Shown piece by piece: positions 1-64,000 of a stretch of DNA of 64,000 nucleotides. How positions within the stretch are numbered: the first letter of the stretch is position 1; the number at the start of each line of letters is the position of its first letter. The position numbers and the translations under genes are program-made. The stretch covers positions 124,001-188,000 of the forward strand of contig CASGBA010000002.1 in assembly GCA_949299755.1 (NCBI GenBank), in the 5' to 3' direction. Origin of the DNA: an uncultured Treponema sp. GTDB taxonomy: Bacteria; Spirochaetota; Spirochaetia; Treponematales; Treponemataceae. The notes beneath the pieces are model-generated. The model did not search any database. It worked only from the letters and a program-made list of their open reading frames with translations, and was not told the origin of the DNA.

Positions 1-105
1 GAGCACCCCGGTGAAAAGCCCGGCGACCGCCGGAAGCAGGGAAAAGCCGGTGTTCACGGCGGACACCGGCGGGGAAATTTCTTTGCCATCACGATTCAGT
101 TTCAT
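1..105 (-). CDS. possible 5' end of a membrane protein, cut by window edge
   Basis: An open frame starts at an ATG (103-105, minus strand) and runs off the left edge, giving 35 residues that begin MKLNRDGKEISPPV. The second half (GFSLLPAVAGLFTGVL) is hydrophobic and could be a first membrane helix. Codon third positions look like those of neighbouring genes. There is no clear ribosome binding site, and the gene would follow the cupin gene in the same direction. The family cannot be recognised from so little sequence. A chance open frame is possible. Confidence 0.3.
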   Translation of the reverse strand, partial: MKLNRDGKEISPPVSAVNTGFSLLPAVAGLFTGVL

Positions 106-178
106 ATGCGAATATTTGCGCACAACAGAAAAAAAATCAAGGAGGCTGCCCCGCCGGAATCAGGATGCGCCGGGAACG

Positions 179-1150
179 TCATTCGGCGGACAGCGCCCGG
201 TACGCTTCCTGCGGAAGCATATCCAGCCATTCCACAGCCCTTTGATTCAGGTTAGCGTTCGCGGCGATATGGGCGAACGGAGAGTCCGCGGCGGCACCAT
301 GCCAATGAACGACTCCGGGAGGACAGATAGCCACATCGCCAGGGAGCATCACCTGAACTTCCTGCCCTTCAATCTGGTGGTAGCCGATTCCGTCGGTGGC
401 AATCAGAACCTGACCGCCCTCGTGACGGTGCCAGCGGTTGATTACACCGGGTTCAAAAACCACATAGTGCAGGCCGGGAGAACCGGCGGCATTCCCGTCC
501 CCGGCCAAATCCGAAAGATAAACCGTCCCGCTGAAATTGACGGATTCCGACGCCTGCCCTTTGGGGAACATAAAGCCGCCGTCCCCGGGTTTGCGGCCGG
601 GGAACTCCTCCTGCTCCAGCGCGGCGTATTCTTCGTCGCTCACATGCTGAACCGGCCCGTCATCATGCGCGCCCGTATATCCGGCGTCATAAATCACCAT
701 CTGCGAGAACCAGCTGTCGGGCGCGGCGCCGTGCCAATGCCTCGCTCCGGCGGGAATCTGCACGACATCACCCTCCCGAAGAATCCAGGCTTTTTTGCCC
801 TCCTCCTGGTAATAGCCGACGCCGCCCGTCACCATGACAATCATGCCGCCGTGACGGTGCCATGCGCTGCGCGCCCCGGGCTCAAACACAATGTTGTTTG
901 TCTGCGGAAAATCATATGTGCCGTCGGCGACTATCATGTCCTCACGGTATACGGTGCCGATGAAGGACGGGGAGCTGATGTCCCTCCCGACGGGGAATTC
1001 AATCTCCTCTTTCGCAAAGATTCTTCCTCCCCCGGAAACAGCGGTCTCCTCCGGCACACCCTGCGGAACCTGTTTTGAGCTTGCGCAGGAAAAAAGAAGC
1101 GGCAGCGACAATACAGCGGAAATGCGTTTCAGCGTATTCTTCATGTTCAT
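179..1150 (-). CDS. double-cupin lipoprotein
   Basis: The 323-residue product starts with a basic N-terminus and a hydrophobic stretch ending in the lipobox LFSC (Cys22), so it is probably a lipid-anchored periplasmic or surface protein. Two cupin barrels follow, near residues 85-160 and 225-305. Each has a WHRH metal-ligand pair (WHRHGG and WHRHEGG) and a later HWHGA histidine, so both barrels could bind a metal. The arrangement resembles the mandelonitrile-lyase-like and carboxymuconolactone-decarboxylase-associated cupins. The substrate is unknown. A GGAGG sits 6 nt before the ATG at 1150, which supports this start. A 355-aa open frame on the opposite strand is its shadow. Confidence 0.8.
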   Translation of the reverse strand: MNMKNTLKRISAVLSLPLLFSCASSKQVPQGVPEETAVSGGGRIFAKEEIEFPVGRDISSPSFIGTVYREDMIVADGTYDFPQTNNIVFEPGARSAWHRHGGMIVMVTGGVGYYQEEGKKAWILREGDVVQIPAGARHWHGAAPDSWFSQMVIYDAGYTGAHDDGPVQHVSDEEYAALEQEEFPGRKPGDGGFMFPKGQASESVNFSGTVYLSDLAGDGNAAGSPGLHYVVFEPGVINRWHRHEGGQVLIATDGIGYHQIEGQEVQVMLPGDVAICPPGVVHWHGAAADSPFAHIAANANLNQRAVEWLDMLPQEAYRALSAE

Positions 1151-1273
1151 TTTATACCTCCGAACAATGGTTTTCCATGAAATATATTTGAATCATAAAG
1201 CCGGGAGTAACCACCGGGTCAAGAACTTACGCTCTTTTTCCGCATTTTTTTCAATTTTTCAAGGAAGCGGCGC

Positions 1274-1301
1274 AAAAAAAGCCGCCGTTAAACGGCGGCT
1301 T
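1274..1301 (-). terminator. intrinsic terminator of hsp20
   Basis: Read on the minus strand, a perfect 7-bp stem (GCCGCCG / CGGCGGC, 1281-1287 with 1293-1299) closes a 5-nt loop and is followed by seven T. It lies 18 bp after the hsp20 stop codon. This is a textbook factor-independent terminator. Confidence 0.9.
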
Positions 1302-1318
1302 CAGGCTCTTTTGGAAAA

Positions 1319-1759
1319 TTAAGTCGTTTTGATTTCAATCATCTTCGGCTGGTTTTCCGGACGGCGCGGGATGTTGATTTCCAGAATACCGTCTTTGAAC
1401 GAAGCCTGCACAGCGTCGGGATTGATGTCGGCGGGAAGAGTGAACTTCCTGCTGAAAGACGTCATCCTGCGCTCCCTGATGAGATACTCGCCGGCTTTGT
1501 TGTCTTTGCCTTCGGCTTTTTTCTCGACACTGTCCTCGTGCCTGGAAGAAATCGAAAGGATACGGTCCTTCAGGCTGATTTCAACGTCCTTGTCTTTGTA
1601 GCCGGGAAGCTCCATTTCCATAATGTACGCATTCTCGGTTTCCTTCACGTCAACGCGGGGCGCCGAAGCGGTTGTCGCGGGAACCAAAAAGTTCATGCCG
1701 CGGTCGAATGCATCGAAAATGTCCGAAAAAGCAGGGTTAAAAAGGCTTAATGAGTTCAT
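1319..1759 (-). CDS. Hsp20 / alpha-crystallin small heat-shock protein
   Basis: This 146-residue ATP-independent holdase has the standard layout: a short N-terminal arm, an alpha-crystallin domain at about residues 35-135 (RVDVKETENAYIMEMELPG to FKDGILEINIP), and a short C-terminal tail. The GILEINIP stretch holds the strand-9 motif. It binds unfolding cytoplasmic proteins during stress and hands them to DnaK or ClpB. An AAGGAGG sits 7 nt before the ATG. The 445-bp upstream gap carries a sigma-54 type promoter, a leader hairpin and four dyad sites, and a strong terminator follows, so the gene is probably transcribed alone under dedicated control. Confidence 0.95.
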   Translation of the reverse strand: MNSLSLFNPAFSDIFDAFDRGMNFLVPATTASAPRVDVKETENAYIMEMELPGYKDKDVEISLKDRILSISSRHEDSVEKKAEGKDNKAGEYLIRERRMTSFSRKFTLPADINPDAVQASFKDGILEINIPRRPENQPKMIEIKTT

Positions 1760-1795
1760 AGTGAACCTCCTTAAATAAAGTTTTGCAGTTTTATA

Positions 1796-1814
1796 ATTCC
1801 GGTCAAACCGGAAT
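1796..1814 (-). promoter_or_regulatory. hairpin in the hsp20 leader
   Basis: ATTCCGGT and ACCGGAAT form a perfect 8-bp stem with a 3-nt loop, inside the predicted leader of hsp20 and about 35 nt before its start codon. It could stabilise the mRNA or belong to a temperature-sensitive fold. I see no direct pairing to the AAGGAGG site, so a ROSE or fourU type thermometer is not shown. Confidence 0.5.
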
Positions 1815-1854
1815 CTTGCAGCCTGAGTTTCTTCTCAAACTACACTTATATATT

Positions 1855-1871
1855 AGCAATAAACATGCCAA
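1855..1871 (-). promoter_or_regulatory. sigma-54 (RpoN) type promoter of hsp20
   Basis: On the minus strand the sequence TTGGCATGTTTATTGCT matches the RpoN consensus YTGGCACGRNNNTTGCW at all core positions except C7 and R9. The invariant GG (-24) and GC (-12) are exactly 10 bp apart. It predicts a start near 1844 and a leader of about 85 nt before hsp20. It lies in the correct orientation in a long intergenic gap. Assignment is by consensus match only. Confidence 0.7.
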
Positions 1872-2016
1872 CTTTCATATTTTTTTTCACCAATATATAT
1901 ATTTTTTTTCGTATTTATTTATAACATAAAGATTTAGAGATGAAGAAAAAAAAATCATCCGGCGTGCGCAGGTTTTTATCCGGAGGCGGAAATTTTAAAA
2001 CACAAGGGGAAAAAAC

Positions 2017-2185
2017 CATCATTTTGACAGGGTGAAAAGAATTAAACCCGGTAAAAAGGGTCTTTCTTTCCGCTTTCTGTCAAAATGACACAATAAATAG
2101 TATCATTTTAACACATATTCATTACAAAATACAAAACCGCAGGGGGTTTTCTCCAGGCACCGGGACAAACAGTATCATTCTGACT
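2017..2185. repeat. four copies of a 13-bp dyad (TGTCATTTTGACA) upstream of hsp20
   Basis: The perfect copy is at 2078-2090 (TGTCA-N3-TGACA). Degenerate copies are at 2017-2029 (11/13), 2101-2113 (11/13) and 2173-2185 (10/13). They lie about 180-340 bp upstream of the predicted hsp20 start. That is where an RpoN enhancer-binding activator would bind. The rest of the 1760-2204 gap is AT-rich and I see no gene in it. Inferred role: upstream activating sites of an AAA+ activator. Confidence 0.6.
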
Positions 2186-2204
2186 CATGTATGCAAAGGA
2201 ATTT

Positions 2205-3371
2205 TCACAGGATACGCTCAAAAAGGCTGTATCCCACAAGGTCACCGGAGAAACCCGTCACATCGGGGACGGAAAAAAGTTTCCCGGCAAAAAAGCCGGC
2301 GGCCCCCCGCGCCACGGAAAAAACTCCCTCGGAGGAGAAATCTATCAGGATGTCTTTCGGCAGGTCATAAAGGCGGTTTTCTGCCACGGCATTCTCAAGA
2401 AGCTCCTTCAGATTTCCACGGTACTGCGGAATATCGCCGGTAAAAATAATTTTGGTGAAATCAAAGCAGTTTACAAGGAAGGCCAGATTCCTGGACAATT
2501 CTCCGTAAACGGTTTCCAGCCGGCCGGCATCCTGCGGCAGAGAAAGCAGCTCTTCGGGGGTGAAGCTGAACTGGGTAAGCTTGGGAGGCTTCATTACGAA
2601 TGAACGGAATTCACCTGCGGTAAAATGATCGCCGTAATGGACCCGCTCGCCGACGGCAAAACCGAGGCCGACGGCGAAACCGCCCGCATTCCCGGCGCCC
2701 GGAGCCTTTCCCCGGTTGAACTCGCCGAGGACGGCAATAAAATTGCGGTTGCGGCTTTCAGGGTTAAAGGCAAGCTCCCCCCAGCAGCAGCAGTTGGCGT
2801 CGTTTTCAATGCAGATGAAATTCCCGCACTTTTCCGCGAGGGTTTCCCGAAGATTGAAGGGCTCCGTAACGGACAGGGGGGCCGAGCGGACCACCACGCC
2901 TTTATGCGGGTCTACTATGCCCGGAACAGCGATGCCTATCCCAAGCAGTTTGAGTTTTTCAGCTGAAACAAAATCCTTAGCCCTGCCGACAGCGGAAAGA
3001 ATCAGGGAAGGAAGGGTGCCGGGATTAACGTCACATGAAACCGGTTCAGAAAATGAATGCAGTATCTTCCCGGACAACGACACCACAACGGCGGAACACT
3101 TTATGTTCTGGATTTCGAGGCCTATGATGACCCCGAAATCCTCATCCACCACAAGGCTTATCTGTTTACGCCCCACACCCTTCTTCAACGCATTTTTGCC
3201 GGAGGTTTTTATGATGCCCTTTTCCAGCAGGTTCTGGACAATCTTCGTCACGGTGGATTTGTCCAATCCCAAATCCTCCGCAATCTGTATGCGGCTTATC
3301 TTAGGGTTAAGCCGCACAGACCTGAGGACACGTGAATTATTGATTGTCTGGAGCCTGTTTGCATCCGGCAT
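2205..3371 (-). CDS. ROK-family transcriptional regulator
   Basis: The 388-residue protein has an N-terminal winged helix-turn-helix at about residues 12-65 (SRIQIAEDLGLDKSTVTKIV) and a sugar-kinase-like ROK domain from about residue 85. This is the NagC/XylR layout, in which a sugar or sugar phosphate controls DNA binding. The glycine-rich region near AGNAGGFAVG is present, but the cysteine-rich zinc motif seen in many ROK proteins is not obvious. Its ATG lies 1 bp after the glyQS stop, so it is probably co-transcribed with glyQS. The sugar and target genes are not indicated by context. Confidence 0.85.
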   Translation of the reverse strand: MPDANRLQTINNSRVLRSVRLNPKISRIQIAEDLGLDKSTVTKIVQNLLEKGIIKTSGKNALKKGVGRKQISLVVDEDFGVIIGLEIQNIKCSAVVVSLSGKILHSFSEPVSCDVNPGTLPSLILSAVGRAKDFVSAEKLKLLGIGIAVPGIVDPHKGVVVRSAPLSVTEPFNLRETLAEKCGNFICIENDANCCCWGELAFNPESRNRNFIAVLGEFNRGKAPGAGNAGGFAVGLGFAVGERVHYGDHFTAGEFRSFVMKPPKLTQFSFTPEELLSLPQDAGRLETVYGELSRNLAFLVNCFDFTKIIFTGDIPQYRGNLKELLENAVAENRLYDLPKDILIDFSSEGVFSVARGAAGFFAGKLFSVPDVTGFSGDLVGYSLFERIL

Positions 3372-3372
3372 A

Positions 3373-4719
3373 TCATGTCCGTTTATAGGATTTTATTTCC
3401 TCACGTATACGGGCGGCTATTTCAGACCGGTGGATGCGGACCTGCTCCATTGAATCGCGGAACCGCAGGGTTACGGAACCGTCTTCCTTTGAGTCATAAT
3501 CCACGGTGATGCAGAAAGGTGTTCCCACCTCGTCCTGGCGGCGGTACCGCTTGCCGATTGCGCCGGACTGGTCATAGTCGGTTACAAAATCCTCTTTAAG
3601 CTCATTCTGAATTTCCCGTGCAAGCTCCGCAAGTCCGTCCTTCTTCATGAGGGGAAGGACAGCCACGGTAACAGGCGCTATCGACGGATGGAAATGAAGC
3701 ACAGTGCGGTAATCCTCGGCGGCGCCGTCCCCGGCGATATTCTGCTCCTCATACGCGTCGCAGAGGAACATGAGCACATTGCGGGTCAATCCTGCGGAAG
3801 TCTCGATGATGAACGGAATGTATTTATCAGCCCCGTTATCCTGGTCAATGTACTGCATGTCCTTGCCGGAATATTCCGTGTGGCGGGAAAGGTCGTAATC
3901 GGTGCGGTTGTGGATTCCCTCAAGTTCGCTGAATCCCATCGGGAATTCGTACTCGATGTCGTAGGCGTCCTTCGCGTAATGCGCGAGCTTCTCGTGGTGA
4001 TACCAGCGCATTTTGTCCATGCAGACGCCGTACTTTTTATAGAATTCCCAGCGCTGTCCGCGCCAATATTCGAACCATTTTTCATCTTCGCCGGGCTTCA
4101 CAAAAAACTGCATCTCCATCTGCTCGAACTCACAGGTACGGAAAATGAAGTTTTTCGTGACGATTTCATTGCGGAAAGCCTTTCCGACCTGCGCGATGCC
4201 GAACGGAATTTTCATCCTGTTTGACTGGATGATATTCTTGTAGTTCACATAAATGCCCTGGGCTGTTTCGGGACGGAGATAGACAACGCTGGCCGTATCC
4301 TCAGCGGGGCCGATATGGGTTTTGAACATCAGATTGAAGGCGCGCGGCTCGGTGAGCTCTCCGCCACAGGCGGGGCATTTTTTTGAGGCAAGGGCTTCCT
4401 GATCCATGTTGTCAGCCCGGTACCTCATTTTACACTGTTTACAGTCAACAAGGGGATCGGAAAAATTCGCCACATGGCCGGAAGCTTCCCATACACGGGG
4501 ATGCATTAAAATCGCCGCGTCCAAACCCACAATGTTGTCGTGCATTTGGGTCATTTCCTTCCACCAGGCATTCTGGATGTTCTTCTTCAATTCAATTCCA
4601 AGGGGACCGTAATCCCATGCCCCGGATTGACCTCCGTATATTTCCGATGACTGGAAAACAAAGCCCCTGCGTTTGCACAAACTGACGATTTTTTCCATTG
4701 TTACTTCATGATTATCCAT
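3373..4719 (-). CDS. glyQS: glycyl-tRNA synthetase, alpha2 type
   Basis: This class II synthetase charges tRNA-Gly with glycine in the cytoplasm. The product is about 448 residues and starts with the family signature (MEKIVSLCKRRGFVFQSS) and the YGGQSGAWDYGPLG segment. A CxxC...CxxC zinc knuckle (CKQCKMRY and CPACGG) and the motif 2 region RPETAQGIYVNYKN follow. The C-terminal anticodon-binding domain covers about residues 350-448. This is the homodimeric form found in spirochaetes, archaea and eukaryotes, not the alpha/beta form of proteobacteria. I prefer the ATG at 4719 over the GTG at 4728, because GGTGG lies 5 nt before the ATG. The gene follows gltX and precedes the ROK regulator. Confidence 0.96.
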   Translation of the reverse strand: MDNHEVTMEKIVSLCKRRGFVFQSSEIYGGQSGAWDYGPLGIELKKNIQNAWWKEMTQMHDNIVGLDAAILMHPRVWEASGHVANFSDPLVDCKQCKMRYRADNMDQEALASKKCPACGGELTEPRAFNLMFKTHIGPAEDTASVVYLRPETAQGIYVNYKNIIQSNRMKIPFGIAQVGKAFRNEIVTKNFIFRTCEFEQMEMQFFVKPGEDEKWFEYWRGQRWEFYKKYGVCMDKMRWYHHEKLAHYAKDAYDIEYEFPMGFSELEGIHNRTDYDLSRHTEYSGKDMQYIDQDNGADKYIPFIIETSAGLTRNVLMFLCDAYEEQNIAGDGAAEDYRTVLHFHPSIAPVTVAVLPLMKKDGLAELAREIQNELKEDFVTDYDQSGAIGKRYRRQDEVGTPFCITVDYDSKEDGSVTLRFRDSMEQVRIHRSEIAARIREEIKSYKRT

Positions 4720-4805
4720 TTTATCCACCGTCCCTTATTCATTCTGGTTTCCTGAGTTATGTTATACTATAACTCGTTTTTTTATTCTATAAGACAACAG
4801 AGCCT

Positions 4806-6428
4806 TTATTTCCCCGACAGGGTTGACACAGCCCTTTCAACCCGCTCCAGGGCTTTTTCATAACCTAGGGCGCGGATGGAACCTATCAACGGCGGGGAAA
4901 CCTTTGAGCCGGTGACGGCAAGGCGTATGGGCATCATAAAGTCCCCCAGCTTAACGCCGATTTCTTCGGCGGCTTTCCGGGCGACTTCCTCCCCTTCTTC
5001 GTCGGAAAGGCAAGCGATTTCCCTGATGAATACCTCCGCCCTGCCCAGCACCGCAAGAATCTTTTCGGTATCAAGACGCTTGGTTAAAAACACCTCCTCA
5101 GGCGGAACAGCCGGTTCCACAAAGAAGAACCTGACCATTTCGGCGGCATCCGAAAGGAAATGGAGCCTCTCTTTTATGAGGGGCATCAAACCGCCAAGCA
5201 TCCTCCGTATTTCAGCATCGGAAAAGGAACCGGCTGATTTGGCCGGCGCCAGGCCGAAAGCCCCGGAAGAAAGCATTTCGTCTGTGGCTGGGGCAAGGGT
5301 TCCGTCCTCTTTCATCATAATGCCGGAAACCGCCGGGCCTGTTTTCGGCAGGGGATGCTCCTCGCTTCCAGTGATTTCAATGGCCCCGTCTCCGGTTCCC
5401 GTGATAAAGGGAAGGACGGCTTCCAGAAGCTCCTTGTCGTCCATCATGCGAATATACTGGCCGTTGAACCATTCAAGCTTTTTATAATCAAAGACAGCCC
5501 CGGATTTATTCAAATGCTCAATCTTGAAAAGTTTTTCCATATCGGCAAGGGGATAAAGATCCCTTCCGTCCTCATAGGAACAGCCCAGCATTCCCACATA
5601 GTTTACAATCGCCTTGGGAACATATCCCCGGGCGCGGAATTCATCCACGCTGGTCGCCCCGTGGCGCTTTGAAAGCTTCTGTCCGTCCGCACCGTTGACC
5701 ATGGGTAAATGGCAGAACCGGGGCGGCTCCCAGCCGAATGCCTGGTAAATCAGGATGTGGCGGGGGGTTGAGGGTATCCACTCCTGGGCGCGCATGACAT
5801 GGGTTATTTTCATAAAATGGTCATCCACCACATTGGCAAGGTGATAGGTGGGGAACCCGTCGCTTTTCAGCAGGACAGGATCCGGATTGACGTCCTCATT
5901 TTTCCATTCAATGTCTCCAAGGAGCATATCGTTGAACCGGGTGGCGCCTTCCAGGGGCACCTTCAGCCTGATTACATAGGGTTTCCCATCTGCCAGGGCG
6001 GCGTCGATTTCCTCCTTTGTCAAATGACGGCAGTGACGGTCATAGCCGGGAGCCATTTTATTCATGGTCTGGACTTTGCGTATGCGCTCAAGCCTTTCCG
6101 CGTCGCAAAAGCAATAGTAGGCGTTGCCCATTTCCACAAGTTTTTGGGCGTATTCTTTGTACAGGTCGAACCGCTCGGACTGGACATAGGGACCGTAACC
6201 GCCGCCCTTGGAACCGCCTTCGTCCCACTCAATGCCGAGCCATTCCATCGTATCGAAAAGATTTTTCACGTAAAGTTCATCGTAACGGGTTCGGTCTGTG
6301 TCTTCGAGCCTGAGGATAAATTTTCCGCCGCAGGAACGGGCGAAAAGATAGTTGAAAAGAGCGGTTCTCACTCCGCCGATATGTTGTTTCCCCGTGGGAG
6401 AGGGGGCATAACGTACACGGACTTCCAT
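4806..6428 (-). CDS. gltX: glutamyl-tRNA synthetase
   Basis: This class I synthetase charges tRNA-Glu, and possibly tRNA-Gln if it is non-discriminating. The HIGH-like motif is in RYAPSPTGKQHIGG near the N-terminus, and the KMSKS-like motif is GQKLSKRHGA. The C-terminal half is the helical anticodon-binding region. The product is about 540 residues, slightly longer than usual. I place the start at the ATG at 6428 because an AAGGA lies about 9 nt upstream and the family begins with this segment. The longer open frame to 6494 runs almost to the tRNA-Cys gene and is not real. The gene lies 70 bp downstream of tRNA-Cys and may be co-transcribed with it. Confidence 0.96.
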   Translation of the reverse strand: MEVRVRYAPSPTGKQHIGGVRTALFNYLFARSCGGKFILRLEDTDRTRYDELYVKNLFDTMEWLGIEWDEGGSKGGGYGPYVQSERFDLYKEYAQKLVEMGNAYYCFCDAERLERIRKVQTMNKMAPGYDRHCRHLTKEEIDAALADGKPYVIRLKVPLEGATRFNDMLLGDIEWKNEDVNPDPVLLKSDGFPTYHLANVVDDHFMKITHVMRAQEWIPSTPRHILIYQAFGWEPPRFCHLPMVNGADGQKLSKRHGATSVDEFRARGYVPKAIVNYVGMLGCSYEDGRDLYPLADMEKLFKIEHLNKSGAVFDYKKLEWFNGQYIRMMDDKELLEAVLPFITGTGDGAIEITGSEEHPLPKTGPAVSGIMMKEDGTLAPATDEMLSSGAFGLAPAKSAGSFSDAEIRRMLGGLMPLIKERLHFLSDAAEMVRFFFVEPAVPPEEVFLTKRLDTEKILAVLGRAEVFIREIACLSDEEGEEVARKAAEEIGVKLGDFMMPIRLAVTGSKVSPPLIGSIRALGYEKALERVERAVSTLSGK

Positions 6429-6498
6429 GAAAAAATCCATCCTTAAAAATAAATTTTCAAAAAAAAGAGTATCCGGAACATCCAGATACTCCATACAG

Positions 6499-6569
6499 AG
6501 GCGCCAGTCAGAATCGAACTGACGATAAAGGTTTTGCAGACCTGCCCCTTACCACTTGGGTATGGCGCC
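6499..6569 (-). tRNA. tRNA-Cys (anticodon GCA)
   Basis: The 71-nt sequence folds as a cloverleaf. The acceptor stem is GGCGCCA/TGGCGCC, the D-stem is CCC/GGG with GTGGTAA in the loop, the anticodon loop is CTGCAAA with GCA at 6535-6537, and the T-arm is GTCAG-TTCGATT-CTGAC. The discriminator base is U, a cysteine identity element. CCA is not encoded and must be added after transcription. Confidence 0.96.
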
Positions 6570-6579
6570 ATGTTCCGCT

Positions 6580-6608
6580 ACTTTAACAGATTTTATTTTT
6601 TTTTTCAA
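6580..6608 (-). promoter_or_regulatory. sigma-70 promoter of tRNA-Cys
   Basis: On the minus strand TTGAAA (6603-6608), a 17-bp A/T-rich spacer and TAAAGT (6580-6585) lie about 10 bp before the tRNA. It probably also drives gltX. Confidence 0.75.
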
Positions 6609-6732
6609 GGGGGTAAGCGCATTCCTCCATTACGGGAATGGAGGCGGGGAAACAGGGCCGGGCTGGCTTGGAAAGCGTAAAACATGTTAATTCCCTTTTT
6701 CAAGCATAAAGAGGAACCACAAGTGCCCGCAG

Positions 6733-6761
6733 GTGACATAATCCTGAAAATCGGCTACACT
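6733..6761 (+). promoter_or_regulatory. promoter giving a leaderless mRNA
   Basis: GTGACA (6733-6738), a 17-bp spacer and TACACT (6756-6761) end only 7 bp before the ATG at 6769. Transcription would start at or next to the start codon. There is no ribosome binding site in the gap. Confidence 0.6.
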
Positions 6762-6768
6762 GTAGGGC

Positions 6769-7221
6769 ATGAATGATTTAAAAGCCGGCATTGTCTCCCG
6801 AGTAAAAGGCAGGGACGTTTACTACACCCTTACATGGTCGCCTCTGACCAAGGCCGACAAATACGAAGTGACGTTGAAAGTACCTTCTGTGGCGGGGATT
6901 TACGAACTCTACAGAATGGATTCTGAAAAAAAACTCAATTTGCTGGCCATAACTCACGCCTGGTACGGAGGGCTTAGAAGCCAGATACGGGAAGCCATAG
7001 ATCCGGATGCGACCACCGACCCGGTAAAAAAGGCAGCCCTCACGGATGCCGAATTATATTACAGGTATGCACCCGGAGACAAATTGGACGCACTGCTGGA
7101 TGTGGTGTGGTTCCTCCACGGAAATTATTTTCCTGAAGACATCCGTGTACAGAATTCAGGCCGGTATGAAAACATTTATCTGGATGAAAAAGCACCGGAC
7201 AAGGTTTACTGGTTGGAATAA
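6769..7221 (+). CDS. conserved-type protein of unknown function
   Basis: The 150-residue product is soluble, with no signal peptide or membrane segment. I do not recognise the family. It is rich in Tyr, Trp and Asp, and includes an aromatic, acidic N-terminal half (YYTLTWSPLTKADKYEV) and a C-terminal YENIYLDEKAPDKVYWLE. Codon use matches its neighbours. The predicted promoter places transcription at the start codon, so the mRNA may be leaderless. It lies 50 bp upstream of trxB, which has its own strong ribosome binding site. Confidence 0.75.
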   Translation: MNDLKAGIVSRVKGRDVYYTLTWSPLTKADKYEVTLKVPSVAGIYELYRMDSEKKLNLLAITHAWYGGLRSQIREAIDPDATTDPVKKAALTDAELYYRYAPGDKLDALLDVVWFLHGNYFPEDIRVQNSGRYENIYLDEKAPDKVYWLE

Positions 7222-7271
7222 ACCCTTTGGGAAGGAAACAGAAATAAGCACATAAACCCAGGAGGATTCCC

Positions 7272-8240
7272 ATGGAAAGCAAAACCGCTTACGATGTCAT
7301 AATTATCGGCGGAGGGGCTGCAGGAATGAGTGCGGCTCAATATGCGGCCCGTTCAAGCCTGCGGGTTCTCGTAATAGAAGAGAAGGCCGAAGGCGGACAG
7401 GCGGTCCTTATAGACAAACTTGAAAACTACCCGGGAATCGGAGAACCGGTTAACGGTTTTGATTTCGCCGTAACAATGAAAAAACAGGCGGAAAATTTTG
7501 GGGCGGAATTCCTGCGCACAAAGGTTACGGGAATTGATAAAAGCGGGAAAGGTTATGAAATTTCCATTGAGGACAATGATTCCTCCGGAGAAACAAAAAA
7601 ACTGTACAGTCTAGTTGTCATAGTGGCTACCGGGGCGGAACACAGAAAACTCGGAATACCAGGGGAAAAGGAATATTACGGCAAGGGGGTTTCCTACTGC
7701 GCCACCTGTGACGGGCCTTTTTTCCGGAACAAGAAAATAGCCGTCATAGGCGGCGGAGACGCAGCCTGCGACGAAGCATCCTTCCTTTCCAGGCTTACGG
7801 ACAACGTGACCATAATCCACAGGAAACCAGGCTTCCGCGCCCAAAAGGCAGTGGCTGACAAGGTTCTGTCAAACCCTAAAATCAGGGTTATTTTCAATAC
7901 AGTTGTCACGGAAATAAAGGGAGGGGAAAACGGCGCCGTATCGTCCCTGGCTTTAAGAAACATACAAAACGGAGAAGGCTCTGAGATACCCTGTGACGCC
8001 GTTTTCATTTTCATAGGGATGACGCCGAGAACTGAATTAACCGCCACCGTGAAAATGGACAGCAACGGTTACATTATAACAGACGAAAACATGGCGACCT
8101 CTGTACCCGGGATTTACGCCGCCGGAGACATCAGGGCGAAACCTTTCCGGCAGGTTGTTACGGCAGCCTCCGATGGGGCAATAGCCGCCCACAGCGCGGC
8201 CGAATACATTTCCAACCTTAACGCATCCACGGAGAAATAA
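7272..8240 (+). CDS. trxB: thioredoxin reductase
   Basis: This flavoenzyme passes electrons from NADPH through FAD and a disulfide to thioredoxin in the cytoplasm. The 322-residue product has the N-terminal FAD motif (IIIGGGAAGMSAA), the redox-active CATC (YCATCDGPFF), the NADPH-binding IGGGDAACDEA, and the C-terminal FAD motif PGIYAAGDIRAK. The length is normal for low-molecular-weight TrxR. An AGGAGG sits 6 nt before the ATG. The next gene starts 3 bp after its stop, so the two probably share an mRNA. Confidence 0.96.
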   Translation: MESKTAYDVIIIGGGAAGMSAAQYAARSSLRVLVIEEKAEGGQAVLIDKLENYPGIGEPVNGFDFAVTMKKQAENFGAEFLRTKVTGIDKSGKGYEISIEDNDSSGETKKLYSLVVIVATGAEHRKLGIPGEKEYYGKGVSYCATCDGPFFRNKKIAVIGGGDAACDEASFLSRLTDNVTIIHRKPGFRAQKAVADKVLSNPKIRVIFNTVVTEIKGGENGAVSSLALRNIQNGEGSEIPCDAVFIFIGMTPRTELTATVKMDSNGYIITDENMATSVPGIYAAGDIRAKPFRQVVTAASDGAIAAHSAAEYISNLNASTEK

Positions 8241-8243
8241 GTT

Positions 8244-9962
8244 TTGCGGTTTCGTAATCCGGTTCCCTGGGTTTTACTCCTGATTGCCATCACCGCCGGC
8301 AGTACCGCAATATTTCCCCGGGAACAACCTGCCGGTGAAGGCAATCCCGTACCGGAAAACAGGCTGCCCTCCTTTTGGGACAACAAACCCCATGACCTGC
8401 TTGCGGAAGAAATAGCGGAAGCGATGACAAATGAGGAGCTTCTTGCCCAGATTTTCATGTTCGGATGGGCAGGCTCCCAGCCTTCCAGGGAGGTGACGGC
8501 CTGGGTGGAAAAACGTTTTCTGGGAAGCATAAAAATTTTCGGCTGGAACACAGATGATACGGAAAAAGTTGCGGAGGCCGTAAATTTTCTTCAAAAAAAG
8601 GCTGAAAACGGAAGATTCAAAATCCCGCTTTTTGTTGCCACTGACCAGGAAGGGGGGCTGATAAGGCATGTAAAAGGCCTGACATCCGAAACACCGGGAA
8701 ACCTGGCCATAGGGGCCTCAGCCCTGCCCGCAGACGCTTATTACTCCGGCTATTATATAGCCCAGGAACTCGCCGCCATGGGAATCAATATGAATTTTGC
8801 GCCGACGGTGGATCTTTACACAAACCATAATTCAACGGTCATAGGCACCCGTTCCTTCGGGGAGAACCCGGAAAACGCAGGAATCCTGGGTGCGGCCTTC
8901 GCGGCGGGAACAAAAGCTGCCGGGGTATTGGCCACCGGCAAGCATTTCCCGGGACACGGGGACACGAACCTGGACAGCCATGGACATCTGCCTGTTATAG
9001 ATATTGATGTCCAAACCCTGTTGTCAAGGGAACTTATTCCTTTCAAAGCCCTTATTGAATCGGGTATTCCGGCAGTCATGAGTGCCCATCTAAGTTTTCC
9101 CAAAATAACAGGTTCAACGGTACCGGCAACATTTTCCAAATACCTGCTGCAAACAATCCTTAGGGACAAACTGAATTTCAAGGGGCTGGTTATCACAGAT
9201 GATATAATGATGAATGGGGCCACTCTATATGCCGGAAGTGTATCCAAAGCCGTTGAGATGGCGATCCTGACCGGAAACGACATCATTGAATCCTCCACTA
9301 CCCCCGGATTTGATGAATCTTTTTGGGTAAGAAATATAAACAACATGGAAAACAATCCTGGATTCAAGGAACAGGTTAAACGGGCAGCCCGTAAAGTTAT
9401 CCAGACAAAACTGGAATATTTTAAAAGCGGAAACCCAGTACCCGTTTATGCGGACATTGAAAAAATACCGGAAAGGATTCCCGCTCCCGGATCCAAAGAA
9501 TTCTTCTTGTCCCAGGCAGCCAGATCCATCACCATTGTTTACGGAGGCAAATATCTTCCGGTGGACACAAATTCATCCTCGGTGCTTATAACAGGAGCCT
9601 TCCCGGAGTTCAGGGAAGCGGGGAAAAAACGTTTCCCGGAGGCGGATACAGCCCTCATGAACAGGTCTCTGCTGAGATATGCGGGAAATTACGATATAAT
9701 AATCTTCGGTCTTTCCAGCGAAAATAATTTATCAATCCTGAATTCCCTGGCTTATATCATACCGGAGGATACAAAGGTTATTGTCGTTTCCATACTCTCC
9801 CCGGTTTTATTAGAGCGGACAGAAATTCCGGACACGGCTTTGGCGGCTTACAGTTATTCTCCATATTCTTTTGACGCGGCTTTTGCCGTTATAGCCGGAG
9901 ACTTTATTCCGGAAGGGGAGCTTCCTTTGGCGGATATACGCATACCTTCGGGAAAGAAATGA
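8244..9962 (+). CDS. GH3 beta-N-acetylhexosaminidase-like enzyme (NagZ family), exported
   Basis: The 572-residue product begins at a TTG with GGAG 9 nt upstream, 3 bp after trxB. Residues 1-25 form a signal peptide or anchor (RFRNPVPWVLLLIAITAG). The GH3 barrel carries the NagZ signature KHFPGHGDTNLDSH, which supplies the His-Asp general acid/base pair. The nucleophile Asp is in VITDDIMMNG. It probably removes beta-linked N-acetylglucosamine from cell-wall or chitin-type fragments outside the cytoplasm. About 180 further residues after the barrel form a second domain like the C-terminal domain of two-domain GH3 enzymes. NagZ of gamma-proteobacteria is shorter and cytoplasmic, so the role may be nutritional. 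Confidence 0.85.
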   Translation: MRFRNPVPWVLLLIAITAGSTAIFPREQPAGEGNPVPENRLPSFWDNKPHDLLAEEIAEAMTNEELLAQIFMFGWAGSQPSREVTAWVEKRFLGSIKIFGWNTDDTEKVAEAVNFLQKKAENGRFKIPLFVATDQEGGLIRHVKGLTSETPGNLAIGASALPADAYYSGYYIAQELAAMGINMNFAPTVDLYTNHNSTVIGTRSFGENPENAGILGAAFAAGTKAAGVLATGKHFPGHGDTNLDSHGHLPVIDIDVQTLLSRELIPFKALIESGIPAVMSAHLSFPKITGSTVPATFSKYLLQTILRDKLNFKGLVITDDIMMNGATLYAGSVSKAVEMAILTGNDIIESSTTPGFDESFWVRNINNMENNPGFKEQVKRAARKVIQTKLEYFKSGNPVPVYADIEKIPERIPAPGSKEFFLSQAARSITIVYGGKYLPVDTNSSSVLITGAFPEFREAGKKRFPEADTALMNRSLLRYAGNYDIIIFGLSSENNLSILNSLAYIIPEDTKVIVVSILSPVLLERTEIPDTALAAYSYSPYSFDAAFAVIAGDFIPEGELPLADIRIPSGKK

Positions 9963-9980
9963 CAAGACGGCGGGAGTAAA

Positions 9981-10946
9981 GTGGATAAAACAAGAACGGA
10001 AAAAGTAAGCCGAACAATAATCCGGATTGGCAGGATAAAATTACAGGAATGCATACCTGTAATTTTATCCTGCGAATGGAAATGCGTACCATTCTCCTCC
10101 CAATTCCTGCAATACATAAAAAAGGATGCCCAAAACAAACCAAAAACGGATACCAATACAAACAACGGGGATTTTTTCATTCTCCAGGAAGAAAAACAGG
10201 ACATAAATGGCAAACCGGAAATCCGGGGAATTATTTTTATATCCCGATATGGAAATTTAATCCACTGCATCCCTGATCTGTGCTTAAAAGACAGGGAATG
10301 GAAAAGGGTATTAACTCTATTTTTGAGACAAAAAGAAATTTTTTCTATTTCCGGGGAAGAGACAGCCAACATACTTCTGGAAAAAAGCTGTCCCGGAATG
10401 TTTTTTAAGCGTAAAAAATATATTTTCATGAAAAACGACTTTCATATACATCAACCAGGTACTGGTATATCACAAGAGGGACACAGAGATAGTAAACAGC
10501 AAAAAGACATAATGAACGTATTTGAATGCGGGGTAAAAGATTTACAGGCTCTGATGCCCCTCCAAGAAAATTATGAACGCGAGGAAATGAATCAAAAAAT
10601 AACGGAAAAAACCAGAAAAAAAACCTTATTGAAACTGAGATACACTTTAAAAAACCAGATTGTCCTTGCCTGTACGTCCGGGGATTCAGGAACTATACTG
10701 GCGAAAGCGGGCACGAATGCAAAAGGGTTAAACTGGTGTCAAATCGGTGGAGTATATACACGGCCAGAGGCGCGTAACAAGGGTGTGGCCGAGTTTTTAA
10801 TAAATGAGTTGGTAAAAAAAATACATTCTGAAAACAAAGGGGTTGTTCTTTTCGTCCGGTTAAAAAACAAGGCTGCAATAAAGCTGTACAAAAAAACAGG
10901 ATTCACTGAATGCGGATTTTTCCGGACGGCAGTCAGGCTTTTTTAA
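9981..10946 (+). CDS. GNAT-family N-acetyltransferase
   Basis: The 321-residue protein carries a GNAT acetyl-CoA-binding fold at about residues 230-321. Motif A is present (GGVYTRPEARNKGVAEFLINELVKKI), as is the final ENKGVVLFVRLKNKAAIKLYKKTGF segment. The N-terminal 200 residues have no motif I can name. The GTG start has a GGGAG 4 nt upstream, which is rather close. A 44-bp palindrome (10030-10073) lies inside codons 17-31, where it could hinder translation. The first third is also unusually A-rich. Residues after the palindrome (EWKCVPFSSQFL) look like real coding sequence. The substrate is unknown. Confidence 0.7.
   Translation: MDKTRTEKVSRTIIRIGRIKLQECIPVILSCEWKCVPFSSQFLQYIKKDAQNKPKTDTNTNNGDFFILQEEKQDINGKPEIRGIIFISRYGNLIHCIPDLCLKDREWKRVLTLFLRQKEIFSISGEETANILLEKSCPGMFFKRKKYIFMKNDFHIHQPGTGISQEGHRDSKQQKDIMNVFECGVKDLQALMPLQENYEREEMNQKITEKTRKKTLLKLRYTLKNQIVLACTSGDSGTILAKAGTNAKGLNWCQIGGVYTRPEARNKGVAEFLINELVKKIHSENKGVVLFVRLKNKAAIKLYKKTGFTECGFFRTAVRLF
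10030..10073. repeat. perfect 18-bp inverted repeat inside the GNAT gene
   Basis: GCAGGATAAAATTACAGG (10030-10047) and its exact reverse complement (10056-10073) flank 8 nt that contain ATGCAT. RNA from either strand would form a very stable hairpin. It has no T-run, so it is not a standard terminator, although it lies 68 bp after the GH3 stop. I found no second copy in the window. Confidence 0.85.
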
Positions 10947-10979
10947 ATTTACACCGGTTCCCCTGTGGTTTCCTGAAAA

Positions 10980-11785
10980 TCATTGTTTCCCCATTTCGGA
11001 GGATCTGAGGGCGGCGGCAGTGACGGCTTTAATCACAGAGGAACGGAAACCGGATGCTTCCAAGGCGGAGACCCCTGCTATCGTAGTTCCCGCCGGGGAA
11101 CATACTGAATCTTTAAGCTCCGCCGGATGCTTCCCTGTTTCCAAAACCATGGCCGCCGCACCTTTCAAGGTTTGGGCGGCATACTCCACAGCCTGCTGTC
11201 TTGGAATACCCAGTTGGACGGCGGCATCCGCCATCGCTTCCACGAAAATAAAACCGAAGGCGGGTCCTGAACCGGAAACAGCGGTCACCGCATCCATGAG
11301 GGATTCAGGGGTTATCTCCGTCCGGCCCGCTTCAGTCAAAAGCGACCGCAGTTTATCGGTTTGCGCCGCCGAAACCGGTGAATCCGGGGAAACGGCTATC
11401 ATACCGCAACCACAGGCAGCGGGCATATTCGGCATAATCCTGACAATCAAAGGATGTCCGTCCAGATGTTTCCGTATCTGCTCAATTCTGACACCGGCAG
11501 CCATGGACACAATAACCGTAGATGGATCCATCACGCTGTTGATTTCATTCAGCACGGAAGGAATAAACTGTGGTTTCACGGCCAGAAACAGAAAGGAAGC
11601 GGAACGGGCTGTTTCCACATTGGAGGCCAACGCGGTACAGCCGAAATCACCGGCGAAGGCCCGGGCTTTTTCAATATCACTGTCGGAAACAAAAACGTTT
11701 TCCGGCCCGTTTTTCTTATAACAGCTTTCATGAGGGCACTGCCCATTGCCCCTATGCCTATACATCCTATCTTTTCAGATGCCAT
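10980..11785 (-). CDS. proC: pyrroline-5-carboxylate reductase, apparent 1-nt frameshift
   Basis: This enzyme does the last step of proline synthesis, reducing pyrroline-5-carboxylate with NAD(P)H. The natural N-terminus MASEKIGCIGIGAMGSALMKAVI, with the Rossmann GxGxMG, lies in one frame from the ATG at 11785. The rest, from KKNGPENVFVSDSD to the C-terminus, lies in the -1 frame. Adding one A to the A5 run at 11710-11714 (read on the minus strand) restores one continuous reading frame of about 268 residues. The C-terminal half is intact (VTAVSGSGPAF and SVCSPAGTTIAGV are both present). The start overlaps the proB stop by 11 nt, as expected for an operon. The cause could be sequence error, a decaying gene or ribosomal slippage. 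Confidence 0.85.
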
Positions 11786-12578
11786 GGGAATCTCCTATAA
11801 AAACAGTGCCGTGGATTGAACCGTCTGCAAGGGAAGCCAAAGCCCTGGGAAAACTTCCGTTCGCCAGAATCATGTCTATCCCGTAAGCCCCGACCTTTTC
11901 GGCAGCCTCCAGTTTTGTTTCAATCCCGCCTGTCCCAAAACTGCTTACCCCTCCTGTGGATATACCCCTCCGTAAATCCGCCACATTTTCCACAACAGGA
12001 ATAAGTTTTGCGTCGGGGTTGTTTTTCGGATTTTTATCATACACCCCGTCAATATCACTGAATAACAAAAGAAGATCCGCATTCCACAATATGGCTGTCA
12101 AGGCGCTCAGGTTATCATTATCCCCTATCTTTATTTCATCGAAAGAAACAGAGTCGTTTTCATTAATAATGGGGACAACGCCCTCGTCCACAAGGGTGAA
12201 AAGTGTATTGCGCATATTGAGTGTCCTGTGCTCGTCGGAAAAATCCTCCTTGGTCAAAAGGAGCTGCCCGATATGGATGCCGAAATTGGCGAAGGCGGTG
12301 CGCCAGTTGTCCATCAACTCAACCTGACCCACAGCGCACAAAGCCTGCCTGTAATGTATATCCGTTTTGCGTGTCCAGCAGTCAATTGTGGAAAGGCCGG
12401 CAACCTGCGCACCGGAAGAAACAAGCACAATCTGTTTCCCGCTTTCAATGAGAAAGGCACATTGGGCTGCAAAATCACAGATGAATTTATAGTTTATTTT
12501 ACCGTCTTCCTTTGCCAATGTGTTTGACCCGATTTTTATTACGATTTTCCGGGCACGTTTTAATAATTTTTGTGTCAT
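11775..12578 (-). CDS. proB: glutamate 5-kinase, short form
   Basis: This enzyme phosphorylates glutamate on the gamma-carboxyl, the first step of proline synthesis. The 267-residue product is an amino-acid-kinase fold alone: KIGSNTLAKEDGKI at the N-terminus, the VSSGAQVAG oxyanion region, INENDSVSFDEIKIGDND, and the FGTGGIETKLEAA nucleotide-binding segment. The C-terminal PUA domain of the 367-residue E. coli enzyme is absent, as in many short ProB proteins. The start overlaps the proA stop region by 4 nt (ATGA), so translation is probably coupled. Confidence 0.95.
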   Translation of the reverse strand: MTQKLLKRARKIVIKIGSNTLAKEDGKINYKFICDFAAQCAFLIESGKQIVLVSSGAQVAGLSTIDCWTRKTDIHYRQALCAVGQVELMDNWRTAFANFGIHIGQLLLTKEDFSDEHRTLNMRNTLFTLVDEGVVPIINENDSVSFDEIKIGDNDNLSALTAILWNADLLLLFSDIDGVYDKNPKNNPDAKLIPVVENVADLRRGISTGGVSSFGTGGIETKLEAAEKVGAYGIDMILANGSFPRALASLADGSIHGTVFIGDSHGI

Positions 12579-13879
12579 ATTCGGATTTGACCGTCGCCGT
12601 CTATTAAGTATTTTGTGGTTGTCAATGCTTCCACCCCCATGGGACCTCTGACGTGAAGCTTTTGGGTACTGATACCGATTTCCGCTCCCATCCCGAATTG
12701 TCCCCCGTCAGTGAACCTGGTGGAAGCATTCACGTAAACACAGGAAGCGTCTATTTCTTTTTGAAAACGGCGGGCGGCGGCCCTGTTTTCAGTTACAATG
12801 GCTTCAGAATGTTTTGAACCGTATTTGTTTATATGGGACACAGCCTCATCGAGGGAATTAACTGTTTTTACGGCAAGAATATAGTCAAGGAATTCGAAAC
12901 CCCAGTCCGAATCGGAGGCGGGGACAACATTCCCCGGAAGTTTTTCCGGAGCCATCGCATTTTTCAAGATTGAAAGGGTCACCGGGCAACAGCGCATTTC
13001 AACCCCGCCGCGCCGTCCGGTTTTGGGCTCACAGCCGGCGAAAACCCTGACAAGGGCGGGAAGTATTTCCGCGGCCACATCCGCATTCACAAGAAGGCAT
13101 TCAAGGGCGTTGCATACACCGGGTTTTTGTGTTTTGGCGTTTTCAATTATCCGCAAGGCTTTTTTTAAATCGGCTGAGGTATCAATGTAAGTGTGGCAAA
13201 CCCCGGCACCTGTTTCTATGACGGGAATACGGGCTGTTTCCACAACCCGGCGTATTAAATCAGCCCCGCCCCGGGGAAGAACCACATCGATTTTGCCGGT
13301 GGCATTAAGAATCCAGTCAACATCCTCATGTGAACCGGAAGCAGGTTCCGAAAGGGCAATGGCGTCCGGTTCCCCGCCGGATTCCTCAAGCCCTTGTTTT
13401 ATGGCGGCAACTATAGCCCGGTTGGATTCCAGGGCGGAAGAACTGCCCCGCAAAAGGACAGCGTTGGAACTTTTATAAGCCAGGGCAAATACATCCACAG
13501 TCACGTTGGGTCTTGACTCGTAGATGACAGCCACAACCCCTATAGGAACCCGGACACTGCGGATTTCGAGGCCGTTGGGCAGGGACCATCCGGAGACGAC
13601 TTCACCCACCGGGTCTTTTTGGGCGGCAAGGGATTTGACCGAACCGATGATTCCGTCCAGGGAAGCGTCCGTCAATTCAAGGCGTGCCACCAGGGATTCC
13701 TTCATTCCCGCAGCCCGGGCCCGGGCCACATCCCTGTGGTTCGCTTCGAGGATTTCCATGCGCCGGGAATCAAGGGCGGAGGCTGTCCCCAACAGGGCGG
13801 CATTTTTTCTTTCTGCATCAACGGCGGAAAGCTTCATGGAAGCATTTCTAAGAGAAGTGCATACAGATTCTAAATCCAT
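12575..13879 (-). CDS. proA: gamma-glutamyl phosphate reductase
   Basis: This NADPH-dependent enzyme reduces gamma-glutamyl phosphate to glutamate semialdehyde, the second step of proline synthesis. The 434-residue product has the aldehyde-dehydrogenase fold with the catalytic Cys in KPGVCNALE. It also has the IGVVAVIYESRPNVTVD and LRGSSSALESNRAI segments. The length is normal. AAGGG lies before the ATG. It overlaps proB by 4 nt and sits 9 bp after an orphan gene, giving the order orphan-proA-proB-proC. Confidence 0.96.
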   Translation of the reverse strand: MDLESVCTSLRNASMKLSAVDAERKNAALLGTASALDSRRMEILEANHRDVARARAAGMKESLVARLELTDASLDGIIGSVKSLAAQKDPVGEVVSGWSLPNGLEIRSVRVPIGVVAVIYESRPNVTVDVFALAYKSSNAVLLRGSSSALESNRAIVAAIKQGLEESGGEPDAIALSEPASGSHEDVDWILNATGKIDVVLPRGGADLIRRVVETARIPVIETGAGVCHTYIDTSADLKKALRIIENAKTQKPGVCNALECLLVNADVAAEILPALVRVFAGCEPKTGRRGGVEMRCCPVTLSILKNAMAPEKLPGNVVPASDSDWGFEFLDYILAVKTVNSLDEAVSHINKYGSKHSEAIVTENRAAARRFQKEIDASCVYVNASTRFTDGGQFGMGAEIGISTQKLHVRGPMGVEALTTTKYLIDGDGQIRI

Positions 13880-13888
13880 AGGGAACCC

Positions 13889-14458
13889 TTAAAAATTCGC
13901 AAGGAAACAAACCCCTAAAAAAACAGCCGCTCGGCATTTTTCTTCAGACCACCTGTCTATACCCTCCAGGCCGTTTATGTAATACCAGAAAAAACCGAAA
14001 TCAGGGTCAATTCTGACCGCATATTCCAAAAAGCCCGGCTCCCGGGAAACGGATCCAAAAAGCAAATACACTGTATCCTGCAACACCGGAAGAAAATCCT
14101 TCAGAGCCCTGGAATATTTTCCTTCGGATAAATTCTTGCAAAGACCGTCAATCCTGAAAAGGACTTCTTCTTTCATTGCTTCATCTGACTTTTCAACCCA
14201 AGTCTTTTGGACCAGCAAACCGATATTTCTCCTGAAACCGGCTGTTATAAGACTTTCAGCCTCATCTCTGGCAGGAGACTTTTCCCCGGCAAGCTGGGAA
14301 AATCCGGCTTCATCACCAAAAGCGTCTGCAATTTGCAAAGCGTTTTTAAGAATTTCTTTTTCATCTTCGGACGCAATAAACGCCGGAAAAGCTTCCGATA
14401 CAGCTTTTTTTATGGAGGATGGCATTGAAGCGTCGTCTTCAAAAATGGAAACAGACAT
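13889..14458 (-). CDS. protein of unknown function at the head of the pro operon
   Basis: The 189-residue product is acidic and mostly helical in appearance, with no signal peptide. The C-terminus is aromatic (FGFFWYYINGLEG and ending in FLGVCFLANF). I do not recognise a family. It lies 9 bp upstream of proA in the same direction, so it is probably part of the same mRNA. Nothing in the sequence links it to proline chemistry. Confidence 0.7.
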   Translation of the reverse strand: MSVSIFEDDASMPSSIKKAVSEAFPAFIASEDEKEILKNALQIADAFGDEAGFSQLAGEKSPARDEAESLITAGFRRNIGLLVQKTWVEKSDEAMKEEVLFRIDGLCKNLSEGKYSRALKDFLPVLQDTVYLLFGSVSREPGFLEYAVRIDPDFGFFWYYINGLEGIDRWSEEKCRAAVFLGVCFLANF

Positions 14459-14543
14459 AGATAAAAAATGACTTTTTCTAAAGATTTTGTCAAGAATGTG
14501 CCTGCACAGAAAACACAGGATTTATCCGGTTGGAAAAAAAAAC

Positions 14544-14572
14544 TTGCAAAATAACGGGGAAAGATGTACATT
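14544..14572 (+). promoter_or_regulatory. sigma-70 promoter of the GH3 beta-glucosidase
   Basis: TTGCAA (14544-14549), a 17-bp spacer and TACATT (14567-14572) lie about 30 bp before the ATG at 14604. An AAGGAG sits 10 nt before that ATG. Confidence 0.55.
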
Positions 14573-14603
14573 AAATTATATTTGTTGAAAGGAGAAACAA
14601 ATT

Positions 14604-16937
14604 ATGCGCGATATCCACCTTATTATTTCCCGGATGACATTGGAAGAGAAAGCGGGAATGTGTTCCGGAGCGGACTTCTGGCACTTGAAAGATGTGGAGC
14701 GACTGGGAATTCCCCGGGTCATGGTATGCGACGGTCCTCACGGCTTACGGAAGCAGGATGAGAAAAGCGACCACCTGGGTGTGAATGAAAGCATCAAAGC
14801 GGTTTGTTTCCCCACCGCCTGTGCCACCGCCTGCTCCTTCGACAGAAATTTGATGAAAAAAGCCGGGGAAACAATAGGAGAAGAATGTCAAAACGAAAAT
14901 GTGGCGGTAATTCTTGGACCGGCGGTGAACATAAAGAGATCTCCCCTTTGCGGGCGCAACTTCGAATATGTGTCGGAGGATCCCTATTTGGCAGGGGAAA
15001 TGGGGGCGGCTTTGATACAGGGAATCCAGTCCAAAAATGTGGGAACCTCGGTCAAACACTTTGCGGTGAACAACCAGGAATACAGACGCATGACCTGTTC
15101 TTCAGAAACGGATGAAAGAACTCTGAGGGAAATTTATCTTACTCCTTTTGAAATTTCAGTAAAAAAAGGAAGACCGGATACAGTCATGTGCTCATACAAC
15201 AAGGTGAATGGGGTATTCGCCTCCGAAAATAAAAAATTGCTGACTGACATTCTCCGGGATGAATGGGGATTCGAAGGATATGTCATGTCAGACTGGGGAG
15301 CGGTAAACAACAGAGTTGAAGGATTAAAAGCCGGCCTGGATTTAGAGATGCCTTCCAGCGGAGGTATTACGGATAAAGAGATAGTCGAAGCTGTCCGCAG
15401 CGGGAAACTTCCGGAGGATGTGCTGGATAAAACAGTGGAAAGACTTTTGACTAAAATATTCAAATTCATCGACAACAGGCAACCTGGTAATTTTGACAAA
15501 AAGGAACACCATAAACTGGCGGCAAAAATTGAGGAAGAATCCGCCGTTCTTTTAAAAAACGACAAATGTCTGCCACTCTCTTCCGGTAAAGGAAAAATAG
15601 TAGTGATAGGTGTTTTCGCGGAATCACCCCGGTTCCAGGGTGGAGGAAGTTCCCACATAAATCCCTGTGAAACAACCTCCGCCTTGAATGCATTGGAGGA
15701 TTTCAAAAAAACACCTGAAGGAAAAAATCTTGTGTATGCCTACGCTCCAGGATTCACGGCGGACGGAGGAAGCTCTTCCGTTTCACCGGAATCGGAAAAA
15801 CTGGCGGAGGAAGCCTGCCGTCTGGCGGAGGAATCCAGTGCGGCGGTGATTTTTGCGGGGCTTCCTGACTCCTTTGAATGTGAAAGTTATGACAGGAAAC
15901 ATATGCGGCTGCCCGACCAGCAGAATGAATTAATAAAACGTATTTCGGTGGTACAAAAAAACACAGTGGTGGTTTTGCACAACGGTTCCCCGGTGGAAAT
16001 GCCTTGGATTAATCAGGTTAAGGCGGTTTTGGAAATGTATCTGGGAGGGCAGGCGGTAGGTACCGCAGCCGTGAATCTTCTTTTCGGTATTGCCAATCCC
16101 TGCGGTAAACTGGCGGAAACATTTCCGTTGAGAATAGAAGACACTCCGGCGTATTTGAACTTTCCGGGAGACGGGGAAAAGGTTCATTATGCCGAAGGGA
16201 TTTTTGTGGGATACCGTTGGTACGACGCAAGAAAGATTCCTGTTTTGTTTCCCTTTGGATACGGGTTAAGCTATACCTCCTTTGAATACAAAAACCTGCG
16301 CCTCTCCTCCGGGAAAACAACAGCCGGGGACTTGGAGAGGGGGCAAACAATATCCGTATCCGTTGACGTGACAAATACCGGTGACAGAGCGGGAAAGGAA
16401 ATTGTGCAGGTGTATGTTTCTGATGAAACCGGAACTGTGCAAAGACCGTGCAGGGAGCTGAAGGGTTTTGCGAAAGTCCACCTTGAAAAAGAAGAAACAA
16501 AAACAGTTACCGTGGAACTTGACTCCAGGGCTTTTGCATACTTTGAGACAAAAATAAAGGATTGGTATATACCTGCCGGAAGATATAAAATCACTGTTTC
16601 AAAATCCTCAACAGATCCGGGGCTCTCTGCTGATATTGAAATCAGTAACAGCAGGAAACTTCCCCTCGAAATAACGGCGAACACCACCTTGGGGGAAATG
16701 CTTGCTTATTTTGACAAATCCACCCTTGCGGATATTTTCAAGGAAATTGCAGGAGGTTCCGGAGGTCTGTTTGAACCGGCAAAAGAAGAGGGAAGCGCCT
16801 CGGAGGCTATAACTTCCGAAATGCAGCATGAAATGATGCTCAACACACCCCTGCGGGCCCTGAGGAGTTTCAATAACGTGTCCACAGAACAGTTAAACAT
16901 CCTTATAGCGAATCTGAAACAGGCGGCGGGGATATAA
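14604..16937 (+). CDS. GH3 beta-glucosidase, cytoplasmic
   Basis: The 777-residue enzyme has the full BglB/Bgl3 layout. The first barrel begins with MTLEEKAGMCSGADFWH and ends after the nucleophile Asp in VMSDWGAV. The second alpha/beta domain covers about residues 310-530, with the acid/base region around the conserved FECESYDRKHM stretch. A fibronectin-III-like domain covers about 580-660. An extra C-terminal tail of about 110 residues follows. There is no signal peptide, so it probably splits imported cellobiose-type or aryl glucosides inside the cell. It is a single-gene unit, convergent with prfC. Confidence 0.92.
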   Translation: MRDIHLIISRMTLEEKAGMCSGADFWHLKDVERLGIPRVMVCDGPHGLRKQDEKSDHLGVNESIKAVCFPTACATACSFDRNLMKKAGETIGEECQNENVAVILGPAVNIKRSPLCGRNFEYVSEDPYLAGEMGAALIQGIQSKNVGTSVKHFAVNNQEYRRMTCSSETDERTLREIYLTPFEISVKKGRPDTVMCSYNKVNGVFASENKKLLTDILRDEWGFEGYVMSDWGAVNNRVEGLKAGLDLEMPSSGGITDKEIVEAVRSGKLPEDVLDKTVERLLTKIFKFIDNRQPGNFDKKEHHKLAAKIEEESAVLLKNDKCLPLSSGKGKIVVIGVFAESPRFQGGGSSHINPCETTSALNALEDFKKTPEGKNLVYAYAPGFTADGGSSSVSPESEKLAEEACRLAEESSAAVIFAGLPDSFECESYDRKHMRLPDQQNELIKRISVVQKNTVVVLHNGSPVEMPWINQVKAVLEMYLGGQAVGTAAVNLLFGIANPCGKLAETFPLRIEDTPAYLNFPGDGEKVHYAEGIFVGYRWYDARKIPVLFPFGYGLSYTSFEYKNLRLSSGKTTAGDLERGQTISVSVDVTNTGDRAGKEIVQVYVSDETGTVQRPCRELKGFAKVHLEKEETKTVTVELDSRAFAYFETKIKDWYIPAGRYKITVSKSSTDPGLSADIEISNSRKLPLEITANTTLGEMLAYFDKSTLADIFKEIAGGSGGLFEPAKEEGSASEAITSEMQHEMMLNTPLRALRSFNNVSTEQLNILIANLKQAAGI

Positions 16938-16949
16938 TTCAAGCTGAAA

Positions 16950-16978
16950 GATTTCCGGGGACAAGGTACCCGGAAATC
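16950..16978. terminator. hairpin between convergent genes
   Basis: GATTTCCGGG (16950-16959) and CCCGGAAATC (16969-16978) form a perfect 10-bp stem with a 9-nt loop between the beta-glucosidase and prfC stops. It overlaps the prfC stop codon by 2 nt. No U-tract follows on either side, so it is a weak or RNA-protecting structure rather than a clear intrinsic terminator. Confidence 0.5.
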
Positions 16979-18581
16979 ACCCCTGCATTTCGGAAGTTTC
17001 GTGGAAATCTATGCCGGGATTTTTTTCTTTCACCCTGTTCATGGCCCATTCCGAATCAGAGGCGAATACATAGTTCCCTTTCACATCCACAAAAATACGC
17101 CGGCTGTTTGCTTCGGCAAAGGCCTTCAGGGTTTCCTTGTTTTTGGAAGAAATCCAGTGGGCCACGGACAAATCCACCGGCTCGTATTTGCAGGAAGCGC
17201 CGTATTCATTTTCCAGCCGGGACTGGAAAACTTCCAGCTGGAGCTGTCCCACAACTCCAAGAACACGCACATTGGGCTGGTGCAGTTTTGAGAAAACCTG
17301 GACAACACCCTCCTCCGCCAGCTGGGAAAGACCCTTGTGGAACTGCTTTTCCTTCAAAGGGTCCCCGTTCACCACAAGACGGAAAATCTGGGGGGCGAAA
17401 CTGGGAATCCCCTTGAAATTGATGCATTCACCTTCAGTCAAGGTATCCCCTATTTTGAACATACCGGTATCGTGCAATCCGATAATGTCCCCGGGCCAGG
17501 CTTCGTCAATTATTTCCCTCTCCTGGGACATAAAGGCGGTAGGATTGGCGGCCCGGACAGCCTTGTCAGCCCGGACGTGGTAGTACATTTTATTCCTCGT
17601 GAATTTGCCGGACACAATCCGCAGAAAGGCAATTCTGTCCCGGTGTTTCGGATTCATATTAGCGTGAATCTTAAAAACAAAACCGGAAAATTTCTGCTCC
17701 TCGGGCATAACAAGCCTCTCATCGGCTTCCTTCGGCAAAGGCGGCGGGGCAAAATTCACAAGCTCATCCAACAATTCAGCCACACCGAAGTTATTCAAAG
17801 CGGAACCGAAAAATACAGGGGTGACCTTTCCTTCAAGGTAGTCTTCCTTGGAAAAGGAAGGATAAACCGCGGTTATCATTTCCACATCTTCTTTTAACTT
17901 TTCCGCAAAGGAAGAGCCGACCGCCGCCGCCAGCTTCGGGTCGTCCACTCCGGAAAGAACCTGTATGTCATCGGGGAGACGGTTCTGCCCGGGCTTGAAG
18001 AGGAAGAGCTTTTTCTCCAGCAGGTTGTAAACGCCCTTGAATGCCCTTCCCTGCCCCACCGGCCAGGTTACAGGACACAACTGGACTGCCAGCTCTTTCT
18101 CGATTTCATCCAGAAGCTCAAGGGGTTCCTTCCCTTCCCTGTCGAATTTATTCACGAAGGTCATGATGGGAGTGTTCCGCATACGGCACACCGCGCAAAG
18201 GCGCTTTGTCCTTTCCTCCACACCCTTAACCGAGTCAATCACCATCAACGCGGAGTCAACAGCGGAAAGGCCGCGGTAAGTGTCCTCGGAAAAATCCCCG
18301 TGACCGGGAGTGTCCAAAAGGTTGATTTTCCGGCCTTTGTATTCAAAGCCCATGACAGAAGTGCTTATGGAAATACCGCGCTCCTGCTCCATTTTCATAA
18401 AATCCGAAACGGCAGCCCGGCTGTTTTTACCGCTTTTGACCGCACCGGCTATGTGAATCGCCCCTCCGAAAAGGAGGAGCTTTTCCGTTATGGTTGTTTT
18501 TCCGGCGTCAGGATGGGAAATAATGGCAAATGTCAGCCGGCGCCGTATTTCGCTGTTAATTTCGTATGAGTTTCCTTCCAT
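16977..18581 (-). CDS. prfC: peptide chain release factor 3
   Basis: This translational GTPase removes RF1/RF2 from the ribosome after termination. The 534-residue product has G1 HPDAGKTT, G2/switch I around RGISISTSV, G3 DTPGHGDF and G4 NKFD. The RF3-specific domains II and III follow, including FKIHANMNPKHRDRIAF and GVVGQLQLEVFQ. The length is normal. It is transcribed alone, convergent with the upstream glycosidase and divergent from hisG. Confidence 0.96.
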   Translation of the reverse strand: MEGNSYEINSEIRRRLTFAIISHPDAGKTTITEKLLLFGGAIHIAGAVKSGKNSRAAVSDFMKMEQERGISISTSVMGFEYKGRKINLLDTPGHGDFSEDTYRGLSAVDSALMVIDSVKGVEERTKRLCAVCRMRNTPIMTFVNKFDREGKEPLELLDEIEKELAVQLCPVTWPVGQGRAFKGVYNLLEKKLFLFKPGQNRLPDDIQVLSGVDDPKLAAAVGSSFAEKLKEDVEMITAVYPSFSKEDYLEGKVTPVFFGSALNNFGVAELLDELVNFAPPPLPKEADERLVMPEEQKFSGFVFKIHANMNPKHRDRIAFLRIVSGKFTRNKMYYHVRADKAVRAANPTAFMSQEREIIDEAWPGDIIGLHDTGMFKIGDTLTEGECINFKGIPSFAPQIFRLVVNGDPLKEKQFHKGLSQLAEEGVVQVFSKLHQPNVRVLGVVGQLQLEVFQSRLENEYGASCKYEPVDLSVAHWISSKNKETLKAFAEANSRRIFVDVKGNYVFASDSEWAMNRVKEKNPGIDFHETSEMQG

Positions 18582-18699
18582 AGGTGTGAATCCAATACAA
18601 ACATCCTACCGTATGGGAAAAAGATAAACAAGCCGAATGCTCCTTTAATTCCCAGGTAGTATAGAAAAATACAAATATTTAAGGTATAATTGCTCCATC

Positions 18700-19554
18700 A
18701 TGGACAAACTGAAAATATTGCTGCCCAAAGGCAGGATTTACGAAAACGTTGCGAATCTCTTTGCGGAAGCCGGCATAAGCATATCGCTTCCGGAAAGGGC
18801 TTACAGGCCCACAGTGAATCAGGAAGACCTGGAAGCGAAAGTGATGAAACCCCAGAACATCGGGAAGCTGCTGGAGCTGGGTGCCCACGACGCAGGGTTC
18901 ACCGGAGTGGACTGGATACGTGAGACCGGCGCGGATGTGGAAGAAATAATGGACCTTGGTTTTGACAAGGTACGCATCGTGGCGGCTGTCCCGAACACCG
19001 TCAATGATGAAATCCTCAACAGCAAAAGGATTATCGTCGCCACGGAATATGTGAACACCGCGGAAGCCTGGCTGAAAAAGCAAAACCTTAATTACATAAT
19101 TGTCAGAACCTACGGGGCGACGGAGGTTTTCCCTCCGGACGATGCCGACATGATTATCGACAACACGTCTACTGGTCGCACGCTACAGGAAAACGGATTG
19201 CGCATAATTGACACCGTGATGGAAAGCTCCACCAGGCTGTTCGCTTCAAAAGAAGCTATGAAGAACCCGGCCAAAAAGAAAAAAATCCTGGAGCTGAAAA
19301 TGCTTTTTGAATCTGTTTTAACCGCCAGGGGACGTGTCATGCTTGAAATGAACGTTGCAAAAAATGATTTTGAGAACCTAGTTAAAGGCATTCCGTCCAT
19401 GAAAAGTCCTACTATCGCGCCCCTATACGGCGACAGTGGTTTTGCGGTCAAGATTGTAGTGAAAAAGGATGAGGTGCCTGTCCTTCTCCCTAAACTGAAA
19501 GAGCTGGGCGCCACGGATATTCTTGAATACACTTTACGCAAAGTTCAAAAGTGA
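18700..19554 (+). CDS. hisG: ATP phosphoribosyltransferase, long form
   Basis: This enzyme joins ATP and PRPP in the first step of histidine synthesis. The 284-residue product is the long form: a periplasmic-binding-like catalytic domain with the PRPP loop DNTSTGRTLQENGL, and a C-terminal regulatory domain (about 210-284, GDSGFAVKIVVKKDE...ATDILEYTL) that gives feedback inhibition by histidine. It therefore needs no HisZ partner. A TATAAT ends 9 bp before the ATG and there is no ribosome binding site, so the mRNA may be leaderless. The stop overlaps the hisB region. Confidence 0.96.
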   Translation: MDKLKILLPKGRIYENVANLFAEAGISISLPERAYRPTVNQEDLEAKVMKPQNIGKLLELGAHDAGFTGVDWIRETGADVEEIMDLGFDKVRIVAAVPNTVNDEILNSKRIIVATEYVNTAEAWLKKQNLNYIIVRTYGATEVFPPDDADMIIDNTSTGRTLQENGLRIIDTVMESSTRLFASKEAMKNPAKKKKILELKMLFESVLTARGRVMLEMNVAKNDFENLVKGIPSMKSPTIAPLYGDSGFAVKIVVKKDEVPVLLPKLKELGATDILEYTLRKVQK

Positions 19555-19565
19555 GGTTCACGGTT

Positions 19566-20186
19566 ATGGAAAGAAAGGCTGAAGTAGAGCGCAGGACAAA
19601 AGAAACCGATATTTCCCTCAGCTTGAATCTGGATGGGACAGGGATATATGAAGTGGACTGCCCCATCGGGTTTTTGAATCATATGCTCAACTCTTTTTGC
19701 CGCCACGGACTTTTCAACCTTTCAGGAAAACTTAAAGGTGATTTGGAAGTAGACCAGCACCACCTCATGGAGGATACAGGAATTGTACTCGGCGGCGCTT
19801 TTACCAAAGCCTTGGGCGAAAAACGGGGAATAAAACGGGCCGGTTTTTTTATTTACCCGATGGATGAAACCCTTGCCGCCGCCTCCGTTGATTTCGGCGG
19901 AAGACCCTTTCTTGTGGCGGAATTGGCGCTTTCCGGCATACCCCTGGTAAGTATATCCCAAGAAACAGGAAAAGAGTCGTCATTCCAAACAGATACCGTA
20001 ACTGATTTCTGGCAGGGTTTTGTGACAGGGGCCGGATGCAACCTGCACCTGGATATTATCCGGGGAAGAAGCGACCATCACAAAATCGAAGCGGTTTTTA
20101 AGGCTGCCGCAAAGGCGTTGAAGGAAGCTGTCTCAATAGAAGAACGGGCTTCCGGGCAAATTCCGAGCACGAAGGGAATCCTGTAA
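19566..20186 (+). CDS. hisB: imidazoleglycerol-phosphate dehydratase
   Basis: This manganese enzyme converts IGP to imidazole acetol phosphate, step 6 of histidine synthesis. It is monofunctional (about 206 residues), without the HisN phosphatase domain of E. coli HisB. Two metal-ligand motifs are present, DQHHLMEDTG and RSDHHKIEAVFKA. The HisB N-terminus RRTKETDISLSLNLDGTG is also seen. I prefer the ATG at 19566, with GAGG 9 nt upstream. A GTG at 19551 overlapping the hisG stop is an alternative that adds 5 residues. Confidence 0.95.
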   Translation: MERKAEVERRTKETDISLSLNLDGTGIYEVDCPIGFLNHMLNSFCRHGLFNLSGKLKGDLEVDQHHLMEDTGIVLGGAFTKALGEKRGIKRAGFFIYPMDETLAAASVDFGGRPFLVAELALSGIPLVSISQETGKESSFQTDTVTDFWQGFVTGAGCNLHLDIIRGRSDHHKIEAVFKAAAKALKEAVSIEERASGQIPSTKGIL

Positions 20187-20225
20187 AGTATTCCAAATTT
20201 ACAATAAAGCAAATAAGGAAAAACA

Positions 20226-21533
20226 ATGGTAATTTCTTCCATCGATTTAAAAGACGGTAAGGTTGTACAGCTTAAACAGGGGAAAGACCTGGTATTGGAA
20301 AGAACCGATGCTGAAAATCTAATAACCGAATTCAATAAATACGGCGAAACCGCGGTCATAGATTTGGACGGAGCCATGGGTTCCACGAAGGACGGAAAAG
20401 CCGGTACAGAGACAAAAAACACCACCCTGCTGAAAAAACTGCTGCGGATGGGGAATGTCCGTACCGGTGGCGGCATACGGGACGTAAAAAAAGCGAAGGA
20501 GCTTATTTCCCTCGGAGCGGAAAAGGTTATCATCAGCTCAGCCGCATTCACGGCGGAGGACAGGGACGGCACAATCCGTTACGGTATAAACGAACCATTC
20601 CTTAAAGCCCTGGCCGAAGCCGTCGGAAAGGAGCGGGTCATTGTTTCCGTTGACGCCAGGAACGGTAAAATCGCGGTGCACGGCTGGAAAACCGATTCCG
20701 GGCTGGATGTTGTTGAAAGCGCCAAGGCGGTGGAACCCTATTGCAGCGAAATATTATTCACCTGCGTCGAACGGGAAGGCGGTATGTCCGGTATAGACAT
20801 GGACATCGTGAAAAAACTCCGGGCGGCGGTAAAATGCCGTCTTGTGGCGGCAGGCGGTGTCGCCAGCGTGGAGGAAATAACCGAATTGGAAAAAGCCGGC
20901 TGCGATGTCCAGCTGGGAATGGCCCTTTATACCGGAAAGGTGAAGCTTGCAGACAGCTTTATTTCATGCCTGGATTGGGAAAAGGAATCCTTAATTCCTA
21001 TGATTGCCCAAAGCGAATCAGGAGAAGTACTGATGTTGGGCTACGCAAACAAAGAGGCCTTGCAAATCACCTTTGAAACAGGAAAACTCACTTTCTGGAG
21101 CCGCAGCAGGAAAAAAATCTGGCAAAAAGGGGAAACCTCCGGAAACTTCCTTGAAGTCATAAAAATGCGTGTTGACTGTGACCGGGACACGGTTCTCGCC
21201 ACAGTACGGCCCCACGGGCCTGTATGCCATACAGGGTCGTGGACTTGTTTTCAAACCACGGCGGACAGGAATTACAACCTGGACTTTCTAAGCGGCATAA
21301 TAAAGGACAGGTTTGCAAACCCAACGCCGGGCTCATACACGGCCACACTTACGGATGAACGTGTAAGGGAAAAAATCATGGAAGAAGCGGAGGAACTCAC
21401 GGAAGCGGAAGGCAAAGAGGAAGTGATATGGGAATGCGCAGACCTCATTTATTTTATGGCGGTTCTGATGAATAAGGAGAATGTGTCCTGGCAGGATGTC
21501 TTGAATGAGCTTGACAGGAGACACAAAAAATAA
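20226..21533 (+). CDS. hisA/hisIE: HisA-HisI-HisE three-domain fusion
   Basis: Residues 1-245 form a HisA-type (beta/alpha)8 barrel: SIDLKDGKVVQL with the first catalytic Asp, VRTGGGIRD, IVSVDARNGKIAVHGW and the FTCVEREGGMSG loop. Residues 250-345 are phosphoribosyl-AMP cyclohydrolase, with the metal sites VDCDRD and CHTGSWTC. Residues 352-435 are phosphoribosyl-ATP pyrophosphatase, with EEAEELTEA and CADLIYF. One chain would therefore carry out steps 2, 3 and 4 of histidine synthesis. HisI-HisE fusions are common. A HisA barrel on the same chain is unusual. AAGGA lies before the ATG. No hisF, hisH or hisC is in the window. Confidence 0.93.
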   Translation: MVISSIDLKDGKVVQLKQGKDLVLERTDAENLITEFNKYGETAVIDLDGAMGSTKDGKAGTETKNTTLLKKLLRMGNVRTGGGIRDVKKAKELISLGAEKVIISSAAFTAEDRDGTIRYGINEPFLKALAEAVGKERVIVSVDARNGKIAVHGWKTDSGLDVVESAKAVEPYCSEILFTCVEREGGMSGIDMDIVKKLRAAVKCRLVAAGGVASVEEITELEKAGCDVQLGMALYTGKVKLADSFISCLDWEKESLIPMIAQSESGEVLMLGYANKEALQITFETGKLTFWSRSRKKIWQKGETSGNFLEVIKMRVDCDRDTVLATVRPHGPVCHTGSWTCFQTTADRNYNLDFLSGIIKDRFANPTPGSYTATLTDERVREKIMEEAEELTEAEGKEEVIWECADLIYFMAVLMNKENVSWQDVLNELDRRHKK

Positions 21534-21557
21534 TTTTCCGGATAATCAGCCAAACCC

Positions 21558-22496
21558 CTAGCCGGCCAAAACTGAATGCAGGTATTTATTTATCCCTTCA
21601 ACCTCCAGCGCAAAATTCCACTGGGGTCTGACCACAAGGAGCCCGCAACCGTACATACCCCCTTCTTCCTTGCCGGCGAATTCAAGCTCGGAAAAGAAGA
21701 ACGGCTCCTCATTTTCGGGGTTTGAGTCCTGTCCCCCGGAATGGCGGGAACAGGATGAAAAATAAGAGGACAATGAGGAATAAAGGGATTCTTTCATTTT
21801 TTCAATCTGATTAATGCGCCGTCCTACCAACGGATACCACAGAATAAAAACACCTGTATTCCATTTCTCTACAGCCCTGGGAAGAATTTCAGAAACCTTC
21901 CTGTAATCCGCGGGAATCTCATAACTGGGGTCCACAAGCACTAAACCACGTTTAGGCTGTTCTTTCCCCGGAGGTAAAAGACCGGTAAGAGCCTCAAAAC
22001 CGTCACGGTGATGTATATGTATTTTTCCGGAAGTTTTCCCGAAACACGGAGAAATTTTGCGCCGGCTCTCATTTTTCATATTTTGGCGCAGCACATCTAT
22101 TTCCGTGGGATGAAGCTCGCATAGGACAAGGCTGTCCCCGGGGCGGGAAAATCTGGCGGCAATTTCAGGGGAACCGGGATAAATCCTTTCAGAATAAAGA
22201 TGGGCGCACAAATTTCTGTATGCTTCCACTGCCGCAGGCACAGGTGCAGGAGAGGCAACCACTGTTCCGTCTGTAAAGGACAGCAAATCCAAAAGGGAAC
22301 CGATGCCTTCCAAAGCTTCCCCGGTTTGAAGGCTCCAGTCTGAATCCAGGTTATACCGTCCTGCCCCGGCATGACTATCAAAATACAGGAAAGGCTTTTC
22401 TTTGGCGCAAAACCTTATCAAAGATGCAATCAAAACAGAATGCTTAAAAACATCAGCCTTATTACCGGCATGAAATCCGTGGCGGTATGCGAACAT
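21558..22496 (-). CDS. rlmJ: 23S rRNA (adenine-2030-N6)-methyltransferase
   Basis: This SAM-dependent enzyme modifies A2030 of 23S rRNA in E. coli. The 312-residue product starts with the family signature MFAYRHGFHAGNKADVFKH. The catalytic DPSYE (LVLVDPSYEIP) is the N6-adenine DPPY variant. I place the start at 22496 because the signature begins there and GGAAG precedes it. The longer open frame adds 11 residues from the end of the previous gene. The ATG lies 1 bp after the stop of the HAD gene, so the two are coupled. Confidence 0.92.
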   Translation of the reverse strand: MFAYRHGFHAGNKADVFKHSVLIASLIRFCAKEKPFLYFDSHAGAGRYNLDSDWSLQTGEALEGIGSLLDLLSFTDGTVVASPAPVPAAVEAYRNLCAHLYSERIYPGSPEIAARFSRPGDSLVLCELHPTEIDVLRQNMKNESRRKISPCFGKTSGKIHIHHRDGFEALTGLLPPGKEQPKRGLVLVDPSYEIPADYRKVSEILPRAVEKWNTGVFILWYPLVGRRINQIEKMKESLYSSLSSYFSSCSRHSGGQDSNPENEEPFFFSELEFAGKEEGGMYGCGLLVVRPQWNFALEVEGINKYLHSVLAG

Positions 22497-22497
22497 T

Positions 22498-23160
22498 TCA
22501 ACTTCCGGGAAAGACACCGGCCAAACCAAGGGACGGCAGTTTATAAACCGAAGTCACCGAGTAAATTCCTTCTTTACGGATAAAATCCGAATGACGTCCG
22601 AATTCATCCACTAAAACCGGAATTCCACCAACAGCCCTGTAACCAAGGACATATTTCGGATTGTCATCAAGGAAGAGGGTTTCCTGGGGAGAAAAACCGG
22701 CGTCAGCAAGGGGATTCAAAAAACCTGAGGCGTGGGGTTTCCCGATTCCCTTATTCCAATTCAAATCATAAACCCCCGAAAAAATATCAAAGACATTCAA
22801 GTGTTTAAGCATTCTTTCAGCATGAATTGAAGGGGCATTCGTCAAAAGCAAAAGGGGAAGATTGAGGGAAAGCAGGAAATCACGCAATAAAGGATCTTTT
22901 TCAACTTCCTCAACCTCATATTCAGGATGAACCGCTTTAAAAAAAGATTCCTCGTCAGTTAACCCGCAGGATTGTTTCAGCCATTCAAAGGTGGTGCCAA
23001 AACGGGTAAGATTTAACCGGCGCAATCCGACAGCTTCCTCTTCATCCACATGGAGGAAGTCGGCGACGAATTTGATTATGCGCCGTGAAAAACCATTTCC
23101 CATGGCGGAGGATTCAGGATAAAGGGTATTATCCAAATCCAGAAGTAATGCACGGATCAT
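22498..23160 (-). CDS. HAD-family hydrolase, pyrimidine 5'-nucleotidase type
   Basis: The 220-residue protein has the HAD motifs DLDNTLYP (nucleophile Asp), LLLTNAP (motif II), the Lys of GKPHASGF (motif III) and FLDDNPKYV (motif IV). The alpha-helical cap with RFGTTFEWL matches the SDT1/YjjG-like pyrimidine nucleotidase group. It probably removes phosphate from UMP, CMP or damaged pyrimidine nucleotides in the cytoplasm. It is divergent from hisD and leads into rlmJ. Confidence 0.85.
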   Translation of the reverse strand: MIRALLLDLDNTLYPESSAMGNGFSRRIIKFVADFLHVDEEEAVGLRRLNLTRFGTTFEWLKQSCGLTDEESFFKAVHPEYEVEEVEKDPLLRDFLLSLNLPLLLLTNAPSIHAERMLKHLNVFDIFSGVYDLNWNKGIGKPHASGFLNPLADAGFSPQETLFLDDNPKYVLGYRAVGGIPVLVDEFGRHSDFIRKEGIYSVTSVYKLPSLGLAGVFPGS

Positions 23161-23226
23161 GCTTACAGCATAGCAAATTTAATACTGTTGTGATATAGTC
23201 CTTACAAATTATTTTAGGAGTGCAGA

Positions 23227-24561
23227 ATGCCGTTGATAAAAATTATAAGCGACAAGGAAATCCCCGATTCATTTTTTTCCCCAAGAAGGGGAGAAGTACC
23301 GGCGGAAACTGTCGGAAAAATAATTTCAGATGTACGTTCCAGGGGAGACAAGGCACTCCATGAATACTCTGAACAATTCGACAAATACAATCCTACGGAA
23401 TTTGAAATTAAAAAGGAAATTGTCGAGGAATGTGAACAAAGACTAAAAAACAAAAATCCTGAATTATATTCAGCCCTCTGTCTTTCCAGAGACTTAGGGA
23501 TAAAATTCGCGTTAAAACAAAAGGAATGTTTTACGGATTTTGAGGAAGAAATTTCACCGGGACTTTTTACAGGACAAAAAAACATTCCTGTGGAAAAAGC
23601 CGGTCTTTATATCCCTGCAGGAAGGTTTCCTCTTTTTTCCAGCGTGATTATGTGCACATCCCCGGCTAAGGCCGCCGGGGTTAAAGAAATAATCATGTGC
23701 ACCCCGCCTAAAAAAAATCCGGAAGAAATTTTCACCGCCGACACAAGCATAATCGCGGCGGCGGGGATATGCGGCGTTGACCGGCTCTTCGCTGTGGGGG
23801 GCGCCCAGGCGGTGGCCGCAATGGCTTACGGCACTGAAACCATACCAAAAGTGAATGTAATAGCCGGTCCAGGCAATAAATTTGTGACAGCAGCCAAGAA
23901 AACCGTTTACGGGGATGTGGGCATCGATATTCCAGCCGGTCCCTCGGAAGTGCTTATAATTTCAGACGGTTCAGGAAAACCTGAATGGGTGGCGGCGGAT
24001 ATGTTGGCCCAGGCGGAACACGATATTGCATCCCAGGCTGTTTTAATAACAACGGACCGGGACTTTGCAGAAAAAACCGCCGCCGCCTTGGAAAAAATAT
24101 TGGAAGATAAACTTCCCGCCGACAGTGCCGCCCGCCAGAGCATACCCGCAAACGGGTTCATCATAATAGCTGACAGCTTAAACAGTGCGGCGGAAATTGC
24201 AGGAAAAAAAGCCCCGGAACACCTGGAACTCGCTTTAAATCCAGGGGAAGAGAGGGACAGACTGGTTTCATCCTTAACGAATTACGGTTCACTTTTTATC
24301 GGACACAAATCGGCGGAAGTATTGGGCGATTACGCCGCAGGCTTGAACCATACATTGCCTACAGCCGGAACAGCCGCCTTTACAGGCGGATTGTCGGTGC
24401 GGCATTTCATTAAAACAGTAACCACTTTAAGGTGCGGGGAAAAAACAAATGAAAATCTTTCAGGATGGAAGGCTTCCCTGGCAGCCGCGGAAACCCTCGC
24501 ACTATCCGAAGGATTGACAGGACACGCTTTGGCGGCAGGAATCAGGAAGACAGGGGAATAA
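23227..24561 (+). CDS. hisD: histidinol dehydrogenase
   Basis: This zinc enzyme oxidises histidinol to histidine in two NAD-dependent steps, the end of the pathway. The 444-residue product has VAGPGNKFV-type ([14 protein letters not shown]), the zinc-ligand segment [12 protein letters not shown], and the histidine motifs APEHLEL and GLNHTLPT. The length is normal. AGGAG lies 6 nt before the ATG. It is separated from hisG-hisB-hisAIE by two genes on the other strand, so it is a separate transcript. Confidence 0.96.
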
Positions 24562-24570
24562 CACCGTTAT

Positions 24571-24616
24571 TCCGGTTCGGGCGGGGCTGGATTCATGCCT
24601 GAACCCATGAACCGGA
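24571..24616. terminator. imperfect hairpin between hisD and traB-like gene
   Basis: TCCGGTTC (24571-24578) pairs with GAACCGGA (24609-24616). An alternative inner stem GGTTCGGGC/GCCTGAACC overlaps it. It fills the gap between the two convergent genes. It lacks a clear U-tract. Confidence 0.4.
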
Positions 24617-25813
24617 TTAAAGCAAACTCGAAATCAAAGCGGGAACCGCAATGAAATTCCCTATTGCACCGCCAAGGCTCGAAAAGAAAAAAACAAGCAG
24701 TACATGGGCTATCCTGTTTTTATAAAACCCTGAAAATTTAAGGACATCGGTGGTAAGGTTTTCCATATCCCGAACCCTAGGTTTCCGGAGGGCGGCTTCA
24801 CAAATACCGGCAAAAAGACCCACCCCGATGAAGGGGTTTATGGTGGCTACAGGCGCACCGGCAAAGGAAACAAGGATTGTCAGCGGATGAGCCAGGGACA
24901 CAAGGCTGCCTGCCGCCGCCAGGGAACCGTTCCACAAAAGCCAGCGCAAAAGCATTTCCAAAGAGGTTTTGGCACCACCGGTAAAAAATCCGGCCGCTAA
25001 AAGGGCCACAATCAAAACAGGAATAATAACCCCTGCGAATTTTGAAGAAGCTTTTTTCGGGGGCACTTCCGAAATATCGGAAACATCGCTGGAAACCTTT
25101 CCGGCGGCCAAATCCTCCAGCCACCGCACAGTGCCGTTCAAATGACCGGCACCAAGAACCGCAACAAGCTTCCTGCCTGGAGCATCCCAGATTTTGGAAG
25201 CCAGGTACCTGTCCCGCTCGTCAATAAGGACTTCCTTTACAGAAGGAAGAAAACCGGAAAGCTCTTCCATCATCCCGTCCATTACGGTTTGATTTTTCAA
25301 GCTTTCAATTTCATCTTCCGTCATTTTTTCTTTACTGAATGCGCTGGACAAAAGGGCGCTTAAAAGCTTTACCTTGCCTGAGAAGGAATTTTTAGCCCAT
25401 GCCCTCCGCAATGTCACTTGGATGGGGCGGTCAACCATTGCACAGGGGATTCCGGAGGATTCCGCCGCATCCACAGCGGCTTTCATTTCCGTGCCGGGTT
25501 TTATACCGACACCCTCCCCCATCCGTTTTTGAGAAGAAGACAGAGCCAGGTTGGAAAGAAGAAGAAAGCCCTTCCCTTCCTTTAATACCTTCACAATATC
25601 CAACTCCTGCCATTTCTTTTCGTTCTGCATTGCCTTCAGCCGGTCATCGTCCAACTCAACACAAACGCGGTCAGGTTTTTCGGAAAGAATTATCGAAGAA
25701 ACTTCATCAGCACTGGATTGGGAAATATGGGCGGTTCCGACCAATATGATTTCCCTGTCCCCCGCCTTTATCCTGCGAAGCATTTGGTTTTCAGTCTGTG
25801 CCTGTTCTTCCAT
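24617..25813 (-). CDS. TraB/PrgY-family membrane protein
   Basis: The 398-residue protein begins with the TraB domain: REIILVGTAHISQSSADEV with the GTAH motif, then RVCVELDDDRLKAM and a late VAVLGAGHLNGT. Four or more hydrophobic segments from about residue 255 to the end anchor it in the inner membrane. The TraB/TIKI-like fold is related to metal-dependent proteases. In Enterococcus it is linked to pheromone shutdown, but the function in spirochaetes is unknown. It starts 2 bp after the TPR lipoprotein gene, so the two are one transcript. Confidence 0.85.
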   Translation of the reverse strand: MEEQAQTENQMLRRIKAGDREIILVGTAHISQSSADEVSSIILSEKPDRVCVELDDDRLKAMQNEKKWQELDIVKVLKEGKGFLLLSNLALSSSQKRMGEGVGIKPGTEMKAAVDAAESSGIPCAMVDRPIQVTLRRAWAKNSFSGKVKLLSALLSSAFSKEKMTEDEIESLKNQTVMDGMMEELSGFLPSVKEVLIDERDRYLASKIWDAPGRKLVAVLGAGHLNGTVRWLEDLAAGKVSSDVSDISEVPPKKASSKFAGVIIPVLIVALLAAGFFTGGAKTSLEMLLRWLLWNGSLAAAGSLVSLAHPLTILVSFAGAPVATINPFIGVGLFAGICEAALRKPRVRDMENLTTDVLKFSGFYKNRIAHVLLVFFFSSLGGAIGNFIAVPALISSLL

Positions 25814-25815
25814 AA

Positions 25816-27312
25816 TCAGTTACCGTCCGTAACGCTGGATATCTCAGTGGAGACCTTTTTTAACCTGGCCTCCGCAAGCCGGTGCTCGAAAAACGACGGC
25901 CCCTGTACTTCCGTAATCTCTGAATATATTTTTTCCGCCAGGGAAGAAGCGGGTTGGAAAAGCTCATAGAATGAAGCTATGTAAAACATATACTTTGCCC
26001 GGAACGAAGCGTCTTTTTCCCGGGAAATTCTTCCCACCACATCCGAGTCGCCAGTCTTGTCATAGAAAAGGCGGCACACAAAATATTCTGTGGAAGATCT
26101 GTCCAAGGTATTCATGAATTTCCCGATAAACTTCTTCGCCTCTTCCTTCTCGCCAAGATGATAACAGCAGAGCGTATACATCAAGGCATAGGAAGCGTCT
26201 TTCGGGGCGTATTTGTTAGCCTGGGCAAAGGCAGCTTTTGCACCGGCGTAATCACCCTGAAGCCACAAAAGACCGCCAAGCCCTTCGGCGGCGTAATAAT
26301 ACTGGGGATATTTTTCGCACACGAAACGGTAATCGGACAAGGCTTCCTCCGTATTCCCCAGACTGTCGTTTACGCCGCAACGGTAAATGTACGGAAAATA
26401 GTCATCGGGATTCAGCCTTATGGCCTCATTGAAGGCGTCCAGCGCTTCACCCAATTTGGAGGCCTTCAACAAGAATATGCCGTAATTAGTCCAGTAAGCG
26501 GGAACTGTCGGATCCAGGGCAATGGCTTGCCGGATATCGGAAAGGGCGGCGGGATTCTTTTTCTCCTCGCTGTTGATTAAAGCCCTTTCCGCCCACAGGG
26601 AAGCGGCGTCCGGATTATCAGCTATGGCCTTGTTAATCACAGTCCTTGCCTCACCCATCTTATTCTGCATATAGTAGGCATGAACAAGTCCCGTCAAGGC
26701 AGGGATATTGTCCGGGTCCACCTCAACCGCTTTTTGATACCAGGTTCTGGCATCGCCGTAAGCCTTTTTCCCCAGGGAATCTTCGGCAAGAGTCATCATT
26801 GCCTCAGTGTTTTCAGGATCTATCTCCACTATTTTTTTCAGGTATCTGCTCCTGTCCTGGGTTTTATTCTTCGCCAGGGCAATCACAGCCTGGGAATAAA
26901 GGACTTCTGTATCATTTTTGTCTTCAGCCTCCAAGGCATCTGCCAGGACGGAAGCGGCTTTCAAATCGCCGGAGGAAATGAGGACGGAAAGCTTGAGTTT
27001 GAGTATATCCCGGGAAGAAGCCTCCGGTTCCGGGATGGAATCAAAATACGCAAGGGCGCCGGAAAAATCGCCGGCTTCCAGCATATCCACCAAAGCGGAT
27101 GCAAAGGCGTATCTGTCAAAGGCAGGTTCCTTTTCAACAGGGGTCCCGGAGGTTTTTTCCGGTTCTTCCCGGGGAGCGGGTTCCTCCACGGAACCGGTGT
27201 CAGCGGAAACAGCCGAGCCGGTGCTTACGCAGGAAAGAACCAAAGCCGGTAAAAGCAGGCACAAAAGACCCGCCGAAAAAAGAGCGAAAAGCTTATTCTT
27301 GCGATAATTCAT
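25816..27312 (-). CDS. TPR-repeat lipoprotein
   Basis: The protein is about 498 residues long. It opens with a signal peptide ending in the lipobox LVLSC. A Ser/Glu/Pro-rich linker follows, then eight or nine tetratricopeptide repeats from about residue 85 to 430 (for example AWYQKAVEVDPDNIPALTGL-type and GEALDAFNEAIRLNPDDYFP). It is likely a scaffold at the outer or inner membrane facing the periplasm. I choose the ATG at 27312 with AAGGA 7 nt upstream. An ATG at 27333 is an alternative. It is co-transcribed with the TraB-like gene. Confidence 0.85.
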   Translation of the reverse strand: MNYRKNKLFALFSAGLLCLLLPALVLSCVSTGSAVSADTGSVEEPAPREEPEKTSGTPVEKEPAFDRYAFASALVDMLEAGDFSGALAYFDSIPEPEASSRDILKLKLSVLISSGDLKAASVLADALEAEDKNDTEVLYSQAVIALAKNKTQDRSRYLKKIVEIDPENTEAMMTLAEDSLGKKAYGDARTWYQKAVEVDPDNIPALTGLVHAYYMQNKMGEARTVINKAIADNPDAASLWAERALINSEEKKNPAALSDIRQAIALDPTVPAYWTNYGIFLLKASKLGEALDAFNEAIRLNPDDYFPYIYRCGVNDSLGNTEEALSDYRFVCEKYPQYYYAAEGLGGLLWLQGDYAGAKAAFAQANKYAPKDASYALMYTLCCYHLGEKEEAKKFIGKFMNTLDRSSTEYFVCRLFYDKTGDSDVVGRISREKDASFRAKYMFYIASFYELFQPASSLAEKIYSEITEVQGPSFFEHRLAEARLKKVSTEISSVTDGN

Positions 27313-27361
27313 GGAATAATCCTTATTTTTCATATTCAAACACTCCGTTTTATTTTAAACC

Positions 27362-27391
27362 TTGATTTAATCATTCGGTTTCAGTTACACT
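27362..27391 (+). promoter_or_regulatory. promoter giving a leaderless mRNA
   Basis: TTGATT (27362-27367), an 18-bp spacer and TACACT (27386-27391) end 7 bp before the ATG at 27399. No ribosome binding site lies between. Confidence 0.5.
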
Positions 27392-27398
27392 GGAACAA

Positions 27399-29356
27399 AT
27401 GGCAATAAATATTTTCAAACGAATAATTTTAATACTGGCGATTTACATCATTATTATCTTCGGTATTTTATTCCTACAATTTACCAACGACAGCGGATTC
27501 TTTTTGTCCATAAACGGACTTAAAATCAGCGGTTCAGAAAAAATAAATGAGCAAACCGGTGCAAAAACCCCCGAACTTCCTATTTTTATTTCCGCTAAAG
27601 GCATAGACTTTTTCGTGGACAATGAAAATCCGCTGGTAGCGGTTAACTCAGACGGCACATCCTTTAAAGCGGTTCCCCTTTCTTTTGTAAAAGCGGAAAA
27701 CAGTTTCTCAATTAAATTTGACCAGGGGATAAGCCTAACATTTTTCCCGGCGGAAGTAAACAGCACCGGGAATAATAAAAAGGAAGATGCCGCGGGTGTT
27801 ATTATTTCCGCTGAAATTCCGGAAGACATTTCTGAAATACAATTAAAATACAACCTGGCCACAGGGGTGAGGTTTGAAACCCTGCGGGATATTCTTATGC
27901 TCCGGGTTGAAAAAAACCTCTACTATCTCACCGGAGCGGTTTTTGATACAGGGAGAGAGGGGAATTCCCCTCCTGTAAGCTCAAATATTTCGATTAAAAG
28001 GGAAAGCCCCATGGTTGTATACGAAAAATACGAACCATTCCAGGAAGCGTCCCTGGCGGAAATCAACGCTGACCCGGCCTCTTCCGAGGAAGCTTACCTG
28101 AAAGCGGTCCAAACCTTTTACACAGGAATAGCACCTTTGTACAAAACGTCGGCCGGGGCTGACTCCCTTTCCGAATCTCTGGTGGCGGCATATATTTCCG
28201 AAAGCGGAAAAAACGGAACTTACCAACAAGCGGTAACCTCAATCCCCGCTTCTTTCACTTCGGGGGAAACCGTTCCTATATTACTTCGGTTTACGTCAAT
28301 GATCTTGAACGCAACTGGCTCAAACGCAGGGAATCAATAAATACGGAAATAAATATTTACACTGGAGAACTTTCCGCCGGGAATCCGGCTGTCTTTGAGA
28401 AAAAAGACCTGGTAAGCTTTTTAATAGAAAATAAAAGAGGCGGGGATTTTCCCTCTTTGGTGACCTTGGCGACTAAAAGCGTGGATTCAGGACAAATTAC
28501 AGCCAGACAGGCAGCGGGAATCATTGAAATTTCCATGGACAAAAACCTTTTGAAACAGGGAACCCCAAATATTGGGAATGAGGTCCTCCGCCTCTGTGAA
28601 GAAAAAATACGCAAAAGCCTTCAATACATTAAACATTCTGATACCCAGGGAAAGTCTTCCCTCTACCTTATCCGGGATGACAAAATGGTAGATTCCCGGG
28701 TAACCCTGGAAACAGCGGGCATTTTATACCGGTACGGCTCGGAAACCATCGAAAAAAAAGAATGGCTGGCTGTGGGACGGCTTTTAACTTCCACAATACT
28801 GAATATGTTTGCGGACAGAAATACGATTCCGAAAATATTTGCTGTTTCAGAATTACAGCAGGATTCAAACGGTGACAGCAGTTTTTCTGACGGCACAATG
28901 TCTATGAGTGAAATTTATCCATATGTGGAACCTCTCCAAACCTGGTATCCGCATATGGAAATCCTGACTCCCTATTGCATATGGACTTGCGCCTTATCAG
29001 TTGATATCACATCTCCGGAAAAGGATGTGATAGACATAACGGCAAGATTCCCGGCGGGCTCCACACATTACATGGTAATTACAGATATACCCCGGTTCAA
29101 CAGGATTCAAATTTACGGCATTGATTTCAGGTCAGACCCCAGGTTTGAGACCTACAACTCCTCAGGGTACAAATACGACAGTGAAACCAAAACCCTTTAT
29201 TTAAAAATGCGGCACAAAAATGAATATGAAACCGTGCGCTTGTTTACCGGAACAGCCCGGCCACCGGCGGCACAGCCGGCATCAGCTCCGGAACAGGAAA
29301 CATCCGGAAGCCAGCCCCAACCGGTGCAGGAGCAGCCGGCTGCTGTTGCCAACTGA
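27399..29356 (+). CDS. membrane-anchored protein of unknown function, frameshifted
   Basis: Two open frames (27399-28340 and 28457-29356) are parts of one gene. Between them the second frame stays open and clearly coding back to about 28265 (SYITSVYVNDLERNWLKRRE). Adding one G to the G5 run at 28262-28266 joins them into about 652 residues. An N-terminal membrane helix (residues 6-26) is followed by a large extracytoplasmic region and a Pro/Gln-rich C-terminal tail. I do not recognise the family. It is divergent from the TPR lipoprotein gene. As with proC, a missing base in a homopolymer could be a sequence error or true decay. Confidence 0.7.
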
Positions 29357-29359
29357 GGG

Positions 29360-31879
29360 TTATATACAAGCTGCGGCGGTTTCCATTGTTAAAAGGAGTT
29401 CCTCAGGACTGTCGCAGGCAAGGCTTGCAGCGAAATACAAAGCAACCGCCGTTTCCGTAGTCATTCCGCCCATAGGGATTAACCCCTCCCGCCAAAGCCT
29501 GCGGGAAGTCATATAACCAGAAAAATTCACCTCACATTCCTGTTGGGAAGTGCAATAAAACCGGCATCCTTTTTGTTTTCCCTTTACCAACAGATCTTTT
29601 AATGAATACGATGAATCCTTCATACTGCCTGTTCCGCGCCCGTAAACTTCCAGAAAAAAATCCGTAACCCCGGCTTCCACCAGGGCATTGAGCCGGTCTG
29701 AGCGCAACCCCGGAAAAATACGGCATAAATGCATCCTGTCAGCCGCATCGGAAAGAACCCGTCCCATGACATAGGAATCAGCATTCCCGTAATCGGATAA
29801 AAGTCCCTGACCTCGAAAAACAGATTCCGCCATATTCCAGTTGGCGAATCCGGAGGGGGAAGGACTGGTAAATTTCAAGTTTACGGGTGAAAGCACCTTT
29901 CCTCCAAAAACCACATAAACCCCGTTTTTTTTCTCACGGGCCAGTTTAAGGGCAAAGCGCAGGTTATCCACCGCCTCCCCGGAATACACTCCGGTATCTT
30001 CCCCGCCATTTTTCTCCTGAACATACACAGGAGGAGCACTGGAAGCTGTCAAAACAATGGGAACAGGGGAATCAGCAAAAAGCCAGTAAATCAGGGGGGC
30101 GGTAAAAGCCAATGTATCAGTCCCATGAGTGATGACAATACCGTTGGAATTACCCCCGGCAATTTTTGAAGACACGGAACTTATTAATTCAGCCCAATCC
30201 GACGGCTGTATTTCCTCGCTCATCAGATTGTCCGCAAGAACATTTTCCACCACCACCTTATTGCCTATCTCCGCTTCCCGGGCAATGGCTGAAATAATGT
30301 CCGCACCCCCGGCACTAATTTCACCACCGGGAGAGGAACTTCCTGAGGAATTTTCCAAAAATGTACCTGAAATTGTACCTCCCATGGAAAGCACGGAGCA
30401 GACACTTATCCCCAGCTTGTCTTTCAGTATCCGTTTTGTTAAATCACAATCCACGGAACCGCCGGCGGTTTCTCCAACCTGACCGGTTAAAAACTCAAGG
30501 ACACTTATATCCCCGGATCTCAGTTTTTCCACGTAGCCGGGGTTCTCCTCCAAAACCTTTTCCACCACCAGGGAAAGGGCTTTAATGTCGCAAAGCTGCC
30601 TCCAGCCCTTCTCATCCACAAGAATTTCAGGATCCCTGTCGGTATCAACCACTTCGGAAAGAAGAAGCTTCATATTTTTGGAACTGATTTCCCGGGAACG
30701 GCGCAACCCTATAACAGAAGCGAACCTTTTTGGGGAAACCGGGGAATTCCTGATATCCAAACCCCGTTTATCCAGCAGGGGAACTATATCCGACATCATG
30801 AGGCGGGCAGCATACAAGGGATCAACTCCCAATGCGTCGGTTTGATCCAAAAAATCAGCCCGGTTTTTTTCACCGCAAATATAGTCAGCAAGCCGCCAGG
30901 GAAGCCCATAAGAATTTATGAACCGTTCCCGCCGTTCCGAAGGATGCTCTGAAACACTGGCCTTAAGTCCTGAAATAAGGGCCGGAGGACAGCGGAAAGG
31001 AACTTTCGTCGGGAAAGGAATGGTTTCAACGGTAAGCTCAAAACCGGAAGAATGGGTTTTATAAAATTCCATGCACTCTTTTTCAGGATTCCATACAAAA
31101 CTTTCAGGAGAAATTCTGCCTCCAGACGCCAGTATCTCTTCCTGGCGCCGGATTTCAATGTCAACAGCTTTTTTAACAAATTCAAATGAATCCAAATTCC
31201 TCAACTTTACAAAATCCGACGGTTTTCCGGGATATTCGGCTGTCCCTACATAGGCATTGAAACGAACAGTCTGGCGGGCGGGATCCGCACCGGAAGGTTT
31301 TAATACAGGGAGGAAACCTATATATTGAATTCTTCGGCTTAGTTCAGAAATAAAAACTTCGATTTCATCACCGGTTTCAAAATCCGCCTCCGTGCGTATA
31401 CGGATACAGGGGCAACCAGTGCGGGAATAGTCCATAACGAATGAACCGGAACCTGTCACAGCATTTTTATCCTTGCCGGCGGCGGAAGGCGGGGAAACAA
31501 GGCAGCCGGCATATTCTTCTATCCTTATCTCGGTGATTTTCACAAGCTTTTTCCGCCGGTGGAACTGGATTTCCATGAAACCGTTTTCAGCAATTTTAAG
31601 GGAAACCCCCGAAAGCCTGTATTTCATGGGTACCGGCAACATATTTTTTTGCTTTTCAAAGGGGGAAACACTTAGAAGCCCGCAGTCAAGCTCGTCAGCC
31701 AGAGTATAGGCGAATTCCACAGCGGAAAAATTAACCTCGGGGGCCGCCCCCCGTTCCCCACGGCAAAAAGGACAATTACCAGCCACACCTCCAGGACGGC
31801 AGGAACAAAAAGCTTTGGTATTGGACGGTAACATGAACCTGATTTCGAGGAAAATCCTGCTTTGGTACATATCCTGCAA
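29360..31879 (-). CDS. fusion of degenerate GatB/GatE-like half and type I asparaginase domain
   Basis: Residues about 5-490 follow GatB from end to end. There is a CxC...CPxC zinc site (Cys25, 27, 36, 39), an EEYAG segment in place of EEDAGK, DYSRTGCP in place of DYNRAGVP, VKLRNLDSFEFVKKA, and a YqeY-type tail (VLEENPGYVEKL, FLTGQV). Residues about 493-839 are an asparaginase: MGGTISG with the catalytic Thr, THGTDTLAFTA with the Thr-Asp pair, and VVFGGKVLSP. Archaeal GatD (asparaginase-like) and GatE (GatB-like) make the same pair as separate subunits. The GatB half has lost the EVHV histidine and other kinase-site residues, so it may not transamidate tRNA. The start (TTG at 31879 or ATG at 31870) is uncertain. 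Confidence 0.85.
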   Translation of the reverse strand: MQDMYQSRIFLEIRFMLPSNTKAFCSCRPGGVAGNCPFCRGERGAAPEVNFSAVEFAYTLADELDCGLLSVSPFEKQKNMLPVPMKYRLSGVSLKIAENGFMEIQFHRRKKLVKITEIRIEEYAGCLVSPPSAAGKDKNAVTGSGSFVMDYSRTGCPCIRIRTEADFETGDEIEVFISELSRRIQYIGFLPVLKPSGADPARQTVRFNAYVGTAEYPGKPSDFVKLRNLDSFEFVKKAVDIEIRRQEEILASGGRISPESFVWNPEKECMEFYKTHSSGFELTVETIPFPTKVPFRCPPALISGLKASVSEHPSERRERFINSYGLPWRLADYICGEKNRADFLDQTDALGVDPLYAARLMMSDIVPLLDKRGLDIRNSPVSPKRFASVIGLRRSREISSKNMKLLLSEVVDTDRDPEILVDEKGWRQLCDIKALSLVVEKVLEENPGYVEKLRSGDISVLEFLTGQVGETAGGSVDCDLTKRILKDKLGISVCSVLSMGGTISGTFLENSSGSSSPGGEISAGGADIISAIAREAEIGNKVVVENVLADNLMSEEIQPSDWAELISSVSSKIAGGNSNGIVITHGTDTLAFTAPLIYWLFADSPVPIVLTASSAPPVYVQEKNGGEDTGVYSGEAVDNLRFALKLAREKKNGVYVVFGGKVLSPVNLKFTSPSPSGFANWNMAESVFRGQGLLSDYGNADSYVMGRVLSDAADRMHLCRIFPGLRSDRLNALVEAGVTDFFLEVYGRGTGSMKDSSYSLKDLLVKGKQKGCRFYCTSQQECEVNFSGYMTSRRLWREGLIPMGGMTTETAVALYFAASLACDSPEELLLTMETAAACI

Positions 31880-32008
31880 TTCTATATCATTAAAGTTTTT
31901 TTTACCATAATTTTTATATTTTTCTAAAATTTTTAATTATTGTATGATATACTAGTTTATTATTAAACAATAACGTAAGGGGCATTTCGCTTCAGTTAGG
32001 AGACAGGC

Positions 32009-33439
32009 TTGAACAAAAGGGACTTCCCCACCATTCACTTCTACGATCAGGATTTTGTCGATATTTATGACCGTTCCTGGGCATGGATTCATGATTATTG
32101 GATTCTGCCGGAAACAGGAGAGGTCTCCCCGGAAGGTTATTTTATATATCCTTCCGGCGATGATTTGACAATCAACCAATATGAGAGCATTTTTTCCTCA
32201 TTTTTCTTTGTCTATTCAAACAGAAATTACCATGCTGATCAAAATTTAGATTATTTCTATTCAAAACAGGAGAAAAACGGGGCTATCCGTTGGAAATACG
32301 ATTTAAAAACCGGTGACCCGGTGTTCTCAAAGGATAATCCTGAGGGTATAGGGATGCCTCTTTTTGCCTGGGCGGAATTCAACCTGTTCCATAAAGGTGG
32401 GAATAAAAAACGTATCAAGGAAATCATACCCGTCCTTCAGAATTACATGGATTGGATTGACTCCCTTTTTAAACAGGAAAACGGATTGTACAAGGTTCCC
32501 CTGGCTGCGGTTTCAATGCCCAACAGCCCCAGGAAAAAAGCCGTTTACCTGGTGGATTTTAACACAGCCTTGGCGGTAAATGCCCTGTATATGTCTGCCC
32601 TGGGGGATATCCTGAACGACAAAGAACTCTCTTTCCGTTATAAGAGGATGTATTTTTCCCTGAAAACCCGCATAAACTCGAAGATGTGGGATCCGGACAC
32701 AGAATTCTACCATGACCTGGACGGAAAAGAGGAAAGGCTTCCCCAAAAAACCATAGCCGGATTCTGGCCCCTTCTGGCGGAAATTCCCAATGAAAACAAG
32801 GCGGAAAAACTTATCGCCCATCTGCAAAACCCAAAAACCTTCGGTGTGGATCACCCCTTCCCTTCCCTTTCTGTCGATGACCCGGAATATGATGAAAGGG
32901 GAATGGGATGCCGTGGGAGTGTTTTTCCCTCATTCAATTTCATGGTCATCAAGGGTTTGGAAAAATATAACCGATGGGACTTGGCCAGGGAATGCGCTAT
33001 CCGGCACCTGTATTATGTCCTCGATGCCCTGTCTCCCAACGGGGATCAGAATAAGGGGAGCCTTTGGGAAGCTTATCTGCCTCAAAAAGAGGGGCCGGCC
33101 ATATGGCCCAGCCGCTCGAATTTCCCCAGAAAGCAATATTTTCCGTATGCCGGGCTTTCGACCATTGCTTTAATGATTGAAAACATAATCGGCTTGAGTA
33201 TCAGTTTGCCTAGAAAAACAGTGGACTGGATTATTCCAAACCTGGAAGTCATGGGCATTGAAAACCTCAGCTTAAAGCGGAATTTCATAACAATTTTATC
33301 CAACAAGAGCCAGCGCGGATGGGAAATACATATGGAAAGCGAGAAACTGTATTATTTCACGATAAACATCCTTGGACAGAAAAAGAAGACCCTTCCAATC
33401 CCATCAGGGAAATGTTCCATGCTCATTGATAAACTATAG
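32009..33439 (+). CDS. GH37/GH63-like (trehalase/MGH1-type) glycoside hydrolase
   Basis: The 476-residue cytoplasmic protein looks like an (alpha/alpha)6 barrel enzyme of the trehalase and alpha-glucosidase group. Seen segments are FIYPSGDDLTINQYESIF at the N-terminus, EGIGMPLFAWAEF, MGCRGSVFPSFNFMVIKGLEKY (counterpart of the RGPVWPxxN motif) and the C-terminal KQYFPYAGLSTIALMIE. The substrate is likely an alpha-linked sugar. I start at a TTG with AGGAG 6 nt upstream. It runs into ppx after 6 bp and then ppk, so polyphosphate and sugar breakdown may be co-expressed. Confidence 0.75.
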   Translation: MNKRDFPTIHFYDQDFVDIYDRSWAWIHDYWILPETGEVSPEGYFIYPSGDDLTINQYESIFSSFFFVYSNRNYHADQNLDYFYSKQEKNGAIRWKYDLKTGDPVFSKDNPEGIGMPLFAWAEFNLFHKGGNKKRIKEIIPVLQNYMDWIDSLFKQENGLYKVPLAAVSMPNSPRKKAVYLVDFNTALAVNALYMSALGDILNDKELSFRYKRMYFSLKTRINSKMWDPDTEFYHDLDGKEERLPQKTIAGFWPLLAEIPNENKAEKLIAHLQNPKTFGVDHPFPSLSVDDPEYDERGMGCRGSVFPSFNFMVIKGLEKYNRWDLARECAIRHLYYVLDALSPNGDQNKGSLWEAYLPQKEGPAIWPSRSNFPRKQYFPYAGLSTIALMIENIIGLSISLPRKTVDWIIPNLEVMGIENLSLKRNFITILSNKSQRGWEIHMESEKLYYFTINILGQKKKTLPIPSGKCSMLIDKL

Positions 33440-33445
33440 CTGAAG

Positions 33446-35008
33446 ATGCTTATGAAAACTGCCGGGACAAATCAAAATTCAAGACTTCACGGGGTCATTG
33501 AAATAGGTTCAACTGCGATCAGACTGCTTGTGGTTCAAATTTTCCAGGACAATATGTGGGAAACAATGGACAAGGCAGGCATAGCCATACCCCTGGGCAG
33601 GGATGTATTTACTGACGGAACCATTTCCCGGGAATCCCTCATGCAATGTCTTTCCATTCTAAACCGGTTCCGGGAGGTTATGGACAACTGGAAAATACCT
33701 GACTCCCAGATAACCATTGTGGCCACAAGCGCCATCCGGGAAGCGAAAAACCGGGACTCGGTTTTGGACAGGATAGCCGTAAAAACAGGATTCAGAGTAA
33801 AGGTAATCGATGGAATTGAAGAAATCCGGCTCATGTATCTTGTTGTTTCCAACGCACTGAAAAACTCCCATTCAGGACAGGCGAAACAGAATTCTATCAT
33901 CATGGATGTGGGGGGCGGTTCCACTGAAATAATGCTTTTAAAAAACGGTAAAATGGCCGCCACCCACAGTTTTAAAATCGGGACGGTTTTTATAGACCAG
34001 CAGATAAAATCAATCATGGGAACCGCGAAGGACATGAACCGTTTGCTGGAAGAATACGCTAAGACCACCGCGGAAAAACTAAACAATGAGCTTCGACTTG
34101 ATTTAATTAAACAACTTATTGCCATAGGAAGCGACATACGGCTTGCGGCCAGAAGCGTGGGAGTGCAGGTGAATAATCTGTATGCGAAAATCAAACGCAA
34201 GGATTTTATTGGCTTTGTGGAAAAAATTTCCAGCCTTTCCACTGAAGAAATAGTGCACCGTTACGGAATAAGTTACAACGAGGCGGAATCCCTGCTGCCG
34301 GGTTTAAGTATATACCAGTTCTTTTTGGAGCGTATAGCCGGAAATGATATTATTGTCCCGTATCAGTCAATAAGGGAAGGTGTAATTCTTTCAATTTTAA
34401 CTGAACATGAACCTCCGGAACACATAGGTTTTTACGACCAGACAATTTCTTCCGCCCTTACTTTGGCAAGAAAATTTCAATGTGATGAAAAACATTTGGA
34501 ATATGTCACAAAAATTTCACTTTTCCTTTTTGATTCCCTTGTAAAAGAGCTTGCCCTCAACTACAGGGCAAGGATGCTACTTGAAGTTTCTGCTATCCTC
34601 CACGACATAGGAAGCTTTATCGGGGAAAGTATGCACCACCTTCATGGGGAATACATCATATTACATTCTGAAATTTTCGGATTGAGCCGGGATGATCTCC
34701 ATTTAGTGGCTAACATTGTCAGATACCACAGGGGGGATTATCCTTCCCAGGAACACTCCGGATATGCCACCCTGCCCCGGGATGACAGAACCATGATCCT
34801 GAAGTTATCCGCATTGCTCAGAATAGCCGATGCCCTTGACTGCCGTCATTCACAACATATTCCGGAATACACTATAGATTTAACACCGGAGACCCTTTTC
34901 CTGCATCCTGTAGGAGTCCACGACATAACAATGGAAAAACTAGCGTTGGAAAAAAAAGGCGGGCTGTTTGAAATGGTGTTCGGATATAAACTGATAATAG
35001 TCAGATGA
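33446..35008 (+). CDS. ppx: Ppx/GppA phosphatase with C-terminal HD domain
   Basis: This enzyme removes phosphate from polyphosphate ends, or the pentaphosphate of pppGpp. The 520-residue product has the ASKHA phosphate motifs GVIEIGSTAIRLLV and IIMDVGGGSTEIMLL, with ATSAIREAKN between. The C-terminal region (about 330-520) is an HD-type domain with ILHDIGSFIGESMHHLH and IVRYHRGD, as in E. coli Ppx. The first motif has EIGSTA in place of the usual DIGSNS, so the catalytic pocket differs slightly. It lies directly before ppk. Confidence 0.9.
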   Translation: MLMKTAGTNQNSRLHGVIEIGSTAIRLLVVQIFQDNMWETMDKAGIAIPLGRDVFTDGTISRESLMQCLSILNRFREVMDNWKIPDSQITIVATSAIREAKNRDSVLDRIAVKTGFRVKVIDGIEEIRLMYLVVSNALKNSHSGQAKQNSIIMDVGGGSTEIMLLKNGKMAATHSFKIGTVFIDQQIKSIMGTAKDMNRLLEEYAKTTAEKLNNELRLDLIKQLIAIGSDIRLAARSVGVQVNNLYAKIKRKDFIGFVEKISSLSTEEIVHRYGISYNEAESLLPGLSIYQFFLERIAGNDIIVPYQSIREGVILSILTEHEPPEHIGFYDQTISSALTLARKFQCDEKHLEYVTKISLFLFDSLVKELALNYRARMLLEVSAILHDIGSFIGESMHHLHGEYIILHSEIFGLSRDDLHLVANIVRYHRGDYPSQEHSGYATLPRDDRTMILKLSALLRIADALDCRHSQHIPEYTIDLTPETLFLHPVGVHDITMEKLALEKKGGLFEMVFGYKLIIVR

Positions 35009-35021
35009 GACAGGCGATATT

Positions 35022-37169
35022 ATGAAGGGAAAAGAAGAAACAAAAAAACCGGTTTATTTTAACAGGGAATTATCCTGGATTGAATTCAACGGCAGGGTTC
35101 TCGATGAAGCGGCGCAAAAAAACGTCCCCCTTTTGGAAAGGCTGAAATTCCTTTCCATTGTGTCATCAAACTTTGATGAATTTTTCATGGTGCGTGTCGC
35201 CGGTTTAAAAGCCCAGACCGCAAAAAACAATAACGAAAAAGATGTGGCAGGGATGACCCCCGCCGCGCAAATGGAGGCGGTTTCAAAGCGTATCCAGGAG
35301 CTGGTTGAAATACAGTATTCAATACTGCGGGACGAAATACTTCCAGGCTTGGCCGCATCCGGAGTCAAATACGTAAAACCCGCCGAATATACAGAGGAAC
35401 AATCAAGATTTTTGGAAACATTCTTTGAGCAGAATATATTCCCTCTGTTGACTCCTGTCCGGATTGACAATCATGATTTTATTCCGGGGATAATAAATTT
35501 ACGTTTGCATGCGGTCTTCTCCCTGAAGAAAACGGAAAAAACCTCCGCTGAAAGCACAGGCAATATTGACGAAGAAGATGATGAAAATCAAATTGCCGTT
35601 GTGCAGATTCCGGCAGGATTGGAAAGGATACTGGAACTTCCCGGTGAAGGAGAAGGAAGACTTTTTACCCTTTTGGATGATGCTGTAAGGATTTTCGGAG
35701 GGAAGCTTTTCCCGGGATTTTCGGTGGAAGAAACAATGCTGTTTAAAATAACAAGGGGAGCTGACCGCTCCGTGGATGAGGACAGAGACAGTGATTTTAT
35801 TGCCGCCATGGAAGAGGTAATTGTATCCCGTCATTCATCCAGGCCGGTCAGGCTGTTGTGCTCAAATGAAAGCTCAAAACTGCTGGATTTTATAAGGCTT
35901 CATGCCCAGCTCACCCACCAAGATGTATATTGCGTTGACGGACCGCTGGACATTGCAGCCCTCAACGGTGTATCAAAATTCCCCGGACTGGAAGAACTAA
36001 GGGATGTCCCATGGAAACACTATCCATGCATAGACTTTCCTGCAGATGAGTCAATCTGGGATGTCATCAAAAAAAACGATGTACTGCTCCATGTACCATA
36101 CCAAGCTTATGATCCTGTAATCAGGTTTATAACGGAAGCGGCCGATGATCCGGACGTACTGGCAATAAAGATAACGCTTTACAGGACAAGTAAAAACTCG
36201 CCTATCATAAAAGCGTTGGAGAAGGCGGCCCTTTCCGGCAAACATGTCACTGTCTTTGTGGAGTTAAAGGCAAGATTTGATGAAGAACAGAACATAAACT
36301 GGGTGCGGAGGCTCACTGACGCCGGGATAATAGTTGTATACGGGATTGCCCGATTGAAAGTCCACGCAAAAGTACTCCAGATTATCAGAAAAGAGCCGGA
36401 CGCAGTCCGGGCTTACGCCCATCTTTCCACGGGAAATTACAATGACAAGACGGCAACCCTATACGGCGACCTGTCCTTATTTACGGCGAACCGGGAATTA
36501 ACGACGGATATAACCATGTTCTTCAACATGATTTCCGGATGTTCCGCTATTTTGAGAATGTCCCGGCTGATAATTTCTCCGGTTAAAATGAAAAACAAAC
36601 TTCTTTCCCTCATAATGAGGGAAATTGAACGCACGGAAGGAGGGCATCCGGGACATATCATTGCGAAAATGAATAGTCTTGCGGATCCAGATATAATTGA
36701 CGCGCTTTACAAGGCATCACAAGCCGGTGTAAAAATAGAACTGAATATACGGGGTATATGTATGCTTGTCCCTGGAATCCCCGGTTTAAGTGAAAACATA
36801 ACTGTGGTGAGCATTATAGACAGATACCTCGAGCATTCCAGAATCCTGTGGTTTGAGAACGGAAGGCAGGGAGAATTGTATTTAGCCAGCGCTGACTGGA
36901 TGCCCCGGAATCTTGAAAAACGGGTTGAGACAATGTTTCCTGTCTTACAGGAAAACCTGAGAAAGGAAATACTCAAAATACTGAAGCTTTATTTCTCCGA
37001 TAACACAAAGGCCCATGTACTTGAAAGCTCTGGATATTGGCATAGAAAAACCCGTAAGCCCGGAGAAAAATATGTGAGAGCCCAGGAAACGCTTCAACAA
37101 AAGGAAGAGAAGCGTTACGCCATAATGGAAAAAGAAAGCAGAACTGATTTTAAGGTGCGCCGGAATTAA
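35022..37169 (+). CDS. ppk1: polyphosphate kinase 1
   Basis: This enzyme makes polyphosphate from ATP and runs in reverse. The 715-residue product has the PPK1 N-terminal domain (YFNRELSWIEFNGRVLDEA), the head domain, and the two phospholipase-D-like C-terminal domains. The autophosphorylated His is in AYAHLSTGNYND. KARFDEEQNINW and LVPGIPGLSENI are also seen. The C-terminal 25 residues are an extra basic tail. Thirteen bp after ppx, so synthesis and breakdown of the polymer are in one operon. Confidence 0.96.
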   Translation: MKGKEETKKPVYFNRELSWIEFNGRVLDEAAQKNVPLLERLKFLSIVSSNFDEFFMVRVAGLKAQTAKNNNEKDVAGMTPAAQMEAVSKRIQELVEIQYSILRDEILPGLAASGVKYVKPAEYTEEQSRFLETFFEQNIFPLLTPVRIDNHDFIPGIINLRLHAVFSLKKTEKTSAESTGNIDEEDDENQIAVVQIPAGLERILELPGEGEGRLFTLLDDAVRIFGGKLFPGFSVEETMLFKITRGADRSVDEDRDSDFIAAMEEVIVSRHSSRPVRLLCSNESSKLLDFIRLHAQLTHQDVYCVDGPLDIAALNGVSKFPGLEELRDVPWKHYPCIDFPADESIWDVIKKNDVLLHVPYQAYDPVIRFITEAADDPDVLAIKITLYRTSKNSPIIKALEKAALSGKHVTVFVELKARFDEEQNINWVRRLTDAGIIVVYGIARLKVHAKVLQIIRKEPDAVRAYAHLSTGNYNDKTATLYGDLSLFTANRELTTDITMFFNMISGCSAILRMSRLIISPVKMKNKLLSLIMREIERTEGGHPGHIIAKMNSLADPDIIDALYKASQAGVKIELNIRGICMLVPGIPGLSENITVVSIIDRYLEHSRILWFENGRQGELYLASADWMPRNLEKRVETMFPVLQENLRKEILKILKLYFSDNTKAHVLESSGYWHRKTRKPGEKYVRAQETLQQKEEKRYAIMEKESRTDFKVRRN

Positions 37170-37224
37170 ACGCGGAAAAACAAAGTTCGGAAAGAAAACC
37201 AATAACGGACGTCCGGCACGAACA

Positions 37225-38154
37225 TCACAGGGCAATACCGCACATCGTGGAAACGGATGAATAACCCTTCCTGTCCATAAAATCAGAAACACCCCGTAAA
37301 ATTTCCGCCGGAACGGATGGACGGGAAAAAACAGCTGTACCCACCTGGAAAGCGGTGGCTCCCGTCATGATGAATTCCACGGCGTCCTGCCAACAGGAAA
37401 TGCCGCCTATTCCGATCACGGGAACGGAACCTCCGGGAGCACATTCAGGGACGGAGGAAACCACATCCCGAAGTATACGCAACGACAACGGTTTTATGGC
37501 GGGACCGGAAAGCCCTGCCGTTACATTGTCAAAAACTGGACGGCCTTTTTCTATGTCAACGGCAAAGGCTTGAAATGTGTTCACAAGACTCAATGCGTCA
37601 GCCCCTGAAGCGACGGCGGCGGCGGCTATTTCCACAGGGAAAGGTGCGTTGGGAGAAAGCTTGACGATGAGGGATTTTGCCGTCAATACATTCCGAACAG
37701 CGGACACAACCTCTGTGGCCGAGTCTGGATTAAGCCCCCACGCCATTCCGCCGGTTTTCACATTGGGACAGGATATGTTCAGCTCAACCATATCAACGGA
37801 GCTTTTATTCAATAATTTTGCGCCGGTGACATAACTTTCCAAAGTACTTCCAGACAAATTCGCAATGACAACCGGTCCGAGTTTTTTCATTCTACGCAAC
37901 TCAGAATGGATAAAATGCTTCACTCCTGGATTTTCCAAACCCACAGAATTCATCAAACCCGAAGGTGTTTCCCAAAGACGTATTCCGGAATTACCGTCGC
38001 GCGGTTCAAGTGTAAGCCCTTTGGAACAAATTCCGCCAAATTCATGTACAGCCATAATTTTGGAATATTCAACACCATACCCGAAGGTTCCGGATGCGGC
38101 TATCATGGGATTTTTGAATTCAATCCCGGCAATTTTTACGGATAAATCGCTCAT
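37225..38154 (-). CDS. pyrD: dihydroorotate dehydrogenase B, catalytic subunit
   Basis: This FMN enzyme oxidises dihydroorotate to orotate in UMP synthesis. The 309-residue product is the class 1B type with the catalytic Cys in NISCPNVKTGG. The N-terminus is LSVKIAGIEFKNPMIAASGTFGYG, and the phosphate-binding end is IGIGGISCWQDAVEFIMTGA. Class 1B works with an iron-sulfur PyrK subunit and NAD, and pyrK is the gene just upstream with a 4-nt overlap. Confidence 0.96.
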   Translation of the reverse strand: MSDLSVKIAGIEFKNPMIAASGTFGYGVEYSKIMAVHEFGGICSKGLTLEPRDGNSGIRLWETPSGLMNSVGLENPGVKHFIHSELRRMKKLGPVVIANLSGSTLESYVTGAKLLNKSSVDMVELNISCPNVKTGGMAWGLNPDSATEVVSAVRNVLTAKSLIVKLSPNAPFPVEIAAAAVASGADALSLVNTFQAFAVDIEKGRPVFDNVTAGLSGPAIKPLSLRILRDVVSSVPECAPGGSVPVIGIGGISCWQDAVEFIMTGATAFQVGTAVFSRPSVPAEILRGVSDFMDRKGYSSVSTMCGIAL

Positions 38155-39125
38155 AAAAAAACCTCTTCCGCATTAAAAACCGGACCGTCCACGCAGCAGC
38201 GTTTATTTCCTGAAACTGTAGGTATGCTACATCCAAGACAAGCGCCGGCCCCGCAGGCCATACGCTGCTCCAAACTCAAAAAAGCAATCATTGGTAAACC
38301 GGCACAGGCGGCTTTTATATATTTCAGCATGGGAAGGGGACCGCAGGCATAAACCACATCATAATCCGTAGGTTTAAATATATCCGGCAGTATACCCTTA
38401 ACTCCGGCACTTCCATCCTCGGTGGTGATAAAAACATTTTCAGCCCTGGGGGAAGCGAATTCAAGACCATAGGGCACGGAGCGGAAACAGGCGAATAAGT
38501 CAAAGCATTTTTCCGGAAACCGGGATGCAAAAAAAGAAACCGGAGCTATTCCTATCCCGCCTCCGATTATGGCTACACGGAGAAAATGAATGTCACGGAA
38601 ACGGAGAAGTTTAAGGATAGCGGATGCGGATGCCAACAAACCGGATGCATTGGCCACAGCTTCCAGCTTTGATTCGTTGAATGCCTCTTCATCTTCTTCC
38701 GGGTATTTAAAATCTTCAGGCACTATTTTATCAGGGAGAACAAAACCGGTGCCAGAGGGACCGGTCACATCAACGCAGTCGCCCTTTCTCAAACCGCATA
38801 ATTCTTCGGTTCCCCTTCCCTTTTTCAAAATCAAAAAACGTATTGAAGCTCCGTCACAATGATAAACACTTATGGGGCGGCCCAAAAGAACATTTGACGA
38901 CGAAGCCCGGAGCATAAAAAACTGACCGGGGGAAGGAGCGGGAATTTTCGAAATGAATTTTTTTGGAGGCTCCTCTTGAACATCCGGAGAGGAAGCTGAA
39001 GACGGAACAGCGAAGGGGGTTGCCAAATGGCGGCTCAAGCTCAACTCGAAAACACCTTCCGCAATTTCCTCGCAGGAACGAACCCTGGTTTGGCAAAAAA
39101 TCCGGGGAAAGGCTTTCAAATTCAT
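38151..39125 (-). CDS. pyrK: dihydroorotate dehydrogenase B, electron transfer subunit
   Basis: This FAD and [2Fe-2S] protein passes electrons from PyrD to NAD. The 324-residue product has the ferredoxin-reductase-like FAD domain (ISVYHCDG), the NAD domain (VAIIGGGIGIAPVSFFA), and the C-terminal cluster motif CGAGACLGC...CCVDGPVF. It has two insertions, about residues 45-70 and 130-165, that make it longer than the usual 250-290. It overlaps pyrF and pyrD by 4 nt each. Confidence 0.93.
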   Translation of the reverse strand: MNLKAFPRIFCQTRVRSCEEIAEGVFELSLSRHLATPFAVPSSASSPDVQEEPPKKFISKIPAPSPGQFFMLRASSSNVLLGRPISVYHCDGASIRFLILKKGRGTEELCGLRKGDCVDVTGPSGTGFVLPDKIVPEDFKYPEEDEEAFNESKLEAVANASGLLASASAILKLLRFRDIHFLRVAIIGGGIGIAPVSFFASRFPEKCFDLFACFRSVPYGLEFASPRAENVFITTEDGSAGVKGILPDIFKPTDYDVVYACGPLPMLKYIKAACAGLPMIAFLSLEQRMACGAGACLGCSIPTVSGNKRCCVDGPVFNAEEVFL

Positions 39126-40153
39126 TTTATTCCCCCGCAGCCATTCATGTGCATGGAAAGATTTTTCACGGCGGAGGCAAGTTCCGCCTTTGCGCTGAAA
39201 GCAGCACGTCCTGCGGATTCCGCTATTTCTCCCAGTGTCAGGGTTCCGGAATTCGCCTTAATTGTAAGCGATGAATCTTTTTTCCAGGAACATATAATAG
39301 CCCGGGATGAATTTACAACCCCTCCGGCTCCGTCTAAAAGGGTTGCGGCAATATCGGCTGCACCCCCCTGTGCTCCGTATCCGGGAATTAAAAAGAATAA
39401 ATTCCTGTACCTGTCTCTGATAACCCGTGCATCGGTCGCGTCAGTGCAGCCCACAACAGCACCAAAAGGGGCACAGGGAACTGTACCGCCTGCAGACTTC
39501 TCTGAATGAAGTTTATCCAAATAGGGTTGCATTAAGCCGTAAAGTCCCTGTCCGACCGCATCCAGTACATGAACCGGTTTTGAGCTGTCCTTCACTTCCG
39601 GTGAAAAAGCTTCCGCAAGTTTTTTCGGGATAAATCCCTTGTCCAGAGAAAGCCTTTCTATGTCATTCATTCCGGGATTTGAGGTTCGCAAAAGGACAAA
39701 GGCCCCCTTTCCTTTTTTTTCAATCCATTCCATGAATGGAGAGAGAGTATCAAAACCCATGTAAGGGTTTAAAGTAATAATATCAGCCTCAAAATCGCCG
39801 GAAAAATGGGCACGGGCATAGGCGGATGCAGTGTCGGCGATATCCCCGCGCTTTATATCCGCAATGACGGGGATACCGGCGGAACGCACAGCTTTCAGTG
39901 TTTTCGCATAACATTCCATTCCGGGAATCCCCATGGCCTCGTAATATGCTATTTGAACCTTATAGCAAACAGCATAGGGGGCGGTACTTTCTATTATGGC
40001 TGCATTATAAGCTTCCACAGCCGCCGCCGGGGAATCATAAAGCCGCAATATTTCCTGGGGGACATAAGAAACATCCGTGTCCAAACCCACACAAAGGTGT
40101 CCTTTTTCTTTACATAAAGCCTGAAGCCTCTGCATTTCATATGCATATTCCAT
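39122..40153 (-). CDS. pyrF: orotidine 5'-phosphate decarboxylase, type 2
   Basis: This enzyme makes UMP from OMP, the last step of the pathway. The 343-residue product is the long type 2 form. The catalytic Lys-Asp network is in ADIKRGDIADTASAYA, and the phosphate-binding end includes FFLIPGYGAQGG. A C-terminal extension of about 50 residues has no motif I can name. A TAGAAT lies 6 bp before the ATG without a ribosome binding site, so the mRNA may be leaderless. It heads the pyrF-pyrK-pyrD operon. Confidence 0.94.
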   Translation of the reverse strand: MEYAYEMQRLQALCKEKGHLCVGLDTDVSYVPQEILRLYDSPAAAVEAYNAAIIESTAPYAVCYKVQIAYYEAMGIPGMECYAKTLKAVRSAGIPVIADIKRGDIADTASAYARAHFSGDFEADIITLNPYMGFDTLSPFMEWIEKKGKGAFVLLRTSNPGMNDIERLSLDKGFIPKKLAEAFSPEVKDSSKPVHVLDAVGQGLYGLMQPYLDKLHSEKSAGGTVPCAPFGAVVGCTDATDARVIRDRYRNLFFLIPGYGAQGGAADIAATLLDGAGGVVNSSRAIICSWKKDSSLTIKANSGTLTLGEIAESAGRAAFSAKAELASAVKNLSMHMNGCGGIK

Positions 40154-40187
40154 ATTTTTATTCTATCATGAAATTTAAAAAAGATGT

Positions 40188-40202
40188 ATACTAACTTAGT
40201 AT
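40188..40202. promoter_or_regulatory. 15-bp palindrome in a divergent promoter region
   Basis: ATACTAA-C-TTAGTAT is a perfect dyad between pyrF (minus) and the gene at 40222 (plus). It lies about 35 bp upstream of pyrF, in the -35 region, and 20 bp before the other start. This is a good position for an operator. The protein that would bind is not known. Confidence 0.5.
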
Positions 40203-40221
40203 TATTAAGGATCACAGATTT

Positions 40222-41166
40222 ATGACCGATTCCCAACGGAAAAGAAAACTAGAAGGAAAAAAAATAAAAAATTTGGGAATATTGCTCCCATATTTGACCG
40301 TTCCTTTCAGATGGAAATCCCTTAAGGCCCTGTGCAAATATCTGATAATAGTGATAAGGGATTTTTTCTTCCTGCAATTCTCAGTGAAATTCGGATGGAA
40401 AAAAATTGAAGTGATAAATGTCGACCATTACCTCGACAAAACCATTCCTTTTCGCCCGGATAAAAGTGACATTTACCTGGACTTTATCCATTTTTGGATA
40501 CGGCCATTTACTTTTATTTTAAAAAGATTCGGGGTAAAAAGGGCGATTCCCCACTGCGCTGAATTTCTCCTTGCCATCGCGAATGCCTATAAAGAAGCTT
40601 CCCGGGTATACCGCTTCAAGATGACAACCACAACCAGGCCGCCGCCGGGAAAAAACAAAAACCTGAAAGTAATCCATATGCTTGATCCCCATTTTCTGTG
40701 TGTGCCAAGCCTTCATATTGCCGTGGTTATCCTTACCTGGAATTTTTTCAACAACGTTTTCCAAAAGGAAGGGATGGACAATGAGGAAATACAGCTTTAT
40801 ACGGATGAGCTCCGTCAAGGCGCTTTGGAAATAGCGGAAACAGTACTGTATTTAAAACAACACAGCGTAAACTGTGTCCCGGCGGCGCTCTACATGATGC
40901 TCTTTATCCAACCTGAGATTTTCACAATCCAAAAGGGGGTTGATTTTATAAATGACCTTTTCATGGAAGCCGATGACATAAAACCAGAGGAAAAAGAAAC
41001 GGTTATTTCCCATATAAATTATATGTTTGAACGGCTTTTATTGGAAGGATGCAATGAAGATGATTGGGCTATCCCGGTACAAAAGTGGATTATTGATTAT
41101 AAACGTGAAAAGGAAAACAACAGGGAATTATCCGGAAGCAATTCTACGGACAAAGACAACCGGTAA
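40222..41166 (+). CDS. protein of unknown function with PAP2-like motifs
   Basis: The 314-residue protein has a basic N-terminus, one clear hydrophobic segment near residues 38-52 (ALCKYLIIVIRDFFFL) and a more weakly hydrophobic one near 160-172. RFKMTTTTRPPP, then FLCVPSLHIAVVIL, then QHSVNCVPAAL, resemble the three motifs of type-2 phosphatidic acid phosphatases (KxxxxxRP, PSxH, later His). The spacing is only approximate and the membrane helices are fewer than usual. I therefore treat this as a suggestion only. It is alone on its strand, divergent from pyrF. Confidence 0.6.
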   Translation: MTDSQRKRKLEGKKIKNLGILLPYLTVPFRWKSLKALCKYLIIVIRDFFFLQFSVKFGWKKIEVINVDHYLDKTIPFRPDKSDIYLDFIHFWIRPFTFILKRFGVKRAIPHCAEFLLAIANAYKEASRVYRFKMTTTTRPPPGKNKNLKVIHMLDPHFLCVPSLHIAVVILTWNFFNNVFQKEGMDNEEIQLYTDELRQGALEIAETVLYLKQHSVNCVPAALYMMLFIQPEIFTIQKGVDFINDLFMEADDIKPEEKETVISHINYMFERLLLEGCNEDDWAIPVQKWIIDYKREKENNRELSGSNSTDKDNR

Positions 41167-41191
41167 TCAGGTATCCGTGAAAACCGCCATT

Positions 41192-41223
41192 CAGGAAGGC
41201 CGGGCAAACGGCCTCCCTGTTTT
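41192..41223 (+). terminator. intrinsic terminator between convergent genes
   Basis: CAGG-A-AGGCCG pairs with CGGCCT-C-CCTG around a 6-nt loop and is followed by TTTT. It lies 26 bp after the upstream stop and just before the citrate synthase stop. Confidence 0.7.
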
Positions 41224-41229
41224 GCTTCG

Positions 41230-42612
41230 TCAGCTTCTTTTTTCCATCGGAACATATTCCCGCTGGCGGCACACCGATTTATAGGCGGGCCGTATAATCT
41301 TACCGTTATTTGCCAGTTCCTCAATCCGATGGGCAGACCATCCTGCCATACGGGAAGCTGCGAAAATAGGCGTAAAGAGTTCCTCGGGAAGATTTAACAT
41401 TTTATACACGAAGCCGGAGTAAAAATCTATATTCGCACTTACACCCTTGTACATCTTGCGGAAACGGCTGATAACCTTCGGGGCAAGTTTTTCCACTTTG
41501 GAATAAAGAAGGTATTCATCCTCGGCGTGTTTTTCCTTTGCGAGCTCTTCAACAAAGGAACGGAAAATCAAGGCCCTGGGATCGGACAGGGAATAAACGG
41601 CATGACCGATTCCGTAAACCAGACCGCTTCTGTCGAAGGCCTCTTTGTTCACAAGACGTTCGATGTAGGCGGAAATCTCATCATCATCTTTCCAGTCTTT
41701 CACCTCTTTTTTCATGTCCTCGAACATCCTGACAACCTTGATATTGGCGCCACCATGGCGGGGGCCTTTTAAAGAACACAGGGACGCGACCATGGCGGAA
41801 TATGTATCCGTGCCGGAAGATGTAACAACATGGTTGGTAAAGCTTGAATTATTTCCTCCTCCGTGTTCAGCATGAAGGACAAGGGCAATGTCCAGAATCT
41901 GAGCCTCAAGCCTGGAGAATTTCGAGTCAGGACGCAGCATATGAAGGATATTTTCAGCCATGGAAAGAGAAGGTTCCGGAGAATGGATAATCAGGCTGTT
42001 TTTATTGTAGTAGTAAGCATAAGAATGGAAACCGTGAACCATAATAATCGGGAACCGGGCTATGAGCTGGATGCACTGGCGCAGGACATTGGGGACAGAA
42101 ATATTTTCAGGATCTTCATCGTAGGTATATAAGGCCAATACACTCATAGCCAACTGATTCATCATATCGTGTCCCGGCGATGTCATAATTGTGTCGCGCA
42201 AAAACACCTCCGGAAGATTCATGTAGGATGAAAGCACCTTACGAAAGTCCTGGTATTCCTGGCCGGTAGGTAAATGACCAAAAAGCAGCAGGAAGGTTAT
42301 TTCCTCAAAGCCGAAGCGTCCGGAGTCCAAAAAGCCTTTTACAATATCCCGGATATCATATCCCCTGTAAAAAAGCCTGCCTTCGCATGGAACCAGGTCC
42401 TCATCCTCCATTACATATGCCAAAATCTCTGAAATTTCAGTCAATCCGGCTAAAACACCTTTACCGCTGATATCACGTAAACCGCGTTTAACTTCATATT
42501 TTGTATACAACGAGGAGTCAACCTGACTGCATTCAGTCGCGAATCTGCTGTATTCTTCCAAACGTCCTTCCACGAAATGTTTGTCAAATACTGTATTCAT
42601 CTCTTCCATCAT
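41230..42612 (-). CDS. gltA: citrate synthase
   Basis: This enzyme condenses acetyl-CoA and oxaloacetate. The 460-residue product has all three catalytic segments: the first His in LHAEHGGGNNSSF, the second His in YGIGHAVYSLSDP, and the Asp in VSANIDFYSGFVY. It is longer at the N-terminus than the 370-430 of most bacterial enzymes. I place the start at the ATG at 42612, because GGGAGGG lies just upstream inside the longer open frame. A TTGACA-17-TAAAAT promoter precedes it. It is transcribed alone. Confidence 0.94.
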   Translation of the reverse strand: MMEEMNTVFDKHFVEGRLEEYSRFATECSQVDSSLYTKYEVKRGLRDISGKGVLAGLTEISEILAYVMEDEDLVPCEGRLFYRGYDIRDIVKGFLDSGRFGFEEITFLLLFGHLPTGQEYQDFRKVLSSYMNLPEVFLRDTIMTSPGHDMMNQLAMSVLALYTYDEDPENISVPNVLRQCIQLIARFPIIMVHGFHSYAYYYNKNSLIIHSPEPSLSMAENILHMLRPDSKFSRLEAQILDIALVLHAEHGGGNNSSFTNHVVTSSGTDTYSAMVASLCSLKGPRHGGANIKVVRMFEDMKKEVKDWKDDDEISAYIERLVNKEAFDRSGLVYGIGHAVYSLSDPRALIFRSFVEELAKEKHAEDEYLLYSKVEKLAPKVISRFRKMYKGVSANIDFYSGFVYKMLNLPEELFTPIFAASRMAGWSAHRIEELANNGKIIRPAYKSVCRQREYVPMEKRS

Positions 42613-42645
42613 TTTTCCCTCCCTCAAATATGAAACCGGGTTATT

Positions 42646-42674
42646 ATTTTACAGCATAAAATTTCCGGTGTCAA
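42646..42674 (-). promoter_or_regulatory. sigma-70 promoter of citrate synthase
   Basis: On the minus strand TTGACA (42669-42674), a 17-bp spacer and TAAAAT (42646-42651) lie 33 bp before the start codon. This is a near-consensus promoter. Confidence 0.8.
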
Positions 42675-42701
42675 ACAGGAGAAAACATATCATTTAAATA
42701 A

Positions 42702-42730
42702 TTGTCTGTTTGAAGTTTTTGCGTTATGAT
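42702..42730 (+). promoter_or_regulatory. sigma-70 promoter of the acyltransferase gene
   Basis: TTGTCT (42702-42707), a 17-bp spacer and TATGAT (42725-42730) lie 41 bp before the ATG at 42772. It is divergent from the citrate synthase promoter. Confidence 0.6.
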
Positions 42731-42771
42731 GTACAGAAAACAAATTCAGGATATATTTTATGGAGGATTTT

Positions 42772-43695
42772 ATGCAGAGTGAATCCAACGGCGGAAAACG
42801 GGAAACACTGGCGGAACATTACAAGGAACTTTTCCCGAAACTGCTTGAACTTTCAAATGTGGATCATATTATAACGGAGCACAATGTTTTTCAAACTCCA
42901 AACCATGAAATCAGGAAAATCGTTGACGGAATGTGCGATGAAAACCTGCTTCCAGGCTCATGCATAAAAAACATAGAAAACGCGGCCTTGTTCCTTCAGA
43001 AAATAAAAGAAGGAAAGAAAGCCCTGATCTTGATGGAACATTACAGCAATTTCGACCTCCCGGTCTTGATGAGGCTGCTGTCCCTGTCCGGGGAAACCGG
43101 TCAGGAGCTGGAAAAACGCATCGTGGCGATCGCGGGTATGAAACTGAATGAGGACAATCCATACATAGCGGCCTTTGCGGAAGCCTATGCCCGCATCGTG
43201 ATTTATCCCAGCCGTTCTCTTGCGGCGATAAAGGACGAAGAAGAATATAAAAAGGAAGTCCACAGAAGCAGGCTTATAAACATAGCATCCATGAGAGCAT
43301 TTGACAAAGTGAGGCAGGAAGGGAACGCTGTCCTGGTTTTTCCGGCGGGAACACGTTACAGACCTGGTAATCCCGAAACAAAGAGGGGCGTGAGGGAAAT
43401 AGATTCCTACATCAAACTCTCAGACGTGGTTATGCCTGTTTCAATAAACGGGAACTGCCTCCGGATTCCGGAAGAACAGCATGAGATGACGGATGACATT
43501 GTATGCAAAGACAGGGTGATAATGACAGCCGGTAAAATCTATGATTCCGCCGGGCTGAGGGAGGAGGCCAAAGTCTGGGCGGCAGAAGCCGAGCCTGACC
43601 AGACCGACAGGAAGCAGATTACCGTTGACTATGTTATGCATATTCTTGAAGAAATGCATACAGAAAACGAAAAAGGCAGGCTGGAAGGATTGTAA
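42772..43695 (+). CDS. PlsC-like acyltransferase
   Basis: The 307-residue protein has the acyltransferase HX4D motif in MEHYSNFDLP and a phosphate-binding block FPAGTRYRPG, as in 1-acyl-glycerol-3-phosphate acyltransferases. It probably adds an acyl chain to lysophosphatidate or another lipid. There is no obvious membrane helix, so it may bind the membrane peripherally. I choose the ATG at 42772 because GGAGG lies 5 nt upstream. An ATG at 42760 overlaps that site and is less likely. Confidence 0.8.
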   Translation: MQSESNGGKRETLAEHYKELFPKLLELSNVDHIITEHNVFQTPNHEIRKIVDGMCDENLLPGSCIKNIENAALFLQKIKEGKKALILMEHYSNFDLPVLMRLLSLSGETGQELEKRIVAIAGMKLNEDNPYIAAFAEAYARIVIYPSRSLAAIKDEEEYKKEVHRSRLINIASMRAFDKVRQEGNAVLVFPAGTRYRPGNPETKRGVREIDSYIKLSDVVMPVSINGNCLRIPEEQHEMTDDIVCKDRVIMTAGKIYDSAGLREEAKVWAAEAEPDQTDRKQITVDYVMHILEEMHTENEKGRLEGL

Positions 43696-43702
43696 TCCCC
43701 GC

Positions 43703-43733
43703 GCCGTTTCCTGCTGAATTTTAGGAAAACGGC
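43703..43733 (+). terminator. hairpin after the acyltransferase gene
   Basis: GCCGTTTCCT pairs with AGGAAAACGGC (one bulged A) around a 10-nt loop, 8 bp after the stop. There is no U-tract, so this is a weak candidate. Confidence 0.35.
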
Positions 43734-43754
43734 ATATACCGAGCATTATTAATA

Positions 43755-43801
43755 TTGCCATTCCGCGGGATTGATGTTATAGTCAGTATATATGTACTGA
43801 C
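43755..43801 (+). promoter_or_regulatory. hydrogenase-maturation promoter with dyad at the start site
   Basis: TTGCCA (43755-43760), a 17-bp spacer and TATAGT (43778-43783) form a good promoter. A dyad GTCAGTA-N6-TACTGAC (43782-43801) begins inside the -10 and covers the likely start point. This is where a repressor would block transcription. The leader to 43880 holds further small stems (GGAT/ATCC and GGAA/TTCC). I do not recognise a known riboswitch in it. Confidence 0.6.
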
Positions 43802-43879
43802 CTGAAAGGGATTTGTATCCGCTGACAGGAAAGGCTTCCCGCCTGAAGTACGGCATCTATTCTTTTTCGGAGGATCCGG

Positions 43880-44128
43880 ATGGAAACAAGAGTCGCGCTG
43901 ATTGGGATTATGCTCAAGGACAAGAATTCTGCGGAACGGGTGAATGTCATTCTGCATGAATACGCCGATTTTATAATCGGAAGGATGGGCATCCCCTATA
44001 AAAAAGCAAATCTCTACATAATAAGCATTGTGGTTGACGCTCCCCAGGATATGATAAGCGCTTTATCGGGTAAAATCGGCCTGATTCCCGGTGTTTCCAC
44101 GAAAACGGTTATGCCTAAATCCTGCTGA
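43880..44128 (+). CDS. TM1266-type [FeFe]-hydrogenase system regulator
   Basis: The 82-residue protein is a ferredoxin-like fold related to the C-terminal ligand domain of NikR, with no DNA-binding part (ALIGIMLKDKNSAERVNVIL at the start and GKIGLIPGVSTKTVM at the end). This family travels with hydrogenase maturation genes. The role is unproven and may be regulatory or a chaperone for metal or CO/CN handling. GGAGG lies 7 nt before the ATG. It is the first gene of the hydEGF operon. Confidence 0.88.
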   Translation: METRVALIGIMLKDKNSAERVNVILHEYADFIIGRMGIPYKKANLYIISIVVDAPQDMISALSGKIGLIPGVSTKTVMPKSC

Positions 44129-44154
44129 AAGCATCCTGCGCACAGGGAATATTT

Positions 44155-45219
44155 ATGGGGAAAATATACACAGAACCGGCCGTTCTTGTGAAGGAACTGA
44201 CCGAAACAAGACGGCTTTCAAAAGACAATTTTGAGGAACTCATCGTACACAGGGAAGAAGTCCGGCGGATAATAAGAGAAGAAGCTGTAAAAATTCAACG
44301 CCGGAAATTCGGAAAGGATATCTTCAGGAGAGCCTTGATAGAATGTACAAATTACTGCAGGAACAACTGCTCGTACTGCGGTATACGAAGGGACAACAAA
44401 ACTGTCGCCCGCTACAGGTTATCCAAAGAGGAAATCCTGGGATGCTGTGGACGGGCGGCGGAACTCGGGTTCAAGACATTTGTACTCCAGGGAGGAGAGG
44501 ATCCGGCTTTTAACCCTGATTTCACCGCGGAAATTATCAGGGAAATACGTCCCCGGTTTCCGGACACAGCCATTACACTTTCCCTGGGAGAACAAAGCCG
44601 GGAAACATACGTCCTCTGGAAAAAAGCGGGGGCAGACCGTTATCTTCTGCGGCATGAAAGCGCGAACGAAGCGCACTACAGATTTCTGCATTCCCGGGAC
44701 AACCCGGAACGGACAGCGGCCGCAAGAAAAAAATGCCTTGCATACTTAAAAGAAGCCGGATACCAGACCGGAAGCGGATTCATGGTGGGCTCCCCGGAAC
44801 AGACTTCAGCACATCTGGCGGAAGACCTGCTCTTTCTCTCCGACCTGCAGCCGGAAATGGTCGGGATAGGCCCTTTTATCCCCCACGATAAAACCCCTTT
44901 CGCGGATTACCCGGGAGGAAGTCTTGAGCTTACAACTTTCCTGATTTCCGTGATACGCATAATGCTGCCGGACGCCCTGATACCATCAACCACCGCACTC
45001 GCCTCAATATCGGGAAGAGGCCGGGAAGAAGGCATACTGGCGGGCGCAAATGTGGTGATGCCGAATATTTCCCCTTCATACGCAAGAAAAAAATATGAAA
45101 TATATCAGAATAAAATCAGCGAGGGAGCTGAATCCGCCGAAGGTTTGTCAAACCTGGAAAAACGGATGAAAGATATCGGATACAACCTTTGCTGCAGCCG
45201 TGGAGATTTCACAAAATAA
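44155..45219 (+). CDS. hydE: [FeFe]-hydrogenase maturase, radical SAM
   Basis: HydE is a radical SAM enzyme that acts with HydG and HydF to build the 2Fe subcluster of the H-cluster, and it is linked to making the dithiomethylamine bridge. The 354-residue product has the CX3CX2C cluster motif CRNNCSYC within TNYCRNNCSYCGIRRDN. It also has the barrel segments GFKTFVLQGGEDP and GSGFMVGSPEQTSAH. It lies 26 bp after the TM1266-type gene and 42 bp before hydG. Confidence 0.95.
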   Translation: MGKIYTEPAVLVKELTETRRLSKDNFEELIVHREEVRRIIREEAVKIQRRKFGKDIFRRALIECTNYCRNNCSYCGIRRDNKTVARYRLSKEEILGCCGRAAELGFKTFVLQGGEDPAFNPDFTAEIIREIRPRFPDTAITLSLGEQSRETYVLWKKAGADRYLLRHESANEAHYRFLHSRDNPERTAAARKKCLAYLKEAGYQTGSGFMVGSPEQTSAHLAEDLLFLSDLQPEMVGIGPFIPHDKTPFADYPGGSLELTTFLISVIRIMLPDALIPSTTALASISGRGREEGILAGANVVMPNISPSYARKKYEIYQNKISEGAESAEGLSNLEKRMKDIGYNLCCSRGDFTK

Positions 45220-45261
45220 AGGAAACAAAAAACATAAATATTTACATTTGGAGGAATGGGT

Positions 45262-46677
45262 ATGTACAACATGAAATCATTAAAAGCGGAAGAATTTATT
45301 GATGACGGCGAAATACTGGATACTCTTAAATTCGCTGAGGAGCATAAAAGCGACAGAGCTTTGATTTCATCTTTAATTGAAAAAGCAAGGGAATGCAAAG
45401 GCCTTAACCACCGTGAAGCCGCCGTACTGTTGGAATGCGACATTCCTGACTTAAACGAAAAAATGGTGGAAACAGCGAAAGAGATTAAAGAAAAGTTTTA
45501 CGGAAACAGAATCGTCCTCTTCGCTCCTCTTTATCTTTCAAACTATTGCGTGAACGGATGTACTTATTGTCCCTATCACGCGATAAACAAACATATTCCC
45601 AGGGTGAAACTTTCACAGGAAGAAATAAGGAAAGAGGTAACAGCATTGCAGGATATGGGGCACAAACGGCTTGCGCTCGAAACAGGCGAAGATCCGATTC
45701 ACAATCCCATCGAGTACATCCTTGAAAGCATTGATACAATTTATTCGATAAAACATAAGAACGGTGCAATAAGGCGTGTTAATGTCAACATTGCCGCCAC
45801 CACCGTGGAAAATTATAAAAAACTGAAAGATGCAGGAATAGGCACATACATTCTGTTCCAGGAAACATACAACAAAAAAGCTTATGAGCAGCTGCATCCT
45901 ACAGGCCCTAAAAGCGATTACGCTTACCACACGGAGGCCATGGACAGAGCCATGGACGGCGGCATAGACGATGTGGGTTGCGGAGTTCTTTTCGGTTTGA
46001 ACCTTTACCGTTACGACTTCGTGGGGCTTCTTATGCACGCTGAACATCTTGAAGCGGTAAAGGGTGTAGGCCCGCACACAATCAGCGTACCGAGAATCAG
46101 GAATGCGGATGACATCAACGCTCAGTCCTTTGAGAACGCCATTGACGATGATACCTTTGCGAAGATTGTCACGGTAATAAGGATAGCTGTGCCGTATACG
46201 GGAATGATTGTCTCAACCCGCGAATCCCAGAAAACACGGGAACGGGTTCTGGAGCTGGGTGTATCTCAAATCTCAGGCGGTTCCCGCACAAGCGTAGGCG
46301 GATACTGCGAAGAAGAAAGGCCTGAAGATACAGCCCAGTTCGATGTCAGCGACACACGTTCCTTGGATGAGGTTGTAAACTGGCTGATAAAAAAAGACCA
46401 CATACCAAGTTTTTGCACAGCTTGTTACAGATCAGGCAGAACAGGCGACAGATTCATGCAGCTGGTGAAGTCAGGACAAATCGCGAACTGCTGCCAGCCT
46501 AATGCACTCATCACTTTGAAAGAGTATCTGGAAGACTACGCCTCGGATGAAACAAAAGCTTTAGGAGAAAAACTGATTGCAAAAGAAGTTGTGAAGATAC
46601 CCAATCCAACTGTACAGAAAAAGGTTTTGGAAATTCTGGAAGAAGAAAGCGCAGGAAAAAGGGACTTCAGATTCTGA
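45262..46677 (+). CDS. hydG: [FeFe]-hydrogenase maturase, tyrosine lyase
   Basis: HydG splits tyrosine to give the CO and CN ligands of the H-cluster. The 471-residue product has the radical SAM site CVNGCTYCPYH (CX3CX2C) and the second, C-terminal cluster site CTACYRSGRT...ANCCQP (CX2CX22C). The latter separates HydG from the tyrosine lyase ThiH. The length is normal. I choose the ATG at 45262, with GGAGG 7 nt upstream. An ATG at 45256 would be too close to that site. Confidence 0.96.
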   Translation: MYNMKSLKAEEFIDDGEILDTLKFAEEHKSDRALISSLIEKARECKGLNHREAAVLLECDIPDLNEKMVETAKEIKEKFYGNRIVLFAPLYLSNYCVNGCTYCPYHAINKHIPRVKLSQEEIRKEVTALQDMGHKRLALETGEDPIHNPIEYILESIDTIYSIKHKNGAIRRVNVNIAATTVENYKKLKDAGIGTYILFQETYNKKAYEQLHPTGPKSDYAYHTEAMDRAMDGGIDDVGCGVLFGLNLYRYDFVGLLMHAEHLEAVKGVGPHTISVPRIRNADDINAQSFENAIDDDTFAKIVTVIRIAVPYTGMIVSTRESQKTRERVLELGVSQISGGSRTSVGGYCEEERPEDTAQFDVSDTRSLDEVVNWLIKKDHIPSFCTACYRSGRTGDRFMQLVKSGQIANCCQPNALITLKEYLEDYASDETKALGEKLIAKEVVKIPNPTVQKKVLEILEEESAGKRDFRF

Positions 46678-46708
46678 AAGGGAACATCAGGATACAGGTA
46701 CAAAACAA

Positions 46709-48031
46709 ATGGAATTGACGGGAAAAAATATGGATGAACTGCAAAGCACTCCCAGAGCAAACAGACTGCATATAGGAATTTTCGGAAGGACAAACAGCGG
46801 AAAATCTTCCCTGCTTAATTCAATTCTGCGGCAGGACTATGCCGTCGTTTCTGACAAAGCCGGTACAACCACAGATCCGGTATATAAATCAATGGAAATA
46901 AACGGCATAGGGCCTGTTACATTCATAGACACAGCCGGATTCAGTGACAGCACTGAATTGGGGGAAGCCAGGCTGAAAAAAACGGAGCTTGCTTTTGAAA
47001 AAACGGATGTGGCTGTAATTCTTTTTACAAGAGACGGCGCCGGAGATTTTTTTTCCGCTGAAAAAAACTGGATATCGAAATTAAGGGAACGCAAAACACC
47101 TTTTATCCCTGTACTCAACAAAACAGATGTATACAGAGGTAAAGGAACATCAGGAACATCAGCGGAAGAAGAAAACACAAAAGGGAAAACACAGGACAGC
47201 CCGGACAGCCTGGAAGAGATGGTCGGATTGATAGAAAAAATATCCGGCGAGAAACCGGTTATGGCCAGCGCCTTAAGGAACGAAGGCATTGATGGAATAC
47301 TGGAAAATGTGAAGCGTAAAATGCCGGAGAACTTCAATTCGAGGCTATTAACTTCCGGAATATGCGGTGAAGGAGACTTGGTTCTTCTTGTAATGCCTCA
47401 GGATATCCAGGCACCAAAAGGTCGTTTGATTCTTCCACAGGTTCAGTTAATCAGGGAACTTCTTGACAAAAGAGCCATAGTGCAATGCTGTGTCACCGCT
47501 TCCTTGGAAAAAGCTCTGGCATCCATGTCCCGGCCGCCGGATTTGATTATTACCGACTCACAGGTATTTAAAACTGTTTACGACAGTAAACCTCCGCAAT
47601 CGAAACTCACTTCGTTCTCCGTTTTGCTTGCGGCGAACAAGGGTGAAATAGACGGTTTTGTATCAGGGGCAGAAAGCATAGGCAGCCTTTCAGGAGATTC
47701 CCGTATATTGATTGCGGAAGCCTGTACACACGCACCTTTGACGGAAGATATCGGAAGGGAAAAAATACCGCGTATGCTCAGACGCATGGTGGAAGAAAAA
47801 CATCAGGGTGACGGCGACAGGCTGCATATAGACATTGTAAGCGGAACTGATTTCCCGGAAGATCTGTCACAGTACTCCCTTATCATCCACTGCGGTGCAT
47901 GTATGTTCAACCGCTCCTATGTACTTTCGAGGCAGGAAGCGGCGGAACAGGCCGGAGTTCCCATGACGAACTACGGAATAACCCTGGCATATTTGAGCGG
48001 TATTCTGGATAAAATAACCATCCCGGAATAA
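46709..48031 (+). CDS. hydF: [FeFe]-hydrogenase maturation GTPase and scaffold
   Basis: HydF carries the assembled 2Fe precursor and passes it to HydA. The 440-residue product has a GTPase domain (G1 GRTNSGKSS, G3 DTAGF, G4 NKTD), a dimer domain, and the C-terminal [4Fe-4S] motif CTHAP...HCGAC (CxHx(n)HCxxC). The GTPase has an acidic, Ser/Thr-rich insertion near residue 150. It ends the operon. No hydrogenase structural gene (hydA) is in this window. Confidence 0.95.
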   Translation: MELTGKNMDELQSTPRANRLHIGIFGRTNSGKSSLLNSILRQDYAVVSDKAGTTTDPVYKSMEINGIGPVTFIDTAGFSDSTELGEARLKKTELAFEKTDVAVILFTRDGAGDFFSAEKNWISKLRERKTPFIPVLNKTDVYRGKGTSGTSAEEENTKGKTQDSPDSLEEMVGLIEKISGEKPVMASALRNEGIDGILENVKRKMPENFNSRLLTSGICGEGDLVLLVMPQDIQAPKGRLILPQVQLIRELLDKRAIVQCCVTASLEKALASMSRPPDLIITDSQVFKTVYDSKPPQSKLTSFSVLLAANKGEIDGFVSGAESIGSLSGDSRILIAEACTHAPLTEDIGREKIPRMLRRMVEEKHQGDGDRLHIDIVSGTDFPEDLSQYSLIIHCGACMFNRSYVLSRQEAAEQAGVPMTNYGITLAYLSGILDKITIPE

Positions 48032-48047
48032 CTTCGGATTTGCCGGC

Positions 48048-49925
48048 TTACACCTGACCTCCAACGTCAGCGTTTTTTGAAGCGGGAAGGAAAATCTCGA
48101 ACCTTGCCCCGGATTTTCCGTCAGGTCTGTCAACAGCCCGGATTATTCCTCCGTGGACGTTTATAACATGACGCGCGATTGAAAGCCCGAGTCCGGTTCC
48201 TCCCTGATCCCGGCTTCTGCCCTTGTCAACCCTGAAGAAGCGTTCAAAGATACGCTCCTTGAAATTATCGGGGATTCCGGAACCGGAGTCTTCTACAACT
48301 ATGCATACACCCCTGTCTCCTCCAAGAAGCCCTGACGTATCCGCGGAAACCGAGCAGGTTACAGTCATGCCGGAAGAACAATACTTTACAGCGTTATCAA
48401 GCAAATTGCTTATGGCATGTTGGAACAACGCCTGGTTTATATCGACCGGAGGAAGATTATCTTCGGAAGCGAAGGAAAGTGTTATTCCTTTACTTTCAGC
48501 GGCTTTCACAAAACCGGAGGAAATTGTCTTTAATACCGAAGCTATATCCACAGGCATTACTTCAGGCGGTTTTGTCTCCTGATCCAGCTTTGACAAAGTT
48601 AACAAATCATCAATGATATCCCCCAAACGTTCTGTCTGGGAATTTATTATTTCCAGGAACTTGCGCTGCTCGCCGATGTCTTCAGAAGGATTTTCCAAAA
48701 GAGTTTCCGCGAACCCTTTGATTGCAGTGACAGGGGTTTTCAATTCATGCGACACATTGGCCACAAAATCCTTACGAACTTGTTCCAGCCGCCGCAACCT
48801 TGTAGTATCAGTAACAATCAGAAGGAAACGCCTCGGCTGACCGGATTCGGAATAATTCTTTATAGGCACACAGCGGACAAGCAAATCATAAACCTGCGCA
48901 GACTGAAAGAGCTGTACGGAAATATCATCCGGCGGACAGGAAGAATCCGAGACGGTTTTATTGATCAATGACATGATATCGGCGTTTCTCACCACCTGTA
49001 TCAAAGGAGAACCCACAGCATCATTTATACTTACAGCAAAGAACTTTTCTGCAGATTCGTTATAAGCAAGAATGACCATATTGCTGTCAAAAACAATAAG
49101 CCCTTCGGTTATACCGGAGAAAACAGCCTGAAAATCATCACGGCTTCTGGCGATACTCTCTATGTTTTCCTGTATCTGCGACGCCATCTGTTCCAACGAA
49201 ACTGAAAGAGCCACCAGTTCCTTAGGCGAAGTCACATTTGATCTGTAAGAAAAATTTCCGGACGCATATTCACCGGCAGCTCTTTGTAATTCAACTACCT
49301 GGCGGATAAGTCTTGCGGATATCAGGAACGAAAAGCCGAGTGCCACGAATAACAGGATGAGAAAAACAAGCGCCATTTTCCTTTGTATACCGGAAGATGA
49401 CAATACATTCATGTAAAGCGGCATCGAAAGTCTGAGCGCATAGATTTCTCCGCCCAATTCCAGTGGACATGCGTAATACAGAACTTCATTTTTGGACACA
49501 GTACTATGCCGTAAATCGGATCCCTCCGATCCGCGCAGAGCTTCAAATACTTCCGTCCGGTATTTATGATTTTCCATCACCGTAACATCATCACTGTCGG
49601 AATCAGCGACGACCGATCCGTTTTTATCTATCAAAGAAATTCTGAAGTCAGGCGTAAACCCGGCAGCATCTTTCAGCATCCTGTCCAATGAACTGGTATC
49701 AAAATGTTCGTCAACCGCCGATTCCGTGATGCTTCTGTATTTATCCGAAACAATTACGGCGACAGACTTGGCGAATATCTGCAAATCTTTTTTAGTCTGC
49801 GTTAAAGAAACTTCATGGGCAGAGTCCAGACTTATCTGGAAAGCCAGCCAAAAAGAAAAGCAGAAGACAATTCCTGCAAACAGAATCAAATAAACCCAAA
49901 TGCGCAGTGATTTTTTTTGTATCAT
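48048..49925 (-). CDS. phoR: phosphate-type sensor histidine kinase
   Basis: The 625-residue sensor has two membrane helices (about 8-30 and 183-204) with a 150-residue periplasmic region between, a HAMP domain (about 205-255), a PAS domain (about 263-370), the H-box VSHELKTPVTAIKGF with the phospho-His, and an ATPase domain with NLLDNAVKY, DSGSGIP and GTGLGLSIA. It overlaps phoB by 4 nt. Operon position after pst and phoU supports phosphate sensing through the PstSCAB-PhoU complex. The large periplasmic part differs from E. coli PhoR and may sense a further signal. Confidence 0.92.
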   Translation of the reverse strand: MIQKKSLRIWVYLILFAGIVFCFSFWLAFQISLDSAHEVSLTQTKKDLQIFAKSVAVIVSDKYRSITESAVDEHFDTSSLDRMLKDAAGFTPDFRISLIDKNGSVVADSDSDDVTVMENHKYRTEVFEALRGSEGSDLRHSTVSKNEVLYYACPLELGGEIYALRLSMPLYMNVLSSSGIQRKMALVFLILLFVALGFSFLISARLIRQVVELQRAAGEYASGNFSYRSNVTSPKELVALSVSLEQMASQIQENIESIARSRDDFQAVFSGITEGLIVFDSNMVILAYNESAEKFFAVSINDAVGSPLIQVVRNADIMSLINKTVSDSSCPPDDISVQLFQSAQVYDLLVRCVPIKNYSESGQPRRFLLIVTDTTRLRRLEQVRKDFVANVSHELKTPVTAIKGFAETLLENPSEDIGEQRKFLEIINSQTERLGDIIDDLLTLSKLDQETKPPEVMPVDIASVLKTISSGFVKAAESKGITLSFASEDNLPPVDINQALFQHAISNLLDNAVKYCSSGMTVTCSVSADTSGLLGGDRGVCIVVEDSGSGIPDNFKERIFERFFRVDKGRSRDQGGTGLGLSIARHVINVHGGIIRAVDRPDGKSGARFEIFLPASKNADVGGQV

Positions 49926-50638
49926 ATATTTTCTCTCAAACGGTACCCGACACCTCTGATTGTTTCAATCAAAGAAAGCCCATTATCCACAGAATTTTTT
50001 TCCGGTGAATCCCCCAGTTTTCTGCGGATACTCAAAATCTGGACATCCACAGATCTATCAGTTACAGGATATCCGTCACCCTTTACAGCATGAATTATCT
50101 GCTGCCGGGAAAACACCTGCCCTGGATGCTCGGCAAGGAAAAGCAGTATGGAAAATTCAGCGGCACTTAATTCCACTGATTCATCCCTGACATAAACCTC
50201 GTGTTTCTTAGGAATAATCCTGATGCTTCCTACCTGTATTTCACCTGACTCCGCGGAAGCGGAATTTTTATCCGCAATTCTGCGTAAAACAGATCTGATA
50301 CGTGCAATTAGAACTTTCGGAGAAAAAGGTTTGGTAATGTAGTCATCCGCACCGAGCTCAAGCCCGGAAACAATATCGCTGTCATCCGTTTTCGCACTTT
50401 CCATTATCACTGGAATTGAAGACAACTCTGCGTCTGCTTTCAGAATACGGCACACATCAAGACCATTCATATCAGGGAGCATCAAATCCAGAATAATGAT
50501 ATCAGGCTTAAAAGTTTTCGCCATCTGCAAAGCTTCCTGCCCTGTCTTTGCCATGGCGGCTACAAAACCTTCCCGCGTCACATTATATGAAATCAATTCC
50601 CTGATAGGCTCTTCGTCATCAACGATTAATATTCTCAC
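49922..50638 (-). CDS. phoB: phosphate response regulator
   Basis: The 238-residue OmpR-type regulator has a receiver domain with the acidic pair VDDEE, the phospho-acceptor Asp51 in IIILDLMLP and Lys in ITKPFSP. A winged-helix DNA-binding domain follows (about 130-232), ending in the RGVGYRLRE signature. It would bind the TTAAC repeats upstream of pstS. The conserved Thr of the receiver is replaced by Ser in IMESAK, which is allowed in the family. Confidence 0.93.
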   Translation of the reverse strand: MRILIVDDEEPIRELISYNVTREGFVAAMAKTGQEALQMAKTFKPDIIILDLMLPDMNGLDVCRILKADAELSSIPVIMESAKTDDSDIVSGLELGADDYITKPFSPKVLIARIRSVLRRIADKNSASAESGEIQVGSIRIIPKKHEVYVRDESVELSAAEFSILLFLAEHPGQVFSRQQIIHAVKGDGYPVTDRSVDVQILSIRRKLGDSPEKNSVDNGLSLIETIRGVGYRLRENI

Positions 50639-50664
50639 AATTGCACTCCAGGCAGTGATTATAC

Positions 50665-51294
50665 CTATACTACAGCACTTTCCGCAATATTAACTATGTG
50701 ATCTCCCATGCGTTCAAGATATTTGGCAACCATGAGAATATCCAAAGTTTGTTCAGCGATTTTTCTTGGATGATGATTTTCGTCACAAATCATATCCACC
50801 AGACTGCTTTTCACTGAAAAGAACAAATCATCCACGACATCATCACAGCTGATAACAGAATCCGCAAGCTGTTTGTCTTTTTTAACGAACGCCGTCACAA
50901 CATCGGAAATCATTTTTATTACAACTTCCGCCATCTCAGAAATGAGTTTCTTATTGCAACTCTCGGTGAAATCACTCTGCACCGCAATTTCAGCGATATC
51001 CGCGGCCTGATCTCCCAGCCGCTCCATATCCGTTATTATTTTCAATGCGGCGCTTATCAAGCGCAAATCTCCGGCAACAGGCTGTTGCTGTAAAAGCATA
51101 CGCATACACAAAGCCTGAAGCTCGTCTTCTTTTATATCTATTTCTCTTTCCAACGATATCGCTTTATCGGCCTTCTCCTTTTCTCCATCAAGAAGAGCTT
51201 GAGTAGCGAACCGTATGCCGTCTTCACACTGAACTCCCATCAGAATCAAACCGTCATTTAATTCTTTCAACTGCTGTTCAAATTTTGCTCTCAT
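50665..51294 (-). CDS. phoU: phosphate-signalling protein PhoU
   Basis: PhoU links the Pst transporter to PhoR and keeps the Pho regulon off when phosphate is high. The 209-residue protein consists of two similar three-helix halves with the PhoU signatures around ERLGDQAADIAEIA and ERMGDHIVNIAE. Each holds the D/E-rich metal site. The start overlaps the pstB stop. The order pstB-phoU-phoB-phoR is as in many bacteria. Confidence 0.95.
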   Translation of the reverse strand: MRAKFEQQLKELNDGLILMGVQCEDGIRFATQALLDGEKEKADKAISLEREIDIKEDELQALCMRMLLQQQPVAGDLRLISAALKIITDMERLGDQAADIAEIAVQSDFTESCNKKLISEMAEVVIKMISDVVTAFVKKDKQLADSVISCDDVVDDLFFSVKSSLVDMICDENHHPRKIAEQTLDILMVAKYLERMGDHIVNIAESAVV

Positions 51295-52106
51295 TATCCA
51301 AACCTTCCCGTAATATAATCTTCAGTCTCCTTTTTTTCAGGTGAGGAAAAAATCTGTTCGGTATCTCCGAATTCAATTATTTTCCCCAGAAGAAAAAAAG
51401 CCGTTTTATCACTTATACGTGTAGCCTGCTGCATATTATGTGTTACTATGATAATCGTATAGTTTTTCTGAAGTTCCTCCACCAAATCCTCTATCTTGGA
51501 TGTCGAAATAGGATCCAAGGCGGAAGTAGGCTCATCCATAAGCAGGACTTCCGGGTTGACCGCCAACGCCCTGGCGATACACAAACGCTGCTGCTGTCCC
51601 CCGGACATGCCAAGCGCATTTTTACTGAGGCAATCCTTCGCTTCATTCCATATGGCCGCTTTTGTCAGGGCTTCTTCCACAATATCATCAAGCATACTGC
51701 GTTTTTTGATTCCATGGGTTCGCGGACCATAGGCGATATTGTCGTAAATGCTCATGGGAAAGGGATTCGGTTTTTGGAAAACCATGCCAACCCTTTTCCG
51801 CAGATCATTGCAGTCAATATCGTTATAAACATCCTGCCCGTCCAGAAGGATTTGTCCCTCAATTTTACAGCCGGCGACCAAGTCATTCATCCTGTTAAGA
51901 GACTTTAACAAGGTTGATTTTCCACAGCCGCTCGGACCGATAAAAGCCGTAACAGCCTTCTCCGGGATTTTCAGATTTATATTATGCAATGCCTGAAAAT
52001 TTCCATAATACAAATCGAGATCGCTGATTTCAATCTTTATATTTTCCTGCGAGGAAATATTCTCCGATTCAACAACACCAGAATCCTGGTTAACTACATC
52101 ACCCAT
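51294..52106 (-). CDS. pstB: phosphate ABC transporter ATPase
   Basis: The 270-residue ATPase powers phosphate import. It has Walker [10 protein letters not shown], the PstB-specific [10 protein letters not shown], the signature [18 protein letters not shown] and Walker [13 protein letters not shown]. An N-terminal extension of about 20 residues ([14 protein letters not shown]) precedes the usual start. It overlaps the pstA stop by 8 nt. Confidence 0.96.
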
Positions 52107-52941
52107 CCGACATTCCTTTTGTAAGTTTCTCCAATCCGGAAGAAATAATATTCAACACGATTACAACCAGTAACAGAATAACAGCGGTTGCATACGCCTG
52201 CTCAGTCCGCAAACCCTCGCTCCACAAAGAATAAAGGTGAACCGCCAATGTCCTTCCGCTTCCCATCACAGTGGGAGGTATCTGGGCTACAGTTCCGGCA
52301 GTATAAAGCAGAGCGGCGGTTTCACCGACAATACGCCCTGTGCTCAAAACAATTCCGTTTACAATTCCCGGGACAGCGGACGGCAGAACAATTCTGAAAA
52401 CCGTCCTCAGTTTTCCGGCTCCCAATCCTAAACTCGCTTCCCTGTATGTATCGGGAACAGCAAGAAGAGCTTCCTCCGTGGTACGCATTATCAGAGGTAA
52501 AACCATTATCGCCAGCGTACAGCAACCTGCCAGCAATGAAAACTGCCAGTGGAGTGCCGTGACAAAGAACAAAAGTCCGAACAAACCGTACACGATGGAA
52601 GGTATACCGGAAAGAGTTTCCGCGGTTATTCTGATAACTCTGACGAATTTATTCCCGCGGCGGGAATACTCCGCAAGATAAATCGCCGAGGCGACTCCTA
52701 TCGGCGCGGCAATTAAAAGTGTAAGGAAGGTTACAGTAATTGTGTTGATAAGGGCAGGAAACAAAGAGGCATTGTCACTCGTGTATTCGGACGCAAACAT
52801 TTCCAGGGAAAAATTCGGCAATCCCATATACAGAATATAACACACCAGTCCTACTATTACAAACGCGCTTATAAAGGCGCACAGGCGTACTATCCATCTC
52901 AGTATTACAGATTGAACAGTTTGGGAAAATAAATTAACCAT
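52099..52941 (-). CDS. pstA: phosphate ABC transporter permease
   Basis: The 280-residue inner-membrane protein has six predicted helices and the ABC permease EAA-type loop ([27 protein letters not shown]). [16 protein letters not shown] is the PstA/PstC signature. It pairs with PstC to form the phosphate channel. Its start overlaps the pstC stop. Confidence 0.95.
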
Positions 52942-53792
52942 CAGCGCCCCTCTTTTTTAGCAATCATGAAAATCATGTTTATAACAAGAATGAAAAAGAA
53001 AAGCACGACAGCTGTTCCAATCAAAGCCTGCCGGTGAAGTCCGGCTGCATAACCCATTTCAAGAACGATATTGGCTGTCATTGTACGGATACCCTTTGTC
53101 AGTCCCCTTGGTAAAACAGCCTGGTTTCCGGCAACCATTATAACCGCCATTGTCTCCCCGATAGCCCGTCCTACTCCAAGAATGATTCCGGCGACGATAC
53201 CGGATCTGGCGGCCTTCAACTCAACAAAAAACACGCTCCGTTCTTTACAGGCTCCCAACGCTACAGAACCCTCATAATAGCAGGACGGAACCGCCCTTAA
53301 AGCCGCTTCGCTTGTTCCGGTTATCGTCGGCAAAATCATTATTGCAAGAACGATTGATGCGGCGAGAATACTTGAACCGCTTCCTCCGGCGTAATGCCTT
53401 ATCACCGGAACAATCGCAGTCAATCCGAAAAAACCGTATACAACGGACGGGATACCCGCCAAAAGCTCCACACCCCTTTTCATCGGAACATATATTTTAG
53501 GCGGACAAAACCGCGCCAGGAAAACAGCCGTTATAACGCCGAGGGGAACGCCCAGGATAATCGCACCGATTGTAATAACAATGCTTCCGATTATCATCGG
53601 GAAAATTCCAAAAACTTCTATCTCCGGAGTCCATTTCATTCCGAAGATAAAATCCCAAAAACCTATCTTTATTATTGCAGGAATTCCGTTTGAAAATATA
53701 AAAAAACAGATAAGAATAACCGCACCGACAGAAAGACACGCGGAAAACAGGAACACATACCGCATTGTATTTTCTTTTCCAGCTCCAGCCAT
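52941..53792 (-). CDS. pstC: phosphate ABC transporter permease
   Basis: The protein is about 283 residues with six helices. It has the signature AGIPSVVYGFFGL and the loop YEGSVALGACKERSVFFVELKAARSGIVAGI. I place the start at the ATG at 53792, since GGGGG lies 3-4 nt upstream and the preceding 20 codons of the open frame lack family sequence. It follows pstS after 79 bp. Confidence 0.94.
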   Translation of the reverse strand: MAGAGKENTMRYVFLFSACLSVGAVILICFFIFSNGIPAIIKIGFWDFIFGMKWTPEIEVFGIFPMIIGSIVITIGAIILGVPLGVITAVFLARFCPPKIYVPMKRGVELLAGIPSVVYGFFGLTAIVPVIRHYAGGSGSSILAASIVLAIMILPTITGTSEAALRAVPSCYYEGSVALGACKERSVFFVELKAARSGIVAGIILGVGRAIGETMAVIMVAGNQAVLPRGLTKGIRTMTANIVLEMGYAAGLHRQALIGTAVVLFFFILVINMIFMIAKKEGR

Positions 53793-53871
53793 TTTACCCC
53801 CTGAAAATCCGGTAAGGCTGCCCGCACACAGAATACACAGGCAGCCTTTCACCTTAACAGCTATTCAGAAA

Positions 53872-54777
53872 TCAGTTTTCAATTCCTGACCATTTTGTTA
53901 TATCGCCTGTGTAGATACGGCGCACAACTTCTTTGGAAACATCAGAGACAGGATTCTCTTTGTTGACGATAACCGCGATCCCGTCAAGAGCGATGACAAC
54001 AGGCTCCAGACCTTTTTCAATTTCGGAAGATTTTAACTCGCGGCTGGCCATTCCGATGTCACAGATTTCCTCGGCGGTACTGTTAACACCGGTGGTTGAA
54101 TCACTCTGCAATACTTCGACATTCACGGAAGGGTTAACAGCTTTATAAGCTTCGGAAAGTTTCTCCATGACAGGATAAACAGAGGAAGAACCGGCGACAG
54201 TGACTTTTCCGCTGAGTCCGGCAGAGGCATAAGGAGCCGGTTCAGAGGCGGAGGGGATGTATCCGTTGGCTTCAATCACGCCCTGGCCTTCAGCGGAAAG
54301 GATAAACTGGATAAAGTCGGCTGCAACATCGGAAACCCTGTCTTTCTTTGTCACGATATTGAAAGGGCGGGAAATCTTGTAGGAACCTGCTTTGATATTC
54401 GCGACAGAGGCTTCCGCTCCATCGATGGACAAAGCCTTTACATCATCCTGAAGGGATCCCAGGGAAATATAACCTATTGCAGAAGGATTCCCTTTTACAG
54501 ATGTAATTACAACTTCGGTGCTGTTGGTTATATCAGCTGTATCTGCCGTCATATCCACCTTTTTACCGTTGACGGACTGCTCAACACCGAACAGCTCCAC
54601 AAAGGCGCCCCTTGTGCCGGAACCCGATTCCCTGGAAACAACGGTGATTTCGTCCGCCGCAGCTCCGGATTTTTTTGAACACCCGGTGGTCAAAGCCATG
54701 AAGACTACCGCAGCCATCATATAAACGGCAAACATGAGCTTAACCAGTGTCTTGTTTTCAATTTTGTAGTTTTTCAT
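53872..54777 (-). CDS. pstS: phosphate-binding lipoprotein, circularly permuted
   Basis: This phosphate receptor feeds PstCAB. Its lipobox is LTTGC (Cys33). The usual PstS order is VTVAGSS...first, then ALDGIAVIVN, YTGDITKW and then SRESGSGTR with the C-terminal lobe. Here SRESGSGTRGAF (about 49-60) comes first, followed by GYISLGS and the FIQFILSAEGQ segment. VTVAGSSSVYPV (191-202), ALDGIAVIVN and YTGDITKWSG come at the very end. The two segments are swapped, so the protein is a circular permutation of the common fold. All phosphate-contact motifs are present. Confidence 0.9.
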   Translation of the reverse strand: MKNYKIENKTLVKLMFAVYMMAAVVFMALTTGCSKKSGAAADEITVVSRESGSGTRGAFVELFGVEQSVNGKKVDMTADTADITNSTEVVITSVKGNPSAIGYISLGSLQDDVKALSIDGAEASVANIKAGSYKISRPFNIVTKKDRVSDVAADFIQFILSAEGQGVIEANGYIPSASEPAPYASAGLSGKVTVAGSSSVYPVMEKLSEAYKAVNPSVNVEVLQSDSTTGVNSTAEEICDIGMASRELKSSEIEKGLEPVVIALDGIAVIVNKENPVSDVSKEVVRRIYTGDITKWSGIEN

Positions 54778-54840
54778 TTGTAAACCTCCATTTCTTGTTT
54801 ACGCCTGAAAAATACTCTCTGTATTTGAAAATGAAGTAAG

Positions 54841-54886
54841 TTAATTGTTAAAATTCCGTTAAAAAGGGGTTTAACAGATTATTAAC
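54841..54886 (-). promoter_or_regulatory. PHO-box-like array of TTAA(C) repeats
   Basis: On the minus strand GTTAAT, GTTAAA, TTTAAC and TTTAAC repeat every 11 or 12 bp across about 40 bp. The array lies about 60-110 bp before pstS. PhoB/PhoP-type regulators bind direct repeats with 11-bp spacing, and phoB is in the same operon. Confidence 0.6.
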
Positions 54887-54916
54887 AAAAAAACCTCCCG
54901 GAGGGCATCCGGGAGG
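54887..54916 (-). terminator. intrinsic terminator of the porin-like gene
   Basis: On the minus strand CCTCCCGG and CCGGGAGG (54894-54916) form an 8-bp stem with a 7-nt loop, then seven T. It ends the upstream outer-membrane protein gene and directly abuts the PHO-box array. Confidence 0.9.
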
Positions 54917-54981
54917 CGCAAATCCATCACCTTGGGGATAATGACAGAAAAGCTTTGTGGATAAATACAAAAATATAAGTA

Positions 54982-56079
54982 TCAGAACTCATAAACCCAT
55001 TTTACAGGGAAGTAAACCTGATCAAGGCTGCCGTCAACAAATTCAAGCATAACCTCTACAGCGAATGAACCGATGGAACCGGCGTCATACTCAACACCTG
55101 GATTTACGCAAAATTTGGGGTCATTCTTTTCGGCATCACGGTTGATCGTCATATAGTCGGAGAGAGTCACATATGCAAGAATCGGATCTGTCACACGGAA
55201 ATCACCACGGATGGCGGCATAAAGATCATAGTCAGGAATACCGGGACCTTTTTTAACATCGTCATCCTCGCCTGTTCCAAAGTTTGTAATGAGATCCCCG
55301 CTCAACGCAATCCTGTCAGTTATCCCCCACAATACACTTGCATTGAGGAGGTGGGTTCCATACACATTGAGAAGTCCCTGATAATCCTGGAAGCCGTAAC
55401 CGACGAGGATTTCAAGACCATAAAGCGGATAAATAGCGGCGGATACAGCCACAGACTGTGTATCATGGAAGCCAAAGTTATCTTTGGATCCGGCTATATT
55501 GTGGACGGCGGCGCCGATAACAAACATATCGTTCACTATATATTCGGCACCGACTCCAAGCACAAATTCATCAAAGAAATTGCCGGTAACAAGATTAAAC
55601 GGAGCGGTAAGACCGATAGCCAAATTCGGCAGACCCGTGAACACCAAAGAAAGCCCCTCGCTTCCGAGCTTCTGGGATCCTACATTATCGTCCTCAACAA
55701 ACATATATGAACCGCGGAACCAGTAATCCGTGCTGAATGCAACATCCAGCACATCCAGCGGGCGGAATAATGTATACCAGTCAAAATCATCGGAAGAATA
55801 AAACAGCCGAGCGGAGTCACCGTCAACGCCGCCCTGTGTATCAAACACAGCATATACATCAAGACCCGCATCTATGCGCTCGGACGTAATGTCAACAATG
55901 AATTCATTGTAAATGCCTGCGAAACCGTCGTTTCTGCCTTCGCTGTCTCCATCCATGACATACCAAACATCAGAGCCAAGCTCATTTGAAGCAGACACTG
56001 AAAATCCCTGGGCAAAGACAACCCCGGAAAGCACCAGTGCGGCGGCACACAACGCCGCAATTTTCTTTATTGAAAGCAT
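54982..56079 (-). CDS. outer-membrane beta-barrel protein
   Basis: The 365-residue product has a clear signal peptide (MLSIKKIAALCAAALVLSGVVFAQ) with cleavage after Ala-Gln or just before. The rest alternates polar and hydrophobic residues in many short strands separated by Asp/Gly turns. It ends in Phe (WVYEF), the usual end of a barrel inserted by the BAM complex. It is probably a porin-type protein of the treponemal outer membrane. I choose the ATG at 56079, with AGGAGGT 6 nt upstream. The longer open frame is not needed. It has its own terminator, so it is transcribed alone. Confidence 0.8.
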   Translation of the reverse strand: MLSIKKIAALCAAALVLSGVVFAQGFSVSASNELGSDVWYVMDGDSEGRNDGFAGIYNEFIVDITSERIDAGLDVYAVFDTQGGVDGDSARLFYSSDDFDWYTLFRPLDVLDVAFSTDYWFRGSYMFVEDDNVGSQKLGSEGLSLVFTGLPNLAIGLTAPFNLVTGNFFDEFVLGVGAEYIVNDMFVIGAAVHNIAGSKDNFGFHDTQSVAVSAAIYPLYGLEILVGYGFQDYQGLLNVYGTHLLNASVLWGITDRIALSGDLITNFGTGEDDDVKKGPGIPDYDLYAAIRGDFRVTDPILAYVTLSDYMTINRDAEKNDPKFCVNPGVEYDAGSIGSFAVEVMLEFVDGSLDQVYFPVKWVYEF

Positions 56080-56233
56080 CAAATTACCTCCTATCTTTGT
56101 TTTAATGCTTATTACACTGTCCGAATCCGACATTCGCCGAACCGAAACAAGAAATTTTACAGTTTTTCATTGTTTAAGTCTACCGACATCGGGATAATTT
56201 TATGTTAGTTACAATAAAAGCATACCGGGGTAT

Positions 56234-56428
56234 TTAGTTTCCTCCTGATTTTTCCGGATTACGGCCGTGTGTTCCGCAACGGCCTTTGCATGACGCACAT
56301 GAACCGCCGCAGAACGAACATCCTCCGCGCGCATCTTTCACAATCTTGCGTATAATGAAGAAGACAATCACGCCAAGGACAACCGCGGTTACAATAGTTC
56401 CCGCATTCTCAGCAAATACATCCATCAT
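56234..56428 (-). CDS. FeoB-associated Cys-rich membrane peptide
   Basis: The 64-residue peptide has one membrane helix (about 10-27, GTIVTAVVLGVIVFFII) followed by CSFCGGSCASCKGRCG. This matches the small Cys-rich partner found after feoB in many anaerobes. The role is unknown. It could handle ferrous iron at the membrane. GGAGG precedes the start. It is the last gene of the feo operon, 74 bp after feoB. Confidence 0.9.
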   Translation of the reverse strand: MMDVFAENAGTIVTAVVLGVIVFFIIRKIVKDARGGCSFCGGSCASCKGRCGTHGRNPEKSGGN

Positions 56429-56454
56429 TCCGCCTCCACAAACACGGCGCGGGG

Positions 56455-56480
56455 ACGGATCCGGGACACCCCGAATCCGT
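56455..56480 (-). other. hairpin between feoB and its Cys-rich partner
   Basis: ACGGATTCGGG and CCCGGATCCGT pair over 11 positions (one G-U) around GTGT. There is no U-tract. It could slow RNA decay or reduce expression of the last gene. Confidence 0.55.
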
Positions 56481-56502
56481 ATGCCGGCAACTTACAGCTG
56501 CA

Positions 56503-58635
56503 TCACGCCGCAGACAATTTCATTTCATTGCGGTTCGGTTTCACAAGCTGGAAGACAATCGCCGCAAAAACAACCAGAGCCACAATCACACCCAGGACAT
56601 TGGCGTTGCCGGTGAACAGGCAGCCGAATTGATACACCATCAGAGACACACAATAGGCAAATAAACACTGGTAACCGATAGCGAACCAGGTCCACTTCGC
56701 ATTATTCATCTCACGTTTGATTGCACCGATGGCAGCGAAACAAGGCGCACAAAGCAGATTGAAAATCAGCATGGAATACCCTGCAAGCGCACTGTAATCA
56801 GCCTGAAGCCTGGGCCAGAATTCCATACCATCCTCGGCGACCTCCGCGAATCCGTAAAGGATACCGAAAGTTCCAACAACATTCTCCTTGGCGACAAGTC
56901 CGAGAATCGTCGCGACAGCCGCTTTTGAATTACCGAATCCCAGCGGAAGGAAAATCCATGAAATAGCGGAACCGATGGATTCGAGAATACTGCCTTCATA
57001 ATTTTCAACAGCCTGCAATGACCAGCTGAAGCTGGACGTGAACCATATCACTATTGTTGATGCAAGAATAATTGTTCCAGCTTTTTTGATGAAGGACCAA
57101 CCCCGTTCCCACATGGAACGCAGCACGGCACCGACAGTAGGCAAATGATAGGCGGGAAGCTCCATGACAAACGGAGAAGGATCTCCGGCAAACATCTTTG
57201 TCTTTTTCAGCATGATTCCGGAAACAATAATCGCGGCGATACCGACAAAATAGGCGGAAGGCGCGACCCACCATTCACCATTCAACAGCGCACCGGAAAT
57301 CAAGGCTATAATGGGAAGCTTGGCGCCGCACGGCATAAAGGTTGTCGTCATAATCGTCATGCGTCTGTCACGTTCATTCTCTATTGTACGTGAAGCCATA
57401 ACACCCGGAATACCGCATCCGGTACCGATAAGCATCGGTATGAACGATTTGCCGGAAAGTCCGAAACGGCGGAAAATACGGTCAAGGATAAAGGCGATGC
57501 GGGCCATGTAACCGCACTCTTCCAGGAAAGCAAGCATAATGAAGAGAACCAGCATCTGCGGGACAAAGCCCAACACCGCGCCCACACCGCTGATAATACC
57601 GTCAACAATAAGCCCGGAAAGCCATGCCGCGCATCCTATACCCTCCAAAAAGCCGGCGGCGGCAGGTATTATCCATTCACCGAACAGGACATCGTTCGTC
57701 CAGTCTGTCACAATGGTACCGACGGTTGTAACAGAAATGTAATACACGACAAACATTATGAGCGCAAAAATAGGCAGCGCAAGGAACCTGTTGGTAACAA
57801 TTTTATCAATCTTATCAGAAGAGGAAACAAGAACCTTGTTTTTTTTCTTATAGCATCCTTTAATCAAATCCGTAATGTAAATGTAGCGCTCATTGGTAAC
57901 GATACTCTCAGAATCATCATCAAGCTCTTTTTCAGCTTCAACAATATGCTCTTCAATATGAGCCAAAGTACCGGCATCAAGGCTTATACTATTCTTGATT
58001 TTACTGTCACGCTCAAAAAGTTTTACAGCATAAAACCTTTTTTCATTTTCAGGAATCTTATCACCGAGAGACTCTTCGATATGGGCGACAGCATGTTCAG
58101 CGACACCGGTAAAAATATGCAACGGGTCGGCTTTTTTCGCATCTTTATTTCCGGCGGCGGCAACCGCAGCTTTTACAAGCTCGTCAACACCGGTGTTCTT
58201 CGCGGCGGATATTTCATAAACAGGGCAGCCCAATTTCCCGGAAAGATACGGAACATTGATAATATCACCGTTCTTTTTAACAACATCAATCATATTGAGA
58301 GCCACAACAACAGGAATGCCGAGCTCAATAAGCTGTGTCGTGAGGAAAAGGTTTCTCTCAAGATTGGTCGCATCAATGATATTGATAACAGCGTCCGGTT
58401 TTTCCTGAAGAAGATAATTTCTGGAAATAACCTCTTCCAATGAATACGGCGACAGGGAATAAATACCCGGTAAATCCGTAATATTAACGGATTTATCGGA
58501 TTTCAACTTTCCTTCCTTTTTTTCAACAGTAACCCCAGGCCAGTTTCCTACATATTGATTAGCACCGGTTAACAAATTGAACAATGTAGATTTGCCACTA
58601 TTGGGATTTCCCGCAAGAGCGATTGTCAAACCCAT
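56503..58635 (-). CDS. feoB: ferrous iron transporter FeoB
   Basis: This inner-membrane protein imports Fe(II). The 710-residue product has an N-terminal G domain (G1 GNPNSGKST, G3 DLPGIYS, G4 NMID), a helical GDI-like domain to about residue 275, and a membrane part with two Gate motifs (GCGIPGVMASRTIEN and the later CAPCFAAIGAI). The length is normal. It follows feoA by 15 bp. Confidence 0.96.
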   Translation of the reverse strand: MGLTIALAGNPNSGKSTLFNLLTGANQYVGNWPGVTVEKKEGKLKSDKSVNITDLPGIYSLSPYSLEEVISRNYLLQEKPDAVINIIDATNLERNLFLTTQLIELGIPVVVALNMIDVVKKNGDIINVPYLSGKLGCPVYEISAAKNTGVDELVKAAVAAAGNKDAKKADPLHIFTGVAEHAVAHIEESLGDKIPENEKRFYAVKLFERDSKIKNSISLDAGTLAHIEEHIVEAEKELDDDSESIVTNERYIYITDLIKGCYKKKNKVLVSSSDKIDKIVTNRFLALPIFALIMFVVYYISVTTVGTIVTDWTNDVLFGEWIIPAAAGFLEGIGCAAWLSGLIVDGIISGVGAVLGFVPQMLVLFIMLAFLEECGYMARIAFILDRIFRRFGLSGKSFIPMLIGTGCGIPGVMASRTIENERDRRMTIMTTTFMPCGAKLPIIALISGALLNGEWWVAPSAYFVGIAAIIVSGIMLKKTKMFAGDPSPFVMELPAYHLPTVGAVLRSMWERGWSFIKKAGTIILASTIVIWFTSSFSWSLQAVENYEGSILESIGSAISWIFLPLGFGNSKAAVATILGLVAKENVVGTFGILYGFAEVAEDGMEFWPRLQADYSALAGYSMLIFNLLCAPCFAAIGAIKREMNNAKWTWFAIGYQCLFAYCVSLMVYQFGCLFTGNANVLGVIVALVVFAAIVFQLVKPNRNEMKLSAA

Positions 58636-58650
58636 AATATTCTCCTTTTA

Positions 58651-58872
58651 TCACTTAACTTCAATCAAAGCGGCATCGGCCTTTCTGATTGAAAGTTCAT
58701 AGCCACGAACAGTAACTTCCACAGGATCCCCAAGCGGAGCTATTTTCTTAACAAAAACCTCCGTTCCCTTTGTAATTCCCATATCCATTATCCTGCGTTT
58801 CACAGCCCCCTCACCATGAAGCTTGACAACAGATACAGTCTGCCCGACTTTTACATCCTTCAAAGTCTCCAT
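58651..58872 (-). CDS. feoA: FeoA protein, copy 2
   Basis: The 73-residue protein is an SH3-like FeoA domain (GQTVSVVKLHGEGAVKRRIMDMGI and PLGDPVEVTVRGYELSIRKADAALI). It acts on FeoB at the cytoplasmic face. I choose the ATG at 58872 because AGGAGG lies 6 nt upstream. The 15 upstream codons of the open frame are not family sequence. Confidence 0.93.
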   Translation of the reverse strand: METLKDVKVGQTVSVVKLHGEGAVKRRIMDMGITKGTEVFVKKIAPLGDPVEVTVRGYELSIRKADAALIEVK

Positions 58873-58937
58873 TGCATCCTCCTTAATTCCAAAAAACTGA
58901 TATTTTGAATGCCTCAATCACAACGCAAACAAGCGGA

Positions 58938-59150
58938 TCAGACCAGTATCTTTTCCGCCATTTCCCTGCTGACAGCTACCCGGGAATCCTTTATTTTAAC
59001 AATTACATTTCCGCTGAATTCCGAAACGACAGTCACCGAAGCCCCGGGAACAAAACCAAGCTTTTCCAGATGCAGGCGGACAGCCTCCTTCCCGCCTATT
59101 TTTTTTATGGTATTTTCAATTCCGGGATCGGCAAAAACCAAAGGAACCAA
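58938..59150 (-). CDS. feoA: FeoA protein, copy 1
   Basis: The 70-residue protein is a second, distinct FeoA domain (HLEKLGFVPGASVTVVSEFSGNVIVKIKDSRVAVSREMAEKILV). It begins at a TTG with AAGGAG 6 nt upstream. Paired unlike FeoA proteins before FeoB are known in anaerobes. It is the first gene of the operon, after the TTGACA-17-TATCTT promoter. Confidence 0.88.
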   Translation of the reverse strand: MVPLVFADPGIENTIKKIGGKEAVRLHLEKLGFVPGASVTVVSEFSGNVIVKIKDSRVAVSREMAEKILV

Positions 59151-59225
59151 GATCTACTCCTTTACAAAAAGCGAGAAATAAAAGAAAGAAAAGGTTAACA
59201 TTTGTTACCAACAATTAACAACAAA

Positions 59226-59254
59226 AAGATACCCTTTTTCCATTTGTTTGTCAA
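59226..59254 (-). promoter_or_regulatory. sigma-70 promoter of the feo operon
   Basis: On the minus strand TTGACA (59249-59254), a 17-bp spacer and TATCTT (59226-59231) lie 75 bp before the first feoA start. Confidence 0.75.
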
Positions 59255-59276
59255 GTGCAACTCTACATTATTTGCA

Positions 59277-59295
59277 GTGAATATCACTAATTCAC
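59277..59295. promoter_or_regulatory. dyad between the divergent feo and yitT genes
   Basis: GTGAAT-N7-ATTCAC is a perfect 6-bp dyad about 22 bp upstream of the feo -35 box. It does not match the Fur box or the DtxR box. Its position suggests a regulator site. Confidence 0.4.
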
Positions 59296-59353
59296 GAAAA
59301 ACTTGAAAAGTCCTTCCTTTAAATAATATTATTTGCTATAATTTTCCAATATT

Positions 59354-60256
59354 ATGAAAGAAATAAGGAAGGAAATTAAAGAAATCACCAGGAAGAAACT
59401 GCCCGGAATTCAAAATAAATTCCGGCGGTTTATCCTGATATTCATAGGTTCAGTGCTCATGGCGGTGAATCTCAACACATTTGTACACACAGGAGGCCTT
59501 TTCCCCGGAGGATTCAACGGCCTTACGGTTCTCATACAGTCCATCGGACGCACCTTTTTCTCTGTGGAAATCCCCTTTACGCCGGTAAACCTCGCCCTGA
59601 ACGCAGTTCCTGTGATTATCAGCTTCTTTTTTATCGGAAGGAATTTCACCCTTTTTTCCCTCCTGTCCATAGTCCTTTCAGGATTGTTCACCGACATAAT
59701 TCCGCGGATGACACTGACAAACGATATCCTCCTTCTGGCTGTTTTCGGAGGAGGCTTAAACGCAATCGCCATATATTTCTGTCTCCGGGCGGACGCCACC
59801 TCAGGGGGAACAGACTTCATTTCAATATGGATTTCCGAAAAATACGGACTGGACGCATGGAATTACATACTGTTTTTCAATATTGCAATCCTGTCCGCAG
59901 CCGGAATATTGTTCGGATGGGACAAAGCCCTCTATTCGATTCTGTTCCAGTTTACATCCACCCAACTTCTGAAATATCTGTACAGACGGTACCAGAAAGT
60001 AACCCTGCTGATAATTACAAACAAACCTGACACTGTATATGCTATAATAAGCGAAAACACCCATCATGACGCCACCATTTTCAAGGGAACAGGAGGCTAT
60101 ACAAAAGCCGAAAGGGATCTGGTTTATTCGGTAGTCAGCGCAGATGAAATAAGACGGCTGGTTCCAAAAATCCGTACCGCGGAACCCAATGCCTTTATAA
60201 ACGTGATCCGGTCAAAACAAATTCTTGGACGTTTTTACCGTAAGCCTAACGATTAA
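59354..60256 (+). CDS. YitT-family membrane protein
   Basis: The 300-residue protein has an N-terminal helical membrane region (five or six helices, about 25-215; FHTGGLFPGG-like VHTGGLFPGGFNG signature) and a C-terminal cytoplasmic DUF2179 domain (about 216-295, TLLIITNKPDTVYAIISE and HHDATIFKGTGGYTKAERDLVYSVV). The function is unknown. It may be a transporter. A TATAAT ends 11 bp before the ATG and there is no ribosome binding site, so the mRNA may be leaderless. Confidence 0.88.
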   Translation: MKEIRKEIKEITRKKLPGIQNKFRRFILIFIGSVLMAVNLNTFVHTGGLFPGGFNGLTVLIQSIGRTFFSVEIPFTPVNLALNAVPVIISFFFIGRNFTLFSLLSIVLSGLFTDIIPRMTLTNDILLLAVFGGGLNAIAIYFCLRADATSGGTDFISIWISEKYGLDAWNYILFFNIAILSAAGILFGWDKALYSILFQFTSTQLLKYLYRRYQKVTLLIITNKPDTVYAIISENTHHDATIFKGTGGYTKAERDLVYSVVSADEIRRLVPKIRTAEPNAFINVIRSKQILGRFYRKPND

Positions 60257-60269
60257 AGGACTCGCATTT

Positions 60270-61109
60270 ATGGACAACCCTGAAAATAAAAAGCTCAATG
60301 CAAACTACCATACACATACGGAATTATGCAAACACGCAACGGGAATGCCAAGGGAGTATATTGTAAAAGCATGGGAAGCCGGATGTTCCGCTTTGGGATT
60401 TTCAGATCACTGCCCCTACCCTGATGAAATCAAGGAAAAATTCTGGGCATCTACAAGGATGTCGGAAAATCAGGTCACACTGTACTTTGAAGAAATAAAA
60501 AAAGCGGAGGCCGATGCCCGGAAGGCCGGTTTTACATTTCCGGTATACACCGGATTTGAATGTGAATGGGATAAAACTATATACAGCTGGTACAAGGATG
60601 ATTTGCTCGGAGGATTTTCAGTGGATTATCTGATTTTGGGAGCCCACTGGATTACAGAACCGGATGGATCACACCTTTATATTGCGGAAGTAACAGACGA
60701 TGTGAATCTCCTCCACCAATACATCGACCAAACCATAGAAGGAATGGCAAGCGGTATTTTCAAATTCATAGCCCACCCCGATATGTTCATGAGCGGATGG
60801 AAGGAATGGGACAAGGAAGCGGAGATGTGTTCCAAGGCTCTCATAGACGCAGCCATCGATTTGGATCTTCCATTGGAAGTAAATGGATTTGGAATGATAA
60901 AACCTATGAATGAAACTTCACGGGGACTGCGGTTCCAATATCCTTACAGGGAATTCTGGGAAATGGTCGCGGAACGTGAAGCCAAAGTTATATGTAATTC
61001 AGATGCCCATAAACCGGAGCTTGTAATTGAAAATGCCCGGCACGCAAGAGAGTTCGCAATTGAAATAGGAATCAAACCGGAAAACATAACGGAGGAAATA
61101 TTCAAATGA
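60270..61109 (+). CDS. PHP-family histidinol-phosphatase
   Basis: This metal enzyme removes phosphate from histidinol phosphate, step 8 of histidine synthesis. The 279-residue product has the PHP motifs NYHTHTELCKH, FSDHCPYP, GAHWI, HPDMF and CNSDAHKP, which bind three metals. This class (HisK/HisJ) replaces the HisB phosphatase domain that is missing from the hisB in this window. I choose the ATG at 60270, with AGGA 9 nt upstream. It overlaps the next gene by 4 nt. It lies far from the other his genes. Confidence 0.85.
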   Translation: MDNPENKKLNANYHTHTELCKHATGMPREYIVKAWEAGCSALGFSDHCPYPDEIKEKFWASTRMSENQVTLYFEEIKKAEADARKAGFTFPVYTGFECEWDKTIYSWYKDDLLGGFSVDYLILGAHWITEPDGSHLYIAEVTDDVNLLHQYIDQTIEGMASGIFKFIAHPDMFMSGWKEWDKEAEMCSKALIDAAIDLDLPLEVNGFGMIKPMNETSRGLRFQYPYREFWEMVAEREAKVICNSDAHKPELVIENARHAREFAIEIGIKPENITEEIFK

Positions 61110-61537
61110 CAATCGAATTCACTGTAACCACATCCTATAAAACCGAATTTGTTGATATAACACAGAAAGTAAAATCCGCGGTAAAACAGGCTGTAAAAGA
61201 GTTTTCTGAAAAAAACGGAGCCATACAATCCCCAGAAGGTGTATGCAGGATATTCTGCCCCCATACCACAGCGGCTGTCACAATAAATGAAAACGCTGAC
61301 CAGGATGTTCTCCACGATTTGGAAATCGGCTTGGACAAGGCTTTTCCGGACAGGGTTGAATTCCGGCACAGTGAAGGTAATTCTTCCGCACACTTAAAAT
61401 CATCCTGTGTGGGAGCTTCAGAAACAGTACTCATAAATGACGGAAGGCTTGTCCTGGGAACATGGCAGGGAATATATTTCTGTGAATTCGATGGTCCGAG
61501 AAACCGGAAATGCATTCTCCAAATACATTTGTATTAA
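61106..61537 (+). CDS. YjbQ-family (UPF0047) protein
   Basis: The 143-residue protein has the family motif CPHTTAAVTINENADQDVLHDLE and a C-terminal GTWQGIYFCEFDGPR. E. coli YjbQ can make thiamine phosphate weakly, but its true role is uncertain. It overlaps the phosphatase gene by 4 nt, so the two are translated together. Confidence 0.9.
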   Translation: MTIEFTVTTSYKTEFVDITQKVKSAVKQAVKEFSEKNGAIQSPEGVCRIFCPHTTAAVTINENADQDVLHDLEIGLDKAFPDRVEFRHSEGNSSAHLKSSCVGASETVLINDGRLVLGTWQGIYFCEFDGPRNRKCILQIHLY

Positions 61538-61552
61538 AAACTGCCTCAGTAA

Positions 61553-62437
61553 ATGAATACTTATATTCCCATGGAAAAACCTGTATCCGGGATGAACTCC
61601 ATTTTCACAGTTGATTTCCACACCCATGTTTTTCCCGACACTCTTGCAGAGAGAGCCATTAAAACGCTGTCAAAAAATCTTAAAGGATTGTATACTCCTG
61701 TCTCCGATGGAACCATACAAGGATTATTGAAAAACATGAAAACCTGGGGTATTAATCTTTCAGTGGCCCTTCCAGTAATAACAAATCCGGAACATTTTAA
61801 AACTGTAAATGAATTTGCCGCGGCTCAAAACCAATTGGTTCCGGAAATTGAGTTTTTCGGCGGACTTCATCCTGCTGACAACAAATGGAAAGAAAACATA
61901 AACTTCATAGTTTCGTTGGGATTAAAAGGAATTAAACTGCATCCTGAATATCAAAACTTCAAACCGGCTGACAAATTATTGTTCCCCATGTATGACTATG
62001 CTTTGTCCAAAGGATTAATCATTGTATTCCATGCTGGATTTGATCCGGGAGCTAAGCCTCCGTATAAAAGCAATCCTGAACAATTTGCAGAAATAGCTGA
62101 TGCAATGAAAGGCGGAATTATTGTTGCGGCTCATTTAGGAGGAAATATGCAGTGGGATGAAGTTGAAAAACATCTTGCAGGTAAAAATATTTACATGGAT
62201 ACATCCACCGGATTCAAATTTTACGGCAAAGAACGCTTTCTCCGCATTGTAAAAAAACACGGTGCCGGGAAAATTCTGTTCGCATCCGACTCCCCTTGGG
62301 GCAATGCAAACTTCGAAAAACAAAACCTGCTTTCCCTGGCAGAAACAAAAGAGACGGATACGGATTTTCTTTCTGAAGATGAAATTAAATGCATTGCAGG
62401 AATGAATGCAGCACGTATTTTAAAAATCAAAATATAA
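61553..62437 (+). CDS. amidohydrolase-family metal enzyme
   Basis: The 294-residue protein is a TIM-barrel amidohydrolase of the type that binds one or two metals. HxH is in VDFHTHVFPD, followed by KLHPEYQNF, FHAGFDPG, AHLGGN and the final Asp in FASDSPWGN. The layout is close to the amidohydrolase_2 and TatD-like groups. The substrate is unknown. It starts 15 bp after yjbQ, and several ATG codons near the start are possible. Confidence 0.85.
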   Translation: MNTYIPMEKPVSGMNSIFTVDFHTHVFPDTLAERAIKTLSKNLKGLYTPVSDGTIQGLLKNMKTWGINLSVALPVITNPEHFKTVNEFAAAQNQLVPEIEFFGGLHPADNKWKENINFIVSLGLKGIKLHPEYQNFKPADKLLFPMYDYALSKGLIIVFHAGFDPGAKPPYKSNPEQFAEIADAMKGGIIVAAHLGGNMQWDEVEKHLAGKNIYMDTSTGFKFYGKERFLRIVKKHGAGKILFASDSPWGNANFEKQNLLSLAETKETDTDFLSEDEIKCIAGMNAARILKIKI

Positions 62438-62527
62438 AAATAATCAAGGCGCAACTTTTTCCTGAATCCGGTGTCTAATAATAAAATAAAGCCGGATATT
62501 AAAACCAAAGCAGGAGAAAACACCTGA

Positions 62528-63181
62528 ATGAAAACATCTGAAAAAAGGCCTTATAACCTTGGTGAGGAGATAGCAAATTCAATCACTCACGGAATAGGGG
62601 CATTGTTGTCAATAGCGGGAACGGTCATTCTTGTTGTACAGGCAGTTGTAAAAGCGCCGGAAGGACAAAAAGGATTTTATATAACAGCGGTTTCCATTTT
62701 CGGTTCTTCCATGATTTTCCTGTATCTCATTAGCTGTCTTTACCACGCCCTTTTACGAACCCGGGCTTATACTGTTTTTGAACGGTTGGATCATTCCGCA
62801 ATTTTCCTGCTCATTGCGGGAACCTATACGGCTTATTGTCTTACAGCATTGCGGGGTGTTATCGGATGGGTTTTGTTCGGGATAATATGGGGCCTTGCCG
62901 TTACAGGCATAAGCCTTTACGCTGTTTTCGGAAGAAAACTGAGGATTGCATCAGTTATAACTTATGTGCTTATGGGATGGATTATTGTCTTTGCGGCGAA
63001 ACCCCTGAAAGAAGCTGTCTCACAGGAAAGCTGGCTCTTCCTGTTATCCGGCGGAATATGCTACACAGTGGGCGCCGTGATTTACATGCTGAAAAAAATT
63101 CCGTGGACACATCCGGTATGGCATCTCTTTGTCATGGCGGGAACCATACTCCACTTTTTCTCAGTATATACAAGCATCTGA
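62528..63181 (+). CDS. hemolysin-III / PAQR-family membrane protein
   Basis: The 217-residue protein has seven predicted helices and the PAQR signatures EEIANSITHGIGALLS at the N-terminus, SCLYHAL, DHSAIFLLIAGTYTAY, and WHLFVMAGTILHFFSVY at the C-terminus. The Ser, Asp and His residues that form the metal site are present. The family includes adiponectin-receptor ceramidases. The bacterial function is unknown. AGGAG lies 9 nt before the ATG. Confidence 0.9.
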   Translation: MKTSEKRPYNLGEEIANSITHGIGALLSIAGTVILVVQAVVKAPEGQKGFYITAVSIFGSSMIFLYLISCLYHALLRTRAYTVFERLDHSAIFLLIAGTYTAYCLTALRGVIGWVLFGIIWGLAVTGISLYAVFGRKLRIASVITYVLMGWIIVFAAKPLKEAVSQESWLFLLSGGICYTVGAVIYMLKKIPWTHPVWHLFVMAGTILHFFSVYTSI

Positions 63182-63190
63182 AAACAGGGA

Positions 63191-64000
63191 TTAAAGCTGG
63201 CGTCCCGTTTTTATTTTCTCTTCAAAACGGGACAAATCCCTGCCGGTCAAACCGGGTTCTTTCCCGTCCAGGATATTCCGCAGGGCCTGCATTTCTTCAC
63301 CTGAAAAAGAAACGCCGTTTTTCTGATGTTTCTCAAAGGAAGCTGTCGCAAGCGGGGCGACTCTTCTGCATATGTCAAGAATGACTTCGGCATATTCCCG
63401 GATTTCTTTCTGGGCGTGCTTGTCGCATCTCAACCTCAAAAAGTGAAACAGATTGTGCAGGTCAATTTTCCAATACCATTCAGTGTAAGTTGAAAGAGGA
63501 AGATTTATTCTTGCCAGCTCCCTTGCCAAATCCTTCTCAAGCAATGAATGATAGGATTTAAAAGCATGAACCTGGGCTTCCTTCATTTCGGAAATTATCG
63601 CGGCGGAGGTTTCCGGAGGGAAAGGTTCCTGCCGGCGTCCCTGCTTGTTGTCGGAGCTTTGCGGGGCGATATCTTCCTGAAGGGGAACGTAACACTCATC
63701 CTTCAGCACGGAATAACGGCCGGAAATCTCGTTGACACTGGCGGTCCGGTGACGTATCCATTGACGGGCCACAAAAACAGGAAGCTTCACATGAAAGGTC
63801 AATTCAACCTGCTCAAACGGCGAGGTATGCCTGTTCCGTAAAAGATAATCTATCAACGCCCCGTCTTCCCTGACAGTTTTGGTGCCCTCTCCATAAGAGA
63901 CACGGGCGGACTGAACTATACGTGCATCTCCCCCCATATAGTCAACAAGACGGACAAAACCTTTGTCCAAAACAGGAATAATTTTATCGATGATTTCTTC
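63191..64000 (-). CDS. thyX: FAD-dependent thymidylate synthase, 5' end outside window
   Basis: ThyX makes dTMP from dUMP with methylene-folate, NADPH and FAD. The visible part has the ThyX motif in RQWIRHRTASVNEISGRYS (RHRxxSxNExSxRY). It also has the N-terminal DKGFVRLVDYMGGDARIVQSARVSYG. The frame is open to the right edge (IIPVLDKGF), so the real start lies beyond 64000 and the TTG at 63970 is an internal codon. The C-terminal end looks complete. ThyX replaces ThyA in many anaerobes and spirochaetes. Confidence 0.95.
   Translation of the reverse strand, partial: EEIIDKIIPVLDKGFVRLVDYMGGDARIVQSARVSYGEGTKTVREDGALIDYLLRNRHTSPFEQVELTFHVKLPVFVARQWIRHRTASVNEISGRYSVLKDECYVPLQEDIAPQSSDNKQGRRQEPFPPETSAAIISEMKEAQVHAFKSYHSLLEKDLARELARINLPLSTYTEWYWKIDLHNLFHFLRLRCDKHAQKEIREYAEVILDICRRVAPLATASFEKHQKNGVSFSGEEMQALRNILDGKEPGLTGRDLSRFEEKIKTGRQL

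Follow-up and report, generated by a model that had tools for sequence, protein, structure and literature searches.

The predicted phosphate-binding lipoprotein encoded in this Treponema genome very probably represents a naturally occurring circular permutation of PstS, a textbook binding protein that supplies the phosphate ABC importer Pst with its substrate. The pstS gene occupies positions 53872-54777 on the minus strand of the window, by which is meant the entire 64,000-nucleotide stretch analysed, and forms an uninterrupted frame of 301 amino acids from ATG to stop. Permutation best explains what the analysis shows, namely two complete segments in swapped order, a predicted fold equal to that of a solved structure with this arrangement, conservation of the binding motifs, and the operon context.

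The translated protein begins with a signal peptide of 32 residues carrying a lipobox (54682-54777, minus strand), in which LTTG is followed by Cys33. From the lipobox onwards, the N-terminal half presents SRESGSGTR (residues 48-56), AIGYISLGSL, ISRPFNIVTK, FIQFILSAEGQ and GYIPSA, in that order. After a linker, the C-terminal half presents VTVAGSSSVYPV (from residue 192), CDIGMASREL, ALDGIAVIVN and, at the very end of the chain, YTGDITKWSGIEN. Thus, the segment that is conventionally C-terminal comes first (residues 43-178, SRESGSGTR to GYIPSA; 54244-54651, minus strand), corresponding to columns 117-241 of a conventional PstS profile and, by VIA-align, with model residues 38-176 matching 138-276 of 1twy_A. 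The conventionally N-terminal segment comes last (residues 190-301, GKVTVAGSSS to YTGDITKWSGIEN; 53875-54210, minus strand), corresponding to columns 2-112 and, again by VIA-align, with model residues 186-301 matching 2-118 of 9l8j_B. Between them lies the linker that connects the former C- and N-termini (54211-54243, minus strand), and the best rotation cut falls within it. The preliminary description had already read this segment order from the sequence, had placed the breakpoint between YTGDITKWSG and SRESGSGTR, and had held the gene to be unbroken; the translation, with its single open frame and complete complement of segments, agrees on every point. In structural terms, the short linker would join the old C- and N-termini, and the chain would have been opened between the YTGxITxW helix and the ITVVSRE strand, within the loop that connects them. 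Lobe I, which is discontinuous in ordinary PstS, would thereby become a single continuous stretch, while lobe II would be built from both chain ends and bear the N-terminal lipid anchor.

The swapped order is readily demonstrated with a reference profile built from 30 non-redundant conventional PstS proteins, against which every rotation of the Treponema protein was scored. In its native order, the protein gave two matches, columns 117-241 and then 2-112, with the better piece reaching 143.2 bits, versus a single match over columns 2-241 at 285.0 bits for the best rotation, with the cut immediately ahead of SGKVTVAGSS. The pieces complement one another and almost no columns are missing; those absent correspond to the loop that follows the ITKW helix and precedes the SRE strand, which is also the site of the new ends. 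Rotation likewise raised the score in all 117 permuted-order ORFs collected (median +142 bits), and equal surgery lowered it in all 51 conventional ORFs (median -162 bits). A phmmer comparison with PDB entry 4H1X produced one collinear match (E 6e-67) covering residues 33-299, and the first two conventional matches, 4q8r and 4gd5, were each hit in two swapped pieces. Together with the structural comparison below, these tests support circular permutation, as originally proposed, as the right reading of the protein.

Profile tools designed for the usual order cut permuted PstS in two, and under-annotation is therefore easy. The superfamily domain PF12849 (PBP_like_2) was recovered at 127.1 bits in two stretches, above its gathering cut-off of 27. 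The PstS subfamily model NCBIfam TIGR02136 gave 193.8 bits, also in two pieces; because this is below the curated cut-off of 206.6, the protein is not filed under TIGR02136 as such. Nor does the protein have the conventional segment order, as the rotation test above shows. The notion that permutation alone causes this miss was dropped, as the rotated form, at 203.5 bits in one piece, also falls just under 206.6.

An AlphaFold2 model built from an alignment of 55 permuted relatives attained a pLDDT of 92.9 and a pTM of 0.81; with only six sequences, lobe II was poorly modelled (pLDDT 60.5). The model superposes collinearly, end to end, on 4H1X (Z 36.6, 1.3 Å, 257 of 257 residues), and 4H1X was also far ahead in a Foldseek search (E 8e-36), with conventional PstS structures matching only partially. 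Conventional proteins align one piece at a time: only model residues 37-177 with 1twy_A, 4q8r and 4gd5 (chain residues ~112-276), and only the C-terminal segment with 9l8j_B. Structure prediction, which had been suggested as a check on the permutation, thus upholds it. 4H1X is SP_2084 of Streptococcus pneumoniae, 49% identical to the Treponema protein over 257 residues; it was released in 2012, and a permuted PstS has therefore been present in the PDB since that year. The Treponema protein belongs to the kind typified by 4H1X, being collinear with it along the whole chain in both sequence and fold and sharing an operon with pstC, pstA, pstB and phoU. SP_2084-8 constitute the pneumococcal Pst1 operon (PMC6722419), which is induced at low phosphate, and mutants without Pst1 take up less phosphate under those conditions (PMC4913102). 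Since SP_2084 is permuted and full uptake at low phosphate requires Pst1, a permuted PstS belongs to a working importer. The names clash here: the PDB lists SP_2084 as pstS 2, yet pneumococcal papers place it in the operon that they name Pst1.

In Treponema, the gene heads a pstS-C-A-B-phoU-phoB-phoR operon, all on one strand of a metagenome-assembled genome. The pstC permease ORF (52941-53852, minus strand) is a PstC homologue by sequence and has the same gene order in relatives; downstream of it lie the pstA permease (52099-52941), the pstB ATPase (51294-52106) and phoU (50665-51294), all on the minus strand. A phoB-type response regulator (49922-50638) and a phoR-type sensor kinase (48048-49925) follow, also on the minus strand. 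Permuted genes in general stand nearly always at the head of a pst operon, with phoU mostly present and phoB/phoR often so. Upstream of pstS, TTAA(A/C/T) repeats spaced 11-12 bases apart (54838-54885, minus strand) form a possible Pho box, although the pattern is suggestive only. A strong hairpin with a T run, likely a terminator, lies at 54887-54918 (minus strand) and separates pstS from the gene upstream of it (54982-56133).

The residues expected to contact the ligand are well preserved. Invariant in 55 permuted proteins are S48, R49, E50, G52, S53, G54, T55, R56, S197, S199, S227, S245, R246 and D265, which we take, after E. coli PstS, to be the phosphate site. By analogy with the pneumococcal relative and its genetics, permuted PstS would take phosphate between its lobes and pass it to PstC/PstA, with PstB hydrolysing ATP. 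The permutation is probably neutral for binding. That the permuted protein instead binds another oxyanion is conceivable but highly improbable. Such a reading draws on a divergent pair of permuted proteins in pst-type operons, L009 (L009:1474-2340) and L135 (L135:608-1561), whose binding motifs are altered (AREDGSGTK, and GMISEE replacing GMASRE) and whose ligand may differ. Treponema PstS, however, retains the canonical motifs, has phoU, phoB and phoR as neighbours, and is 49% identical to SP_2084 of the pneumococcal phosphate system; no other PstS was found in its genome.

Permuted PstS is by no means confined to this genome. Elsewhere in the genus, one genome carries a copy that is 100% identical and another a copy that is 75% identical. 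Within the Treponemataceae, permuted PstS occurs in 24 of 145 genomes and conventional PstS in about 22, with most of the rest giving no match; for Spirochaetota, the figure is 9 of 247, with conventional matches in many more. Beyond that phylum, where every count takes in one genome picked for carrying the protein, it was found in 10 of 299 sampled Bacillota, 17 of 149 Coriobacteriia, 6 of 121 Synergistota and 4 of 199 genomes of the desulfovibrio class. Named records are chiefly gut Clostridia, along with Desulfovibrionaceae, Adlercreutzia, Gordonibacter, Pyramidobacter and Streptococcus. The preliminary description had placed the same order in Clostridia as well and had supposed it to be "widespread but poorly described"; the former was right, and the supposition holds with the addition that the arrangement has already been solved structurally. 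In several Clostridia (L040:4362-5768 and other loci), long Ala/Thr/Glu-rich linkers connect the signal region to the PstS domain. The possibility that assembly joined two tandem genes, raised at the outset, or that a frameshift did so, has practically nothing left to recommend it. The source is indeed a metagenome-assembled genome, but the frame is single and open, an identical copy exists independently, and the same order recurs across Treponemataceae, in many other phyla and in a crystal structure; the artefact is already refuted.

How the permutation arose was approached with trees in which both segments of every protein were set in standard order. In the PstS tree, 79 permuted rows formed one group (support 99), with spirochaete sequences dispersed among those of Bacillota, so repeated horizontal entry fits. 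The main permuted operons also formed one group in the permease trees (support 100 with all genes), and therefore the cassette appears to move together. A single origin, with the operon then spreading horizontally, is favoured, because the breakpoint is the same throughout, in the divergent permuted sequences as well, and permease ancestry is largely shared. The proposed route, probably taken once, would begin with a tandem duplication of pstS; after fusion, the leading N-part and the trailing C-part would be lost, and the operon would then have spread horizontally among anaerobic gut bacteria with several entries into spirochaetes. Tandem copies of pstS, from which such a duplication-fusion could start, occur at L064 (permuted) and L183 (conventional). 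The former, from an Anaerotignum genome, has two permuted pstS genes in tandem before pstC (L064:319-1263 and 1365-2327). No double-length intermediate of three or four segments was found among 143 classified ORFs, all of which were either NC or CN, and thus the duplication route is without a supporting fossil. A Lachnospiraceae genome carries, ~3.5 kb upstream of its ordinary permuted pstS, an additional and highly divergent permuted PstS-like gene (L036:481-1410), whose breakpoint is that of the other permuted proteins.

Alternatively, the permutation could have arisen at least twice, in the main lineage and in that of L009/L135, on the premise that the loop from W to SRE would be structurally the easiest place to cut. 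The divergent pair stood apart from the main permuted group in both the 112-row and 67-row PstS trees, and L170, representing the L009 gene, joined conventional Brachyspiraceae in permease trees (support 99). Moreover, one permuted clade was disfavoured on PstC+A+B (p-AU 0.034), a test in which L170 alone was sampled from the pair. Against this, both lineages share the same breakpoint, L009 and L135 are long branches, neither PstS (p-AU 0.285) nor the full gene set (p-AU 0.158) rejected one clade for all permuted PstS, and enforcing that clade gave a higher likelihood with PstC and with smaller sets of PstS. A search for further members of the L009/L135 lineage found none in the groups covered. 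On balance, repeated origin is a serious though rather unlikely alternative to the single origin favoured here.

The Brachyspiraceae also bear on this question. Their PstS proteins (L011, L014 and L019) are of conventional order but lack the canonical junction GxITNWxx(L/V)GGxDxxIxV, which is kept, whole or nearly so, in the 27 other conventional PstS compared; the junction between their segments is shorter and unlike the canonical one. The N-part of these proteins groups with the permuted ones (support 99). Their PstS-C-A-B operon groups with L170 (support 99), nested within a group of permuted plus Brachyspiraceae sequences (support 96). Brachyspiraceae PstS may be the nearest unpermuted cousin of the permuted lineage or a secondary reversal; branches here are long and sampling is thin. 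The latter version, with one permutation followed by its undoing in a conventional-order descendant, is rather unlikely. PstC and PstA are apparently fused in Brachyspiraceae, giving proteins of ~590-610 aa (L167:4544-6334, L168:3707-5488, L169:4312-6153 and L179:2836-4602).

The clear topological change brought about by permutation is that the lipid anchor leaves from lobe II. As the anchor is thereby shifted from lobe I, it is tempting to regard the permuted order as an adaptation to lipid tethering, as has been suggested for TpMglB-2 (Tp0684) of Treponema pallidum, a circularly permuted glucose-binding protein of proposed type Ic that is likewise common to treponemes and Gram-positive gut bacteria (PMC4990184). 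Of 83 non-redundant permuted PstS, 67 do show a lipobox pattern. The remaining 16, including several Treponema relatives, lack it by pattern detection, although at least two (L009 and L042) look like misses, and conventional PstS carries a lipobox about as frequently (22 of 30). An adaptive role in tethering is accordingly improbable.

The open-access literature yielded no paper that names a permuted PstS, deals with 4H1X or states that it is permuted, with subscription papers, database remarks and preprints outside the scope of the search. With 4H1X solved and its permutation named in no paper found, the arrangement is undescribed in the literature searched, not unseen. A permutant that serves its Treponema host as the sole PstS found there, and that has spread with its operon through several phyla of gut bacteria, suggests that neither folding into the usual shape nor hand-over to the permease depends on which lobe bears the chain ends. 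Moreover, the occurrence of both orders in related hosts provides a natural set for probing chain order against tethering, export and transport.

Among known systems, SP_2084/4H1X is the closest counterpart, having the same permuted order, the same fold and the same place at the head of a pstSCAB-phoU operon, but its host belongs to another phylum. Conventional PstS (4GD5 and 4Q8R of Clostridium perfringens, 1TWY of Vibrio cholerae, TIGR02136) shares the two-lobed fold, the motifs and the operon partners, whereas its segments stand in the opposite order, its W..(L/V)GG.D..I junction is unbroken and its anchor is on lobe I rather than lobe II. TpMglB-2 is also a naturally permuted binding protein of an ABC importer in treponemes and Gram-positive gut bacteria, and it has kept its function despite permutation, but it differs in ligand and binding-protein class. 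In TpMglB-2, the first three strands of the N-lobe have been relocated to the C-terminus, with the addition of a fourth crossing between lobes (PMC4990184), whereas the cut in permuted PstS is in lobe II. Permuted PstS is of the PstS kind in sequence and fold, not a permuted class I glucose/galactose-binding fold with a fourth crossing, and its resemblance to type Ic is thus one of analogy. Together, the two proteins suggest that permuted binding proteins are recurrent in treponemes and gut Gram-positives.
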